The notes under the pieces: model-generated
Told to the model about the DNA's origin: nothing
Database searches by the model: none
Seen by the model: the letters and a program-made list of their open reading frames with translations, nothing else
Part shown: piece after piece, positions 1 to 64,000 of the stretch
How the letters are laid out: each line of letters starts with the position of its first letter
Numbering within the stretch: the stretch's first letter is position 1
Made by a program: the position numbers and the translations under genes
Assembly: GCA_031280915.1 (NCBI GenBank)
Contig: JAITGC010000026.1
Span: 1-64,000 of the forward strand
Origin: Desulfovibrio sp.
Lineage (GTDB): Bacteria > Desulfobacterota > Desulfovibrionia > Desulfovibrionales > Desulfovibrionaceae
DNA length: 64,000 nt
Direction: 5' to 3'

Positions 1-508
1 GCTGTAACCTCTTCGGAGCAGAGTCTTTGGAAGAACTCCTCAATCCGCGAAGTCGAAAAAATGAAAACTCTTGTTACCTTAGCCTGTTAGACATGGCTGC
101 TTAGCCGGACACGATTGAAAAAAGAAGTAAAAGTTTGTATGGCTGGAAGTGAAAGTGGAGAGGTTATATCTTTATTTCTGTTTTCTAGAAAATTTTTATA
201 GAAAATTGATGTAAATTCGAAAGATAGTATGTGTATTTTATTGCTACAGGAATATTGCCCTGTAATCAGTGTATGAAATAGCTAATATGAATATTTTTGT
301 AAATCTTGTTAAAAAAACTTTTTTAAAACAATTGACTTTATTTTTTAGCGAGGCTAATGGAAAATCAAATCTGTCCGAAATTCTTTTGAGGAAGGCATTG
401 AAGGATAAGGACAAGTTTTATTCGATTTTTGTTTGCGGCGCTTTCCTGGACAATTCCGCTGCGGAACACGGGAAGCCTAAGTTTTGAGTATGCCGTAAGG
501 AGGCAGTT

Positions 509-1918
509 ATGAAACGTTTGCTTTTTTCCCTTGTTTTAGTCTTTGTTTGCCCCGTTGCCGGAATGGCCGCAGAGGCGGCATACCCGCCGCCGCCGATGCC
601 GGGACAGATCGTAAGCGTTGACGACACGGTTTACGGCGTGCTGCGCACCCATCGCAATTTGCGTGGAATGTTGGAAAACCGCGATGTCCTTGAGCACGAA
701 GTTGACCGGGCAAGAGCCGGTTTCGGACCGCGGGTTGATCTCACCGGTCGGGCCGGTTATGGCATAAGCAGCACCTTTACTACCAGACAGGCGAAGGACG
801 ACAAGCAACTGTGGTCCACCGTGAGCTACAGCGCAACGCTCGTGCAGCCCATATGGGACGGCTTCGCGGCCCGTTCCCGTGTGCGTAGCGCCAAGTCAAC
901 CCTGGAATCCGTGAAGAACAGGGTTTTCGACACCGCCACGTCGCTCTCCCTGGACGGCATCATCGCACATATTGATTTGCTGCGCCGCCGGACAATTTAC
1001 GACCTTTCCGTAAAAAATGTGGAACAGCACAAATCCGTTCTGGGTATGGCGCAGGAACGCGCCAACCTCGGCGCGGACACGCAGGCCGACGTCAGCCAGG
1101 CTCAGTCCCGTCTGGCCCGTGCGCTTTCCGGCCTTTCCGAAGCCAAAGCGTCCTTGCATGTGGCGGAAGAAACCTACACGCGGCTGACGGGCCTGCCCAG
1201 CGATAGCCCGTTGCAGGCCGTCACCATGCCGCCGCAGATTTTTGAGAATCCTGAATCCGTGTTTTTGCTGGCCGAGAAGGGCAACCCGAAACTGGCCGCT
1301 TATCTGCAGGACATACGGGCGCTGGTGGGTGACAAGGAACTGGCCGAATCCGCCTTTTATCCGACCATCAACCTTGAGGCCGGCCCCAATTACTCCAACC
1401 GCAACATCAGCGACCAATTTGAGCAGAACTGGCAGTATACCTTTGACATTCTCGGCACCGTCCGCTGGAACATTTTTAACAGCGGCGCCGACTGGGCCGA
1501 GCGCAAGGCCGCTCTGGCAAGGATTCGCCAGTCCCGTCAGTTGATGTACAACTTCATTGATGAACTGAAGCTGGACGTTGACAGCACATGGATCAATTAT
1601 CTGGCCGCCCAGGAACAGTACAAGCATTATACCAAGGCCATCGAGTACAACAAGTTTACCCGCACCGCGTACAAAGAGCAGTTCCAGTTGGGACGGCGCA
1701 CGCTTCTTGACGTGCTGGACGCCGAATCGGAACTCTTCAATTCTTCCACGCAGGCCGAAACTTCACGTGGCAATATCCTGGTGGGCGCGTACAGGCTGTG
1801 CGCTCTCACAGGCCACCTGCTGCAGCAGATGTCCATTGATTTGGCCCCGCTTGGCCATCGTCCTCCAGTGGACGCGAACGATCCGCGGGAAGCCTTCGCG
1901 CCAGGCTGGTTTAACTGA
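509..1918 (+). CDS. TolC-family outer membrane protein of a type I secretion system
   Basis: 469 aa ORF with signal peptide; TolC-like repeats (e.g. LGRRTLLDVLDAESELFNSSTQ); followed by ABC ATPase and HlyD genes. Confidence 0.9.
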   Translation: MKRLLFSLVLVFVCPVAGMAAEAAYPPPPMPGQIVSVDDTVYGVLRTHRNLRGMLENRDVLEHEVDRARAGFGPRVDLTGRAGYGISSTFTTRQAKDDKQLWSTVSYSATLVQPIWDGFAARSRVRSAKSTLESVKNRVFDTATSLSLDGIIAHIDLLRRRTIYDLSVKNVEQHKSVLGMAQERANLGADTQADVSQAQSRLARALSGLSEAKASLHVAEETYTRLTGLPSDSPLQAVTMPPQIFENPESVFLLAEKGNPKLAAYLQDIRALVGDKELAESAFYPTINLEAGPNYSNRNISDQFEQNWQYTFDILGTVRWNIFNSGADWAERKAALARIRQSRQLMYNFIDELKLDVDSTWINYLAAQEQYKHYTKAIEYNKFTRTAYKEQFQLGRRTLLDVLDAESELFNSSTQAETSRGNILVGAYRLCALTGHLLQQMSIDLAPLGHRPPVDANDPREAFAPGWFN

Positions 1919-1934
1919 GTTTGACGAATCCATG

Positions 1935-1992
1935 ACACCCCGGCCTCAGTGGCCGGGGTGTGCCGTTGCCCCCCGGCCACTGAGGCCGGGGG
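1935..1992 (+). terminator. Tandem mutually complementary hairpins, possible attenuator/terminator
   Basis: ACACCCCGGCC-TCAGT-GGCCGGGGTGT (1935-1961) then CCCCCGGCC-ACTGA-GGCCGGGGG (1970-1992) followed by ATATTTTTAT. Confidence 0.6.
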
Positions 1993-2184
1993 ATATTTTT
2001 ATCTGTATGCCTGACGGCAGGCGGGAGAGGGCGCGCTGTGAAATGACTTGAATTGTCTTGTTCTTTGTGATAGCCTGTGATAAATTTTATGCGTTCACGG
2101 CACATCTTTCGGATCGTCCGGATTGTTCAGCTTTACAGCGGCGGTGTGTTTGAAGCGGCGCTGTAAATTACTTCTGGAAATTAC

Positions 2185-4548
2185 ATGGAAAAAATCAGCT
2201 CAACATCTTCCGACAGCGCCATTGCCGACCTCTCTCAGTCACCTTCCCCCCAGTCTCAGCCGGCTGCGGAGGGGAATGAGAAAGTTCCCACAGCCGGCGA
2301 GCACCTCGCGGCTCCCGCTGTGCCGACGGCTTCCTCTCCTCCCGCTGAGGCGGACAGAACCGTTGGCCCCCTGCGGCCTTCGGACGTGGATTTTATGCCC
2401 AGTCTTTTGCGGAGTCTTGCCGTGTTGCTGCGGCTACGCGGCAAGGTCGTTTCGCCCCAATTCCTTATGGCGGGCCTCAGCGGCAGTAAAATCACGCCCC
2501 AGGCATGCCTGCGCGCGGCACGAAAGGCCGGTCTTTCAGGCCGCATTGTTTTCAAGCCCGCCATTGAAGATATACCTGAACCCGTGCTCCCCTGCATCCT
2601 GTTGCTCACGAAGGACCGCTGCTGCGTGCTTACGTCCGTCAAGGGAGATTCGGCGGAAGTTATTTTCCCTGAAACAAACGAAACGGCGCAGACTGTGCCC
2701 CTTGAAACCATCAAGGCCGATTATTCAGGCTATGCGCTTTTTGCCGCCGTACAGGCCGCGCCTGACGAACGCGCTGAAAAGCTTGTCCTTTCCAAGGGAA
2801 AACGCTGGTTTTGGGATGTGTTGCGTTATTATGCGCCTATTTACAGGCATGTGGCCCTGGCCAGTGTGGTGATCAATCTGATCGCGGTGGCCAGCCCGCT
2901 TTTTACGATGAATGTGTATGACCGCGTTGTTCCCAACAACGCTGTTGAAACATTATGGGTACTGGCATCGGGCATCTGCATTATCTATTTGTTCAATTTT
3001 TTGCTCTCGTCGTTGCGCACGCATTTTGTCGATGTCGCGGGACGCAATGCCGACGTTGTGCTTTCAAGCACACTTGTTGAGAAAGTGCTTTCCATGCGCC
3101 TTGACGCCAAACCTGAATCCACCGGCGCTCTCGTCAATAATCTCCGTGAGTTTGAACAGTTGCGGGAGTTTTTCAGTTCGTCGAGTCTGCTTGCGTGTAT
3201 TGACTTGCCTTTCCTGGTCATTTTTCTTTTGCTTATCGCTTTTATCGGCGGCCCTCTGGTTTTTCTGCCCATTGCGGCCATCCCTTTGATGCTGGGGGTG
3301 GGCCTCTTTCTGCAGCACCGTTCCAAGCAATGCGCCGAGACGAGCTACAAGCAGAATATGCAAAAAAATGCCTTACTTGTTGAAATCGTCGCCGGGTTGG
3401 AGACCTTGAAGTCCTGCATGGCCGAGAGCCGCATGCAGCGCCTCTGGGAGTCCGTGGTCGGCCTTTCCGCCAAATCCAACAGCGAGGCCCGGAAATACAA
3501 CAATCTTGCCATCACGGCCTCCATGCTGATAACGCAAATCGTCACCGTGGCCATGCTCGTGTGGGGCGTATATCTCATAACCAACGGGGAAATGACCATG
3601 GGCGCCCTTATCGGCGCGAATATTCTTGTGGGGCGCACCATGGCGCCGCTCTTGCAGATGGCCTCCCTGCTCACCAGGATACAAAATTCGCATATCACAT
3701 TGAAGTCACTCGATATGCTGATGGAACTTCCTTCGGAAAACCAGGTGGAGCGGAGTTGTATAGATTTCGGCATGTTGCGTCCTTCCTTCACCCTGGAAGG
3801 GGTTTCCTTTGCCTATCCGCGTTCCGAGAGAGTTGCCCTTGACCGTGTTTCACTGCACATTGAGCCAGGTGAGCGCGTAGGCGTCATCGGGCCTATGGGA
3901 TCAGGAAAAAGCACGCTCTCCAGATTACTGATAGGGCTTTACCAGCCCAAGGAGGGGGCCGTTAAATTCGGCGATGTGGATATCCGTCAGGTACCCAGTT
4001 CCGACCTGCGCGGCCGGATCGGTGTTTTACCGCAGGATGTTACCCTGTTCTACGGCACCATCAGGGATAATATCGCCCTTGGGGATCCCACCATCAATGA
4101 CCATCTGATTTTGCGCGCGGCCGCGCTGGCCGGCGTGACGGACTTCCTGCGCAATAATCCCGCGGGATTCGCGGCGCAGGTCGGTGAACAGGGCAGGGCG
4201 CTTTCCGGCGGGCAGCGGCAATCCGTGGCCTTGGCCCGCGCTCTTCTGCGCGATCCTGAAGTGCTTATTCTGGATGAACCCACGAGCAATATGGATACCG
4301 ACTCGGAACTCATGTTGCAGAAGCGTCTGCAGACCGTTATGGAAAGCAGAACCGTCGTGCTGGTCACGCATCGGCTTTCCATGCTGCGTATCGTGGAGCG
4401 TTTGATTGTTATGGAAAACGGACAAATCAAGATGGATGGCCCGCGTGACAAGGTTTTACAACGCCTTCGCGAGCGTTCCAAGCAAAGCGTGGCCGCTGCA
4501 GGCGGCGCGGGCGCGCCGCCTGTAGCGCAGAAACCCTCAGGAAATTGA
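2185..4548 (+). CDS. Type I secretion ABC transporter ATPase/permease with N-terminal C39-peptidase-like domain
   Basis: 787 aa; Walker A GPMGSGKST, signature LSGGQRQ, Walker B VLILDEPT, TM domain; N-terminal C39-like region. Confidence 0.9.
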   Translation: MEKISSTSSDSAIADLSQSPSPQSQPAAEGNEKVPTAGEHLAAPAVPTASSPPAEADRTVGPLRPSDVDFMPSLLRSLAVLLRLRGKVVSPQFLMAGLSGSKITPQACLRAARKAGLSGRIVFKPAIEDIPEPVLPCILLLTKDRCCVLTSVKGDSAEVIFPETNETAQTVPLETIKADYSGYALFAAVQAAPDERAEKLVLSKGKRWFWDVLRYYAPIYRHVALASVVINLIAVASPLFTMNVYDRVVPNNAVETLWVLASGICIIYLFNFLLSSLRTHFVDVAGRNADVVLSSTLVEKVLSMRLDAKPESTGALVNNLREFEQLREFFSSSSLLACIDLPFLVIFLLLIAFIGGPLVFLPIAAIPLMLGVGLFLQHRSKQCAETSYKQNMQKNALLVEIVAGLETLKSCMAESRMQRLWESVVGLSAKSNSEARKYNNLAITASMLITQIVTVAMLVWGVYLITNGEMTMGALIGANILVGRTMAPLLQMASLLTRIQNSHITLKSLDMLMELPSENQVERSCIDFGMLRPSFTLEGVSFAYPRSERVALDRVSLHIEPGERVGVIGPMGSGKSTLSRLLIGLYQPKEGAVKFGDVDIRQVPSSDLRGRIGVLPQDVTLFYGTIRDNIALGDPTINDHLILRAAALAGVTDFLRNNPAGFAAQVGEQGRALSGGQRQSVALARALLRDPEVLILDEPTSNMDTDSELMLQKRLQTVMESRTVVLVTHRLSMLRIVERLIVMENGQIKMDGPRDKVLQRLRERSKQSVAAAGGAGAPPVAQKPSGN

Positions 4549-4552
4549 TATT

Positions 4553-6415
4553 ATGGATCTGACCTCCAGAAAACCCGTATCCCAAGCGTCCGCTTTGTCC
4601 GCGCCGGACCGTGAGGCGGCGCCCTCCTTCAGTCCGCAAGGCGATGGGCAGGCCAGAACAGCTTTGCTCCCCGAGGCGAAAGACGCGGCTGAATTGCCTT
4701 CCATGCCGGGTATGCCGGGGGAGAGCGTCAACAAATTTTTCGCCGCCATGTTGGACAAGGGACAGGACGCTGATACCCAAGATGCCGCATCGCTGGCCCA
4801 GGCGCTCAGACCGGCGGGCATGCGCCCTCTTGAGGGAGATGCGGCCAAGGAGGAGAAAAACGGGAGGAGCGGGGCTTGGAAGTTTCTGCGGGATTTGGTG
4901 ATGGGTGGGGAACATGAGCAAAAGCCGGACGAAGGTTTTCTGAAGTCCTTGGAAAAAGCCCTCGGCAAGGGAGGGGGACAGCCCGGTCCCGGCGGCGGCC
5001 CTCCCCAGGCCAACGCGGGATTGTTCGCGGCAATGGATGCGCCGTTGCACGGACTCACGCCCGACGACATACAGTTCGCCAGCGAAGTGGACGCGGCCCT
5101 GGCCCGCCGCCCGCGTTTCGGCGTGCGCGCCCTTTCTCTGACGGTGGCGGGAATGTTCCTGGCGCTGATCATCTGGGGAGCCTTTGCCGATATTGATGAA
5201 GTTACGCATGCGGAGGGTCAGGTCGTCGGTTCGCAGCGTACCCAGACCATACAGAACCTGGAAGGCGGCATTTTGCGCGGACTGCTTGTGCGCGAGGGGC
5301 AGATAGTCGAAAAGGGCGTTGCTTTGGCTCAACTTGACAATGAGATGGCTGAAAGCTCTTATCGCGACGCCATGAGCAAGGCCATGGAAAATAGCCTCGC
5401 CATCATGCGTCTTGAAAGCGAACTCAAAAATCAACAGCCTGTTTATCCCAAGGATCTGAGAGCTTGGGCCGCACAGATAACAGGGCAGCCCGTCAACGAA
5501 GCCATCGTGGAGCGTGCGCGCCAAATTGTGAGAGATCAGGACAATGCCTGGCGTTCGCGTCAGGAAAGGCTCAACAGCGAACTCGACGTGCTCAGGGCGC
5601 AACATGCGCAGCGGCAGCATGACCTGGAAGAGCAGATGGCGAGAAAGAATCAGCTTGATCGCAGCCTTGCCCTTTCTATTGAACAGCGTGATACCGCCCA
5701 TGCGCTGCTTTTGCGGAACAATTTTTCCCGAATGGAATATCTGGGGATGCAGCAGCGGGTCGTGGAACTGCAAGGGCAGATAGACATGCTTGCGGCAAGT
5801 ATTCCCAAGGCCAAGGCGGCCGCCGATGAATTTATGCAGCGCATCGCCTCCCGCAGGGCGGAGCAGAATACGGCCATCACGGATGAAATCAACAAACGCC
5901 GCCTGGAATTAAATTCTCTTCGTGAAACGCTTTCAGCGGGCAGCGACCGCGTGACGCGTACAGAGTTGCGCACCCCTGTGCGCGGCACGGTGAAGCAGAT
6001 ATATATCAATACCGTCGGCGGCGTCGTAAAGCCCGGTGAACCCATTATGGACATTGTCCCCCTTGACGATACTCTGCTTGTGGAATCGCGGGTAATGCCC
6101 AAAGACGTGGCCTTTCTGAGTCCTGGGCAGCATGTGATGGTCAAGATTTCGGCCTACGATTTTTCCATTTACGGGGGTCTTGAGGGCAAACTGGAATCCA
6201 TCAGCGCCGACACCATTGAGGACAAGAGGGGTAATTATTACTACTTGGTCAAAGTCCGTACGCAGAAGACATCCATTGTGTATCACAATGAAATTCTGCC
6301 GATTATTCCCGGCATGATGGTGACCACGGACATTATGATAGGCAAGAAGACGGTGCTTGATTATCTGCTCAAGCCCATTCTCAAGGCAAAACAGAACGCC
6401 CTCAGGGAACGATGA
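4553..6415 (+). CDS. HlyD-family type I secretion membrane fusion protein
   Basis: 620 aa; single TM, coiled-coil, RTELRTPVRGTVKQIYINTVGGVVKPGEPIMDIVP; long N-terminal extension. Confidence 0.88.
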   Translation: MDLTSRKPVSQASALSAPDREAAPSFSPQGDGQARTALLPEAKDAAELPSMPGMPGESVNKFFAAMLDKGQDADTQDAASLAQALRPAGMRPLEGDAAKEEKNGRSGAWKFLRDLVMGGEHEQKPDEGFLKSLEKALGKGGGQPGPGGGPPQANAGLFAAMDAPLHGLTPDDIQFASEVDAALARRPRFGVRALSLTVAGMFLALIIWGAFADIDEVTHAEGQVVGSQRTQTIQNLEGGILRGLLVREGQIVEKGVALAQLDNEMAESSYRDAMSKAMENSLAIMRLESELKNQQPVYPKDLRAWAAQITGQPVNEAIVERARQIVRDQDNAWRSRQERLNSELDVLRAQHAQRQHDLEEQMARKNQLDRSLALSIEQRDTAHALLLRNNFSRMEYLGMQQRVVELQGQIDMLAASIPKAKAAADEFMQRIASRRAEQNTAITDEINKRRLELNSLRETLSAGSDRVTRTELRTPVRGTVKQIYINTVGGVVKPGEPIMDIVPLDDTLLVESRVMPKDVAFLSPGQHVMVKISAYDFSIYGGLEGKLESISADTIEDKRGNYYYLVKVRTQKTSIVYHNEILPIIPGMMVTTDIMIGKKTVLDYLLKPILKAKQNALRER

Positions 6416-6436
6416 AGAGAGCGCAAGGAAACAGTT

Positions 6437-8584
6437 ATGGCACAAGATTCACCTAAAAGAAAATCCAGACGCGGTCGCGTCGCTCTGGCGCTTTTTGTTT
6501 TGCTGGTTATGGGGGCCATGGGCGTGATTGGCGCGGCGGGCATTGTTCTGGACACGAACAGGCAGCGCATTCTCAAAGAGGCGGAGCAGGGCCTGGGTTC
6601 CCGTTCCGCGAACACCGCCGCCAATATCACCGTGTGGGCCGGGCGGACAAAGAGCCAGGTGGAAGACTTTGTTGACCTTGACATGTTGCGTCTTTTTGCC
6701 GCCGAACTCGACAATGCCAAAATATCCGTTGAGCAGATACGGCAGTTGGGCGCGAAAGCCGACAGGGATTTTTCCTCTCCGGCGGAGGCGGATGATGTTG
6801 ATTCGGCATCCGCCGGGCAAGTGACCCTTGCCGTGGACAGAATTATTCTGCATCTGCCCGTGATGCAGAACCAGATCAAGGAGTTCGCGGCAAAAAACGC
6901 TTTTGTGAACGCCGCCCTCCTGAACAGGAATATGGAGGTTTATCTCTCTGCCACCGATGGAGCCACGGCGGCAAGTGAGCACGGGGCATCACTGGAAGCC
7001 GTCTTTACAGGCAAGAGGTCGGTTTTTTTGCCTGTGCGCCTGCACGAGGGCGTTTTGTTGATGGATATGATTTTTCCCGTCGAGGTACCGCCGTATGTGT
7101 CTCCTGACGAATATGTCGTGGCCGCCCTGCTGGTCACTTGCGACGTGACGCGAATACTCAGGGACGTTACCCGGCGCGCCCCGGAGGGAGGGGGCCTTTA
7201 CAATGCCTGCGTCATGCAGGAGCACGGCAAAAATTTGCAGATAATCGCCGAGGGGGTCGGCGGCCCGCAATTGATAGATCTGCCCCACTGGCGTCTTGAG
7301 GCTGACCGCAGTTTGCCTCTGGCCCTGCGTCAGATGCCTGTCGAGCCGGACAAGTCCGTCCAGGTGTATTCCATTGCCATGCCCGTCCCGGATTTGCCCT
7401 GGTATGCGGTGGAAATGCTCAATGCCGGCAAAACCGAAGCCGATTACGCCGACTTTCGCCGGAACGTCATTATTATGGCCGTTCTTTTGATAGCGCTTAT
7501 CGCCATTGTACTCATGGCCCTTTGGTGGTGGGCGCTGGGGCGCCGTGAGCGCGTCATCGCCGAGGAGATGCGGCATCTCTACCAGATGGTCCATCAGCAA
7601 AAGCAGATTATGGACGGCGTGAATTCCGCTCTTTCCGCCGGGATTGTGCTCAATGATCTGAATGGGGTGATATATTACGCCAATCAGAGTTTTGTGCATA
7701 TGACGGGTTTGACGCAGCAGGATTTGAGCGGGCTTTCCTATAAAAATTTAAACGTGGATATGGCCAGGAGCCTTGTGACGCACACCCAGGCTGTATACCA
7801 GTCAAGAAAACTGGCGAGTTTTACCGAAATACTGCCTGTTAGTGGGGGGCAGCGGCATTTCCTCACGTCCTGCTCGCCTTTTCTCAATGAAAAAGGCGAA
7901 TTTCTCGGCGTGGTCTCCGTGTATAACGACATCATGGATCTGGTGATGGCGCAGCGCCGCGCGCAGCATATGGTCACGCAGACCGTGGCCGTCTTCGTCA
8001 GGGCCATCGAAGCTGTGGATCCCTATTTGTGCGGGCAGTCCTCATTCACCGCCAAGCTGGCCGTGGCTCTGGCCCTCCATCTGGACAAAGGCGATGATGT
8101 GACGCTGGCGACATTGCGCACGGCGGCGAGTCTTTCACAGATCGGCATGATTCAACTGCCGAGGGAGTTGCTGACGAAAACCGGAAAATTGAGTGCGGAT
8201 GAGCGGGCCCAGTTGGAAAGGCATGTGGAATACACGCGAGCCGCTCTTGAAGGCATCGACTTCGGCATTCCCGTGCTGGAGGCCATCAGCCAGATGTATG
8301 AACGTATGGACGGCTCAGGGTATCCCATTGGCCTGAAGGACAGCCAGATATCCTTGAACGCCAGAATTCTCGGGGTGGCGAACACATTTTGCGCCTTAAT
8401 GAGGCCGCGCTCCTATCGTTCGGCTTTGGATACGCGGCTGGCGACGGAGATGCTTTCCACAACGCCGCCCAAATACGATCCCGATGTGGTGTCAGCTCTT
8501 ACGGATTTTCTCGGCACGGATCAGGGCCAAGTGTTCTTGCGGCAGCTTGCCGGCGAACGGTCGGATTCTCCGGAACAGACGTAA
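6437..8584 (+). CDS. Membrane sensor with periplasmic domain, PAS domain and degenerate HD-GYP domain
   Basis: 715 aa; two TM segments, PAS-like region, C-terminal ERMDGSGYPIGL; canonical HD ligands substituted. Confidence 0.8.
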   Translation: MAQDSPKRKSRRGRVALALFVLLVMGAMGVIGAAGIVLDTNRQRILKEAEQGLGSRSANTAANITVWAGRTKSQVEDFVDLDMLRLFAAELDNAKISVEQIRQLGAKADRDFSSPAEADDVDSASAGQVTLAVDRIILHLPVMQNQIKEFAAKNAFVNAALLNRNMEVYLSATDGATAASEHGASLEAVFTGKRSVFLPVRLHEGVLLMDMIFPVEVPPYVSPDEYVVAALLVTCDVTRILRDVTRRAPEGGGLYNACVMQEHGKNLQIIAEGVGGPQLIDLPHWRLEADRSLPLALRQMPVEPDKSVQVYSIAMPVPDLPWYAVEMLNAGKTEADYADFRRNVIIMAVLLIALIAIVLMALWWWALGRRERVIAEEMRHLYQMVHQQKQIMDGVNSALSAGIVLNDLNGVIYYANQSFVHMTGLTQQDLSGLSYKNLNVDMARSLVTHTQAVYQSRKLASFTEILPVSGGQRHFLTSCSPFLNEKGEFLGVVSVYNDIMDLVMAQRRAQHMVTQTVAVFVRAIEAVDPYLCGQSSFTAKLAVALALHLDKGDDVTLATLRTAASLSQIGMIQLPRELLTKTGKLSADERAQLERHVEYTRAALEGIDFGIPVLEAISQMYERMDGSGYPIGLKDSQISLNARILGVANTFCALMRPRSYRSALDTRLATEMLSTTPPKYDPDVVSALTDFLGTDQGQVFLRQLAGERSDSPEQT

Positions 8585-8602
8585 CTTGTTGCGGAGAGGC
8601 AT

Positions 8603-9853
8603 ATGCGTATTCTTTTTCTGCATAAGAGCTTTCCGGGGCCGTTTCGCCTTGTGGTGCACACTCTTGGCCTGCAAGCTGAAAATACCATTCTTTTCCTTTC
8701 AGAAGCCGGGCAAAAATCAACCCGGCCGAATATCCGGCGTCTACGCCTGGCGCCTCCACTGAATCATGTAACGCATGATCCGGTTGAAAATGACATGGTC
8801 TTGCGATACAGGCGCGCCGCCAGAGCCGGCAATGCCTTGCTGCTTTTAAGTAAAGACGGTTACGAACCTGACTTGATCTGCGCTTCTTCCTCCATGCCCG
8901 GCTCTCTTTTCGTCCGGGACATTTTCCCCAAGGCTTTTTATGCGGTGGAGGCCGACTGGTTTTACACGCATGAGCAGCAGACATTTTTCAAGCGGGATGC
9001 CGCTCCTGTGGATTTTGCCACGGCACGGGTGAGAAATCTTTGGGAGTACAATGCCCTGGGAGACTGCGATCTGGCTTTTACCTCGTCAAATTGGCAGTTA
9101 TCGCACTACCCTGATTTTCTGGCAAAGAAAATCAGGGTGATTCCCCACGGGGTCAATACCGCCTTTTTTGCGACCGCGCCCTTTGAGCGTTTTGTCGATG
9201 AGACGTCAAAACTGAATCTTGGACATGTTTCTGAAATCGTCAGTTTTTCCGGCCCCTACTGGGATCAGACACGAGGATTTCCCCAATTTTTACAGGCTGT
9301 TCCGAAAATATTGCGGGCAAGGCCGAATTGCCATGTCCTTATGCTTTGGCCGGACCGCCGCAGCAAGGCGCGGCAGGGGGATGAGGAGCAGCACAAAGAA
9401 GAAGAACTCTGTCGTGGCCTGCTGGCGGAAATTCCGCTTTCCGAGCAAGAGCGTTCGCGTGTGCACTTGCTCGGTGTGCGCCCCCTCGATAAATACCGCC
9501 AGATGTTGCGGGCCTCGACAGTACACGTATACCTGACGGCCCCCCATGCCTTGTCCACAGGTTTCCTTGAGGCTATGGCCTGCGGGATTCTCGTTGTGGG
9601 TTCAGATACCCCCCCGGTCAGAGAAGTGCTGGAACACGGTAAAAACGGCTTTTTATGCGATTATGCGAATCCGGATTCCATCGCGGAAACGGTGAGCGGT
9701 GTCCTTGAGCGCGCCCCGAAATTGGCTTTTTTGCGTGACGTGGCCAAACGCTTGGTGGCGCAGCAATACAATGCCGCCTTGCAGACGAAGCATCTCATCA
9801 GTCTGCTCCATGAGGGCCTGGCACGGAAGAAGCCGGGATCAACGCCTGAATAG
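8603..9853 (+). CDS. Glycosyltransferase (GT4-like)
   Basis: 416 aa; VIPHGVNTAFF, STGFLEAMACGILVVGSDTPPVREVLEHGKNGFLCDYANPDSIA. Confidence 0.88.
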   Translation: MRILFLHKSFPGPFRLVVHTLGLQAENTILFLSEAGQKSTRPNIRRLRLAPPLNHVTHDPVENDMVLRYRRAARAGNALLLLSKDGYEPDLICASSSMPGSLFVRDIFPKAFYAVEADWFYTHEQQTFFKRDAAPVDFATARVRNLWEYNALGDCDLAFTSSNWQLSHYPDFLAKKIRVIPHGVNTAFFATAPFERFVDETSKLNLGHVSEIVSFSGPYWDQTRGFPQFLQAVPKILRARPNCHVLMLWPDRRSKARQGDEEQHKEEELCRGLLAEIPLSEQERSRVHLLGVRPLDKYRQMLRASTVHVYLTAPHALSTGFLEAMACGILVVGSDTPPVREVLEHGKNGFLCDYANPDSIAETVSGVLERAPKLAFLRDVAKRLVAQQYNAALQTKHLISLLHEGLARKKPGSTPE

Positions 9854-10031
9854 CGCGACAAGCTTCCTACTTAGCCACGAAATGCTTGCTTGACGGCGAA
9901 GCAAGTTCGCCTTGCAGGCATTTCAAAGTAAAAATGCTATAGAGCCAGATTTGCGCCGAAAAGGAGCGGACAGGCAAAACTCTGACTTTGTGGAACGGAA
10001 GGGGCGTAGCGACGGGGAGCAAAACAAATCT

Positions 10032-12998
10032 TCACGACGCACACAGGCCCGAGTATGGGCACCAGTCGCAATGTCTGTCCGGTCGGGCGGTGAAACTTGT
10101 CGTCCGTGAGAGGCGCGTGAGCGCGAGGTCAAGAACGAGGCGGCAGTAGTCGAGGGCCGCGGCCAGTTCCATACCGCACAGTCCGCCGAAGAGAGCTTCT
10201 TCTCTGCTGTCTTTGCCCAGAGGCACAATGCAGGCTTCGGCTGCGCGGGCATCCGTCATCCGCAGCATGCTCATGTAACAGGGCAATTGCAGGCTCGGCA
10301 GGCGCGGGCGCAATTCATCCAGCAGATCGTCAAGGGAAGCCTCCTGATTTTCCCTTTCTTCAAGGCCTTCTCCCCTTGCCCCGTTCCCCTTGTCCAGGCC
10401 GTGCAGGGCTGCGGCCACGCGCCCGAAAAAGACCCTGTCCGTCCACAGGCTGCCGTCGGACGATTTGGGGGCGCCGGTCTTGTAGTCCAGCACCCAGAGT
10501 CCGTCGTTGCGCATGTCCAGGCGGTCCACCACGCCTGTGAGGCGGTATTCGCGCCCACAACTGGTCAGAGTGGCGTCAAGTCTTTTTTCCAGGGCCACAA
10601 CGCGAGTTGTTTCAGGCTGGTTGCGCAAAAAAAATTCCAGACGATAAGGCGCGGCGGCTTCAAGCATCAGCCATGCGTCGGCTGGCAGGCGGCGTTCAAG
10701 TTCCATGTCTTCGGCCGCCTTGTGGAAACAGGCCATGACCTCGCCAAGGTCGATTTCGCCACGTTTGAGCGTCTTGCCCAGCCTGGGTGTGTAGAGCGCG
10801 CGGAGCGCCCTGTGCAGGCAGTCGCCCACGGCCGGCGGATCATCTCCTTCATGGGGAGCTTTTTGCGGGGTCAGTTTGTACAGATGCTCCCAGGCGAAAC
10901 CAAGCGGGCAGCGGAGATAGGCGTCCAGCTTCGTGGCGGAGAGTGGTGTGCGCAAAAAGTTTTCCAGGGCCTTGGCCAAAGACGGAACAAGGGGCAGTTT
11001 TTTGGGAAGCCTGGGGGGTATGTTCACTCTGGGCGGGGCGGCTGTCATGAGTGGCGGTTCACCCGGAAGGATAATGCGGCCCAGGCGCTGTTCCTCTTCC
11101 CAAAGGAGTTGTTCCGCAAAGCGGCTGCGGTATTTCTTGCCGTCAAAGAGTTCTGAATTTCCTGTTCCTTCCTGCCAGAAAAAATGGACTTCTTTGGCGC
11201 CGGCGCACAGGCGGTAGAGGGTGTGGGCAACGGCCCGAGCGCGCTCGCGTGCGTCCGGCAGGCCCAGCACAGATCTCAGGCTGTCCGGCAGCAGGGGGTC
11301 GGATGCCGGGTTGCCGGGCAATTTGTCTTCAGTGGCGTCCATAATAAAAACATGTTCAAAGTGCAGCAGGCGGGTTTCCAGCATGCCGATGATCTGAAGG
11401 CCGGTGATGGGGTCGGCCTCAAAAGGCACGCGCTCTGCGTACAGGGTATGGCGGGTGATATTGTGCAGCGTGGCCTGGGGAAAGGCCGTCGTCCGCAGAT
11501 GCGTATCGTTGAGCCGTGGCGCGACGCTTGTCGCCAGACGGTACAAAACTTCGGCTTCCAGTGGAAGACGTTGCCACATGTCACCGCCTCGTTTGAACAG
11601 CAGGCTGCACAGACCGTATAGCCAGACCGCGATGTGGGCTGTGGTTTCAGCTTTTTCCAGAGGGCGCAGCAGCACGGCCAATGTCTCCTCAAGCAGGGAG
11701 TATGCCGGCGCGGACAGGTTTACGCGGCATTGTTCAAGCAGAGCGGCTGCATCCACAAAGCGGTCGCCTTCCATCATCAGGCTTTCCATGTGGCGCAGCC
11801 CCTCGCGCAAAAAGACGGTTTCTCCGTTTTCGTCTTGCAGGGAGAGGGCGTTCAGGCAGGGCTGGCGCAGCATTTGCCGCATGTCCCGCCAGTAAAAGCG
11901 CCCATCCTCGGAGCGTACGCGCAATTGGAAGAGATTCTCCAGCAAACGGCACAGAGAGGAGCGCTTGAGCGGGTACCCCATGGACACGTTGACATCTTTG
12001 TCGGGCAGATGGTGCAGCACCGGCATGAGCAGGGCATTGTCCGGCAGCACGACGGCCGTGGATGCGGTGTAACGGGGATCGCGCAGTGTTTCGCGCAGAG
12101 CCTCAAGCTGGGAATGGCAGTCATAGCCGGCAAAAAAGAAATAACGTGGCCCATCAGCTTTTTTCGGCATGGGCGCGCCGGCATGGGCGCGGGCTTTCCA
12201 GCGGGCCAGCCAGTTTTTGTGTTCGGCGCAGGACCAGTGTATTTCCGCGCCGTCAACCAGGCCTGCATCGCTGTGCAGGCAGATGTGCGCTCCCTCTTCC
12301 CACAGGCGGCGGAGCATGGCTTCTTCTGTGCCGGTCAGCATATAAAAGCCCGCCGCCAGCACCGGCCTGCCCGGAGCCGGGGCGAGAGGCAAAGGCAATG
12401 GCGCGGCCCGCGCGGCCCGCGCCGCGCGTGAGAAAGTGAGGCCGGGGCTTGTCCAGCCGCGTTCATCAAGGGCCGCAAGCCAGGCTTCGGCAATGCGGCC
12501 CAGCGCGCCCAATAGCGCTGCAGCTGTGGGAGAAGCTTCCACTTCGGCGTGGATGATGTCCTGCGCGGTTACATCCTGACGCAGCAGCTCTTCCAGCAAA
12601 TTGACAAGACGCATACCCCAGGGGAGAAAAAGCGCCGTATCCATGTCGGCCAGGCGAGCCACGGTTTTGTCGTCCCGTCCCAGGCTTTTGAGGCAGGCGT
12701 GGACAAGGGCCGCCTGATCCAGTGGGCCGACCATACGCAGTGGCCGTTTTTCTTCGGAGGCGCTCCACATTTCGGCGATTTCCCCAATGGTGAGCGTCTT
12801 TGGGCAGGTGGTTCCGTCAAGGTCATGGAGATGTCTGAGATAGCGCTTCGGGCGGTTGTTGGGCACGATGAGCAATATCCGCTCGGGCCCATCCGGATTC
12901 AGGCCATCGGCCAGAGCCTTGATGGCCGGCAGAAAGGGCAATTGGCGGGGAAAAATCAGAAAAGGATTCCGGGTCATGCTCATGCCCAATCCGGCCAA
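10032..12998 (-). CDS. AddB-like PD-(D/E)XK nuclease-family protein
   Basis: 988 aa; C-terminal GVVDRLDMRNDGLWVLDYKTG and Cys cluster CDWCPYSGLC; adjacent to UvrD-like helicase. Confidence 0.82.
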   Translation of the reverse strand: MAGLGMSMTRNPFLIFPRQLPFLPAIKALADGLNPDGPERILLIVPNNRPKRYLRHLHDLDGTTCPKTLTIGEIAEMWSASEEKRPLRMVGPLDQAALVHACLKSLGRDDKTVARLADMDTALFLPWGMRLVNLLEELLRQDVTAQDIIHAEVEASPTAAALLGALGRIAEAWLAALDERGWTSPGLTFSRAARAARAAPLPLPLAPAPGRPVLAAGFYMLTGTEEAMLRRLWEEGAHICLHSDAGLVDGAEIHWSCAEHKNWLARWKARAHAGAPMPKKADGPRYFFFAGYDCHSQLEALRETLRDPRYTASTAVVLPDNALLMPVLHHLPDKDVNVSMGYPLKRSSLCRLLENLFQLRVRSEDGRFYWRDMRQMLRQPCLNALSLQDENGETVFLREGLRHMESLMMEGDRFVDAAALLEQCRVNLSAPAYSLLEETLAVLLRPLEKAETTAHIAVWLYGLCSLLFKRGGDMWQRLPLEAEVLYRLATSVAPRLNDTHLRTTAFPQATLHNITRHTLYAERVPFEADPITGLQIIGMLETRLLHFEHVFIMDATEDKLPGNPASDPLLPDSLRSVLGLPDARERARAVAHTLYRLCAGAKEVHFFWQEGTGNSELFDGKKYRSRFAEQLLWEEEQRLGRIILPGEPPLMTAAPPRVNIPPRLPKKLPLVPSLAKALENFLRTPLSATKLDAYLRCPLGFAWEHLYKLTPQKAPHEGDDPPAVGDCLHRALRALYTPRLGKTLKRGEIDLGEVMACFHKAAEDMELERRLPADAWLMLEAAAPYRLEFFLRNQPETTRVVALEKRLDATLTSCGREYRLTGVVDRLDMRNDGLWVLDYKTGAPKSSDGSLWTDRVFFGRVAAALHGLDKGNGARGEGLEERENQEASLDDLLDELRPRLPSLQLPCYMSMLRMTDARAAEACIVPLGKDSREEALFGGLCGMELAAALDYCRLVLDLALTRLSRTTSFTARPDRHCDWCPYSGLCAS

Positions 12999-15730
12999 TC
13001 CTGTTGAAGACCGGGCGACTCAACAGGCTGTTTTTCCAATGCTTCAAGTTTTTTTAATGGGGTACGGAAAATCTTCAAACGTGGCAGCCAGTTCATGGGT
13101 CGCCAGTCTTCAGCGGTTTTTTGCCGGGCCGGGGCGGTGGAAGGCGCGTCGGATCTTGTCGTGACGTTCGCCCCTGTTTCGAGCCTTTGGCCGCGCTTGT
13201 ATGGTGGGACGAAACCCGCCGCCCGCCAGAGGGCATCCATGCCTTTAGTAAGGGAAGGCTTTCCTTCCCGCGTCCGGACGGAGGAGCGGAAGAAGTAAAG
13301 TTCCTCTCTGGCGCGGGTCAGAGCCACATAGAGCAGGTGCAGATTCTCCCGTGCCTGCCGCGCGCAAGCCAAATAGTAGGGAGCGCCCAGGCTTTTGCGT
13401 ACCGGTGCGGCCAGATGGAGGCCGCCCGCCTGAAGCGGCGCGGGCTTGCCTTCGCCGCCCACAGTAAAGTTTGTCCAGGGCAGAAAGACAACCGGCGCTT
13501 CCAATCCCTTGGATTTGTGTATGGTCATCACGCGCACGGCATCCATGTTTTCCGGCATGGGAACTTTTTCTTCTCCACCTGTTCTTCGCCAATGGGAGAG
13601 AAAGGAGGCCGTGTCGCCGAGGCCTTTTTCCTCCGCGCTGTAGAGCACTTCCATAAAACGGCGCAGAAATGTCCGCGCTTCCGGGAAACGCGCTTCCACA
13701 TCCAGCCGGGCAAACCATTCCTGCACAATGTCGTAAGGACTCATCAAGTTGGATTGGGCATGAAAGGGCGCAAAAAACACTCTCCACAGTTCCGGTCTTG
13801 CCTTTTGGAAGCTTTTGTAAAGAGGGCCTGGGGCGGGGGTAAAATTGTGCGCCTCTTCCCAGGCGAGGCCGGCTTCATGGTGTTCCCGCACTATGGAGCC
13901 GGTGAGGGCCGTCCAAAAGGCGATATCGTCGTCGGGATTATCCAGAAAGGCCAGCAGGGCCACTGTTTGCACGATGAGCGGATGCGCGGCCAGCAGGAGA
14001 CTGTTTTCCGTAATAACGGGAATCCCTTCCCGCGTCAGCCGTTCGGCTACGGAGGATGCCTGGACGTTGCCCCGGGTGAGCACCAGCACATCGGACAATA
14101 TTCTGCGCGGGGCGATATCCCGCCGCAGAATATCGACCAGACGCGTGAGCACGGCCTCAGCCAGTTCATCCATTTTGTCGGCCTCAATAACCTCGGTCAG
14201 CACAAAACCCCTGTCTCTGTCGTCCGGTGTCTGCTGGCCGCAGTCGGCGAAGGAATCACGGACCTTGCCGGCGGAAGCCCGCAGAATGTCCGGCGGTGTG
14301 TCTGGCGGGAGCATGGCCTCCATGACGCGCAGAGCGGTTTCCGGTTCTTGCAGGGGGGAGAATAAAGCGTTGTTGTGGGCCACAATTTCCCGGCGGCTGC
14401 GCCAGTTAAAGGGCAGAATCCGCCGTTCCGCTTCGGGAGCGAGGCAAGTCAGGGCAGGATCCGCAAACACGGCCTCGAAAAGGTCCGGCTCACCCCCACG
14501 CCAGCCGTAGATGGATTGCTTGACATCCCCCACGCAGGTCAGCGTGCCGCCGCGCGCGAGAGATTCCCGCACCAGCGGTCTCAAGGTCTGCCATTGCTCG
14601 CGGCTGGTATCCTGGAATTCGTCCAGCAAGAAGTGTCGCAGACGGCTGCCGAGGCGGCAGAGGGCATCCGGCACGCCGTTTTTTCCGTGCAGGGCTTTCC
14701 GGGCAAGGCTTGGGGCCAACAAGGCCGGCAGATTGCCTTCATTGGCGAGATTGCTCATAAAGGCCAGAGCAAGGGTTCGCGCCAGATCGACAAAAGGGCG
14801 GAGTTTCAGAGCTTCTTTAAGGGCGACCTGTTCTTGGCGGACGGCCAGAGCTTCTCTAAGGCTGGTGAAAGCCGCCTCGGCCGACGGCGGCAGAGCCGCA
14901 TTTTTGCGAAATAACCCGGCAGCCGTGTTTTTTTGCAGGTACTTGGAAGAATAATCCGTCTCGCCCTTTGCCGCCCGCTCCACGGCATCCAGAGCCTGAG
15001 CGAGCCAGGGCAGCCTGTATTCCTCCCCCGTCGCAAGCATGTTTTGCGCGGCTTCGGCGACGTCTTCGCGTATTTTCTCCAGGCGATTGCTTATCTCTTC
15101 CACGGCGCTCAGATTATCGTAATCTCCGGCCAGGGCGGCATCAAAAAGATCACGCAGGCGTTTAAGCAGCTTTTCTCCCGCCAGAAAACCGCCGCTGGCG
15201 CTTTGCACGGCAATGACGGCGCAGGCTTTGCCCAGAAGTTTCCGCATCGCTTTGTCGCCCTTGGCGGCGTGCTCAATCAGCGTGTCCAGATACGGGGCAA
15301 GGGCTTCTTCCGAGGAAAAAACGGCTTTGAAGTCCGGAGGCAGATTCAGATCCAGAGCGGCGGCGCGGACAATGAGATGCACCAGGCTGTCGATGGTACG
15401 GATGTTGAGGGCGGTAATATCCCGAACGATTTCGTTTACCCAGGTACGCGCCGTTTTCGGGTGCATGTCGGGGACAATCGTCTGTCTCTGCCCAAGGGCG
15501 GCGAGTTTCAGATGACGGATTACCCTGTCCCGCATCTCCTGGGCCGCCGCGTTGGTAAAGGTGACGGCCAGAATGTCGTTCAGGCCGGAGCCTGATTCGT
15601 TTCCGGAGAAACAGGCCGCGCGGACACGCCCGCCAGGGCTGTTTTGAGCCAGGAGCCGCAGAAAGCGCCCGGTCAGTTCAAATGTTTTGCCGGAACCGGC
15701 GGAAGCCTTGATTTGCGTGAGACGCGGCAC
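12980..15730 (-). CDS. UvrD/AddA-like superfamily I helicase
   Basis: 916 aa; IKASAGSGKT Walker A, LLDEFQDTSREQW, GDVKQSIYGWRG, TIHKSKGLEAPVVFLP. Confidence 0.87.
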   Translation of the reverse strand: MPRLTQIKASAGSGKTFELTGRFLRLLAQNSPGGRVRAACFSGNESGSGLNDILAVTFTNAAAQEMRDRVIRHLKLAALGQRQTIVPDMHPKTARTWVNEIVRDITALNIRTIDSLVHLIVRAAALDLNLPPDFKAVFSSEEALAPYLDTLIEHAAKGDKAMRKLLGKACAVIAVQSASGGFLAGEKLLKRLRDLFDAALAGDYDNLSAVEEISNRLEKIREDVAEAAQNMLATGEEYRLPWLAQALDAVERAAKGETDYSSKYLQKNTAAGLFRKNAALPPSAEAAFTSLREALAVRQEQVALKEALKLRPFVDLARTLALAFMSNLANEGNLPALLAPSLARKALHGKNGVPDALCRLGSRLRHFLLDEFQDTSREQWQTLRPLVRESLARGGTLTCVGDVKQSIYGWRGGEPDLFEAVFADPALTCLAPEAERRILPFNWRSRREIVAHNNALFSPLQEPETALRVMEAMLPPDTPPDILRASAGKVRDSFADCGQQTPDDRDRGFVLTEVIEADKMDELAEAVLTRLVDILRRDIAPRRILSDVLVLTRGNVQASSVAERLTREGIPVITENSLLLAAHPLIVQTVALLAFLDNPDDDIAFWTALTGSIVREHHEAGLAWEEAHNFTPAPGPLYKSFQKARPELWRVFFAPFHAQSNLMSPYDIVQEWFARLDVEARFPEARTFLRRFMEVLYSAEEKGLGDTASFLSHWRRTGGEEKVPMPENMDAVRVMTIHKSKGLEAPVVFLPWTNFTVGGEGKPAPLQAGGLHLAAPVRKSLGAPYYLACARQARENLHLLYVALTRAREELYFFRSSVRTREGKPSLTKGMDALWRAAGFVPPYKRGQRLETGANVTTRSDAPSTAPARQKTAEDWRPMNWLPRLKIFRTPLKKLEALEKQPVESPGLQQDWPDWA

Positions 15731-15875
15731 AATGCATTTTCAAATAGCATTGTAGCCTGCTTTGTGTCAAATGGCCACTGCCCCGTGCTCCCCCCGCCGC
15801 TATCCATTGACGCGCATTGGAAGCGGCACATATAGTGCGTGTGCAAATCCGTCGGAGAAGACATTCGGAGGCGAT

Positions 15876-16271
15876 ATGCGGATGATCAAACTGGCCGTCA
15901 ACGGAACTCTGATGCGGGGACTGAAATTGAACGGCAATCTTGTGAAAGCGGGGGCTGTTTTTGTGAAAGAGGCCATGACAGAGCCTTGTTATCGCTTATG
16001 GTCCATAGACGATATTCATCCGGCCATGAAAAAAGTCCTTGAAGGCGGGGAGTCCGTCGAGGTGGAAGTGTGGGATGTGCCTGCCGTCGGCCTTGCCGGG
16101 ATTTTGCTGCAAGAGCCTCTGGGTCTCTGTATTGGTCTTGTGAAACTGGCGGACGGAGAAGCCGTCCTGGGCGTCATAGGAGAAGACTTTTTGATTAGAA
16201 GCCGCGGTAAGGAAATAACTTCTTACGGTGGCTGGCGGTCCTACATGGCTGGGCCGGAATATGGCGGCTGA
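15876..16271 (+). CDS. Stand-alone allophanate hydrolase C-terminal-domain-like protein
   Basis: VNGTLMRGLKLNGNLVKAGA..YRLWSIDDIHPAMKKV..EVWDVPAVGLAGILLQEPLGLCIG..ITSYGGWRSYM; RBS CGGAGG before ATG 15876. Confidence 0.75.
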   Translation: MRMIKLAVNGTLMRGLKLNGNLVKAGAVFVKEAMTEPCYRLWSIDDIHPAMKKVLEGGESVEVEVWDVPAVGLAGILLQEPLGLCIGLVKLADGEAVLGVIGEDFLIRSRGKEITSYGGWRSYMAGPEYGG

Positions 16272-17074
16272 GAGGATCGGCCGGGTGGTTTCGGCATGGC
16301 TTCAAGCAGGCTTTTGCCGTATCCGCTGGCCGGATTGCTGAACAACTGCTCAACCGGAGCGTATTCGACCGTTTTTCCGCGCAGCATCACAAGAATATTG
16401 TCGCACAGCAATTTCAGCACGCTTAAATCATGTGACACAAAAATCATGCTCAGGCCAAGATTGCGTTTTAAATCATCCAGTAAAGTCAGTATCCGGCCCT
16501 GAACGGAAACATCCAGAGCCGTGGTGGGTTCGTCAAGCAGGATAAGGTCCGGTCCGGGCGCAAGGGCCCTGGCGATGCCCACTCTGGCTTTTTGACCCCC
16601 TGAGAGTTGGTGGGGAAGGCGAGACAAAAGCTCGTGCGGCAGTTGCACGAGGTCGGCCAGCTCATAAACCCGTTTTTTTATCTCCTCTTTCTTCCTCATG
16701 CCGCAAAGGGCGCGTAGCGGATCGGCGATGGAGGAAAAGGCCGTGAAACAGGGGTTGAGGCTGCTGTCCGGATCCTGAAAAACCATCTGTATTTTTTTAC
16801 GCAGGGGATGAGAGGCGAACAGGTGGGGAGGCCACAGGCTTATGGTTTTGTTTGACATGTTGATATAGCCGTTTTCCCCGTTCGGCCCTGGGCTGACGTC
16901 CGACAGGCGGGCGATCATGCGGATGAGCGTCGATTTGCCGGAGCCGGATTCGCCGGCGATGCCGAGACATTCGCCTCTTCTCAGGGTGAAACCGACGTCG
17001 CTGACGGCATAAGAACCGCTTTTGAGGTCAAAGCTCTTATAGATATGTTCCACACTCAGCAGGTGCGTCAGCAT
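16241..17074 (-). CDS. Oligopeptide/dipeptide ABC transporter ATP-binding protein (DppF/OppF type)
   Basis: GESGSGKST, HQLSGGQKARVGIARAL, LILLDEPTTALD; start chosen at MLTHLL overlapping the upstream stop. Confidence 0.9.
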   Translation of the reverse strand: MLTHLLSVEHIYKSFDLKSGSYAVSDVGFTLRRGECLGIAGESGSGKSTLIRMIARLSDVSPGPNGENGYINMSNKTISLWPPHLFASHPLRKKIQMVFQDPDSSLNPCFTAFSSIADPLRALCGMRKKEEIKKRVYELADLVQLPHELLSRLPHQLSGGQKARVGIARALAPGPDLILLDEPTTALDVSVQGRILTLLDDLKRNLGLSMIFVSHDLSVLKLLCDNILVMLRGKTVEYAPVEQLFSNPASGYGKSLLEAMPKPPGRSSQPPYSGPAM

Positions 17075-17910
17075 CAGGGGCAAGCCTCGTCGGGTATGCC
17101 GCGCGCCTGATCCAGGCTGTGCATCAGGCTCGGCGTGGAAGCAAGAAGGCGCCGGGTGTATCCGGCGGAAGGAGCGTTCAACAGGGCCAGGGGCGCGCCG
17201 CATTCAAGCAGTTGTCCGTATCGCATCACCGCCATGCGGTCACTGTACTGAAAGGCCAGGCCAAGGTCATGGGTGATGAAGAAAACTCCCATGCCTTCCC
17301 TGGTCATATCCTTGAGCAAATCGAGAATGGCCTTTTGCGTGACGACGTCCAGGCCCGTTGTCGGCTCGTCGGCGATGAGCAGTTTCGGTTCGCGCGCCAG
17401 AGCCATGGCAATGAGTATGCGTTGGCATTGCCCGCCCGACAGTTCAAAGGGATATGCCGCCCAGCAGTGCCCGGCGTCCTTGATGCGCACTTTGTCCAGA
17501 AGATCCAGGGATTGTTTTTTATATTCCCGGCCGGACAATCCGGGGGAGGTCGCCTGCAGGACATCGCAAATCTGTCTGCCCGCTTTGCGTATGGGGTTGA
17601 GCGCCGTCATGGGATACTGAAAAATCATGGACATGTCCGGCGGCCTGATCCAGCGTGAACGTGCCCTTTGCCCGTCAAGCAGAATCTCGTTCCGCCAGGA
17701 GACGCTCCCGGAGGAAACGCGGCCGCTGTTTTCCAGCAGACCCATCATGGTCAGCCCGGTTACGGATTTGCCTGAACCGGATTCGCCGACCAAGCAGAAG
17801 AATTCCCCCCGCCCGATGGAAAAACTTATGCCGCGAACGGCCTGTGTCGTTCCGGAGCGGGTGTGAAAATCCACGCACAGGGAATTGACCTCAAGCAGTG
17901 GCGTGCTCAT
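17074..17910 (-). CDS. Oligopeptide/dipeptide ABC transporter ATP-binding protein (DppD/OppD type)
   Basis: GESGSGKS, LSGGQCQRILIAMAL, LLIADEPTTGLDV; start chosen at MSTPLLEV. Confidence 0.9.
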   Translation of the reverse strand: MSTPLLEVNSLCVDFHTRSGTTQAVRGISFSIGRGEFFCLVGESGSGKSVTGLTMMGLLENSGRVSSGSVSWRNEILLDGQRARSRWIRPPDMSMIFQYPMTALNPIRKAGRQICDVLQATSPGLSGREYKKQSLDLLDKVRIKDAGHCWAAYPFELSGGQCQRILIAMALAREPKLLIADEPTTGLDVVTQKAILDLLKDMTREGMGVFFITHDLGLAFQYSDRMAVMRYGQLLECGAPLALLNAPSAGYTRRLLASTPSLMHSLDQARGIPDEACP

Positions 17911-18749
17911 GCTCTTTTCCTCGGGTCGAATATGTCGCGCAGGGCGTCTCCGAGAAAGTTGAAGCACAGTACCGCGAACATCAGGGCAAGACCGGGAAAG
18001 AGAACCGTCCACCATTCGCCTGAAACAATGTACTGGGCGCCTTCGGCCACCATGATTCCCCACTCGGCGTCGGGCGGCCTCACTCCAAGTCCGATGAAGG
18101 AAAGGCCGGCGGCGTTCAGAATGGCCCAGCCCATGTTCAGCGATGCCTGTACCATCAGCGTCGGCAGTATGTTCGGCAGGATATGGACAAAAATTACACG
18201 TGGGCCGCTGTTGCCGGAAATCATGGCCGCTTCGACAAATTGGCTGTTTCTGCGGATATTGACTTCTGTTTTGGCCACGCGCACATAGAAGGGCAGATTT
18301 ATGATCGCTGTGGCGTAAACGATATTGCTCACGGAATTGCCCAATGCCGCCACTATGGCCATTGCCAGGACAAAAAGGGGAAAGGCCATGATGGTTTCCA
18401 CGAGTCTTGTCACGGCCATATCAATTATGCCTCCGTAGTAGCCGGCCATTGCGCCGAAAATGGCGCCCGCCGCCAGGGAGAGCAGCACCGCGCCGAAGGC
18501 TATGCCCAAATCCATGCGGGCCGCCGTCAGCACCCGGCTGAAAATATCCCGGCCCACGTGGTCAGTTCCGAACAAATGGGTTTTTGACGGGGCGGACAGG
18601 ATTTCGGAGGAAGTGGACAAGGGGCTGGATTGGGCAAGATATGGGCCGAATATCGCCAAAAAACAGAGGAGCGCCATGCCCGCCAGAGCTGTCAAGGCAA
18701 GACGGTTGCGTTTCAGCGTAAAGGCGGCGTGGGCGGCAAAACCGTTCAC
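17907..18749 (-). CDS. Oligopeptide/dipeptide ABC transporter permease (DppC type)
   Basis: 280 aa, multiple TM; GTDHVGRDIFSRVLTAAR. Confidence 0.9.
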   Translation of the reverse strand: MNGFAAHAAFTLKRNRLALTALAGMALLCFLAIFGPYLAQSSPLSTSSEILSAPSKTHLFGTDHVGRDIFSRVLTAARMDLGIAFGAVLLSLAAGAIFGAMAGYYGGIIDMAVTRLVETIMAFPLFVLAMAIVAALGNSVSNIVYATAIINLPFYVRVAKTEVNIRRNSQFVEAAMISGNSGPRVIFVHILPNILPTLMVQASLNMGWAILNAAGLSFIGLGVRPPDAEWGIMVAEGAQYIVSGEWWTVLFPGLALMFAVLCFNFLGDALRDIFDPRKRA

Positions 18750-19759
18750 AGCCCCATCCTTATCCGGGGATCCCCCAGAATCTGGAGCAGATCGACAGCC
18801 AGATTCACCAGCACGTAGAGGATGCCCATAACCAGCACAAAGCCCTGTACGGCCGCGTAGTCGGAAATGATCAGCGCTTCCAGGGCGAATGAACCTATTC
18901 CGGGCCAGGAGAAAACTTTTTCAACAAGTACGTTGGCGCCGAGGGTAAAGGAAAAAACCATTCCCAGAGTTGTGAGCACCGGCGCCAGGGCATTGCGCAG
19001 GGCGTAGCTGATAATGATTTTGCGGCGGGGCAGATTGACGGCTCTGGCGGTGCGGATGAAATCCGCCGAGAGTACGGAAAGCATGGAGGCGCGGGTCATG
19101 CGCGCCAGAGGGGCCATTGCGAAGAGCGCCAGCGTAAGCGCGGGGAGCAGTATCTGGGTGAAGGCCGCTTTGAATGTTTCAAAGTCGGTGGCCAGCAGGC
19201 TATCCAAAAGGTAAAATCCCGTCACATCCGCCGGGTTTGGGGCAAAGGCGGGGAGGCGTCCCAGCGGAGCGGGCGACAGGCCCAGCAGGTAATAAAATAT
19301 GTACACCAGCATCAGTCCTGAAAAAAATGTCGGCATGGATACGCCCAAGGTGGAGAGCAGGCGGCAGAGGTTGTCTACCGGCGAACCGGGGCGAAGGGCA
19401 GAGGCTATCCCCAAGGGCACGGCGGCTGCCACTGCCATGAACAGCCCCAGGAAGGTAAGCTCCAACGAAGCCGGCAGTCTGGTCAGTATTTCGTATGTGA
19501 CGGGCTGCCCGGTAGTCCAGGAAGTCCCCCAGTCGCCATGCGCCATGTCCCGGATATAAAATATGAATTGCTCAATCAGGCTTTTATCCAGACCCAGGCC
19601 GCGCCGGATTTCTTCTATGGCGGCCGGGTCCGCCGACGGCCCGGCAAGAAAGGCGGCCGGGTCGCCGGGCAGCGCCCTTGCGAGAATAAAGGTGAAGACC
19701 AGCACTCCCAGCAGATTGGGCAAGGCGAACAGAAGGCGTTTGCATATAAAACGGAACAT
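18746..19759 (-). CDS. Oligopeptide/dipeptide ABC transporter permease (DppB type)
   Basis: 337 aa, multiple TM; ARALPGDPAAF, FTLGANVLVEKVFSWPGIGSFALEA. Confidence 0.9.
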   Translation of the reverse strand: MFRFICKRLLFALPNLLGVLVFTFILARALPGDPAAFLAGPSADPAAIEEIRRGLGLDKSLIEQFIFYIRDMAHGDWGTSWTTGQPVTYEILTRLPASLELTFLGLFMAVAAAVPLGIASALRPGSPVDNLCRLLSTLGVSMPTFFSGLMLVYIFYYLLGLSPAPLGRLPAFAPNPADVTGFYLLDSLLATDFETFKAAFTQILLPALTLALFAMAPLARMTRASMLSVLSADFIRTARAVNLPRRKIIISYALRNALAPVLTTLGMVFSFTLGANVLVEKVFSWPGIGSFALEALIISDYAAVQGFVLVMGILYVLVNLAVDLLQILGDPRIRMGL

Positions 19760-19785
19760 GGCATATCATCCGCGCAGGCAAAGTG

Positions 19786-21390
19786 TTATTTTTTGCGTAT
19801 GCTCCGGTAGTCTATCTGGCGGTGAAACCAGTAAACATACCCGTCAACGCCCGGTTGCATGGCCGCGTCAAGGCTGGGCTGATAAAGCGGCAGGCGCGGG
19901 GCGTCAGCGACAGCTTTGGCGATGCAGTCAATGATGCTCTTGTCGTAACTCTTTTTGTTCTCGGCAAAGCGGGCCGACTCAATATAGGCGTCCATTTCCC
20001 GGTTCTGGTAGGACATGGTGTTGAAAACTCCGTTCTGGCTGTGATAGTTCCAGAAAAAGAAGTAATCGGCGTAGTTCAGCCAGCCGCCCATGTTATCCAC
20101 CAGCAGGGGCATATTCTTTTTTGCCATTTCGGAGCGCCAGTTGGCGGCGGGGATTTTTTCAATCCTGGTTTCAACGCCGATTTTTTTCAAATTTTCCTGG
20201 AGCAGCAGAGCGGCCGGTTCTCCCCAGGTGGCTGTGCCCAGATTGAAGGACAGGGTCGTCGTGAATCCGTTGGGAAAACCAGCTTCAGCCAGGAGTTCTC
20301 TGGCTTTTGCAATATCTGTTGCAAAGGCGTAGGGCTGTATCCATCGCGCTGTGGCGGGTCTGGCGGAAGTCGCGCCGAACAGGGCAAATCCGCGTCCGTA
20401 TGCCGACGCCTTGAAAATTTCCTCATAGGGAACGGCGTAACTTATTGCCTGGCGTACTTTCAGGTTGTCAAAGGGTGGCTTGGTCACATTCATGTCCACA
20501 AACCACATGCAGTTTTCGATGGGCATGCCTTCCACCCTGATTTTTTTGTTCTCCAGCAAGGCCGCCGCGTCTTTTGGAGACAGGTCGAAGGATATGTCCA
20601 CATCGCCTTTTTCCAGCATGGCTCGCCGCGTTGAAGCCGAAGGAACAACACGTTCAACGACTGTTTTGATGGCCGGCTTTTCCCCGCTTTTCCACTGCTC
20701 GAAGCGCTCATACACTGTCTGCACGCCGGGTTTGAATTCTCGCACTGTGTATGCGCCTCCGCCGGCATCATTGTTTTTGAGCCATTCCATGGCCCAGGGG
20801 TCTTTTTCGGTGGCGTGTTTTCTGGCGAGTCTGGAGTTGATGATAGCCGGCACAGGGGTGCCGATGTCGGGCAGGGACAGTTTGTCCTTGCGAGGCAGCG
20901 TCACCTGGAAGGTATGGGCGTCAATTACGGCGAATTGTTCAGATCTGGTCATGGAGCCGGCGTTCATTTGAAAGGTTGGAAAACCTCCGACAGACACGGC
21001 CCTGTCGAATGACCATTTAACGTCTTCAGCCGTAACCGGCGTTCCGTCGTGAAATACGGCATTCTTACGGAGATGGAAGACAATCCGCGTGCCGTCGGGA
21101 GAAACTTCCCAACTTTCGGCGAGTTCCGGCGCCATTTGCTGAAAATCATATTTGAGGGCGCCCGACGCGTCGGTCATTTTGCCGTATGTCAGGAGGCGGT
21201 CATAGACGTTCCAGGACAAGCCGTAGGCGGGCCTGTTCGTTCCCATGCCCATGATGTCCATGGAGTTCGGCCCCTGTTCGCGGACAACCAGCAGGGTCTC
21301 GTCGCGGGGGGCCGCCTTGGCGGCGGAAACGGCGAACATCAGGATTACGGCGCTGGCCGCCAGACGAAGCACTGATTTGCGCAATTTCAT
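19786..21390 (-). CDS. Extracellular solute-binding protein family 5 (oligopeptide)
   Basis: Signal peptide MKLRKSVLRLAASAVILMFAVSAAKA; W-EVSPDGTRIVFHLRKNAVFHDGTPVTAEDVKWSFDR. Confidence 0.9.
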   Translation of the reverse strand: MKLRKSVLRLAASAVILMFAVSAAKAAPRDETLLVVREQGPNSMDIMGMGTNRPAYGLSWNVYDRLLTYGKMTDASGALKYDFQQMAPELAESWEVSPDGTRIVFHLRKNAVFHDGTPVTAEDVKWSFDRAVSVGGFPTFQMNAGSMTRSEQFAVIDAHTFQVTLPRKDKLSLPDIGTPVPAIINSRLARKHATEKDPWAMEWLKNNDAGGGAYTVREFKPGVQTVYERFEQWKSGEKPAIKTVVERVVPSASTRRAMLEKGDVDISFDLSPKDAAALLENKKIRVEGMPIENCMWFVDMNVTKPPFDNLKVRQAISYAVPYEEIFKASAYGRGFALFGATSARPATARWIQPYAFATDIAKARELLAEAGFPNGFTTTLSFNLGTATWGEPAALLLQENLKKIGVETRIEKIPAANWRSEMAKKNMPLLVDNMGGWLNYADYFFFWNYHSQNGVFNTMSYQNREMDAYIESARFAENKKSYDKSIIDCIAKAVADAPRLPLYQPSLDAAMQPGVDGYVYWFHRQIDYRSIRKK

Positions 21391-21690
21391 AACAACTCCT
21401 TGGAAAAGAATTCGATGCCCGCATATCAAGTGACGTAACAAGAAAACGATATTCCGGCATAACAAGAAGTATGCCAGATGGCGGCGTGGCGTGGCTCTGC
21501 TAAATAAATTAACAGTACAAGGTAGTTATATTAATTTGCGAAAGAGAGAGAGGATGGCCTGACTTGTAAAAAAGACAAATTTGTACTTTTCAGCTTATTA
21601 TGATTGCAATAATCGACAGAAAAGTAATTTCTTGTCAGGGGCCGGGCTTTCAGTTTTCATACCGCACATTCGCCAGGGAGCGGAGGCGAG

Positions 21691-23010
21691 TCAGATTTCC
21701 GGCAACATGCCCTTGAGCCTCTCCTGACCGGTGGATTCCAGCACGGCCCGCCACAGATCGGAATAGATGTTCAGAGTACGGCGTTTGCGCGTCACCAGTT
21801 CCAGGGGCAGGTGCACATAGCGGCCCTGCAGTTTGGCGATAACCATGTCCGTGCGACCGGCCATGGCCGCGTGCACGGCATACTGCCCCAGGAAACCGCA
21901 ATACACCTTGTCGTTGGCCACAGCCGGCACGGAGCGGATGATGTAGCTCGGATCAATGTATTTTACGGAATGGGGTATGCCGCGCGCGTCAAAATAGGTT
22001 TTTATCTCCCGGCGCAGCAGGTCGGCGATGTCTCCCAGCACCGGGTTGCCAGAAGCGTCGGTATCGGTGCTTTTGGCGAGCAGGTGTTGCCCCGCTCCTT
22101 CGGCGATGACGATGACCGCGTGCTTGCGCGAGAGCAAGCGTTGTTCCAGGGCAGGCAAAAGGCCGCCTTCGTCTTCCAGCGTAAAGGGAGTTTCGGGGAT
22201 CAGGACAAAGTTCACATCCTTGAGGGCAAGGGTTGCGCGCGCGGCGATAAAGCCGGACTCCCGCCCCATGAGTTTGACCAGGCCAATGCCGTTGGGCGCG
22301 CCGCAGGCTTCGGTATGGGCGCATTCAATGGCTTCCGTGGCTTTGAAGACGGCGGTTTCAAAACCGAAGGACTGGGGAATAAAGTTGATGTCGTTGTCTA
22401 TGGTTTTGGGGATGCCGATAACGGCTATCCTGAGACCGCGTTTGCGCACTTCTTCGCTGACGGAAAGGGCCGCGCGCATGGTTCCGTCCCCGCCGATGAT
22501 GAACAGCGCGTTGACGTTGCAGCGTTCCAGGGCGTCTACAATTTCCTCCGCTGGTTGCGGCCCCCGCGAGGAACCGAGCATGGTCCCGCCAAAGCGGTGA
22601 ATATCCGTCACCAGGGAAGGCGTAAGTTCCATGAGGCGGTGCTTGTATTTTGGAATAAAACCTTCCAGGCCGTAGGGAATGCCGAGCACCGAGGGCACGT
22701 TGTAGGCGTGGAAGGCTTCCATCACAATGGCGCGGATGACGTCGTTGATGCCGGGGCAAAGGCCGCCGCAGGTCACAATGGCGCATTTCGCGCGGCTGGG
22801 GTCAAAATAGAGTTTCTTGCGCGGGCCGGCGGCTTCAAAGGAGTTGTAGGTGTGGCTCTCGCTGCCGTCACTCAGTTCGTCGTCCACAAAAATCCGGAAG
22901 CGCATATCGTCGGCCCAGGTGCGATAGGGCAGGTGCGAATCAAGCTTGCACGGCCCGAGGGTACGGATGGCGGTGCTGACGGCGTGTTCCTGGTCGTTGT
23001 TTTTTTTCAT
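21691..23010 (-). CDS. ATP-dependent 6-phosphofructokinase-family protein
   Basis: TCGGLCPGINDVIR, IIGGDGTMRAA, GIPKTIDNDI, LMGRESGFIAA; ATG at 23010. Confidence 0.87.
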   Translation of the reverse strand: MKKNNDQEHAVSTAIRTLGPCKLDSHLPYRTWADDMRFRIFVDDELSDGSESHTYNSFEAAGPRKKLYFDPSRAKCAIVTCGGLCPGINDVIRAIVMEAFHAYNVPSVLGIPYGLEGFIPKYKHRLMELTPSLVTDIHRFGGTMLGSSRGPQPAEEIVDALERCNVNALFIIGGDGTMRAALSVSEEVRKRGLRIAVIGIPKTIDNDINFIPQSFGFETAVFKATEAIECAHTEACGAPNGIGLVKLMGRESGFIAARATLALKDVNFVLIPETPFTLEDEGGLLPALEQRLLSRKHAVIVIAEGAGQHLLAKSTDTDASGNPVLGDIADLLRREIKTYFDARGIPHSVKYIDPSYIIRSVPAVANDKVYCGFLGQYAVHAAMAGRTDMVIAKLQGRYVHLPLELVTRKRRTLNIYSDLWRAVLESTGQERLKGMLPEI

Positions 23011-23155
23011 GGCAGGCCTCGCGGATCTGTGTTCGGTTGCTTGAGATTTTTGCCTCGTCTTTTTATACTGGTTTATTAACCTCGCCGCAAGAGAAGCCGC
23101 CCTCACCGGAAAATTCCGGGAGCATTTTTTTGGAAAGAAAGCCTTGGGAGTGTTT

Positions 23156-24394
23156 ATGCCCGTTATTCGCAAGAGTTTGCTGCAATTGATATTTTCGGGT
23201 GCATACCTGCTGCGCTGGAACGACAAGCTCCGTCCCTCGGAACTTACGGAAATCGACAAACAGGCTCACAAGATGCTTGTGGCCTGCGCCCTGTGGCATG
23301 AAAACGCCGCTCCCCTGCCCGAGGCAAGTCGGCTGGAATTGGCGAGAGAGGTCATTGAAGGCGGTCTTTTTGACTATTTTTACCGCCTTGTCATCACCGA
23401 CATCAAACCGCCGGTTTTTTACCGCATCAAGGAAAATCCGGAACACTACCGCCTTTTGACGGACTATGTGCTCGCCAGGCTTGAGCCGCTTCTCTCCCCG
23501 TTGGGGTCGTTTTGGGAGCGCTGCCGCGCCTGGTGTCGTGCGGAAGAGGAAAACACGCCCGCCCGCCGTATGCTTGCCGCGGCCCATCTTTTTGCCTCCC
23601 GCTGGGAATTCGCCCTCATTAAGCCCTTGAACGGCTTTGACGACGAAATGGAGGACATTGCCCGCTCCTTTGAAGAGCGGCTGGACAGCTTCAGGGACAT
23701 CGCCGGCGTGAACGCCCTGCTGGCCCCCAGGTCGGCTCTTGCCGGTTTTGCCAATCTTTGCGGGCAGTTGCGTTTCCAGATTCGTTGGACGCAGGCGCCG
23801 CGCATCCCTGCCACGTCCGTGCTCGGACACATGTTCGTGGTGGCGGCCCTGGCCTATTTTTTCAGTCTGGCCGTCGGGGCCTGCCGCACACGCGCGGCCA
23901 ACAATTTTTTCTGCGGGCTTTTCCACGATCTGCCGGAACTGCTGACCCGCGACATCATTTCGCCGGTCAAACAATCGGTGAGCGTTTTGCCGCTCATATT
24001 GAAGGAATATGAGGAAGAAGAGCTTGAGCGACGTATTTTCCGGCCTCTGCGCCAGGAGGGTTTCACCGCTTTGGTGGAGCGGATTTCTTATTATCTCGGG
24101 CTTGAAGTCGGCTCGGAATTCCGCGAAAGCGTGCGGGAGGGCGGCAGTGTGGTGAGGGTGGAGGGTTTCGGCGCCCTGCAGGCGGGCTATAACGCCGACG
24201 CCCTGGATCCCAAGGATGGGGAGATGATCAAGGTCTGCGACTGGCTGGCCGCTTTTCTGGAAGCCCACAGCTCCATTCGTAACGGTGTTTCCTCCCCGCA
24301 TCTGCAGGAAGCGCTGGCCCGGCTCAAGGCGGATCTGCTCAAAAGCCCACTGGAATGCCTGGGCCTCGGCTCCCTGCTGGCGGATTTTGATTGA
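23156..24394 (+). CDS. HD-domain protein (YfbR-like region)
   Basis: Conserved GHMFVVAALAYF and GLFHDLPELLTRDIISPVKQS. Confidence 0.75.
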   Translation: MPVIRKSLLQLIFSGAYLLRWNDKLRPSELTEIDKQAHKMLVACALWHENAAPLPEASRLELAREVIEGGLFDYFYRLVITDIKPPVFYRIKENPEHYRLLTDYVLARLEPLLSPLGSFWERCRAWCRAEEENTPARRMLAAAHLFASRWEFALIKPLNGFDDEMEDIARSFEERLDSFRDIAGVNALLAPRSALAGFANLCGQLRFQIRWTQAPRIPATSVLGHMFVVAALAYFFSLAVGACRTRAANNFFCGLFHDLPELLTRDIISPVKQSVSVLPLILKEYEEEELERRIFRPLRQEGFTALVERISYYLGLEVGSEFRESVREGGSVVRVEGFGALQAGYNADALDPKDGEMIKVCDWLAAFLEAHSSIRNGVSSPHLQEALARLKADLLKSPLECLGLGSLLADFD

Positions 24395-24455
24395 AAAATT
24401 TTTTTGAAAAATCTTGCTATTTCCATTGCAATCAGATAAGAAATTCTTCACATAG

Positions 24456-24478
24456 CGGGAGTGAACTTCCGTTTTTTT
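24456..24478 (+). terminator. Possible intrinsic terminator of the HD-domain gene
   Basis: CGGGAG-TGAA-CTTCCG followed by T7. Confidence 0.5.
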
Positions 24479-24655
24479 CTGAGCTGGACCACCTGCTTCA
24501 GGCAAATGGTATGAAGACACAAGCAAAGTGAATTGTCCGTTCTGCGGAAAAAATCCGTAGAGATTGAAACCATCCAGCCTTGGCCTGATTTTTGCACACA
24601 CATTAACAACACGCTAACGCGCTTTTCACCAGAAACAGCGCGGTTTTTTCCATTT

Positions 24656-24695
24656 CAAAGCGGCCCTGTCTCCCGAAGGAAACAGGGCCGCTTTG
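24656..24695 (+). terminator. Perfect 14-bp stem-loop upstream of the FecR gene
   Basis: CAAAGCGGCCCTGT ... ACAGGGCCGCTTTG, 12-nt loop. Confidence 0.5.
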
Positions 24696-24755
24696 ATGTT
24701 TCTTCCGAAGCCAGCCATAAACTACGACATAAAACATACAACAAGGATAGTCGTT

Positions 24756-25937
24756 ATGAGGAAGAGAATGTTTCCCTTCGACGTGTTTTGTCTGGCCTTC
24801 TGTCTGTTGCTCATTGCTGTCGCTACGGCGCAGGCGGCGGATGTCGGCAAGGTCATCACTCTGGTTCCGGGCGCAACCGTGACGCGGGAAGGACAAAAAG
24901 AAGATCTGCGGCGGCATTCCCCTCTTCGCGTGTCCGACTCCATCAGCACAAATGCCACGGGCCGGGTACGCATCCTCTTCAATGACGACAGCACGGTTGA
25001 TTTGGGCGCGAACACCATCCTGAACATGCGCGAGTTCGCGGACAGCGGGGCAAAATCCGTTTTCAACGTCCATCTGCTGCAAGGCGTTGCCCGCGTGATC
25101 ACGGGCAAGATTGTGGAACAAAACCCCGGCGGCTTTGCCGTCTCCACGCCCGAAGGCACCATCGGGATTCGCGGTACCATTGTCAGTGTGCGCACCAGCA
25201 ACAAAACGACTACGGTCTATGTGGAGAATACCACTCGCGCGGTGTACGTCAACAACATCAATGTGCCGGGCGGGCAGAAGATCACCATTCCCGGCGATGC
25301 GGTTCGGCCTGAACCCATTTCGCCCCAGGATCGCCGCAATCTTGGCCGGGAGCTGGCCTTTCGCGGCGGAAGCGGGGTAGCGGCTGCCGCTCCTGAACCT
25401 TCGGGAGACGATTCCATTCCCGCAGGACGGAGCCACTTGAGCGTGGCGGACAGCCTGATTCCCCCGGACACGCCCCTGACGGACATCGCTTTGGGCACAC
25501 AGGCCCTGGGGGATTCCCTGGCTGCCGCCGTTACGCCCACAACCGGTCATGTGGAGGGTACCGTATCTTCCGCGGCTTTCAGCAATAGTTTTTCCGGCGC
25601 GTTCAGCTTTCACGTGAACCTCTCCTCCGGAGCCATTGCCAACGGAAGTTTCGCGGGAAATGGCGTATTGAGCGGCGGCACATATGCAGGCAATTTTGCC
25701 GTCAATCTCGCCGGCGGCACGGGAACGGCCAATGCAACAATGTTTCTGATGGATTCCTTCGGCGCCGGAACGGTCACTCTGGGTGGAGTTCCGCAGCCTA
25801 CCTACACTTTTGTCAAGGGAGGCGTCGACTTGAGGACGCTTGCTTCCGGATCCAGCATGACGGTGCATTACGGTATCGAAGACAGCGGTATGAATTCTTA
25901 TGATCATAGCAGTGGCACGGGAACCATCACGAAATGA
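24756..25937 (+). CDS. FecR-domain protein with C-terminal beta-rich (TbpB barrel-like) region
   Basis: Signal peptide; TVDLGANTILNMREF.., GGFAVSTPEGTIGIRGT FecR motif; glycine-rich C-terminus (GSFAGNGVLSGGTYAGNFAVNLAGG). Confidence 0.75.
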   Translation: MRKRMFPFDVFCLAFCLLLIAVATAQAADVGKVITLVPGATVTREGQKEDLRRHSPLRVSDSISTNATGRVRILFNDDSTVDLGANTILNMREFADSGAKSVFNVHLLQGVARVITGKIVEQNPGGFAVSTPEGTIGIRGTIVSVRTSNKTTTVYVENTTRAVYVNNINVPGGQKITIPGDAVRPEPISPQDRRNLGRELAFRGGSGVAAAAPEPSGDDSIPAGRSHLSVADSLIPPDTPLTDIALGTQALGDSLAAAVTPTTGHVEGTVSSAAFSNSFSGAFSFHVNLSSGAIANGSFAGNGVLSGGTYAGNFAVNLAGGTGTANATMFLMDSFGAGTVTLGGVPQPTYTFVKGGVDLRTLASGSSMTVHYGIEDSGMNSYDHSSGTGTITK

Positions 25938-25959
25938 TCCTTAATCCGGTGAACGACCT

Positions 25960-27306
25960 ATGAATACTCACTCTGTTCTTGTCATCTTCATGACAGGGAT
26001 TTTCTTTGCCCTCATCTCTCCCTTTACCGCCATTGCGGATTTGGACTTCTCCGCAAAACAGAAATCGGCCAAGACCTAGGCTGCCGCCGCTCTGCTGGAA
26101 AAAGGCGACGCCAACGGAGCCTATGACCTCTATATGCGCCTGCTGCGGGAAAATCCGGACGACGATGCCGTAAACTTGGGGCTGGCCCGGTCCGCGACCG
26201 GAGCGAAGCGTTTCAATCTGGCCGTCATCGCCTATGAAACCCTTCTGGAGAAATATCCGGGAGAGGCCGGACTCTACGGTGAACTGGCCCATGTGTACAT
26301 GTTGCTGGGCGATCGTGAGAGCGCCGAGCGCAGCGCGGCCATGATGCGTTCCCTGAGCGGCGGCGCCACGGAGGAAATCTCCCGTGCCCTGGATATTCTG
26401 GAAGATCGCTATAGTCTGTTCCAGATTCACGGGAACATCCGGGCCGGGATTCTCTATGACTCGAATGCCAACCTGGGACCGGATTCCGATACGATGGATA
26501 TCGGCAACTGGCGGGTGAAAGTGGAAGACGCGAAGAAAAAAGAGAGCTTCGGCGCGTATTTCGGGGCGGATCTGGATTTTGCCCGGCGTTTTTATCGGGA
26601 CAGCCCCTGGCATGTGGTGGGCGAGGTGCGGGCTTTCTGGCGCGGCAATGAAAAGAGTGCCCTTGATACGCTGCACAGTCGCGAATCGCAGTGGGGGCGG
26701 GCAGCCGTCGGCCTGCGCCGTATGACCGCCACAACGCTTGCTGAAATGCGGTTCAAGGCGGAAATTTTTGATTACGATTTTTATCAGAACGTGTCTGCCT
26801 TCGGCCCGGAAGCAACCTTTCTCTGGGCGGCAAAGCCCGCCTTCCACCTGATCACCAGGGGCGGCATCGACAGGCGCGTTTACTCCCGCAATTCTGACCG
26901 CAACGGCGCGTATGGCTGGATCGGTGAATACGCCCGGTTTTTTTTCGGCGCGGACAACCATGAGCTTCTTGTGGGTGGGCGCTTTCTCGGAGCTTCCGCC
27001 AACAGAAGCGATTACGGCTATGCCGGGTGGGAAGGCACGGCCCGTCTTTTGTTCAAGCTGCCTTACGGGTTCGAGTTTGCCCCCTTCGCGGCCTATACAT
27101 GGGAAAACTATAACGGCCCGGCGACAGTGCTGGAGACCGGAAATCGCCGGGACGAGCGCCTGCGCCTGGGCGGCGGCCTGACATATCGCATTGACGAATC
27201 CTGGTCGGTGGAACTCAATTACCAGTACAGCGAAAATAACTCCACCAGCAATCTCTATGACTATAAACAGCACTACATCAGTTCCGGCATGATTTGGAAC
27301 TTCTGA
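25960..27306 (+). pseudogene. Slam/DUF560-like outer-membrane protein interrupted by in-frame TAG after the signal peptide
   Basis: ATG 25960 encodes MNTHSVLVIFMTGIFFALISPFTAIADLDFSAKQKSAKT then TAG (26077-26079), then AAAALLEKGDANGAYDLYMRLL... TPR and beta-barrel ending IWNF, all in one frame. Confidence 0.75.
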
Positions 27307-27327
27307 ACAGCGTCTGCCTGGAGACAG

Positions 27328-27500
27328 TATGGAAGTCATCATGCGGGGAGTGCGGGGCAGCATCGCCAACCCCGCTCCGGACACGGCCTTTTATGGGGGC
27401 AACACCGCCTGCGTGGAATTGCGCACGGACAAGCGGGGCTTTGTTCTTTTTCGACGCCGGAACCGGCCTTCAGGCCGGATATAACCCGACCTCGTCCTGA
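27328..27500 (+). pseudogene. N-terminal remnant of an MBL-fold metallo-hydrolase with frameshift
   Basis: MEVIMRGVRGSIANPAPDTAFYGGNTACVELRTDKRGFVLF in one frame continues as LFFFDAGTGLQAGYNP in another, then stop. Confidence 0.7.
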
Positions 27501-27559
27501 ATGGCTTCATTACCGCATTGCTTTGGCCGTCAAGGGAAATCTCAACGGGAGGGCGGTTT

Positions 27560-29014
27560 TCAGAGCGGCGCGGACGCGGCGTCGCGTCCGTAATCGTCCT
27601 CAAAACGCACAATGTCGTCTTCCCCGAGATAGGCCCCGCTCTGCACCTCAATGATTTCCAGGGGCAGCTTGCCGGGGTTGCTCAGGCGGTGTTTCACTCC
27701 CAAGGGGATGTAGCCCGACTGGTCCTCATGCAGCAGCAGGTTTTTTTCGCCGACGCTTATCCGGCCTGTGCCGCGCACCACAATCCAGTGCTCGGCCCGG
27801 TGATGGTGCATCTGCAGGGAAAGGGTCGCGCCGGGGTTGACCATGATGCGTTTGACCTGAAAACGGTCGCCCAGGGCCAGGGTTTCATACCAGCCCCAGG
27901 GCCTGAACACGCGCAAATGGGTGTCTTTTTCCGCGCGGCCGTCACGGGTGAGGCGCCCCACGATACTTTTGATTTCCTGGGCGCGGGCTTTGTCGGCTAC
28001 CAGAACGGCGTCGCCCGTTTCCACAACCACCACGCCGCTCAGGCCCAGGGCCGCCACAAGGCGGCCGCTGGAGTGCAGATAGCTGTTTTTCACGGACTCG
28101 GCGAGCACGTCGCCCACCAGCACATTGCCTCCGGTATCCTTGTTCGCGTTGAGATACACCGATTCCCAGGAACCCAGGTCGCTCCATCCGGCGTTGAGCG
28201 GCGTCACGGCCGCAAGGGCCGTTTTTTCCATGACGGCATAATCAATGGAATCCGACGGGCAGGCGGCAAAGGCCTTGGCGTCCAGCCGTATGAAATCCAT
28301 ATCCGTGTGCCGCTTTGCAAAGGCTTCGCGGACACAGGCATGGATGCGCGGGGCATGGCGCTCCAACTCGGCCAGATAGAGACGCGGCGTGAAGCAGAAC
28401 ATACCGCTGTTCCAGTAAAAACCGCCTTGGGCCAGCATGGCTTCGGCTTTTCCAATATCCGGTTTTTCCACAAAACGCCGCACGGCGTAGCCGTCCGGCA
28501 ACTCTTCCCCGCGTTCAATCCAGCCGTAGCCGGTTTCCGCCTTGTCAGGCACAATGCCGAAGGTCACAAGCCTGCCGTCGTCGGCCAGACGCGCGGCCCG
28601 GTCCACAGCTTCGGCAAAGGCCGCCTGGTCGCGCAGAGCGTGGTCGGAGGGCAGTGCCAGCAACGGCCCGCTGTCTTCGGCATCCACCCGGCCGTCCAGG
28701 CTTTCCGGGGTACCTAGGGCGGCCAGGGCCGCTACGGCAATGGCGGGTGCGGTATTGCGTCCTTCGGGTTCCAGGATGATGATCGCGGCCGCGAAGCCGG
28801 CGGCTTGCAGTTGCGCGGCCGCCAGAAAGCGCTGTTCTTCATTGCAGACAATGATAGGGGCCGCCAAATCGGGCAAATCCCGTATGCGGTTCAGGGTGTC
28901 GCCGAAAAGGCTGTGGCCGCCCAGATCCATGAACTGTTTGGGATACAGGCTGCGGGAGAGGGGCCAGAGGCGGGCGCCTGACCCGCCGCACAGTATTACG
29001 GGACGCAATGGCAT
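27560..29014 (-). CDS. manC: Mannose-1-phosphate guanylyltransferase / mannose-6-phosphate isomerase
   Basis: MPLRPVILCGGSGARLWPLSRSLYPKQF; C-terminal FRPWGWYETLALGDRFQVKRIMVNPGATLSLQMHHHRAEHW. Confidence 0.93.
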   Translation of the reverse strand: MPLRPVILCGGSGARLWPLSRSLYPKQFMDLGGHSLFGDTLNRIRDLPDLAAPIIVCNEEQRFLAAAQLQAAGFAAAIIILEPEGRNTAPAIAVAALAALGTPESLDGRVDAEDSGPLLALPSDHALRDQAAFAEAVDRAARLADDGRLVTFGIVPDKAETGYGWIERGEELPDGYAVRRFVEKPDIGKAEAMLAQGGFYWNSGMFCFTPRLYLAELERHAPRIHACVREAFAKRHTDMDFIRLDAKAFAACPSDSIDYAVMEKTALAAVTPLNAGWSDLGSWESVYLNANKDTGGNVLVGDVLAESVKNSYLHSSGRLVAALGLSGVVVVETGDAVLVADKARAQEIKSIVGRLTRDGRAEKDTHLRVFRPWGWYETLALGDRFQVKRIMVNPGATLSLQMHHHRAEHWIVVRGTGRISVGEKNLLLHEDQSGYIPLGVKHRLSNPGKLPLEIIEVQSGAYLGEDDIVRFEDDYGRDAASAPL

Positions 29015-29086
29015 GGTATACTCCAAAAAAACGGTTTGTCGTGAGCGGGACGGGCGCTTGCGGGGCGCCGGCGGAATTTTCCGGCG

Positions 29087-29695
29087 TCAGGGCGTGGCGG
29101 ATTTTTTGCCGCGCAGCACGGGTTTGCCCAGGCGCATATCTTCCATAAGCCGCGTCACTTCCGCCGCGCGTTGCTCGGTGCCGCGCAAGAGCACAAACAC
29201 CAGCAGGTTTTTGCCGTCGCGCCGCATCCTGGTGCGCAGGCCACGCCCTTCCAGACGCTGGCGAAGGGCGTCGGCATTATCTTCGTCCCTGAGGGCGGCC
29301 ACTTGAAAAACATAATCATACATGCCGTCTTGCGGCAAGCTTTGAACGGGTTTGATTTGGGCCTGTCCGCCGGGGGAAGGGGCGGGATGTTCCGGCAGGG
29401 GCTTCACCGGGTCCAGGGCTTTACTTCGTTGAGCGGCGCTGGGGGAGTCTTTCAAGGCTGAAGAGAAACGCAGTTCTTCAGGGGTAAGAATTTTGTCCAG
29501 CTCCTGGGGCGGACTTGGAGGAGCGGCCGTTTCCTGCGGCTCCGGCTGCCGCTCCAGACTTGCCCTGCCGCGCATCACCCCCGCCAGATAAGCCAGGGCG
29601 ACGATGACCACAGCCAGAACACACATGCCCGCCAAGGATGAAAAACGCGGATTCGGATTGAGCCAGGCCCGCGCCTCGCGGGCTTCATCATCCAT
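29087..29695 (-). CDS. SPOR-domain membrane protein
   Basis: Single TM then YDYVFQVAALRDEDNADALRQRLEGRGLRTRM. Confidence 0.72.
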   Translation of the reverse strand: MDDEAREARAWLNPNPRFSSLAGMCVLAVVIVALAYLAGVMRGRASLERQPEPQETAAPPSPPQELDKILTPEELRFSSALKDSPSAAQRSKALDPVKPLPEHPAPSPGGQAQIKPVQSLPQDGMYDYVFQVAALRDEDNADALRQRLEGRGLRTRMRRDGKNLLVFVLLRGTEQRAAEVTRLMEDMRLGKPVLRGKKSATP

Positions 29696-30347
29696 GTTTT
29701 TTTGCCTCTCTGGCCTGTCCAAGCCAGCGGTACCATTGCTCAAGACCTTGGCCGTCGCGGCAGGAAAGCTCAAAAATTTCAAGATTGCCATTGAGTTTGG
29801 AGGCAAAGGCCCGCGCGCGGGCGAGGTCGAAATCCACATGGGGCAACAGGTCAATTTTGTTCAGGATCATGACCTTGGCCAGATTGAAGAGCAGGGGGTA
29901 TTTTTCTGGCTTGTCGTCGCCCTCGGCAACGCTGAGCAGGGCGATTTTAGCGTCTTCTCCGCAGTCGAATTCCACCGGACAGACAAGGTTGCCCACGTTT
30001 TCGATAAAGAGAATGTCCAGATCGTCAAGGCTGAGTTCATCCAGCGCCCGGCTGATCATGGCGCTGTTCAAATGGCAGCCGCCTTCGGTATTTATCTGTA
30101 CGGCCTGCGCCCCGGTGGCGGCCACGCGCTCGGCGTCGTTGCTGGTTTGGAGGTCGCCCTCAATGACGGCCATGCGGAACTTGCCCGTCAAATCGCGCAG
30201 TGTGCGTTCCAGCAGGGATGTTTTGCCGGCGCCGGGCGAACTGATGAGATTCAGGGCCAGAATGCCGCGCTCAAGCAGGCGCTTGCGCACCGCGTCGGCC
30301 ATTTTTTCATTGGCTTCCAGTACATTGCGTATGACAGGAATATGCAT
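29688..30347 (-). CDS. hypB: Hydrogenase/urease nickel incorporation GTPase
   Basis: LISSPGAGKTSLLERTL, IEGDLQTSNDAERV, ENVGNLVCPVEFDCGE, NKIDLLPHVDFD. Confidence 0.93.
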   Translation of the reverse strand: MHIPVIRNVLEANEKMADAVRKRLLERGILALNLISSPGAGKTSLLERTLRDLTGKFRMAVIEGDLQTSNDAERVAATGAQAVQINTEGGCHLNSAMISRALDELSLDDLDILFIENVGNLVCPVEFDCGEDAKIALLSVAEGDDKPEKYPLLFNLAKVMILNKIDLLPHVDFDLARARAFASKLNGNLEIFELSCRDGQGLEQWYRWLGQAREAKKHG

Positions 30348-30391
30348 CTCGGTTGTTTCCTCAGATTTTTCGTTTCCCGTTTCGGCGGATT

Positions 30392-30745
30392 TCAAGCCGC
30401 TTCAATGCGGCTTAATATCATCTCCTTGCCCTGTTCCACAATATGCCCGAAAAGTTCTCCGCAGCCGGGGCAGGGGGTGACAAGCGCCTCCCGGCTTTCC
30501 CCGCCGAAGGTCGCGCCGCACAAGGGGCACTTCAGCCGTAGCGGCAAGCTGACAAGCTCAAGGCGAGCCTGTTCATGGGCGGTGCCCCTTGTGAGCATTT
30601 CAAAACAGCAGCGCAACGCTTCCGGCATGACGCCGGCCAGGACGCCGTATTCTATCCGTGCCATGACAAGGCGCGTACGGTTGCAGCGGAGGAGTTCCTC
30701 TTCAGCCAGAGAAAGCAGACTCTGGGCAAGGGCCATTTCATGCAT
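30392..30745 (-). CDS. hypA: Hydrogenase maturation nickel metallochaperone
   Basis: MHEMALAQSLLSLAEEEL; zinc motifs CPLCGATF and CPGCGELFG. Confidence 0.93.
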   Translation of the reverse strand: MHEMALAQSLLSLAEEELLRCNRTRLVMARIEYGVLAGVMPEALRCCFEMLTRGTAHEQARLELVSLPLRLKCPLCGATFGGESREALVTPCPGCGELFGHIVEQGKEMILSRIEAA

Positions 30746-30971
30746 GGTCGATATGTATCCCAAAGCGGTGGCCCCGTCAAAGGCTCCAGTTTTTGGATAG
30801 TGGTCAAATTTGCCGTGATTTAGCGCCAGGCGCCGGTTTTTCGCTTCGATTATGTGGCTAAGAGCACACGCTCTCGCGATTTTTACGGGCATGTTTTTAC
30901 AAAAATCAGAGGGCGACCGCGCCAGAAGACGCAACCGCCCTGAAAGAAGAGATGAACCAAGAGCGTCTGAT

Positions 30972-32030
30972 TTACGGATGCACGATAATTTTGATGTTTT
31001 CGTCCTTGTTGTTTATCAGTTCAAGGAAGCCCTTTTCAATGATGTCCTCCAACTGGATTCTGCCGGTAATGAGCGAATCGGCCTTGAGTTGGCCGCTGGC
31101 CAGCAGGGCGGAAACGCCCTTGAAATCCTCCAGGGTGTAAGCCAGTGTGCCGATAACGCGTTTGTCCGTGCCGCTCAGGCCGAAAAAGTTGAACGCGCTC
31201 GGCTCTTCAAAAATGCCCACGATGACAGCGCGGGCCGTATTCCTGATAAGATCGACAGCCAGAGGCCCCGTGTTTTTGTGACCGACGCACTCAAAGGCGA
31301 CGTCAGCCCCGCTGCCGTTGGTAAGGGCCTTGACTTCGGCCACCACGTCGCATTCCTTGGGATTGAGGATGATATCCGCTCCGCATTCCTTGGCTTTGGT
31401 TATGCGCGCTGCGGACTGCTCCAGCACGATGACTCTGGCCGCGCCGGCCGCCTTGGCCGTCATCAGGGTGCCGAGGCCGATGGTGCCCGCGCCGATGACC
31501 ACCGCCGTCTCGCCGAGGATTGTTCCCGCCATGCGCACGGCCTTGAAGCCCGTCGCCAGCGGTTCGATCACGGCGCCGGCTTCGGGGGAGACTCCTTTCG
31601 GCAGCACATAGCACAGTTGCGCAGGCACATTGACGTATGAGGCGAAGGCGCCGTCGTTGTGCAGGCCGGTGAAGGCCAGCTTTTCGCAGACATTGTATTT
31701 GCCGTCGCGGCACGGCTGGCATTCGCCGCAGTGCTGACAGGCGTCCGGCGCGACCATGTCGCCGATCTTGAGGTTGTTGACGCCTGCCCCGACTTCTACC
31801 ACCGTGCCTGTAAATTCATGGCCCAGAATGAGGCTGCCTTGTTTGCCCGTGAGAGGATGAGGCGCGTTGACGGGAATAAAAATGGGTCCGGCGATGTATT
31901 CGTGCAAATCCGACCCGCATATCCCGCACCAGGCGACCTTGATTTTCACCCAGCCCGGTTGCGGCGACGGCGGCACCGGCACTGTTTCTACTCTGATGTC
32001 TTTCTTGCCATGCCACACCACTGCCCGCAT
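30972..32030 (-). CDS. Zinc-dependent (R,R)-2,3-butanediol dehydrogenase-like alcohol dehydrogenase
   Basis: WCGICGSDLHEYIAGPIFIPVNAPHPLTG (BdhA-like), structural-Zn region CQHCGECQPCRDGKYNVC; RBS GGGAGAG before ATG 32030. Confidence 0.83.
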   Translation of the reverse strand: MRAVVWHGKKDIRVETVPVPPSPQPGWVKIKVAWCGICGSDLHEYIAGPIFIPVNAPHPLTGKQGSLILGHEFTGTVVEVGAGVNNLKIGDMVAPDACQHCGECQPCRDGKYNVCEKLAFTGLHNDGAFASYVNVPAQLCYVLPKGVSPEAGAVIEPLATGFKAVRMAGTILGETAVVIGAGTIGLGTLMTAKAAGAARVIVLEQSAARITKAKECGADIILNPKECDVVAEVKALTNGSGADVAFECVGHKNTGPLAVDLIRNTARAVIVGIFEEPSAFNFFGLSGTDKRVIGTLAYTLEDFKGVSALLASGQLKADSLITGRIQLEDIIEKGFLELINNKDENIKIIVHP

Positions 32031-32111
32031 TGTCTCTCCCATAACCACAACTCCTTTTGGTTGAATTTTTCACCTTAAGGGAACCAGATCTCTAGTTATG
32101 ACAAAAATATA

Positions 32112-32130
32112 AAGCAATAGTCGTGCCACC
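32112..32130 (-). promoter_or_regulatory. Sigma-54 promoter of the butanediol dehydrogenase gene
   Basis: Minus strand GGTGGCACGACTATTGCTT; TGGCAC-N5-TTGCT, GG-N10-GC. Confidence 0.85.
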
Positions 32131-32244
32131 TGGAAGCACGTTTTTTTTCTCCCCGGACTTTTACGGGAACAAGGCGACATCACAAAAAAAACAGGCGGCG
32201 GCGGTGAAGCGGATTGCTATTTGCCCCTCTGTTCGGAGGGTAAG

Positions 32245-32261
32245 TGTTCCGATTTGAAACA
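32245..32261. promoter_or_regulatory. Putative enhancer-binding-protein site (UAS), one mismatch
   Basis: TGTTCCGATTTGAAACA, cf. TGTTC-N7-GAACA. Confidence 0.6.
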
Positions 32262-32359
32262 GTGAATGAAAAGGCGGCTCAATGCGCGAAATCAGCAATT
32301 TTGTGCCCTGTCCAGACATTGTGACCATGCCCGGCGGCCCTGGCCGGGACTTGTCCAGG

Positions 32360-32376
32360 TGTTCCATTTTCGAACA
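32360..32376. promoter_or_regulatory. Putative enhancer-binding-protein site (UAS)
   Basis: TGTTCCATTTTCGAACA, perfect 5-bp half sites. Confidence 0.72.
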
Positions 32377-32431
32377 ATTTTTATGCGCCGCCGGAACCGT
32401 GGTGCGTCGGTCAATCGCAGTGGGTTGGACA

Positions 32432-32457
32432 GTTGCCTGTCGGCATGGGATTTGCTT
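32432..32457 (+). promoter_or_regulatory. Sigma-54 promoter of the membrane-protein gene
   Basis: GTTGCCTGTCGGCATGGGATTTGCTT; GG 32442-43, GC 32454-55. Confidence 0.82.
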
Positions 32458-32628
32458 GGCGGCAAGGCAGGTATTTGGCGAGAAAGCGCGTGAAGCCCGT
32501 GGAACGCCCGTCAGCGGGAACAAGTGTTGGGCGGCGGCAGGTGGCTGTACAGGTGGCAGTGTTGTTGTTGTTTGGGCAACGGTCCTTTGGCTTGTGACTT
32601 GAAAAATGAATGGGACTGTGTCCGCAAG

Positions 32629-32656
32629 GTGCTTATGATTTGGGGGTTCTAAGCAC
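32629..32656 (+). other. Stem-loop in long 5' leader
   Basis: GTGCTTA ... TAAGCAC with 14-nt loop. Confidence 0.4.
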
Positions 32657-32760
32657 AAAAACCACTTTTTCCGCTGGCCGGCGCCTTGCGGAGCGTAAAG
32701 TGGCAGAGCGGCGCCGTCAGGAAGCATTGTCAGTCATCAAACCGGAATGGAGAGGCGCGT

Positions 32761-33720
32761 ATGATTTTTGACAGCAGTATTCTGAACACGGTGGTACTGG
32801 CCTTTGTGGGCGGCCTTTTCGGCGCGAGCCTGGGTGGTTTGTGGGTTTTCGTGCTTGATGCCCTGCTGGTTCTTCTGGGCTGTATTGTTGTTTTGGCGGG
32901 AGGCTCGGATTTCCTGCTGCTGCAAATAGCCCTGGGGCCTTTGTTCGGCCCCCAGTCAACTTTTTTGGGAGGTTCCATCGCTGCTTCATATGCGGCCGGA
33001 ATCCGAAAAAATCACCCGGGGGGCAGCGGGCGCGACATTATCTCCCCTCTGTTGGACACCTCCTGGGATGTACTGCTGGTCGGCGGCGCAGGAGCAGTGG
33101 TCTGCGCACTGCTGGCCACTGCGGCGCCGCACATTCCCGTATTGAACCGTACCGATACATTGGCCGGGCCAATTATCATTGTGGCCATTATCGGCCGTTT
33201 CCTGTTTCATCGTGAAGGTCCCTGCGGCAAGCTGGCATCCATCAAAAAGCTCGGCCTGCTCGGAACCGACGATTACAAGATTTCCTGGGTACCCTGGATG
33301 GCGCAGCCTTCGCGTCTCCTGATCGTCGGCGCTTCTGTCGGGGGAATTTCCGGCGCGGTGGCCATGTTCTGTCAGCAGACTTTGCAGCCCATGGTTGAGG
33401 CCGGCCGCGTGGCGGCGGTTACGGCCCATATAGTGCCCTATATTTTCTTCTGGGGTGTTTCGGGCATCATGTTGACCGCGATGCAACTGGGCAAGGGCGC
33501 CACCCAGAAAATCCCAATCACCCACGGCATGGCAGTCCTTGGAGCGGCGGCCTATCTGAGCAGTCATTCGTTGGTCATCGCCATTCTCGGCGGTATTTTC
33601 GGCGCGTTTCTTGAAGAACTCTGCGCGCGCTGCTTCATCAATCACGCCAGCGATCACGTGGATCCGCCGGCCTTCGCCATAACCTTGGGCGTTCTGGCGT
33701 ATAGTTTCATTCCCTGGTGA
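32761..33720 (+). CDS. Uncharacterised polytopic membrane protein, candidate acetoin/butanediol transporter
   Basis: 319 aa, many TM stretches; RBS GGAGAGG before ATG 32761; sigma-54 promoter upstream. Confidence 0.7.
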   Translation: MIFDSSILNTVVLAFVGGLFGASLGGLWVFVLDALLVLLGCIVVLAGGSDFLLLQIALGPLFGPQSTFLGGSIAASYAAGIRKNHPGGSGRDIISPLLDTSWDVLLVGGAGAVVCALLATAAPHIPVLNRTDTLAGPIIIVAIIGRFLFHREGPCGKLASIKKLGLLGTDDYKISWVPWMAQPSRLLIVGASVGGISGAVAMFCQQTLQPMVEAGRVAAVTAHIVPYIFFWGVSGIMLTAMQLGKGATQKIPITHGMAVLGAAAYLSSHSLVIAILGGIFGAFLEELCARCFINHASDHVDPPAFAITLGVLAYSFIPW

Positions 33721-33735
33721 GACGCCATGGAGGTC

Positions 33736-33765
33736 AGGCGGCAGCGCCGCAGCGCGCTGCCGCCT
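33736..33765 (+). terminator. Strong hairpin after membrane-protein gene
   Basis: AGGCGGCAGCGC-CGCAGC-GCGCTGCCGCCT; no U-tract immediately after. Confidence 0.5.
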
Positions 33766-33871
33766 CTGGAGAGCGCCGTTCGCTTTTTCGGTATCTCCAC
33801 GAACGGGGGAGGGTGCCCTTGTCGCCCGCGAAAGACCGCGCCCCCTTGCCGTATTCGGGAAAAAAGGAGGG

Positions 33872-33888
33872 TGTTCAGGTTTGGAACA
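33872..33888. promoter_or_regulatory. Putative enhancer-binding-protein site (UAS)
   Basis: TGTTCAGGTTTGGAACA. Confidence 0.68.
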
Positions 33889-34004
33889 GATGACGGACAA
33901 GGTGATGCAATGGCCTGGACAGCCCGGGCGTGGGGCGGGATGCCCGCATGGAGAGGGAGCTTCCCCATGCCAGTCCTTGCACCCGGCGGCCGGAAGGCAA
34001 CCGT

Positions 34005-34021
34005 TGTTCCGTTATCGAACA
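34005..34021. promoter_or_regulatory. Putative enhancer-binding-protein site (UAS)
   Basis: TGTTCCGTTATCGAACA. Confidence 0.72.
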
Positions 34022-34075
34022 GTTTTCACGGGCCGCAAAACGCGACCCATCCAATAATTATAAATAATTTGGCAT

Positions 34076-34101
34076 GTTGGCTGTCGGCATGGGATTTGCT
34101 T
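34076..34101 (+). promoter_or_regulatory. Sigma-54 promoter of the acetoin dehydrogenase operon
   Basis: GTTGGCTGTCGGCATGGGATTTGCTT; GG 34086-87, GC 34098-99; 25/26 identical to 32432-32457. Confidence 0.87.
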
Positions 34102-34159
34102 TGTTTAAATATAAATAACGGTCTGAACGGCAACTGCCCTGAAATGCGGAGGAAAAAAA

Positions 34160-35374
34160 ATGGCCTTTGAAGTGCTTATGCCCAAATGGGGGCTTACCAT
34201 GAAAACAGGGAAGATCGCCCGTTGGAACGCGGTTGAGGGAGACAGCGTGAAGGCCGGCCAGCCTCTGTTGGAAGTGGAAACTGACAAGATTACCAATACT
34301 GTGGAAGCGCCGGCTGATGGTGTGCTCTTTCAGATTGTCGTCCCCGCCGGGGGCGTGGCGCCGGTAATGTCGGTCATCGGGCTGATTGCGGCGGCTGGTG
34401 AAAGTCCGGAGCGCGTGGACGGGCTCGCCGCCCCGGCAGCGGCAACGCAGGCATCCGCCTCCGCCGCGCCCTCGGGAGATGGGCCGAAAGAGGAAAAGGG
34501 CATCCGGGCCATGCCTGTCGCGCGGCGTGTCGCCAAGGAATTGAATATAGCTTTGTCCACTGTGCGGGGCACAGGCCCTGACGGAATTATTACAGAAAAA
34601 GATGTCCGCGCCGCCCATGAATCCGCCAAAGCGGCTCCTGCCGCCTCTGTTCAGCCCGGAACGGAGGCCGGTTCCACAGCGCTGGGCGACACGGTTATTC
34701 CCATGGAGGGCATCCGCAAGCTCATCGCCGACAACATGTTGGCCAGCCTGCAGGGCGCGGCTCAACTTACGGTGTTTGTGGAGGCCGACGTCACGGAAAT
34801 GGCGCTCCTGCGGGAAGCAATGCTGGCCCGCAACAAGAAGGCGGCCGAATACCGCCTGTCGTACAACGATATCATAGCCTATGCCGTCTGCCGGGCCCTG
34901 CTCAAGCACCCGGTCATGAATTCCACCCTGCGGGAAGACGGCATCCATCTGCACGGGCATGTGAACCTGGGCATCGCCGTTTCTCTGGAAAACGGCCTTA
35001 TCGTGCCCAACGTGAAAAATGCCGATACGTTCTCCCTTGAAGAGTTGAAGGAAAAGGTGCGCGACGTCGCCGCCCGCGCCCGCAAAGGCGGCTTGGGTCT
35101 GGAGGAAATCTCCGGCGGAACCTTTACCATTTCCAACGTAAGCATGATGGGCGTTGATGGCTTTACACCCATTCTCAACCCGCCGGAAACGGCCATTCTG
35201 GGCGTCGGACGGGTTGTCGCCAAAGCGGCGGCGTACAGGGGGCAAGTGTGCATACGCCAGATGATGACTTTGTCCCTGACCTTCAATCACATGGTCACCG
35301 ACGGCGGCCCCGCCATGGCTTTTCTGCGCGCTCTGGCGGACATGCTGGAAAACCCGGTAACAATGTTAAGTTAG
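34160..35374 (+). CDS. 2-oxoacid/acetoin dehydrogenase E2 (dihydrolipoamide acyltransferase), copy 1
   Basis: Lipoyl domain VETDKITNTVEAPADGV; E3-binding MPVARRVAKELNIALSTVRGTGPDGIITEKDV; catalytic LTFNHMVTDGGPA. Confidence 0.9.
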   Translation: MAFEVLMPKWGLTMKTGKIARWNAVEGDSVKAGQPLLEVETDKITNTVEAPADGVLFQIVVPAGGVAPVMSVIGLIAAAGESPERVDGLAAPAAATQASASAAPSGDGPKEEKGIRAMPVARRVAKELNIALSTVRGTGPDGIITEKDVRAAHESAKAAPAASVQPGTEAGSTALGDTVIPMEGIRKLIADNMLASLQGAAQLTVFVEADVTEMALLREAMLARNKKAAEYRLSYNDIIAYAVCRALLKHPVMNSTLREDGIHLHGHVNLGIAVSLENGLIVPNVKNADTFSLEELKEKVRDVAARARKGGLGLEEISGGTFTISNVSMMGVDGFTPILNPPETAILGVGRVVAKAAAYRGQVCIRQMMTLSLTFNHMVTDGGPAMAFLRALADMLENPVTMLS

Positions 35375-35386
35375 TGAGGATAGCCT

Positions 35387-35755
35387 ATGGCCTATAAGCG
35401 TTTTGTGGTCGAGTTGGGAACCGGAGCCGATCTGCACGGGGCCGATATGACCAAGGCCGCCGTGCGGGCCGTCCGTGACGCGATATCCCGAAGTTGTCTG
35501 TGCGGCATTATCGAAATACTCGGCCGTCACGATTTCAGGGGAGTGCGCGTTCATGCGGATTTGTCCGTTCCCGAACCGGACAAGGTTGACAGGGATGCTG
35601 TTTTGGCGGCTATTCCCGTGGGAGAAAAATCCCTTGCTGTTTCCGCCGGTGGGCTGCGCGCGCCTGGCATTGAAGTCGCGCGGTTCGGCCCAGGGTCTTC
35701 TGACATTGTGATGGCTTGCGTTGCGCTCACTGTTTCCGTTGAAATTGATGCCTGA
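35387..35755 (+). CDS. Lin0512-family-like conserved protein
   Basis: VVELGTGADLHGADMTKAAVRAVRDAISRSCL..; 122 aa; in operon. Confidence 0.7.
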   Translation: MAYKRFVVELGTGADLHGADMTKAAVRAVRDAISRSCLCGIIEILGRHDFRGVRVHADLSVPEPDKVDRDAVLAAIPVGEKSLAVSAGGLRAPGIEVARFGPGSSDIVMACVALTVSVEIDA

Positions 35756-35791
35756 CGCAAAAAGTATACAACCCTAATGGAGGTGTGGACA

Positions 35792-36754
35792 ATGAAGAGT
35801 CCTGACAAGAAAGTATTGCTGTCTATGTTCGGCACCATGCACAAAATCAGGGCATTTGAAACTGCTTGCCAAGAATTCTTCGCGGCCGGCAAAATCCCTG
35901 GTTTCGTTCATCTGTATCTCGGCGAGGAGGCTGTGGCCACCGGAGCCTGCGCCACCCTGCGGAAAACGGACATGATCACCAGCACCCACCGGGGTCACGG
36001 GCACTGCCTGGCCAAGGGCGGGGATCTCAAGTTCATGATGGCCGAAATTTTCGGCCGCAAGACGGGCTATTGCAAGGGCAAGGGCGGCTCCATGCATATC
36101 GCGGATGTGCATATCGGCATCCTCGGCGCCAACGGAATTGTGGGCGGCGGCGGGCCTTTGGCGGCAGGGGCGGCTCTGAGCAGCAAATACCGCAAAAGCG
36201 ACACCGTCACTGTCTGCTTTTTCGGTGACGGCGCTTCCAACCAGGGTACTACCCAGGAAGCCCTCAACTTGGCCAGCGCATGGAAATTGCCTTTGGTCTT
36301 CATAAATGAAAACAACGGATACGGCATCTCCTGCCCGCAGAGCAAATCCATGGCCATCACGGACATCGCGGATCGCGCCAGCGCCTATGACATGCCTGGC
36401 GTGGTGGTGGACGGCAATGATGTTCTGGCGGTGTATGAAGCCGTCAGCGAGGCGGTCAACCGGGCGCGACAAGGAAAAGGCCCGTCTTTGCTGGAATGCA
36501 AGACATATCGCTGGCGCGGGCATTTTGAAGGCGACCCCACGGTTTACAGGCCCGAATCGGAATTGAAGGAGTGGATGGCCAAGGATCCCATTCCCCGGTT
36601 CGCCAAGAAACTGCTGGATTCCAAGCAGGCCACCCAGGCCGAACTGGACGCCATTGTCGGCGGCGTGAAGAAGGAAGTGGAAGAAGCAGTCGCGTTTGCG
36701 GAAAGCAGTCCCTACCCCGAGCTGGCGGATCTGCTGGAAGATGTGTACGCCTAA
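35792..36754 (+). CDS. Acetoin dehydrogenase E1 component alpha subunit (TPP-dependent)
   Basis: STHRGHGHCLAKG, FFGDGASNQGTTQEALNLASAWKLPLVFINENN; RBS GGAGG before ATG 35792. Confidence 0.92.
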   Translation: MKSPDKKVLLSMFGTMHKIRAFETACQEFFAAGKIPGFVHLYLGEEAVATGACATLRKTDMITSTHRGHGHCLAKGGDLKFMMAEIFGRKTGYCKGKGGSMHIADVHIGILGANGIVGGGGPLAAGAALSSKYRKSDTVTVCFFGDGASNQGTTQEALNLASAWKLPLVFINENNGYGISCPQSKSMAITDIADRASAYDMPGVVVDGNDVLAVYEAVSEAVNRARQGKGPSLLECKTYRWRGHFEGDPTVYRPESELKEWMAKDPIPRFAKKLLDSKQATQAELDAIVGGVKKEVEEAVAFAESSPYPELADLLEDVYA

Positions 36755-36781
36755 CCTTGAAAAAATATACGGAGATGCGCC

Positions 36782-37753
36782 ATGGCGAAAAAAACATATC
36801 TGCAGGCCCTTAACGAGGCGATGCGGTTGGAAATGGAGCGGGACGCCGACGTCTTTATCATCGGTGAAGACGTGGGCAAGTTCGGCGGGTGCTTTGGAGT
36901 CACGCAGGGGCTGTTTGACAAGTTCGGTTCTGAGCGGGTCATAGACACGCCCATCACCGAAAGCGCCATCGTCGGCGCCGCTGTGGGCTCCGCCGTCAGC
37001 GGCCTGCGTCCCGTCGCCGAGCTTATGTTTGTCGATTTCATAGGTTGCGCGCTGGATCAACTGTTCAACCAGGGCGCGAAAATGCGCTATATGTTTGGCG
37101 GCAAGGCCAAGGTTCCCATGACGTTGCGTATGCCCCAGGGCGCGGGCGTGTGCGCGGCAGCGCAGCATTCTCAGTCGCTTGAGGCGTGGTTCATGCATAT
37201 CCCCGGCATCAAGGTCGCTATTCCCTCCACTCCCTATGACGCCAAGGGTTTGCTCATCTCCGCCATCCGCGAGGACAATCCGGTTATCTTCCTTGAGCAT
37301 AAAATGCTGTATGGCGTTGAGGGAGAAGTGCCCGACGAGAGTTATACCATTCCCTTGGGCAAAGCGGACGTCAAGCGCGAAGGCGCCGACGTCACCGTGG
37401 TGGCGACATCCCGTATGGTTCACAGCGCGCTGGAAGCCGCAGAAACGCTGGCTGCTTCCGGCATCAGCGTTGAGGTGGTGGATCCCCGTTCTCTGCAGCC
37501 TCTTGACAGTGACACCATCGTGGAATCCGTGAAAAAGACCCACGCGCTGGTTGTGGCGCACGAAGCCGTTGGTTTTGCCGGTCCCGGAGCGGAAATAATC
37601 GCGCAGGTGGCTGAAAAGGCTCTGGATTATCTTGACGCTCCCGTCAAGCGCGTCGCGGCGCCTTTCTGCCCTGTGCCCTTTTCGCCGCCGCTGGAGCAGG
37701 CCTTCATCCCCGGAGCGGACGCCATTGTCGCGGCGGTGAAGTCTTTGAGGTAG
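36782..37753 (+). CDS. Acetoin dehydrogenase E1 component beta subunit
   Basis: EDVGKFGGCFGVTQGL, RVIDTPITESAIVGAAVGSAVSGLRPVAELMFVDF, VEVVDPRSLQPLD. Confidence 0.92.
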   Translation: MAKKTYLQALNEAMRLEMERDADVFIIGEDVGKFGGCFGVTQGLFDKFGSERVIDTPITESAIVGAAVGSAVSGLRPVAELMFVDFIGCALDQLFNQGAKMRYMFGGKAKVPMTLRMPQGAGVCAAAQHSQSLEAWFMHIPGIKVAIPSTPYDAKGLLISAIREDNPVIFLEHKMLYGVEGEVPDESYTIPLGKADVKREGADVTVVATSRMVHSALEAAETLAASGISVEVVDPRSLQPLDSDTIVESVKKTHALVVAHEAVGFAGPGAEIIAQVAEKALDYLDAPVKRVAAPFCPVPFSPPLEQAFIPGADAIVAAVKSLR

Positions 37754-37859
37754 TTTTTTGTGGCTTGACGAGTCGATTCCGGTCAGATTCAGCCTTCCGG
37801 CCGGACACGAAACCGGAATTGACTGCGTTTCTTCGGCCATATCCCAGGAGGGAGACGTT

Positions 37860-38849
37860 TTGCTTACAGTGGGCATAATAGCCAATCCCGTCTCGGGCAA
37901 GGACATCCGTCGTCTGGTGGCGTACGGCAGCGTCTTTGATAACCAGGAAAAAGTGCGCATTATACGGCGGATTCTCACAGGACTTGTGGCGGCCGGCGTC
38001 ACCAGGGTCATGTATATGCCCGATTCTCAGTGTATGGTGAGCCGCGCGCTGGAGAACATTGAGGCGCCCATGGAAGTCGAAGAGATGGACATGCACATGG
38101 AGAACACGCAGGACGACAGCATTCACGCCGCAAGAAAAATGGAGGCGGCGGGCGTGAGCGCCATTGTGGTTCTCGGCGGCGACGGCACCAGCCGCGCTGT
38201 GCGCAAGGGCGCCCCCAATACGCCGCTGCTTCCGGTCTCCACCGGCACGAACAATGTCTTCCCCGCTATGATGGAAGCCACCGTCGCGGGGCTGGCGGCC
38301 GGCATAGTGGCGACAGGGCGATTTCCCCTTGAGCGGACATGCTGTCGCGCCTCCATACTCGACGTTTACATTGACGGCGAGGCGGTTGATATCGCCCTGG
38401 TGGACGTGGCGGTATATGACGGCATGTTTACGGGGTCCAGAGCCGTCTGGGACATGGATATGGTGCCCCAGGTCTTCTTCTCTCGCTGCAGGGCGGATGT
38501 CATCGGCATGTCGGCCGTCGGCGGGCAGTTGGAAAGGATCCTGCCTGAAGAACCGCGCGGACTCGCTTTGGATCTGTGCCCCCCATCGACGGATGTGCCG
38601 GTGGTCACCGCCGCTATCGCGCCTGGGCGTTTTGCCAGCGTCGGCATCATGCGGCGTGTGGAAATGCTCCCCGGCCAGGATTGTCCTGTGACCATCTCCC
38701 CATGCCTTTTGGCTGTGGATGGAGAAAGAGAAGTCGAGGTGGGCGAGGGGAGGCGGGCTTCGGTGCGCCTCAATCCGGACGGGGTGTGGGTGATTGATGT
38801 CCCTAAAGTCATGGAACTTGCCCGTAGCGCAGGTTTTTTCGTTTCCTGA
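37860..38849 (+). CDS. acoX: AcoX / ATP-NAD kinase-family protein
   Basis: VGIIANPVSGKDIRRLVA, VVLGGDGTSRAVRKG, PVSTGTNNVFP; TTG start with AGGAGGGA RBS (longer ORF begins 37758). Confidence 0.82.
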   Translation: MLTVGIIANPVSGKDIRRLVAYGSVFDNQEKVRIIRRILTGLVAAGVTRVMYMPDSQCMVSRALENIEAPMEVEEMDMHMENTQDDSIHAARKMEAAGVSAIVVLGGDGTSRAVRKGAPNTPLLPVSTGTNNVFPAMMEATVAGLAAGIVATGRFPLERTCCRASILDVYIDGEAVDIALVDVAVYDGMFTGSRAVWDMDMVPQVFFSRCRADVIGMSAVGGQLERILPEEPRGLALDLCPPSTDVPVVTAAIAPGRFASVGIMRRVEMLPGQDCPVTISPCLLAVDGEREVEVGEGRRASVRLNPDGVWVIDVPKVMELARSAGFFVS

Positions 38850-38874
38850 AATCACGGGAAAAGGAGTGGAGATT

Positions 38875-39180
38875 ATGAGCATTCTCAAAGCGGCTTTTAT
38901 TTTCGTAGCCCCTAACGCCAAGCCCGCCGAACACCGTTCCTGGGTACGCACGGAGCAGGTACATCTTCTGTCGGTGGCTGTGAACAATTACAAACAGGCT
39001 GCGGAGGTGGCTGCGGAACTTGTGAAAACCGACGACATCGCCGCCATAGAACTTTGCGGCGGTTTTGGTCATGCCGGAGCGGCCGCCGTGGCGGCAGCGG
39101 TGAATGTGCCTGTGGGCGTTGTGCGCTTTGACGGGCATCCGGGCCTTGGCAACGTCAGCGGGGATACGCTTTTCAAGTAA
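38875..39180 (+). CDS. DUF6506-like small protein
   Basis: 101 aa MSILKAAFIFVAPNAKPAEHRSWVRTEQ..ELCGGFGHAGAAAV..PVGVVRFDGHPGL; RBS AAGGAG. Confidence 0.62.
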   Translation: MSILKAAFIFVAPNAKPAEHRSWVRTEQVHLLSVAVNNYKQAAEVAAELVKTDDIAAIELCGGFGHAGAAAVAAAVNVPVGVVRFDGHPGLGNVSGDTLFK

Positions 39181-39203
39181 CGTCAAAATAACGTGAGGTG
39201 ACT

Positions 39204-39983
39204 ATGAGCATCAATGGAAAAGTGGCCCTGATTACAGGGGCTGCCCAAGGTATCGGTCGTGGCATTGCGCTTCGTCTCGCCAAGGACGGAGCGGACATCG
39301 CCCTTGTAGACGTCAAAGGGGACAGGTTGGAGGCCGTGGCCAAAGAGATTAAGGCGTTAGGCCGCAAGGCCGCCACATTTGTGGGCGACGTCAGTGATCG
39401 TGACAAGGTCTTTGCCGCTGTGAATCACGCGGAAAAAGAACTCGGCGGTTTCGATATCATGATCAACAACGCCGGCATTCAGCAAACCAAACCTTTTTCT
39501 GAAGTGACGCCTGAAGATGTTGAGCGTATCTTCAAAATTAACGTCAATGGCGTGATCTGGGGCATTCAGGCCGCCGCCGCGAAATTCCGTTCCCGCAAAC
39601 AAAAGGGCAAGATTATCAGTGCGTCCTCTATTGCGGGGCACGACGGTTTTGCCATGCTCAGCATGTACAGCGCCACCAAGTTCGCCGTACGCGCCCTCAC
39701 GCAGGCGGCGGCCCGCGAGTATGCAGCCGAGGGCATCACTGTCAACGCCTATTGTCCCGGTGTTGTCGATACCCCGATGTGGGAGGAGATTGATCAGAAT
39801 TTCTCCAAAATTACCGGCGCGGCCAAGGGTGAGACCTTCAAGCAGTATTGCGGCACCATCGCTCTCGGACGTCCTGAAGTGCCTGAAGACGTGGCGGCTT
39901 TTGTATCTTATCTGGCCGGTCCCGATTCCGATTATATGACGGGCCAGTCTGTGCTTATTGACGGCGGCATGGTTTACCGTTGA
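39204..39983 (+). CDS. Short-chain dehydrogenase, acetoin reductase / meso-2,3-butanediol dehydrogenase-like
   Basis: ALITGAAQGIGRGIALRLA, NNAGIQQTKPF, YSATKFAVRALTQAAARE, YCPGVVDTPMWEEID; start 39198 GTG also possible. Confidence 0.85.
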   Translation: MSINGKVALITGAAQGIGRGIALRLAKDGADIALVDVKGDRLEAVAKEIKALGRKAATFVGDVSDRDKVFAAVNHAEKELGGFDIMINNAGIQQTKPFSEVTPEDVERIFKINVNGVIWGIQAAAAKFRSRKQKGKIISASSIAGHDGFAMLSMYSATKFAVRALTQAAAREYAAEGITVNAYCPGVVDTPMWEEIDQNFSKITGAAKGETFKQYCGTIALGRPEVPEDVAAFVSYLAGPDSDYMTGQSVLIDGGMVYR

Positions 39984-39991
39984 TACGCTCT

Positions 39992-40042
39992 GGCGCGCGG
40001 TTCGAATGGCGCCGTTAGGGCAATTTCACTGAACCGCGCGCC
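39992..40042 (+). other. 12-bp perfect inverted repeat between SDR and second E2
   Basis: GGCGCGCGGTTC (39992-40003) / GAACCGCGCGCC (40031-40042). Confidence 0.6.
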
Positions 40043-40089
40043 TTTCGGAAAGGCTTGACCATTAAATTCATTCGCAGGGAGTCTCTGTC

Positions 40090-41415
40090 GTGAGCACTAC
40101 AATTACCATGCCCAAACTGGGCCTTACCATGAAAACCGGCAAGGTGTCCAAATGGTTTAAGGCGCAGGGCGCCGAAGTCACCAAAGGCGAGGAATTGCTT
40201 GAGGTCGAAACGGACAAAATCACCAACAAAGTGGAAGCGCCGGAGAGCGGCATACTGTACCGTATACTTGTGCCCGCCAAGGGTGAAGCCGCTGTGGGCG
40301 CTGATTTGGCTATCATCGCCGCGCCGGGAGAAGAACCCGATGTTCCTGATGTCGCCGGAGCCGCGCCTGTGGAAAAAATTGCGGACAAGAAGGCATCCCC
40401 CGGCGTTGCCGCGCCTATTGACGCTCCCCGCGCAGAAGTGTCCGCCTCTCCCTCAGCCCGTCGTTTGGCCCGGGAGTACAATATAGACTTGGCGCTGGTG
40501 AAAGGCAGCGGCCCCGACGGGCGCATCAACGAAAAAGATGTCGTCGATTTTCATGAAGTTGTGGGAAAAATCAAGATAACTCCCCTGGCGGCCGTGCTGG
40601 CGGCGCAGGCGGGGTTGGACATCCGCAGTCTCACGGGAACCGGCGAAGGCGGCAAGATAACCCGCGACGATGTGGCCCGCGTTCTTTATCCCGACGCCGT
40701 TCGGGAGGAAGAACAGGACGCCGCCTCCGGCAATGTCATCCCCATGAGCGGTATGCGCTTGATCATTGCCGAAAACATGAGTATGAGCCTCCAAAGCACG
40801 GCGCAGTTAACCCTGATGACGGAAGTTGACGTCACGAATTGCCTGGCCTTTTTGGAGAACGTGCGTGCCGCGCACAAGAGAGACGCTTCTTTCAGGGTTT
40901 CCATGAATGATGTGCTTATACTCGCGGTTTCCCGCGCCCTGAAGAAGTTCCCGCGGATGAATTCAACCCGCGACGGCGACGTCATCATCATGCATGATGC
41001 GGCCAACGTGGGGGTTGCCGTCGCTTTGCCCGAAGGACTCATTGTACCTGTACTGCGTAACGCGCATACCAAGGGGCTTGAGCGGATAGCCAGGGAAACC
41101 CGTGAAATCGCGGCAAAAGCCCGCGCGGGAACGCTGGATCCCGATGAGGTTTCGGGCGGCACCTTTACCATCACCAATCTGGGCCATTCGGTGGTGGACA
41201 TGTTCACGCCCATTCTCAAGCCTTGCGAAACGGGCATTTTGGGTGTGGGCCGCGTGGCGGAAAAACCCGTGGTCATCAACGGCGAAATAAAGATTCGTTC
41301 CATGATGGGCCTGAGCCTGACTTTTGACCATCGCGTACTGGACGGAGCGCCCGCTGCGGAATTCCTCAATCTCGTATATGATTTTATTCAGCATCCCGCA
41401 GTCATGATATTTTGA
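40090..41415 (+). CDS. 2-oxoacid/acetoin dehydrogenase E2, copy 2, with two tandem E3-binding domains
   Basis: Lipoyl VETDKITNKVEAPESG; E3BD1 SPSARRLAREYNIDLALVKGSGPDGRINEKDV; E3BD2 TPLAAVLAAQAGLDIRSLTGTGEGGKITRDDV; LTFDHRVLDGAPA. Confidence 0.9.
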   Translation: MSTTITMPKLGLTMKTGKVSKWFKAQGAEVTKGEELLEVETDKITNKVEAPESGILYRILVPAKGEAAVGADLAIIAAPGEEPDVPDVAGAAPVEKIADKKASPGVAAPIDAPRAEVSASPSARRLAREYNIDLALVKGSGPDGRINEKDVVDFHEVVGKIKITPLAAVLAAQAGLDIRSLTGTGEGGKITRDDVARVLYPDAVREEEQDAASGNVIPMSGMRLIIAENMSMSLQSTAQLTLMTEVDVTNCLAFLENVRAAHKRDASFRVSMNDVLILAVSRALKKFPRMNSTRDGDVIIMHDAANVGVAVALPEGLIVPVLRNAHTKGLERIARETREIAAKARAGTLDPDEVSGGTFTITNLGHSVVDMFTPILKPCETGILGVGRVAEKPVVINGEIKIRSMMGLSLTFDHRVLDGAPAAEFLNLVYDFIQHPAVMIF

Positions 41416-41460
41416 ACTTTTGACAATAATGGCATTGCTTCAACAAAAGAGGTGGTTTTC

Positions 41461-42834
41461 ATGTATGATGTGATCGTGATTGGTGGCGGGCCGGGTGGAT
41501 ATGCCGGCGCCATACGCGCTTCGCAACTGGGCGCCAAAGCGGTTCTGGTCGAATGTGCCGAGATGGGAGGCACATGTGTTCTTCGTGGCTGCATCCCCAG
41601 CAAAATCTGGCTGCGCGCCGCCAACTTGCTGGATCAATCCCGCAAGGCCGGAGACTTCGGTCTTAACCTGACTGTCAACGCTGTGGATTTTTCGGCCATC
41701 CTGGCCAGAAAGCAGGGCGTGTCCAACGACATTCGTATGGGCATGGAAGCTCTGCTCCAAAACAACGGCGTTGACGTCATCCGCGGCAAGGCCGTGTTCA
41801 AAAGCGGAACGAAGATAGAAGTGGACGGCAAGCCGGTCGAGGGCAAGAACATCATCATCGCCACCGGCAGCATGCTGGATTTTCCCGATACGCCCGGACT
41901 CAGGGAGGCGGCCTTCACCACTGACCAACTGCTCGACATGACGTCCGTACCCGCTTCAATATTGATCACAGACGCCACGTATCTGGGTGTGGAGATGGCC
42001 TATTTGCTGTGCGTGCTCGGCTCCAAGGTCACGCTTGCCGTACCGGAATCACGCATTTTGCCCAGTGAGGATCAGGACACCAGCCAGCGCATTGCCCAGT
42101 CACTGCGCGATCGGGGGGTTGAAATCATCGCCCGTCATACCCTTGAATCCGTCAGCAAGGCCGGGGCGGGGTTCAGCGGCAAGCTCACGGCGGGAGGCAA
42201 GGAGCGCATCGTTGAAGTGGAAAAAGTGTTGGTCTCCGGGCGTAAACCCAATACGGACGGACTCGGCCTGGAAGCCGCCGGCGTCAAATGCAATGCCGAC
42301 GGCAGTATTCAGGTGAACGAAAGGGTCCGTACATCCGTGCCCACAGTGTACGCCGCCGGCGATGTCACGGGTGGCGCGATGCTCAGTCACGCCGCATCCG
42401 CGATGGCCATCTGCGCGGCTGAGAACTGCATGGGCAAAAACAGCAAATTCCCGGCGCATCTTGTGAGCCGCGCCATGTGGACGAGTCCGGAAATGGGTTC
42501 CGTGGGTCTTTCAGAGGAAGAGGCGGAAAAGAAAGGCTATGAGGTTGAAACAGGCGGTTTCCCCTATTCGATCAACGGATACGCCATGCTGCGTGGAGAG
42601 GTGGATGGCGCGGTTAAAGTCGTTTCCAACGCCAAAACCGGGGAGATACTTGGTGTGCACATTGTCGGAGCCAATGCTTCCGAACTTGTGGGCGAGGCAG
42701 TGCTGGCCATGCAGCTTGAATGCACGGTCAGCGAGTTGGCCAAAGGATTTCGCGTGCATCCGGCCTTCTGTGAAACTGTGGTGGACGCGGCGCGTGATGC
42801 GGCCGGATGGGCTCTCTATCTGCCAAAACGCTGA
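41461..42834 (+). CDS. Dihydrolipoamide dehydrogenase (E3)
   Basis: YDVIVIGGGPGGYAGAIRASQLG, redox motif GGTCVLRGCIPSK, VYAAGDVTGGAMLSHAASA, C-terminal RVHPAFCETV. Confidence 0.92.
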   Translation: MYDVIVIGGGPGGYAGAIRASQLGAKAVLVECAEMGGTCVLRGCIPSKIWLRAANLLDQSRKAGDFGLNLTVNAVDFSAILARKQGVSNDIRMGMEALLQNNGVDVIRGKAVFKSGTKIEVDGKPVEGKNIIIATGSMLDFPDTPGLREAAFTTDQLLDMTSVPASILITDATYLGVEMAYLLCVLGSKVTLAVPESRILPSEDQDTSQRIAQSLRDRGVEIIARHTLESVSKAGAGFSGKLTAGGKERIVEVEKVLVSGRKPNTDGLGLEAAGVKCNADGSIQVNERVRTSVPTVYAAGDVTGGAMLSHAASAMAICAAENCMGKNSKFPAHLVSRAMWTSPEMGSVGLSEEEAEKKGYEVETGGFPYSINGYAMLRGEVDGAVKVVSNAKTGEILGVHIVGANASELVGEAVLAMQLECTVSELAKGFRVHPAFCETVVDAARDAAGWALYLPKR

Positions 42835-42906
42835 ACGAAGACGCGGCGAAAACAGTGGAGCGTCCTTACGTTATGTACAAGATAGACAAATTTGAGGATA
42901 CGGTCA

Positions 42907-44490
42907 GTGAAGCTTGACGTCATTCACATGGGGCGGCAGGATTACGGGCAGGCCCTTGAAGCGCAGAAGCGTCAGGTGGAAGAACGCATTGCCGGCAGGG
43001 TGAACGATACGCTTTTCCTTGTTGAGCATCCGCCGGTGCTGACGCAGGGGCGTAGCGGCGAAGCGGCTGATGTTTTGGTCAGCGCCGAGGATCTGCAGCG
43101 TCAGGGCGTGGAAGTTTTCCACGTTGAGCGCGGCGGCAAAGTGACCTTCCACGGGCCTGGCCAGTTGGTGGCGTATCCTGTCATCTTGTTGCGCGACAAG
43201 GATTTGCACGAATATCTGCGCAAACTTCTGGACGTGACAGCCGCGGTATTGCGCGCCTGCGGGCTGTGTCCCGAACTGGGGGTTCATGGCCCGGGCGTAT
43301 GGGTCAACGGGGCAAAGATCGCCAGCGTGGGAATGGCCGTACGCAAATGGGTGACGTTTCATGGAGTTGCCGTCAATGTTTCCACTGATCTGGACTTTTT
43401 CCGATTGATAAACCCGTGCGGATTCGCGGGAGAAAGGGTGACTTCCGTGCAGCGCGAACTGGCCGGAACCGCCAAAACCTGTCCCGATCTGGAAGAAATG
43501 GGGGCCTTGTTCGTGGCTGAATTCCGCCGGGCCTTCAGGTATGCCAGGTATGCGGACAAGGACGAACGCCGTCCGCCCCGGCTGGAAAGGCCCTCGTGGT
43601 TGCGGGTAAGCGCCCCGGTGGCCGAAGCGATGGACAGTATGGAGCGATTGCTGGACAGGCTGGAATTGGAGACGGTGTGCCAGCAGGCGGAATGTCCCAA
43701 TATGGGTGAATGTTTTTCCGCAAGAACCTCAACGTTTATGATTCTCGGCGCTGTTTGCACACGGGGATGCAGATACTGCGCGGTGGGCAAGGGAGTGCCG
43801 CAGCCTGTGGACCCCGGCGAACCCGAAAGGGTCGCGCGCGCCGTACAGGCTCTGGGGTTGCGGCATGCCGTCATTACCTCCGTCACCCGCGATGACCTGC
43901 CGGACGGAGGCGCGGAACACTTCGTGCGGGTCGTGGACGCCGTGCGTTCCCATTGTCCGGGTGTTTCGTTGGAAATTCTCGTGCCGGATTTCGCCGGGAA
44001 CATGTCGGCCGTTCGCCGGGTATGCCAGGCGCGGCCATCGGTGTTCAATCATAATATTGAAACTGTCAGGCGTCTTTTCCCTGTCATACGCCCCATGGCC
44101 GACTATGATCGCTCTTTGAGGATACTGCGGCGTGCTGCGGACGAGGGTTTGTCCGTGAAATCGGGCATCATGCTCGGACTCGGAGAAACAGAGGACGAAA
44201 TTTTCGCCGCTCTGACCGATATCCGTGACGCCGGCTGCCGCACCGTGACGCTCGGTCAATATCTTGCTCCGAGTTCCGCGCATCAGGCTGTCGTCCGGTA
44301 TGTCACGCCCGGGGAATTTGCCCGCTGGGCGGAACAGGCCCGCATGATGGGTTTTGCCGGCGTCGCTTCCGGCCCCTTGGTGCGCAGTTCATACCGTGCC
44401 CAGGAAATGTATGAACGCGAAAATGAAATACCGCTGTCTCCGCTACGGCGGGAGATGCCTCTTCTTCATCTGCACGAAGGAGCTGCATGA
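42907..44490 (+). CDS. LipB-LipA fusion: octanoyltransferase plus lipoyl synthase
   Basis: N-term VEHPPVLTQGRSG, RGGKVTFHGPGQLVAYP, NGAKIASVGMAVRKWVTFHGVAVN, INPCG; C-term CQQAECPNMGEC, CTRGCRYC, GLGETEDEI, VRSSYRA; one uninterrupted frame; GTG start after TTGAGGA. Confidence 0.9.
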   Translation: MKLDVIHMGRQDYGQALEAQKRQVEERIAGRVNDTLFLVEHPPVLTQGRSGEAADVLVSAEDLQRQGVEVFHVERGGKVTFHGPGQLVAYPVILLRDKDLHEYLRKLLDVTAAVLRACGLCPELGVHGPGVWVNGAKIASVGMAVRKWVTFHGVAVNVSTDLDFFRLINPCGFAGERVTSVQRELAGTAKTCPDLEEMGALFVAEFRRAFRYARYADKDERRPPRLERPSWLRVSAPVAEAMDSMERLLDRLELETVCQQAECPNMGECFSARTSTFMILGAVCTRGCRYCAVGKGVPQPVDPGEPERVARAVQALGLRHAVITSVTRDDLPDGGAEHFVRVVDAVRSHCPGVSLEILVPDFAGNMSAVRRVCQARPSVFNHNIETVRRLFPVIRPMADYDRSLRILRRAADEGLSVKSGIMLGLGETEDEIFAALTDIRDAGCRTVTLGQYLAPSSAHQAVVRYVTPGEFARWAEQARMMGFAGVASGPLVRSSYRAQEMYERENEIPLSPLRREMPLLHLHEGAA

Positions 44491-46274
44491 TGAACCCGGA
44501 ATATTCGCAATTTTTACGGATCCGGCACGGGCGGGAGAGATTGCGCCTTGCCTTGGCGCTGGCTTTGCTCTTTGCATTTATGGCTCCAGCGACGGTCAGA
44601 GCCGAATGGCAGGTGGATGAAGCCCGTTTTCACATTTCCGCCCATAAGGATATCGCCTGCGCGGATTGCCATGAGGCCGTGACAGGGGCGAAACGTCATC
44701 CCGAGCCGGATGCCGTGAACAATGCCGCTTCGTCCGCATTCAGCCTGGAACAGTGCCTGACCTGTCACGAGAGCGTGCAAGCGGCTCTGGACAAGACCGG
44801 AACGCACGGAGGCCAGCCCCTGCAAACCGGGAAAGATTATACGAACTGTGTGACCTGCCACAATCCGCATACCGTTATGCTCAAGTCGAATATACCGCCT
44901 TCTTTCGACGAAAAACGGCCGGTGCGAGAGCAGTGCAATGTTTGTCACGAAGGCAAAACGGCCCTGCCGGCTCTGTCCAAAGACGACGAAAGCTGTATGA
45001 GTTGCCACCGGAAGGCGACAGGCCCCGCGGCTGAGCGTCTCTGTTTCTCTTGCCATTACGCGGAGAACAAAATGGAGGAGTTGCGCGGCCGCACGGGCGT
45101 TCTGGATGAAGCAGCCGTAAAATCAGCCACGCACCGGGAGGTGGCTTGCGCGGAATGCCATAAAAAATCAGTGGAATTTCCCCACAACAAGCAGCAGCGT
45201 GTCGCCTGCGTGCAATGCCATGTCCCGCATGGAGAATCTCAAGCCCATGATGCGCACATCGGCGTGGAATGCGAAAGCTGCCATCTGGCCGGGGTAACGC
45301 CGCGACGAAAGGTTACAAGTGACGGACGTGGCGCGGGTATAAGCTTTATTGTGAACAAGGAGCCGCTGCTGGTCCATAACATGCGTCCCGGCGGGGGTGA
45401 CGCGTCCTGCGTCCGCTGCCACTTCGCAGGCAATACGTTCGGCGCGGCGGCGGCGGCGCTGCCCGCAAAAAGTATCCTGTGCATGGGCTGTCATGCGGCG
45501 ACCTTTACCGTTGGCGATGCGTCCACTTTTCCCTTCTTGTTGTTTTTCTGCGGCGCCATGTTGGTGATGGGCATGTTCTGGCTGACAAAAACAAGTTTTG
45601 GAGGGGGGGGGCACACGCAATCAACGGCCTCGCCGTCGGGACGGTTCACAAGAGTGCTGACGACCGTTTTTCTCGACATTTTGCTGCAGCGTGGCCTGTA
45701 TCGCGAAGACAGGGAACGGTGGGGAATACATGCTCTCATATTCTTTCCTTTCCTCTTCCGCTTCCTTTGGGGCATGACCGCTTTGCTCGCCTCTTTGTGG
45801 ATGCCGGAGCAGCCTTTGCCTTGGTTGTTGATAAACAAAAACGCCCCTCTTGGAGGACTGCTGTTCGACGTGAGCGGCCTTGCCCTGTTGGCCGGGCTTA
45901 TCCTTGCGGCGCGCCACTGGCTGCGCCATCCCCGCATGGCGTCCGGAGCGGTTTTGAATTTGCCTCGCCGCGACTGGGCGGCGCTGGTTTTGCTGGGCGG
46001 CATAACGTCCGCTGGTTTTGTGCTGGAGGGCATGCGTATTGCCATGACCGGAATGCCCGACGGCGCGGGATGGTCTTTTGTGGGGTATATGCTGGCGCTG
46101 CCTCTGCACGCCCTGATTACCGAGCAATCCCTTACTGGAGCCTATGTCTGGGTCTGGTACGTTCACGCTTTGCTGACGGGCCTCACCGTTGCCTATATCC
46201 CCTTCAGTCAATTGCGTCATATCATAACATCGCCGCTGTATATGATATTCAATGCCCTGGGCAAAGAAAAATAA
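44487..46274 (+). CDS. Membrane multihaem cytochrome c (11 CXXCH) fused to NarI/DsrM-like cytochrome b domain
   Basis: Signal peptide; CADCH, CLTCH, CVTCH, CNVCH, CMSCH, CFSCH, CAECH, CVQCH, CESCH, CVRCH, CMGCH; C-term TM segments with RERWGIHALIFF and YIPFSQLRHIITSP; overlaps previous stop (ATGA). Confidence 0.85.
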   Translation: MMNPEYSQFLRIRHGRERLRLALALALLFAFMAPATVRAEWQVDEARFHISAHKDIACADCHEAVTGAKRHPEPDAVNNAASSAFSLEQCLTCHESVQAALDKTGTHGGQPLQTGKDYTNCVTCHNPHTVMLKSNIPPSFDEKRPVREQCNVCHEGKTALPALSKDDESCMSCHRKATGPAAERLCFSCHYAENKMEELRGRTGVLDEAAVKSATHREVACAECHKKSVEFPHNKQQRVACVQCHVPHGESQAHDAHIGVECESCHLAGVTPRRKVTSDGRGAGISFIVNKEPLLVHNMRPGGGDASCVRCHFAGNTFGAAAAALPAKSILCMGCHAATFTVGDASTFPFLLFFCGAMLVMGMFWLTKTSFGGGGHTQSTASPSGRFTRVLTTVFLDILLQRGLYREDRERWGIHALIFFPFLFRFLWGMTALLASLWMPEQPLPWLLINKNAPLGGLLFDVSGLALLAGLILAARHWLRHPRMASGAVLNLPRRDWAALVLLGGITSAGFVLEGMRIAMTGMPDGAGWSFVGYMLALPLHALITEQSLTGAYVWVWYVHALLTGLTVAYIPFSQLRHIITSPLYMIFNALGKEK

Positions 46275-46338
46275 CCCGGCACGACGCGCCGCTCCCGGTG
46301 CTGTCAGGTCATAACAAAACGTACAACATGGAGTTTTT

Positions 46339-46764
46339 ATGGAGATCGCTGGCTACAACATTCCTGAGGAATTATACTACGATGAACACCATTTTTGGTT
46401 TCGCGTGGAAGGCGATGAACTGGTCATGGGCATGGATGAGTTCGCCGAAAAACTGGCCGGGCAGATTGTTTTCGTGCAGCTGCCTTTTGAAGGAAAAAAT
46501 GTAAGCGCCGGGAAAAAATTCGCAAAAGTTGAGTCCGGCAAATGGCTCGGCACTGTCTACAGTCCTGTGGATGGGGTTATTGCCGCGGTCAATCAGGAAC
46601 TGGAATCCAATCCATCCCTTATAAATCAGGACTGCTACGGAGCCGGCTGGATGTACAGGCTGCGCCCCGGCGATATGGGTTCGCTCGGCAAGCTTGTCCA
46701 CGGAGGCCGTGACGTTCTTGAACCCTGGCTGACCGAGGATATCAAGAAATTCAAGAAGGATTGA
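46339..46764 (+). CDS. GcvH-like lipoyl carrier protein
   Basis: 141 aa; KVESGKWLGTVYSPVDGVIAAVNQELESNPSLINQDCYGAGWMYRL with conserved lipoyl lysine context. Confidence 0.85.
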   Translation: MEIAGYNIPEELYYDEHHFWFRVEGDELVMGMDEFAEKLAGQIVFVQLPFEGKNVSAGKKFAKVESGKWLGTVYSPVDGVIAAVNQELESNPSLINQDCYGAGWMYRLRPGDMGSLGKLVHGGRDVLEPWLTEDIKKFKKD

Positions 46765-46768
46765 CAGT

Positions 46769-47953
46769 ATGACCGCATTCAATCCAAGACAGCGGCTGGC
46801 GTTGGACGCCTGCACGTCCTGCGGGCAATGTGTGGACGTGTGCCCGGCGGTGTCGGTCACGAAAGACGGCAATCTTTCGGCCTTGGTGCGTATGCGGGGG
46901 CTTAAGGACATTTTGCACAGCCGCTGCGTCGTCACCCGTTTTTTCAGGAACATGCTGGGCAAAAAAGAAATTCCGGATGAATATCTGAAAAAATTCGGCG
47001 AGTCGGTGTACCGTTGTTCCTTGTGCGGCAACTGTCAGGAAGTTTGCCCTGTGGGGCTGCGACTCAGCGGGCTTTGGCTCTCCCTGCGTGAAGATATTGC
47101 CCGATCGGGCCACGCCCCAGAAAAAATCGCCATGATTAACGACAATCTTGACAGCAGCCACAACGTCTTTGACGAAGATAACGACGAGCGCGCCGACTGG
47201 GTGGATGATATGCGCGACCCGCCTGACGACGCCTTGAAGGAGAGCGCCGAGGTGGTGTTTTTCACGGGTTGCGTCGGCGCTTATTTTCCTCTGGCTCAAA
47301 AGATCCCGCAGGCCATGCTGGTCATCCTGGAGTCGGCGGGAGTGAGCTATTCCCTGCTCGGCAAGGATGAATGGTGCTGCGGCTTCCCGCTGCTCGGCGC
47401 CGGCTTGCCGGGAAATCTCCAGTCCTTCATTGATCATAACGTTGCCGCTGTGCGCGCCCGAGGCGCGCGCAGCGTGATTTTTACCTGTCCGTCGTGCCGT
47501 CAGATATGGCATGAGGCGTATCCTCCCGAATTCAAGATGTTCCATGCATCGGAGTTCGTTCTCGATTTGCTTCAGCAAGGGCGGCTCACCCTGACGAAAG
47601 CGCCCTATTCCACAGTAACCTATCACGACCCGTGTGATCTGGGGCGCGGCGGGCGCGTGTTTGACGCGCCACGCGAAATTTTACGCGCCATTCCCGGCCT
47701 TACGCTGAAGGAAATGGGGCACAATCGCGAACATTGTCTGTGCTGCGGCGGAGGGGGCAATCTGGAGATGATAGACCCCGAGCTTTCCACCATGATGGCC
47801 AAACGCAAGGTGGAGGAAGCCATGCTTACGGGCGCCCAGGCCATCGTCACCTCTTGCCAGCAATGCGTACGTACCATGACCACATATGCGCGCCGCAACA
47901 AAGTGGAAATTGACGTGCTGGATGTGATGCAATTGGTGGAAAAGGCCATGTAG
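46769..47953 (+). CDS. HdrD/DsrK-like iron-sulfur CCG-domain oxidoreductase
   Basis: Two 4Fe-4S motifs CTSCGQCVDVCP and CSLCGNCQEVCP; two CCG motifs (GCVG..CCGFP..CPSC; CDLG..CCGGGG..CQQC). Confidence 0.88.
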   Translation: MTAFNPRQRLALDACTSCGQCVDVCPAVSVTKDGNLSALVRMRGLKDILHSRCVVTRFFRNMLGKKEIPDEYLKKFGESVYRCSLCGNCQEVCPVGLRLSGLWLSLREDIARSGHAPEKIAMINDNLDSSHNVFDEDNDERADWVDDMRDPPDDALKESAEVVFFTGCVGAYFPLAQKIPQAMLVILESAGVSYSLLGKDEWCCGFPLLGAGLPGNLQSFIDHNVAAVRARGARSVIFTCPSCRQIWHEAYPPEFKMFHASEFVLDLLQQGRLTLTKAPYSTVTYHDPCDLGRGGRVFDAPREILRAIPGLTLKEMGHNREHCLCCGGGGNLEMIDPELSTMMAKRKVEEAMLTGAQAIVTSCQQCVRTMTTYARRNKVEIDVLDVMQLVEKAM

Positions 47954-48020
47954 TGAAGAATATTTCGATGACGGTAAGGCGGCGTACATAAAAAGTTGAG
48001 CAAAAGTACGGGAAAGCACT

Positions 48021-49094
48021 ATGCGAACGTGGCGTCTGTTCGATCCGCAAGCTATAACGAGCGCGGAAAACATGGCTCTGGATGAAGTGTTGCTGGAGTT
48101 GCGCGGCCAGGGCAAAGGGAGAAACACGCTGCGTTTTCTGCAATTTGAACCTCGCACGGCGCTTGTGGGTTTTCATCAGTCAATACAGGAAGAACTCAAT
48201 ATTCCGTACTGTCTGGAGCATGGCATTGACGTGAATCGGCGTATTACGGGCGGCGGCGCGCTCCTTTTTGACGAAAGTCAGATCGGTTGGGAAATAGTAT
48301 GCGAGAAAACTTTTTTTGAAGCGCATCTTCCCACCGAGGCTCTGTTCAGGCGGCTTTGCGAGCCGGTGGCGGCCGCTCTGAGGAGTATGGGCGTAGATGC
48401 TCATTTCCGGCCACGTAACGACATAGAGGTGGCGGGCCGCAAAATTTCCGGCACAGGCGGCACGGATTCCGAAGATGCCTTTCTTTTTCAGGGCACACTG
48501 CTCACGGATTTTGATGTGGAAACAATGTTGTCCTGTTTGCGTGTGCCCCTGGAAAAGCTCAAAACCAGGGAAATTGAATCCATGAGGGAACGTGTCACCT
48601 GTCTTGCCTGGGAAATGGGCCGTATCCCGTCCGGTGAGGAAGTTAAAGAGGCTTTGGCGCGTTCTTTTGAGGAATATTTCGACATTCGCCTGGAGGCTGG
48701 CGGTCTGACGCAAGAGGAGGAAGCCCTGCTTGATGAACGGCTGCCCTATTTCAGGTCACAGGCATGGGTGGACATGGTGCGCCCGGACCACGAACGCTCC
48801 GAGGCCGTGCGGGCCGTCTACAAGTCGCCTGCCGGCCTTATCCGGATGACGCTGGTTGTCAACGCGGCCAAAAGGATACTCAAACAAATCTACATCACAG
48901 GAGATTTTTTGGCCTTTCCCTCGCGCGCCCTGTTTGATCTTGAAGCGGCTTTGCGCGGCAAAGCCTTGAAGCCGGAACTGCTCAGCGGCATCGTGGAAGA
49001 TTTTTTCGCGGCGGGAAAGATTGTCATACACGGCATGGGCGCCGAAGACATGTGCAAACCGTTGTCGGACGCTCTGAACGGGATTGCGTTATGA
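48021..49094 (+). CDS. Lipoate-protein ligase with fused C-terminal accessory domain, sLpl(AB)-like
   Basis: NMALDEVLLE, INRRITGGGALLFDESQIGWE-type RRxTGGGA motif, RNDIEVAGRKISGTGG; extra about 100 aa C-terminal domain. Confidence 0.82.
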   Translation: MRTWRLFDPQAITSAENMALDEVLLELRGQGKGRNTLRFLQFEPRTALVGFHQSIQEELNIPYCLEHGIDVNRRITGGGALLFDESQIGWEIVCEKTFFEAHLPTEALFRRLCEPVAAALRSMGVDAHFRPRNDIEVAGRKISGTGGTDSEDAFLFQGTLLTDFDVETMLSCLRVPLEKLKTREIESMRERVTCLAWEMGRIPSGEEVKEALARSFEEYFDIRLEAGGLTQEEEALLDERLPYFRSQAWVDMVRPDHERSEAVRAVYKSPAGLIRMTLVVNAAKRILKQIYITGDFLAFPSRALFDLEAALRGKALKPELLSGIVEDFFAAGKIVIHGMGAEDMCKPLSDALNGIAL

Positions 49095-50146
49095 CAGAAC
49101 TTGTCTGCGAGATCGCGGTGATAGGGGCCGGTCCCGCCGGTTCAAGCGCCGCCCGCGCGGCGGCGGCCTCCGGAGCCGATGTGCTGTTGCTGGAGCGTCG
49201 CAGCGAGATAGGCGTACCCGTCCGGTGCGCTGAATTTATTCCGGCGCCCCTGGTCGGCATGGTTCCAAAGGGCGATTTTATTGTTCAGCCCATCAAGGGT
49301 ATGCGAACTTTCCTCAATGGGGAGCAGATACAGCATCTGGACGCCCCCGGTTTCACCATATGCCGGGATCGTTTTGACAAGTTGCTGGCCGCTGACGCTG
49401 TGGCGGCCGGAGCACGGCTGCTTACGGGCGTCTTTGTCGCGGGGCGCGACGGAGCGACGTTGAAAGCCTGCCGGGAGGATGAGCGCATTTCCGTGCGTGC
49501 GGCTGTCGTCATTGGAGCCGATGGCCCGCATTCGCGCGTTGCCCGCTGGATGAACTCAATCAACAGCCGTTGTCTGCCGGCCGTGCAGATGGGGGTTGAT
49601 CTGACGCGGCCTTTGGAGGAGACGGAATTTTATTTCTGTGAAGATATCCCCGGAGGGTACGGCTGGCTTTTCCCCAAGGGCAGGCGGGCCAATGTGGGTG
49701 TGGGCATGACCGCGCGCAAGCCTTCCGTATTGTATGCGGCCATTGACAACCTGCTCCATCTGCTCAGTTCACAGGGGAAAATTTTCAGTGTTTCCCGTTC
49801 TCTCACGGGGGGGGGATGGGTACCGGCTGTGGCTCCCCGTTCCATTGTGCGTGACAACATGCTTCTGACGGGCGATGCCGCCGGCTATACCCACCCCATC
49901 ACCGGGGGAGGGGTTTTCCAGGCGGTTGTGGGCGGCGGCATGGCCGGCAACTGGGCCGCCCGCGCTCTCCAGGCTGGGAATATCAAGTTGTTGCGGGCTT
50001 ATGAGGAGGAGTGGAACGACTATTACGGCGATACCCTGGCCCATGCCTTTCAGCGGCGGCAATTGCTGGAAGAGCATGCCGGACCGTTGCATGACATCAT
50101 TGAACGCTGCTGGATCGGTTTCAAGGACTATTATGCAGAATCTTGA
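49091..50146 (+). CDS. FAD-dependent geranylgeranyl-reductase-family oxidoreductase, LipT-like
   Basis: EIAVIGAGPAGSSAARAAAASGADVLLLERRSEIGVPVRCAEF; LLTGDAAGYTHPITGGGVFQAVVGG; ATGA overlap. Confidence 0.78.
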   Translation: MTELVCEIAVIGAGPAGSSAARAAAASGADVLLLERRSEIGVPVRCAEFIPAPLVGMVPKGDFIVQPIKGMRTFLNGEQIQHLDAPGFTICRDRFDKLLAADAVAAGARLLTGVFVAGRDGATLKACREDERISVRAAVVIGADGPHSRVARWMNSINSRCLPAVQMGVDLTRPLEETEFYFCEDIPGGYGWLFPKGRRANVGVGMTARKPSVLYAAIDNLLHLLSSQGKIFSVSRSLTGGGWVPAVAPRSIVRDNMLLTGDAAGYTHPITGGGVFQAVVGGGMAGNWAARALQAGNIKLLRAYEEEWNDYYGDTLAHAFQRRQLLEEHAGPLHDIIERCWIGFKDYYAES

Positions 50147-51122
50147 ACAACTATTGCGCAATGCGCGAGAAATTTCGTGGAGCGTTTTCGGCAAACGCAT
50201 CCGTTTTTATCTGCCGGGCATGTTCTGTTGCAATGACGTTTCAGGCCGCTACCCGGCGGTTTCCATCACTGGCAGCCAGTGTCTTCAGGACTGCGAACAC
50301 TGCAAGGGCACACTGCTGCGTAATATGCTCCCGGCGGAGACCCCGCAATCCCTCATCGAAAGGGGGCTTGCCCTGGCGAAAGCGGGCAACAGGGGAATGC
50401 TCGTCAGCGGCGGGTGCAATCCACAGGGAAATTTGCCGTGGGATGCCTTTTTTCCGGCCTTACGTTTCCTTAAGGATCGCACATCCCTGCATATTTCCGT
50501 GCACAGCGGCTTTATCAATGCCGATACGGCCAGAGGATTCAAAGAAGCGGGTTTGGACGAGGTGCTGCTTGACGTTGTGGGCAGCGATGAAACCTACCGT
50601 CAGGTTTTTCATGTGAGCGACGGCCTCGCCCGCTTGCGTCAAACCATTGATGCCCTTGTCTCTGCCGATCTTTCCGTTGTTCCGCATCTTGTCTGCGGTC
50701 TGCACTTCGGGCGGATTAAAGGCGAGGAAGCAGCGTTGGAAATGTTGATTTCCCTGCGGCCCCGGCTTCTTGTGACGCTTTCGCTTATGGGTTTGCCCGG
50801 TACTCCGATGCAGAACACAGCGCCGCCCCCCGAAGATGTAATCAGGATATTGTGCCTGGCCCGGCTGCGATTGCCGCAAACGGAAATCAGCCTTGGCTGC
50901 GCCCGTCCTCGCGGCGGTCGGCTTTTGGAAACTCTCGCCGTTGACGCTGGCGTCAATCGGATGGTGCTGCCTTCGGAAGAGGCTCTGCGGCGCGCGAAAT
51001 ACTATGGTCTTGCGGTGGAATACCGCAAAACCTGTTGTTCCGTGGGAGACAGCCCGACGGACGCGCCCTGGATGAACGACGATATGACCAACGACGATAT
51101 AATGATGGAGGCCTGCTTATGA
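50133..51122 (+). CDS. Radical SAM protein, LipS-type lipoyl synthase subunit candidate
   Basis: SITGSQCLQDCEHCKGTLL (CX3CX2C); extra Cys at FCCND, GGCNPQG, LGCARPRG, KTCCSVGD; start 50133 overlaps previous stop. Confidence 0.78.
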   Translation: MQNLEQLLRNAREISWSVFGKRIRFYLPGMFCCNDVSGRYPAVSITGSQCLQDCEHCKGTLLRNMLPAETPQSLIERGLALAKAGNRGMLVSGGCNPQGNLPWDAFFPALRFLKDRTSLHISVHSGFINADTARGFKEAGLDEVLLDVVGSDETYRQVFHVSDGLARLRQTIDALVSADLSVVPHLVCGLHFGRIKGEEAALEMLISLRPRLLVTLSLMGLPGTPMQNTAPPPEDVIRILCLARLRLPQTEISLGCARPRGGRLLETLAVDAGVNRMVLPSEEALRRAKYYGLAVEYRKTCCSVGDSPTDAPWMNDDMTNDDIMMEACL

Positions 51123-52168
51123 ACCGCGCGCGCACGGAAAGTCCGGAATTTTTGCGAATGAGCCTTGCGGCCGCAATGACGCTGGGCTTTGCTCCGGGAG
51201 CGTTTTATCGTGGCGCATGCCTGCATTGTGTGAATCTGCTTTTGACATATGCTTCCGGTTGCGCGGCAAAGTGCGCGTATTGCGGTTTGTCCGGAAGCCG
51301 CAAGCCGGCGCCGGAGCAGGACAGCTTTATACGCGTTCCCTGGCCCACCATTTCGTTGAATGACATTGTGGCGGCCATCGCCAAACGTAAGGGCCAGGTT
51401 GCGCGTATCTGCATTTCCATGCTGACCAACAGCCGGGCCGCGCGTGACACGGAGATCGTCTGCCGCCGCCTGCGGGAAGCGCTGCCGGATATTCCGGTTT
51501 CCCTGCTTATCTCTCCCACAGTGGCGCATCGGGAAGACCTGGTGGCCTTCCGCGAGGCGGGCGCCGATAAAATCGGCGTCGCCGTCGATCTTGCGACGCC
51601 GGAACTCTTTGATCGCTACCGGGGATCCGGCGTGGGCGGCCCGCACAAGTGGGATGTATACTGGGAATGTCTTGCCCAGGCCCTGGAAATTTTCGGTTCC
51701 GGGAATGCTGGTTCACATTTTATCGTCGGCATGGGCGAAACGGAACATGAGATGTGCGATGCCATGCAACGCGTGAGCGGCATGGGCGGCAAGACGCACC
51801 TTTTTTCGTTTTTTCCCGAACACGCCTCGGCCCTTGAAGATCGTCGAAGCCCGCCTGTGGCGCAATACCGCCGCATCCAAATGGCTCGTTACCTGATTGA
51901 TGAGGGAATGGCGCACGTTTCGAACTTTGCCTTTGCCGCATCCGGAAAAATAACTGATTTTGGCATTGACCAACGGCTGCTGGAGCGCATTACAGAAAGC
52001 GGAGAGCCGTTTCGCACCAGCGGTTGCACCGGACGCGACGGCGAAGTGGCCTGCAATCGTCCCTATGCCAATTCGCGTCCGGGGCCGAGAATACGCAACT
52101 ATCCCTTTCCGCCGGATGCCTCGGATATCGTCCGCATCCAACTGCAGATGGGGCTCGCGTCTCCTTGA
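51119..52168 (+). CDS. Radical SAM protein, second LipS-type lipoyl synthase subunit candidate
   Basis: GACLHCVNLLLTYASGCAAKCAYCGLSGSR; GMGETEHEM; C-term SGCTGRDGEVACNRPYANSRPGP; ATGA overlap at 51119-51122. Confidence 0.78.
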   Translation: MNRARTESPEFLRMSLAAAMTLGFAPGAFYRGACLHCVNLLLTYASGCAAKCAYCGLSGSRKPAPEQDSFIRVPWPTISLNDIVAAIAKRKGQVARICISMLTNSRAARDTEIVCRRLREALPDIPVSLLISPTVAHREDLVAFREAGADKIGVAVDLATPELFDRYRGSGVGGPHKWDVYWECLAQALEIFGSGNAGSHFIVGMGETEHEMCDAMQRVSGMGGKTHLFSFFPEHASALEDRRSPPVAQYRRIQMARYLIDEGMAHVSNFAFAASGKITDFGIDQRLLERITESGEPFRTSGCTGRDGEVACNRPYANSRPGPRIRNYPFPPDASDIVRIQLQMGLASP

Positions 52169-52243
52169 TTTGATCAGGGAACGTCATCATATGTGTATGG
52201 AACAGGTGTGACAAATTTTTATTACCCGTGGGAGGGAAGTGCC

Positions 52244-53161
52244 ATGATGCTGAAGCGAAAAATTTGTTTGCCGCTGGTGTGTTTCTGTTGTCTTCTGTTT
52301 GCCGGCACAGATGCCTTTGCGGGCGGAGGACACTACGGCATCGGCGGAGAAGGGTATCAAATGGCCGTTACGCCGCGAGAAGGCAGTATCTACAAGATGT
52401 ACAACGTCTGGTATGAGGCCAATGCGGTCAAAAACAAATCCGGCGGAAACGTCCGAGGGGATACGTACGTCGCCCAATACGTCAATTTTGAGCGTATTGT
52501 TCTCCGTACCCCTGTGGAGCTTTTCGGGGCGGATTGGTTTTTTAATGCCGCTCTGCCTTTCACCTACACCAAAATGTCGAAAGATCTGGCCGGCCGCAGT
52601 AATGAGAGAAGCATCTTCGCCATCGGCGATCCCGCCGTGTCGGCGATACTGGCATGGCACGGAGAGCAGTGGCAGGCCAATTTTGAGGCGCTTGCCTACT
52701 TTCCCATAGGGGCATACGACGAAGAACGGGCCTGGCTGCCCGGCAAGGGCTTTTTCTCCCTCGTGCCGACAGTCTCTTTCGCCTATTATTTCGATGAGGC
52801 GAAGACCATCAACTTCTCCGCCATCGCCAGGTATGAGTACAACACGTATAATCCGTATACCGGAGTTCGCCCCGGCTCCAACATCAGCCTTGAGTACAGC
52901 CTGGGCAAAACCTTTGAAAACGGCATTGATCTCGCCATCACCGGCGCGAATTCCAGGCAGGTGTCAGAGGATGTTGGAAGCCGCCGGTATCTTGAGGGAA
53001 GATATGACGACCTCAGGTCAATCAACATGATCGGCCCGGAAATCGGCTATACGTTCAAGGACCTTGGCGTGAACGTCAATCTGCGTGTTCTGTTTGAGTA
53101 CGAAAACCGCCATGCGCCGCAGGGCTACATGGGCGTTTTGAGTTTGGTCAAGGTGTTTTAG
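52244..53161 (+). CDS. Outer-membrane protein of the MetA-pathway/SphA-like family
   Basis: Signal peptide MMLKRKICLPLVCFCCLLFAGTDAFA; beta-strand pattern ending SLVKVF. Confidence 0.65.
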   Translation: MMLKRKICLPLVCFCCLLFAGTDAFAGGGHYGIGGEGYQMAVTPREGSIYKMYNVWYEANAVKNKSGGNVRGDTYVAQYVNFERIVLRTPVELFGADWFFNAALPFTYTKMSKDLAGRSNERSIFAIGDPAVSAILAWHGEQWQANFEALAYFPIGAYDEERAWLPGKGFFSLVPTVSFAYYFDEAKTINFSAIARYEYNTYNPYTGVRPGSNISLEYSLGKTFENGIDLAITGANSRQVSEDVGSRRYLEGRYDDLRSINMIGPEIGYTFKDLGVNVNLRVLFEYENRHAPQGYMGVLSLVKVF

Positions 53162-53184
53162 GGTAAATTAACATTGAAAATGTA

Positions 53185-53230
53185 TAATCCGCCTGTGAGG
53201 ATTTGCAAGCAAATCCTCACAGGCGGATTA
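53185..53230. repeat. 22-bp perfect palindrome with 2-nt centre
   Basis: TAATCCGCCTGTGAGGATTTGC-AA-GCAAATCCTCACAGGCGGATTA. Confidence 0.9.
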
Positions 53231-53384
53231 TCGCAAGACGAATTGACTCGGCCGTCAAGCGACAATTCCATTTCAACGTGGAACTGAATGTCTGGGCGTC
53301 ATGTTTCAATAGAGTTGTTCATCCTCCCTCAAGAGGGTAAAGCTGAAGTTGCCGCACAACAGCAAAGCGAGCGAGGGAGAGGAC

Positions 53385-53516
53385 GGCGTCGCCCCCGGTT
53401 CGTTCTGTACCTTGATGCAGGTTTACTTCGGCGCTCCTGCCAATAACGCTTCGACGCCGCTCGGACGCATGGGCCAACCGGTGGAGTTGGCTCCGCTTTA
53501 TGTGACCGTTGCGTAG
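53385..53516 (+). pseudogene. C-terminal remnant of a short-chain dehydrogenase
   Basis: GVAPGSFCTLMQVYFGAPANNASTPLGRMGQPVELAPLYVTVA-stop without a recognisable N-terminal Rossmann portion. Confidence 0.5.
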
Positions 53517-53921
53517 CTACAAAAAGCACAGGCCGAAGCTCCGGTTTCGTCGGCTTTGCGTCAAGCTCAGGAGTAACTCGGCTATTCGGGCATTGTCCCT
53601 CGACAGCTTGTGCTCATAATCACAGCAGCACTCGCTGACATCAAATGTCTCTCACAAGCTTGGCGGATTCAGATGCTTCTGAGGAACTGCCTTCTCGGCC
53701 ATCTCAACGCGCTGAGTTGGCCTCAGCACAAACGCCAGTCTTTTCTGGGGGGGGCCGGGAACGGCATTGCCGCCTCAGTATGTCGGGACGGTCTGTTTTT
53801 TGCGACCGGTTTTCGGCGCGGAGGCTTTTTCCCTGCGACGGCTTGCCGTTTGTCCGGCTTTAGCTTAAAAGAAGCGGCGTTGCTTGTCGAAACACAGCCT
53901 TACATGGAGGAAAGGACGAAT

Positions 53922-54569
53922 ATGTCCGAAGCGGCGGCCACAGATGAGGGGTTGGAGATAATCGCCCGCCATGCGGCGGAAGGCGCGCGGTTGCGCACGG
54001 AGTTTTTTTCGCGGCGGGCCGGGGGCATCCGTGAAATGGCCCTGCGGGCGGCGGCCTGCATTGAGGGAGGAGGAAAAATCCTGCTCTGCGGCAACGGCGG
54101 CAGCGCGGCGGATGCGCAGCACCTGGCCGCGGAATTTGTAAACCGTTTTCTTCTGGATCGTCCTGCGCTGCCGGCCATTGCTCTCACCACGGACACCTCG
54201 TGCCTGACGGCCATCGGTAACGATGCCGGCTTTACTCAAATTTTTGCCCGGCAGGTGGAGGCCCTCGGCCGCAGGGGGGATATGTTCATCGGCATTTCCA
54301 CCTCTGGCCGCAGCGCCAATGTTGTTGCGGCTCTGCGGGCGGCCCTTGCGGCGGGTATGTACACGGTGGGGCTGACAGGTCAAAATGGAGGAGACATGGT
54401 TCCCCTTTGCGGCATTTTGCTTGAGGTGCCGAGCCTGTCCACTCCGCTGATTCAGGAGGTGCATATTGCCGCCGGGCATTTGTTCTGCGGGCTTGTTGAA
54501 CACTATCTTGTGGAAAAGCCGGTGGAATACGGGAAATATCTGGAACAGAGCCGCTCCGTTCAACATTGA
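53922..54569 (+). CDS. gmhA: Phosphoheptose isomerase (SIS domain)
   Basis: LLCGNGGSAADAQHLAAEFVNRF, GDMFIGISTSGRSANVVAAL, VHIAAGHLFCGLVE; RBS GGAGG. Confidence 0.92.
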   Translation: MSEAAATDEGLEIIARHAAEGARLRTEFFSRRAGGIREMALRAAACIEGGGKILLCGNGGSAADAQHLAAEFVNRFLLDRPALPAIALTTDTSCLTAIGNDAGFTQIFARQVEALGRRGDMFIGISTSGRSANVVAALRAALAAGMYTVGLTGQNGGDMVPLCGILLEVPSLSTPLIQEVHIAAGHLFCGLVEHYLVEKPVEYGKYLEQSRSVQH

Positions 54570-54591
54570 TGAGAGCGGATGAGGAATTTTT

Positions 54592-54822
54592 ATGCCCATT
54601 TACGAATATATTTGTGAAAAATGCGGGAATGAATTTGAGGATATCGTCTTTGGAGAAGACGCTCCCTTCTGCCCAAAATGTGGCAAAAACAAGGCGCGCA
54701 GGCTTATGTCGCGTCCGGCCAGATATACTGATGGCTCTGGTGGAGGAGAGGATTCCTCGTCAGCCGGGTCGTCCGGCTGCGCTGGTTGTTCCGGCGGAAA
54801 TTGCGCGAGTTGCGGCCGGTAA
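54592..54822 (+). CDS. FmdB-family zinc ribbon protein
   Basis: MPIYEYICEKCGNEFE, FCPKCGK; Gly/Ser/Cys-rich tail. Confidence 0.88.
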   Translation: MPIYEYICEKCGNEFEDIVFGEDAPFCPKCGKNKARRLMSRPARYTDGSGGGEDSSSAGSSGCAGCSGGNCASCGR

Positions 54823-54825
54823 GCG

Positions 54826-55761
54826 ATGAAAAAACACCTTGTCATCGCAACGCGCGGAAGTCGGCTCGCGCTGTGGCAGGCCAATGCCGTCAAGGACAGC
54901 GTGCGGAAATTGTATCCTGACCTTGAAGTATCGCTTGAAGTTATTAAAACAAGCGGCGATATTATTCAGGATGTTCCTTTGGCGGACATTGGCGGCAAGG
55001 GCCTTTTTGTCAAGGAAATCGAAGAGGCGCTTCTGGACGGCCGCGCTGATTTGGCCGTTCACAGCATCAAGGATGTGCCCATGTCCTTGCCGGAAGGCCT
55101 TGTGATGGCATGCGTGCCTGAACGCGAGGATTGCCGCGACGTCTTTCTCTCCGTCAGATACCCCGGTGTGGAGGATTTGCCCCAAGGGGCCCTTGTGGGC
55201 ACAAGCAGTCTGCGCCGTCAGGCGCAGCTTTTGGCCCTGAGACCGGATTTGCGCGTGGAGCCGTTGCGCGGCAATGTGGACACGCGCTTGCGCAAACTGC
55301 ATGAAGGCGTCTATGATGCTGTTGTGCTGGCGGCGGCGGCTCTCAACAGGCTCAATTTGAGCGCGCCCTCAATGCGTTTTTTTGACACGGAGCGTTTTTT
55401 GCCGGCTGTGGGGCAGGGGGCGCTGGGTATCGAATGCCGCGCGGATGACAGCGAACTTGTGCGAGCCCTGCAAAAACTTGAAGATCGCGTTACGCGCCTT
55501 TGCGTGGAGGCCGAGCGTGGCCTTCTGGCTGGGCTTGAGGGCGGCTGCCAGGCGCCCATTGCCGGTCATGCGCGTCCGCTTGATGAAAATACCTTATATT
55601 TGGAGGGATTGGTGTCATACACTGACGGAAGCCGCATGCTGCGCCGGGAAAAAACCGGGTCTGCCGCCGCCCCGCGCGAACTCGGTCTGCGTCTGGCCGA
55701 GAATTTACTCGAGAACGGCGCGCGGGAAATTCTCGCGCAATTATTTACGGGAGCGCGATAG
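54826..55761 (+). CDS. hemC: Hydroxymethylbilane synthase (porphobilinogen deaminase)
   Basis: IATRGSRLALWQANAV, GKGLFVKEIEEALLDGRADLAVHSIKDVP, LRGNVDTRLRKL, GGCQAPI. Confidence 0.96.
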   Translation: MKKHLVIATRGSRLALWQANAVKDSVRKLYPDLEVSLEVIKTSGDIIQDVPLADIGGKGLFVKEIEEALLDGRADLAVHSIKDVPMSLPEGLVMACVPEREDCRDVFLSVRYPGVEDLPQGALVGTSSLRRQAQLLALRPDLRVEPLRGNVDTRLRKLHEGVYDAVVLAAAALNRLNLSAPSMRFFDTERFLPAVGQGALGIECRADDSELVRALQKLEDRVTRLCVEAERGLLAGLEGGCQAPIAGHARPLDENTLYLEGLVSYTDGSRMLRREKTGSAAAPRELGLRLAENLLENGAREILAQLFTGAR

Positions 55762-55764
55762 CCT

Positions 55765-58194
55765 ATGTCATTACCCCTCGCACTGTCGGCCTCGCGCCTG
55801 CATGCCACCTTTGAGCCTGAGCGCATCCCTTGGGAAAACAGCGGCCTTATCCCCCCGCCTCCGCCCGGCGGCGGGCGTTTCCAGCCACGGGCCATGCATG
55901 CCCTGAGTCTGGCTCTGCAAATCAATACGGCGGGATACAACATTTATCTTTCCGGCGAACCGGGGATGGGCCGTTGTCATCTGGCTCTCGGCTGGCTGCG
56001 CCAGCGTGCCCGCAAGTCAAAAACGCCGCCGGATCTTGTCTATGTGCACAATTTTAAAGACCCTGACCGCCCCATTCTTTTAACCTTCCCGGCGGGCCAG
56101 GGAAAAAGATTCCGTCACGTTCTTAAGGATACCATTGAAAATATCCGGAAAAAGCTCACCCGGCGTTTTGAGGCGGCGACCTACGCGAAGGCGCACGCGA
56201 AACTGCTGAAACACTTTCAGCATATCCGCATGCGCCTTTTGCGCGAGATGAATTCCCTGGCCGAGCACAAGGGATTCGCCCTGGATATGGATGGGGAAGG
56301 CGGGCTGAGCATGTATCCTGTTCTGGAAGGCAAGCGCCTGAGTGAGGAGGAATTTGACCGCCTCGACAATGCCGCCCGCTTCACCCTGAAACAGCGGGGA
56401 GATGATCTGGCCCAGTCCATGACGGGTTTTATGCGTCGCTTGAATAAGGCGGCGGAATCTTTTCGGGATGATGAACGCGGGCTGGAGAAATCAGTTATGA
56501 CGCAAGTGCTGGACGCTCTGCTTGCGCCGGTGCGAACCCAGTTTTTGAAAATTTGCCCCCTTGCCGGGCTCGAGGAATATTTCACCGCCCTCCGTGAGGA
56601 CATTCTGAAAAACACCGAAGCCTTTCTGCCGGGTGAACCCCGACAGTCGGCCCAAGGCGGAGAGAGCCATCCGCCTCTTGTGCAGGAAAACGTTTTTTAC
56701 CGCTATGAAGTCAACCTGTTTGTGGACAACAGCGAACTTTCCGGCGTGCCCATAGTTGTGGAAGACCATCCCACATCTGTCAATCTGCTCGGCTGTGTGG
56801 AGCGTGAATCCGAGATGGGGGCGCTCGTCACCGATTTCACCCTTATCAGGGCCGGAAGCCTGCATAAGGCCAATGGGGGTTTTCTGGTGCTGCATCTGGA
56901 AGATATTTTGCAGCATCCCCAGGCCTGGGAGGGGCTTTTGCGCGCCCTGCGCGCCAACAAAGCGCGCATAGAGGATTCGGACGAAATGGCGGATTCCGCC
57001 CTGCGCGCCAAGGGCATCATGCCCGAAGCCCTGCCCCTTGACCTGAAAGTCGTGCTGATAGGCGGCGAGGAATTGTATGAAACCCTGCTTGTCAATGACG
57101 ACCGCTTTGCCAAACAGTTTCGCATCAAGGCCCAACTGAATGAACTGGCGGAACGCGACGCTCCCAATATTCGTTTGTATCTGCGCCATATCGCGGGAAT
57201 TATCGCGGAGGCCGGACTGCTTGTTTTTGACCGTACCGCCCTGGCCTGGCTGGTTGATCTCGGTTCGCGCCTCTGCGAGGATCAGCGGCGTCTTTCCCTC
57301 AAATTTCCTCTTTTGCGTGAAATTATGATTGAGGCTTCCGCCCTCGCCGCAATGCGCAAACTCGCGGAGGTGAATGCCGCCGTTCTTGAAGATGCCTGGG
57401 CTTCGCGCATCTGGCGCGCGAATCTGGCGGAAGAGATTTTTATGGAGGAATATGACCGCGAGATCATCAAGGTGCGCACCAGCGGCGCGGCCGTCGGCCA
57501 GGTAAACGGCCTTTCCGTCACCTGGCATGGCGATTTTGAATTCGGCCTGCCGCACAGCATTTCCTGTACGGTGGGGGTGGGACACGAAGGCATCATTGAT
57601 CTGGAGCGGGAGGCGGAACTCGGCGGGCCTATACACACCAAAGCCATGATGATTCTCAAAAGCTATCTTACCAATCTTTTTGCCCGCACAAAACCCCTCG
57701 TACTTTCCGCTTCCCTGTATTTTGAACAAAGTTACGCGGGGATAGAGGGCGATTCCGCCTCAGGGGCGGAATTGGCCGCTCTGCTTTCCGCCCTCGCCGA
57801 CGTGCCTGTGCGTCTTGACCTGGCTTTTACCGGCGCGGTAAGTCACGCGGGGGGGATTTTACCCGTGGGCGGCGTGACGCGCAAGGTGGAAGGCTTCTAT
57901 AAAGTTTGCGCCCGTCACGGCCTGACGGGTACGCAGGGGGTGATTATTCCGGCGGACAATGTGAATCACCTTATGCTTTCGGCGGAAATACGGAATGCCG
58001 TTGAGCAGGGGCGTTTCGCCGTCTGGCCTGTACGGCGCATAGAGGAGGCCCTTTGTCTGCTCACCGGCCTGCCTGTGGGGCAGCGCCGCAAAAAGGGCTT
58101 CACTCCCGGCAGCCTTTATGACCTTGTGGACAAGCGTCTGGAGCGCCTTGGAGCCTATGCCCAGGACGCCTTCAAGCGCGTCAGGAAACCGTGA
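55765..58194 (+). CDS. Lon-like ATP-dependent protease (AAA_32/LonB-type)
   Basis: 809 aa; YLSGEPGMGRCHLAL, FYRYEVNLFVDN, catalytic EGDSASGAELAALLSALA and VGGVTRKVEGF. Confidence 0.87.
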   Translation: MSLPLALSASRLHATFEPERIPWENSGLIPPPPPGGGRFQPRAMHALSLALQINTAGYNIYLSGEPGMGRCHLALGWLRQRARKSKTPPDLVYVHNFKDPDRPILLTFPAGQGKRFRHVLKDTIENIRKKLTRRFEAATYAKAHAKLLKHFQHIRMRLLREMNSLAEHKGFALDMDGEGGLSMYPVLEGKRLSEEEFDRLDNAARFTLKQRGDDLAQSMTGFMRRLNKAAESFRDDERGLEKSVMTQVLDALLAPVRTQFLKICPLAGLEEYFTALREDILKNTEAFLPGEPRQSAQGGESHPPLVQENVFYRYEVNLFVDNSELSGVPIVVEDHPTSVNLLGCVERESEMGALVTDFTLIRAGSLHKANGGFLVLHLEDILQHPQAWEGLLRALRANKARIEDSDEMADSALRAKGIMPEALPLDLKVVLIGGEELYETLLVNDDRFAKQFRIKAQLNELAERDAPNIRLYLRHIAGIIAEAGLLVFDRTALAWLVDLGSRLCEDQRRLSLKFPLLREIMIEASALAAMRKLAEVNAAVLEDAWASRIWRANLAEEIFMEEYDREIIKVRTSGAAVGQVNGLSVTWHGDFEFGLPHSISCTVGVGHEGIIDLEREAELGGPIHTKAMMILKSYLTNLFARTKPLVLSASLYFEQSYAGIEGDSASGAELAALLSALADVPVRLDLAFTGAVSHAGGILPVGGVTRKVEGFYKVCARHGLTGTQGVIIPADNVNHLMLSAEIRNAVEQGRFAVWPVRRIEEALCLLTGLPVGQRRKKGFTPGSLYDLVDKRLERLGAYAQDAFKRVRKP

Positions 58195-58241
58195 CGCGGC
58201 TCTGTTCAGACCGCAAATCGCTTTTTTGAGCCTTTAACCGC

Positions 58242-58826
58242 GTGACGATTATGCCCAGAAGTAAAAAAAAACTCCTGCTTGAAACAGCCAAAGAACTTTT
58301 CGGCGAATATGGGTATGTGGAAACCACATTCAAAAAAATTTCGGAACGGGCCGGCGTGGCCCTCGGTCTTTTAACCCATCACTACGGCAATAAGGAAAAA
58401 CTCTTTCTCGCCGCCGGCCTGGATGTTCTGGAACATTTTCTGGCCAGGCTGCGTGAGACCGCCGGAGAAGCGCCGTCCGGCTTTGAGGCTGTTATGCGTT
58501 TTTGCGAGGCCTACCTTGATTTTTCCGTTGACAAAAATTCCAACTGGCTGGTTCTGGTGCGCTGTTCGCCCTACAGCGACATGAAGACAAAAAAAGATCG
58601 CGACATAATGGATTCTCTTTTCGAGCAGGTGTACAGGGATCTGGAATCGCACCTGGAGCGCGGTGTTAAAGACGGCAGCCTGCGGAAACTGGACGCGGAA
58701 GTCACGGCGCAGGTGATTGTTTCGCTGATGGTCGGGGCAAACCGCACACGAGTGCTGACGCCCTATGCCTTGCCGTCGTTGTACGGCGAGGTGCTGGATT
58801 TTGTCGCCAAGGCCGTCCGGGCCTGA
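58242..58826 (+). CDS. TetR-family transcriptional regulator
   Basis: LLETAKELFGEYGYVETTFKKISERAGVALGLLTHHYGNKEKLF; ATG 58251 also possible. Confidence 0.88.
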   Translation: MTIMPRSKKKLLLETAKELFGEYGYVETTFKKISERAGVALGLLTHHYGNKEKLFLAAGLDVLEHFLARLRETAGEAPSGFEAVMRFCEAYLDFSVDKNSNWLVLVRCSPYSDMKTKKDRDIMDSLFEQVYRDLESHLERGVKDGSLRKLDAEVTAQVIVSLMVGANRTRVLTPYALPSLYGEVLDFVAKAVRA

Positions 58827-58831
58827 CGACA

Positions 58832-61489
58832 TCACGCGCCTTCGATCATCAGTTTTTTGGCCAGGCGGAACTGGCTTTCCACGCTCACGGCCGTTCCGTC
58901 CAGTTTTGCCGCCAGAAGGGCCCGCAGTATGCGGCGATAGTCGGGGCCGGGCGCAAGGCCGAGCCGACGGAGATCGTCTCCGGTGATATCCGGTTTTTCT
59001 TTGCTCCACTGGGTAATGTAGCGCGAGAGATTTTTTTTGACTTCCTCGTCATCCGCGGTGGCCATGAGATAAATGAGGCATTCCGGTGAGGTTCCGCGCA
59101 GCAGTTCGCACAATGCGCTTATCTTTGCGCTGCCGGTGGTGTCCTTTTTCCGCCATTTCAGCAGATTGTCCTTGATATGGCGCAGTTGTTCACGATTGCG
59201 CAGGATTTCCTGCCTTTTAACGCCGGGCAGGCCGAGTCTGTCGTAGGTCGTTGAGGTTTCCTTGTAGGGCAGGCCGGCTGTGAGTCCGTAAAAATAGACA
59301 AGCCAGGGCCGCGCCGTTTCCTGAAGGTAAAGCAGCGCGTACCAGGCCAGGGTCTCCTTGAGTTGCTGTATCAAGGCTGTTCTTGTCGGTGTCAGAACCA
59401 GGGTGGGAGACATGGCGGACAAAATGCCGATTTCCTGCAGACGAGCGAAGCAGGCCGGGGGGTTGGCTTCTTGGCAGATATGCCTGTATTCGTTGAACAG
59501 ACGGGCGGGAGAGAGGCGCTCCATCAGTTTCAGGGACAGGGCGCTTTTGATCAATTTTTCCGTGCCGGTTCCTATGCGGAAAGCGTAACGCTGCTCGAAA
59601 CGGACTGCCCGCAGGCAGCGCGTGGGGTCTTCCACAAAACTTAAGGTGTGGAGTACGCGTATAATGCGGTCTTTAATGTCCTGCCAGCCTCCGAAAAAGT
59701 CCGCCAGAAGGCCGAAATTTGCGCCGTCAAGGCGCACGGCAAGGGCATTGATGGAAAAATCCCGGCGAAATATGTCCATTTTGAGGGAAGACAGTTCCAC
59801 AGTGGGCAGGGCGGCCGGATACTCGTAATATTCCAGGCGGGCTGTGGCCACGTCGATGCGCGCCTCTTCTCCCCTGCTGTTGTGGTAAATGACGACGGAT
59901 GTCAGAAATTTCTGGTGTTCGCGCACACGGCCGTTCAATTGGCGGGCCAGTTCCCGCGCCAGGGCAATGCCGTTGCCTTCCACAACAATGTCAATGTCCT
60001 GAGTACATTTGTCCAGAAGTATATCACGCACAAAACCGCCCACGGCATACACGGGCAAGCCGAGGGCCACGCCCGCCGCGCCGGTCAGGGCCAGTATTTC
60101 GCGGGTTTCTTTGGGGAGACGATCCCGCAGGTGTTTGCTTATATTGCGTTCCTTCTGCTTGTTCTTCGGGGCGGGAAGCAGGCCGGGTTCACTGGCGAAA
60201 AGGTTGATAAGATCCGTCCGGGTGACCACGCCCACAACCTTTCCGTTTTCCACAATGGGTACAAGGCGCTGGCGATTTCCCACAATGATGTCGCTGAGTT
60301 CCTGCAAGGGGGCGTCTGGCGGAAGGGTGCGCACATAACGCCGCATATATTCTTTGACAGGTTCGGAACTCAGGCCGTGAGCCACGGCCCGTGAGGCCGT
60401 CTGCGCGTCCAGCAGGCCGACGCATATATGCTCATTGTGCTTGAATACAGGAGCCGCCTTGAGACCGAAATGCAGCATAAGCTCATGGGCTTCTTTCAGG
60501 GAAGCATCCTCATCAATGCCTATGGCCGGCGCGGTCATATGTTCGCGCAGAACTTTGCCGGGCCTGTTTTGTTCTTGGAGGCGTCTGAGGATGCTTTCCC
60601 GCGTCTCGGCCAGGGCCATGTCCCGAATTGAGGCCGAGGCCGCGTAGCTGTGCCCGCCACCGCCCAGAGACGTGCATATTTTGCCTACGTCAAAGGCGTC
60701 GCTGTGGCTGCGCGCCACTACCTGAATGCGGTCTCCCATGCAACCGATGGCGAAAAGCGTGGGCATTTTCTCCATCTCCATGAGCTTGTGCGCCAGGGCG
60801 GCGAAATCGCCGAGGTAGTGCTCCAGGGACACGTCGGCCAATACCACGGGGTTATTGTCTATTATGTAGGTCTGGGCGGATTCCAGCAGCCTGTTCAGGG
60901 CATGAATGTGCTGACTTGTCAGCTCGTGCGAGGCCATTTCGCTTATCCGGCGCACGTTCATGCCCTGTTCAAGCAGCCAGACAGCCGCCAGAAGGTCATC
61001 GGTCGTGGTGGAGGAGTAGGTGAACGAGCCTGTATCGCTGTAAATGCCCAAACCAAGAAGAGTGGCTTCTTCTTGATTCAAGGCGGCGCCGTTCTCTCGC
61101 AGGTTTTTGATCAGAAGTGAAGTGACGGCGCCCGTTTTGGCCACATGCGCGATGTCCGCCGGGATGTCGTCGGCTGATTCCGGATGGTGATCCCAAATTT
61201 CAACGCATATTCCCTCACGTTCCAGCAGAGGTTGGACATGACGCACACGGCCGCGTTGCCGTGTGTCCACGATGACCAGGCGATGGAAGGCGTTCCAGTC
61301 CGGATTCCCCTCCACAAAATTGTAGGTGTTTTTGTCCAGTTCTCCATAGACTTTCTGCAGGGAACGCTCCTGACTGCCGGGAAAGAGCAGCGCGCAAGGC
61401 CCATATAGATGCCGCGCGGCCAGCATGGCGGCAAAGGCGTCAAAATCCGCATTGGCGTGGCAGGTCACAAGGGTACCCAGGCCGTTCAT
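58832..61489 (-). CDS. DHH-CBS-tRNA nucleotidyltransferase/poly(A) polymerase-family multidomain protein
   Basis: N-term DHH (VTCHANADFDAFAAML, GICVEIWDHHPES), CBS pair, nucleotidyltransferase VYAVGGFVRDILLDKCTQDIDIVVEG and RRDFSINALAVRLD. Confidence 0.9.
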   Translation of the reverse strand: MNGLGTLVTCHANADFDAFAAMLAARHLYGPCALLFPGSQERSLQKVYGELDKNTYNFVEGNPDWNAFHRLVIVDTRQRGRVRHVQPLLEREGICVEIWDHHPESADDIPADIAHVAKTGAVTSLLIKNLRENGAALNQEEATLLGLGIYSDTGSFTYSSTTTDDLLAAVWLLEQGMNVRRISEMASHELTSQHIHALNRLLESAQTYIIDNNPVVLADVSLEHYLGDFAALAHKLMEMEKMPTLFAIGCMGDRIQVVARSHSDAFDVGKICTSLGGGGHSYAASASIRDMALAETRESILRRLQEQNRPGKVLREHMTAPAIGIDEDASLKEAHELMLHFGLKAAPVFKHNEHICVGLLDAQTASRAVAHGLSSEPVKEYMRRYVRTLPPDAPLQELSDIIVGNRQRLVPIVENGKVVGVVTRTDLINLFASEPGLLPAPKNKQKERNISKHLRDRLPKETREILALTGAAGVALGLPVYAVGGFVRDILLDKCTQDIDIVVEGNGIALARELARQLNGRVREHQKFLTSVVIYHNSRGEEARIDVATARLEYYEYPAALPTVELSSLKMDIFRRDFSINALAVRLDGANFGLLADFFGGWQDIKDRIIRVLHTLSFVEDPTRCLRAVRFEQRYAFRIGTGTEKLIKSALSLKLMERLSPARLFNEYRHICQEANPPACFARLQEIGILSAMSPTLVLTPTRTALIQQLKETLAWYALLYLQETARPWLVYFYGLTAGLPYKETSTTYDRLGLPGVKRQEILRNREQLRHIKDNLLKWRKKDTTGSAKISALCELLRGTSPECLIYLMATADDEEVKKNLSRYITQWSKEKPDITGDDLRRLGLAPGPDYRRILRALLAAKLDGTAVSVESQFRLAKKLMIEGA

Positions 61490-62424
61490 TGGCGGCTCCG
61501 GGGGTGAAAACGCCTGTGTATGCCGAGCAGGCGGTCAGACTGTACATGGGTATAAATTTCTGTGGCGCTGATGTCCTCATGGCCCAGCAGCATCTGTACG
61601 GCGCGCAGATCGGCTCCGCCTTCCAGAAGGTGCGTGGCGAAGGAATGCCGGAAGGTATGCGGAGAGACGGGCCGGGATATCCCGGCCGGAAGAGCGTATT
61701 TTTTTACCATTTTCCAGATGTATTGGCGGGTAAGGCCCGCGCCTGAGCGGTTGAGAAAGAGATGCCCGGTTTTAGGCCTGAATTTCGGCCTCCAGTCCCG
61801 TAAATAGGCCGAGAGTAATTTCTGCATATGGTCGTGCAGGGGGCAGAGGCGTTCCTTTGCGCCTTTGCCGAAAACGCGGACCAGCCCCCGTTGCTGGTCG
61901 AGATCGGTCACGGTCAGGGCGCAAAGTTCTGAAACGCGCAGGCCCGAGGCATACAGCATCTCCAGTATGCACCGGTCGCGCTGGCCGCATTTGTCCGCCA
62001 TGTCCGGCATGTTCAGCAGAGTTTCCATTTCTTCCCGGCTGAAGACCTCAGGCAGATGCAGGGGCAATTTGGGGTTGTCCAGCAGGGCGGCCGGGTTCGC
62101 GGTAACTGCTCCTTCCTCAAAGGCGAAGGCGAAAAAGACGCGCAAGGTCGAGAGATGGCGGGCCAGGGTCTGGCCGCTGTTGCCGCGCGCGCGCATCCAG
62201 GAAAGATAGAGCAGAATCTGATCTTCACCCGGTGGGCCAGCCGTGCCGCCCTTTTCCGCCAGTTGGCTTCGAAAAAGAAAAAAATTTTCCATATCCCGGG
62301 AATAAGCGTCAACGGTATGAGGAGAGAGGCCGCGTTCCGCCAGGAGGCTGTCCAGCCAGGGGGCGAGGCAAGGCAGGAGAGGTTCCGCGTCCGTCGCGCT
62401 TTTTGAGGGGGCAAACATTTTCAA
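61486..62424 (-). CDS. xerD: Site-specific tyrosine recombinase
   Basis: LYASGLRVSELCALTVTDLD, SPHTFRHSFATHLLEGGADLRAVQMLLGHEDISATEIYTHV. Confidence 0.92.
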   Translation of the reverse strand: MKMFAPSKSATDAEPLLPCLAPWLDSLLAERGLSPHTVDAYSRDMENFFLFRSQLAEKGGTAGPPGEDQILLYLSWMRARGNSGQTLARHLSTLRVFFAFAFEEGAVTANPAALLDNPKLPLHLPEVFSREEMETLLNMPDMADKCGQRDRCILEMLYASGLRVSELCALTVTDLDQQRGLVRVFGKGAKERLCPLHDHMQKLLSAYLRDWRPKFRPKTGHLFLNRSGAGLTRQYIWKMVKKYALPAGISRPVSPHTFRHSFATHLLEGGADLRAVQMLLGHEDISATEIYTHVQSDRLLGIHRRFHPRSRQ

Positions 62425-62436
62425 TGTTAAACCGTT

Positions 62437-62739
62437 CTAAAGCTGTTCCGGCCCCAGGGCGAGGAGGCCGGCAATATAGTCGCTCATGCTCTGTATCGTG
62501 GCAAAAGGATTGGGTTCGAGAGTAAAGGCCTCGTCGCCGACAAGCGGCACGTCCCATCCGGCCTCTTGCCGCAACAGTTCTTCCGCCTTGTCAAGAAAAA
62601 GCATGACGTCCAGGGAATCCAGCGCGGCCTTTGGCCCTGTCAGGGCAAGGGACGGGCTGAATTCCGAAGGCTCGCGCCAGCCTTTTTGTATTTCGGCCAA
62701 GGCCTCCCGCAGGAGTTGCATGATTTCCCGCTCGGTCAT
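62437..62739 (-). CDS. Acyl carrier protein-like
   Basis: 100 aa; ALDSLDVMLFLDKAEELL phosphopantetheine-site context. Confidence 0.72.
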   Translation of the reverse strand: MTEREIMQLLREALAEIQKGWREPSEFSPSLALTGPKAALDSLDVMLFLDKAEELLRQEAGWDVPLVGDEAFTLEPNPFATIQSMSDYIAGLLALGPEQL

Positions 62740-64000
62740 TGATCTTCTCCTTCCGGCTTTTCAATTTTTCCGCCAAGCCGTTTGCCGGAAACCACCAGGG
62801 TTTCTTCCGTCTTGTCCTGCCCGGCAATGTGCATTGGGCGATGGATCCAACCGCCGGGAACAGCCATTTTGTACAGACAGATATTGCTCAGAAAGGTAAA
62901 GCCTATGGCGGAATTGAGAATGCGCGATTTGCGGTTGCTGCCCACAATGTGGTTGTACAGCCTTTCCAGGCCGAGAACTTTTCCGCACCAATCGTGCAGG
63001 GTAAGGGCGGCCGCGGCCGCGAGACCCTTGGGCGCGTCGTCGTGCATCATCATTGATTCCGCCTTGCACTCTCTCTTTTGAAAGTCGAAAGTGTCCAGCG
63101 CTATGTTGCCCCAATGCCGGTTTTTGTCGGCAATGAGAAAGAGCAGAAAATCCCTGCTTTCGCTTCCGTATTTTTTCATGATTCCGGCAAGCTGCTCTTC
63201 CGTCAGGGGGATGTTGGTCAGAAAAGCCTCGGGATGCGCTGCGCGCAGTGTCGCTATTTCCTTTATGAAAGCCGCGCTTTGCGCCTGTTTGGCGGTGACG
63301 GTGTGCAGGAAGTATTCCTTGCCCTGATGCGTGAAGGGGATGCGTTGCGCCTGTTTTTTGAAGGAGGCCAGTTTTTCCAGGGTATCGGATTTGTATTTCA
63401 GCCATCCTTTGGGTTCCGGAGTGACGAAAGACAGGGTATCGTCAGTCAACAACTGCCTGAGCACAGAGCCGATGTAGGCTATTTCCTCTCTGGTGCGGTT
63501 GTGCCCGCAGGGCAGGACAAGCGCCCTGGTGCCCATGCCGTAGGCCACGGGGTTGTTTTCCTGACGGAAGGGCGGCATAAAGGAAAGAGGATAGAACACA
63601 GGGGCGCACATGACCTTGTTGGCCAGGAGTTTTTTCATGAAGTCAGGGCGGCCGTGTTCAGGATTTCTCAGAAAGAGCACCGTCAGCAGGCGGCTGCTGT
63701 CTGTGCCGGGCACGTCCGGATTGAGGCGGACGTCGTCAACATATTTCAGTTCTTCCTGATACCAGGAAAATATCTCTTTTTTCCGCGCCAGCAGTTCGGG
63801 CAGGCGCTCCATTTGAGCCACGCCGACAGCCGCCTGAAGATTGGACATGAGGCAGTTCCAGGCAAGGGCGTCCACAACCATGGGGTTTGAGGCGCTTGCG
63901 CCATTACCGGCAAGTTTCGCGGCTTTTCGCATGAGTTCGTCATTCGAGCCCAGCAAAACGGCCCCGCCTCCGGCGGTCACCGGGCAGTCGGATTCAAGGG
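62736..64000 (-). CDS. DegT/DnrJ/EryC1/StrS-type aminotransferase fused to GNAT-like domain (truncated by window edge)
   Basis: TAGGGAVLLGSNDELMRKAAKLAGNG..NCLMSNLQAAVGVAQMERLPELLARK; C-term ..HWGNIALDTFDFQKRECKAESMM..; frame stays open past 63980. Confidence 0.8.
   Translation of the reverse strand, partial: LESDCPVTAGGGAVLLGSNDELMRKAAKLAGNGASASNPMVVDALAWNCLMSNLQAAVGVAQMERLPELLARKKEIFSWYQEELKYVDDVRLNPDVPGTDSSRLLTVLFLRNPEHGRPDFMKKLLANKVMCAPVFYPLSFMPPFRQENNPVAYGMGTRALVLPCGHNRTREEIAYIGSVLRQLLTDDTLSFVTPEPKGWLKYKSDTLEKLASFKKQAQRIPFTHQGKEYFLHTVTAKQAQSAAFIKEIATLRAAHPEAFLTNIPLTEEQLAGIMKKYGSESRDFLLFLIADKNRHWGNIALDTFDFQKRECKAESMMMHDDAPKGLAAAAALTLHDWCGKVLGLERLYNHIVGSNRKSRILNSAIGFTFLSNICLYKMAVPGGWIHRPMHIAGQDKTEETLVVSGKRLGGKIEKPEGEDQ

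Follow-up and report, generated by a model that had tools for sequence, protein, structure and literature searches.

TGTTC-N7-GAACA palindromes as probable upstream activating sequences of an unlinked AcoR at a Desulfovibrio acetoin locus

The acetoin locus and its σ54 promoters

The window, a 64,000-nucleotide stretch of Desulfovibrio sp. DNA (contig JAITGC010000026.1, positions 1 to 64,000), carries an acetoin locus of three transcription units, namely a bdh gene, a gene for a putative channel and an aco operon, each with a σ54 promoter. The bdh product, encoded on the minus strand (30972..32030), is a 2,3-butanediol dehydrogenase-like zinc alcohol dehydrogenase (PF08240, PF00107), and genes 73-82% identical to it adjoin aco/acoR in relatives. 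On the plus strand, the aco operon runs in the order E2, Lin0512, E1 alpha, E1 beta, acoX, DUF6506, acetoin reductase, second E2, E3 and a LipB-LipA fusion. It opens with the E2 dihydrolipoyl acyltransferase (34160..35374; PF00198, PF00364, PF02817), followed by the Lin0512-family protein (35387..35755; PF09585), the acoA-type E1 alpha subunit (35777..36754; PF00676), the acoB-type E1 beta subunit (36782..37753; PF02779, PF02780), the acoX-type protein (37758..38849; PF01513, PF00781) and, farther downstream, an acetoin/diacetyl reductase of the SDR type (39198..39983; TIGR02415 acetoin reductase, 366.7 bits over a cut-off of 304). It is the joint presence of E1 alpha and beta, E2, E3 and acoX together with acetoin and butanediol dehydrogenases that marks the cluster as an aco operon. 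At its end (42892-44490), LipB-like and lipoyl synthase (LipA) domains are joined, in this order, in one open frame.

Between these two units lies the gene for a multi-pass membrane protein (32761..33720, plus strand), a putative acetoin/butanediol channel whose sequence has no match in Pfam or NCBIfam. Relatives 47-79% identical to it occur in Pelobacter-like and other genomes, and the protein is rare, with six relatives among 85,462 genomes in a scan for close relatives only. The closest (79%, locus L018 of a Deltaproteobacteria MAG) stands alone beside a two-component system, without the palindrome described below, and is thus uninformative on the site. The aco cluster of P. carbinolicus includes a multitransmembrane protein proposed as an acetoin/butanediol channel (PMC3543383), and we infer that the membrane protein of the window is its counterpart.

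The bdh promoter (32113..32128, minus strand) is the perfect consensus TGGCACGACTATTGCT, and those of the channel gene (32441..32456, plus strand) and the aco operon (34085..34100, plus strand) both read CGGCATGGGATTTGCT. The latter two share an identical 21-nt core, CTGTCGGCATGGGATTTGCTT (32438-32458 and 34082-34102), the normally variable spacer included.

Palindromes in the window and across the family

The original prediction described a four-copy palindrome, TGTTC-N7-GAACA, upstream of these promoters. All four copies lie where it placed them, and three are exact; the fourth, the distal site of the bdh/channel intergenic region (32245..32261, TGTTCCGATTTGAAACA), is a near copy with one mismatch, its right half reading AAACA. 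The proximal site of the channel promoter (32360..32376, TGTTCCATTTTCGAACA) and that of the aco operon (34005..34021, TGTTCCGTTATCGAACA) are both exact and begin 82 and 81 nt, respectively, before the promoter GG at 32442 and 34086, which reproduces the distances first proposed. As also predicted, each plus-strand promoter has a second site farther upstream, at 32245 and, for the aco operon, at 33872..33888 (TGTTCAGGTTTGGAACA, exact, with a 17-mer identical to the one preceding the aco operon of genome G071). The first pair further lies, as claimed, upstream of the divergent bdh promoter, the perfect consensus read from 32128 to 32113, with 134 nt separating the 32245 site from the minus-strand GG, compared with the ~124 nt at which a site mostly precedes the bdh promoter in relatives of the same genus. 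All these distances (82, 81 and 134/249 nt) fall within the 70-250 nt at which palindromes serving as σ54 upstream activating sequences lie, at conserved spacing, from their promoters. Within the aco pair the sites are 133 nt apart, against ~103 nt usual outside the genus.

Motif matches with at most one mismatch number eight in the window against 1.62 expected, a count reached in 0/100 shuffles, and four sites, three of them exact, fall in the intergenic stretches separating the three transcription units (1,175 nt in all), either count being reached in 0/5,000 shuffles. Aligned with each other, the regulatory regions of the channel gene and the aco operon score 48.5 against a shuffle maximum of 32; once sites and cores are masked, the score falls to chance (19.0 against a shuffle mean of 18.4), so that only the sites and the 21-nt promoter core are common to two otherwise unrelated upstream regions. 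We accordingly reject the idea that the regulatory region was recently duplicated as a segment.

The prediction was to be abandoned if the motif proved to occur at background frequency throughout the genome, here a MAG of 87% completeness, and it withstood the corresponding scan with the 17-mer. Exact sites number five genome-wide: the two beyond the locus (window position 6544 and contig 41:15869) lie inside open reading frames, and every intergenic exact site falls within the acetoin locus. When sites with a σ54 core 50-130 nt farther on were sought across the genome, 32360 and 34005 alone were returned, together with an overlapping reverse-strand reading of 32360, and the genome's 19 other strong consensus σ54 promoters lack any site of one mismatch or fewer within 400 nt.

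Further evidence comes from a search with the E2 protein across 288 genomes belonging to the family, from which the loci were fetched; 47 of these loci have an E2 start and were counted. A site with at most one mismatch lies 78-84 nt before the σ54 GG of the E2 promoter in 42/47 aco loci, a count that takes in G244, whose site was located beyond the 450-nt scan window; the remaining five have a one-mismatch site at 68 nt and an exact site at 103-105 nt. In most loci outside the genus a second site follows ~103 nt farther upstream. Upstream of E2, 21 kb of sequence hold 64 exact sites, versus 32 in the other 810 kb of these loci; some of the 32 precede bdh, which in relatives also has a site. 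Across loci the half-sites are nearly invariant and the seven central bases variable, which is the appearance expected of an operator for a dimeric protein.

These comparisons bear on whether the palindromes might have arisen by chance or serve another role, as RNA hairpins or as the operator of a σ70 repressor. Short palindromes are indeed common in genomes, and sites with at most one mismatch number 65 genome-wide versus 45 for a reversed control; the confinement of exact intergenic sites to the acetoin locus and, in 47 loci, the conserved spacing to σ54 promoters around a variable 7-nt centre nevertheless make such an origin extremely improbable, and the comparative data in effect refute it.

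The family loci also point to the class of regulator: in nearly all relatives a gene for an AcoR-type enhancer-binding protein is divergent from E2, 320-860 nt away, so that the sites there stand between regulator and target. In these genomes acoR lies between bdh and E2, a place taken in the window by the channel gene, and no acoR remnant was found between bdh and the aco operon.

An orphan AcoR with a matching recognition helix

No σ54 activator domain was found anywhere on the window's 72-kb contig, which bears out, and extends beyond the window, the earlier statement that no GAFTGA-bearing enhancer-binding protein is encoded there. The regulator was expected elsewhere, and among the 15 clear σ54 activators of the genome, which has one rpoN gene, there is a single AcoR-type protein, unlinked to the locus: an intact gene for a 685-aa protein on contig 51 (G000:C51:16294-18351; L054:8295-10352). 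Its neighbors are unrelated to acetoin, with an AMIN-like gene on one side, glmM on the other and proC and ftsH nearby (names from inspection of translations), and no TGTTC-N7-GAACA site was found beside it. Linkage to an aco operon is usual in relatives, yet it is not what defines a protein as AcoR.

In the protein itself the catalytic motifs are intact. Its σ54-interaction domain scores 222.5 bits against PF00158, with GAFTGA, GETGTGKE and GTLFLDE present and the Walker motifs intact, and its C-terminal Fis-type helix-turn-helix (HTH) is likewise intact (PF02954, 45.4 bits). The last helix, the recognition helix, reads ALGIGRNTLYAK, equal to that of the linked AcoRs and absent from all other enhancer-binding proteins of the genome whose C-terminus was read. 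The N-terminus has no Pfam GAF match at E<=0.001; over the first 200 residues, identity to linked AcoRs is 37-48%, the sensor motifs are conserved and the protein co-aligns with them over its full length. A tree that leaves out the HTH places it inside a clade of 35 linked AcoRs (SH-aLRT 99), on a long branch (1.32) and nearest to G160 rather than to its own genus, which may reflect separate acquisition or relocation of the gene, or drift of its sensor. Plasmid sequences yielded no close AcoR relative at 1e-80 and, at 1e-30, only distant enhancer-binding proteins.

The match between helix and site extends well beyond this genome. Exact sites lie within 1.5 kb of 31/34 AcoR-family genes with the L-G-I-G-R-N-T-L-Y helix and near none of the 26 with other helices, although these 60 genes are related by descent and not independent of phylogeny, which makes the Fisher value indicative only. 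The same association of helix and motif appears in a phylum sample outside the family. We consider it possible, and put it forward tentatively, that TGTTC-N7-GAACA serves as operator to a distinct, phylum-wide AcoR subfamily that can be read from the helix ALGIGRNTLYxK. In this lineage the regulator would then have been detached from its operon and replaced there by a channel gene carrying a promoter-core copy of its own, and the sensor would be moving toward a different signal.

Together, the sites, their spacing and conservation, the shared recognition helix and the one candidate gene, all obtained by computation, lead us to conclude that the four palindromes are very probably upstream activating sequences of the AcoR encoded on contig 51, acting with σ54. 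The binding site of an unlinked AcoR-like σ54 activator that had been proposed for the locus thus gains support from the conserved motif and spacing, the acoR linkage of relatives and the helix. The sites could in principle be real and yet be served by another of the ~14 enhancer-binding proteins, or by an acoR of the linked type that escaped assembly, the contig 51 gene regulating something else: the latter is unlinked, has no adjacent site and sits on a long branch, and in an assembly that is 87% complete a second acoR could be missing. We regard this as very unlikely, since the contig 51 AcoR is the only enhancer-binding protein here, among those read, with the ALGIGRNTLYAK helix, the assembled genome offers it no other combination of TGTTCN7GAACA and σ54 promoter to serve, and both sites and helix are intact.

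A separate question is which signal the orphan answers. Compared with linked AcoRs, its identity is 37-48% in the sensor and 21-37% in the linker/PAS region, less well kept than the 53-68% of the AAA and 52-66% of the HTH domains, and the low linker/PAS identity and long branch imply that the signal may differ. AcoR would then bind the sites while responding to another diol or ketone, or act constitutively, a variant of the main explanation that is compatible with it and that we hold to be unlikely: the sensor divergence is only modestly above that seen when linked AcoRs from separate genera are compared (about 44-63% identity), and the targets are still all acetoin and butanediol genes.

Predicted control and relation to known AcoR systems

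With the contig 51 AcoR as the regulator, the expected course of events follows from what is known of its family, from which binding, inducer, looping and induction are all inferred. AcoR dimers would hold the TGTTC and GAACA half-sites through their Fis-type helix-turn-helix, and the N-terminal domain would sense the inducer, probably acetoin itself or a C4 compound related to it. Sensing would promote ring formation by the AAA+ domains, and the ring, by looping of the intervening DNA, would contact the σ54 polymerase waiting ~80 nt away and thereby open the three promoters, that of bdh on the minus strand and those of the membrane-channel gene and the aco operon.

Such control resembles that by AcoR and σL in Bacillus (B. 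subtilis, B. thuringiensis), where the target, too, is an acetoin dehydrogenase operon with a σ54-type promoter, controlled by an AcoR-family enhancer-binding protein. The site reported for AcoR in Bacillus is GACAAAACGAGACAGATGTCTCATTTTGTC (Peng et al. 2020, as quoted in PMC12648084), whereas the operator of the window, TGTTC-N7-GAACA, is another palindrome, usually paired, and its regulator gene is unlinked. In Clostridiales, too, AcoR is predicted to control acoABCL through σ54, but its motif is there among the distinct ones, outside the TGT/ACA group (PMC6615313). A parallel in sequence comes from what is presumably the same bacterial group: in the σ54 regulome of D. vulgaris Hildenborough, several enhancer-binding protein motifs consist of TGT and ACA half-sites 9, 11 or 12 bp apart, and TGTTC-N7-GAACA corresponds to TGT-N11-ACA; the main text of that study makes no mention of acetoin, AcoR or butanediol (PMC4641369). 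Pelobacter carbinolicus has an aco cluster with butanediol dehydrogenase, acoR and a multi-pass membrane protein, but there acoR1 lies inside the cluster and is one of three AcoR paralogues, and no description of an operator was found (PMC3543383).

A published TGTTCN7GAACA operator of AcoR was not found in the open-access literature. AcoR/σ54 control of aco operons is already known (Bacillus) or predicted (Clostridiales), with other operators, and the finding therefore adds to a known kind of switch: that of the window is clear, well supported and fairly ordinary. It provides, for AcoR-type regulators of sulfate-reducing bacteria and their kin, a usable operator and a rule leading from helix to site, together with a target set for an orphan regulator that linkage alone would miss, and a means of testing acetoin and 2,3-butanediol use in sulfate reducers with simple reporters.

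The comparison of loci also brought up sites in other settings. In G126 (L186:5968-6086) an exact TGTTCN7GAACA lies ~103 nt before the perfect σ54 promoter of a small, secreted-looking gene and next to a ZraR-like response regulator whose helix differs; AcoR may thus not be alone in using the motif. Two adjacent sites 18 bp apart, the first TGTTCN7GAACA-like and the second TGATCN7GAACA, occur downstream of the aco operon at L172:12343-12377 and at the equivalent position in L175, L177, L178, L179, L181 and L182, ~78 nt from a minus-strand σ54 promoter, and likely mark a further regulon member in two other genera. Finally, the aco cluster of G160 (L146:10700-12640) contains a ThiC-like gene, with an extra site and σ54 promoter before the acetoin reductase, an arrangement which suggests a link there between thiamine synthesis and the acetoin regulon.
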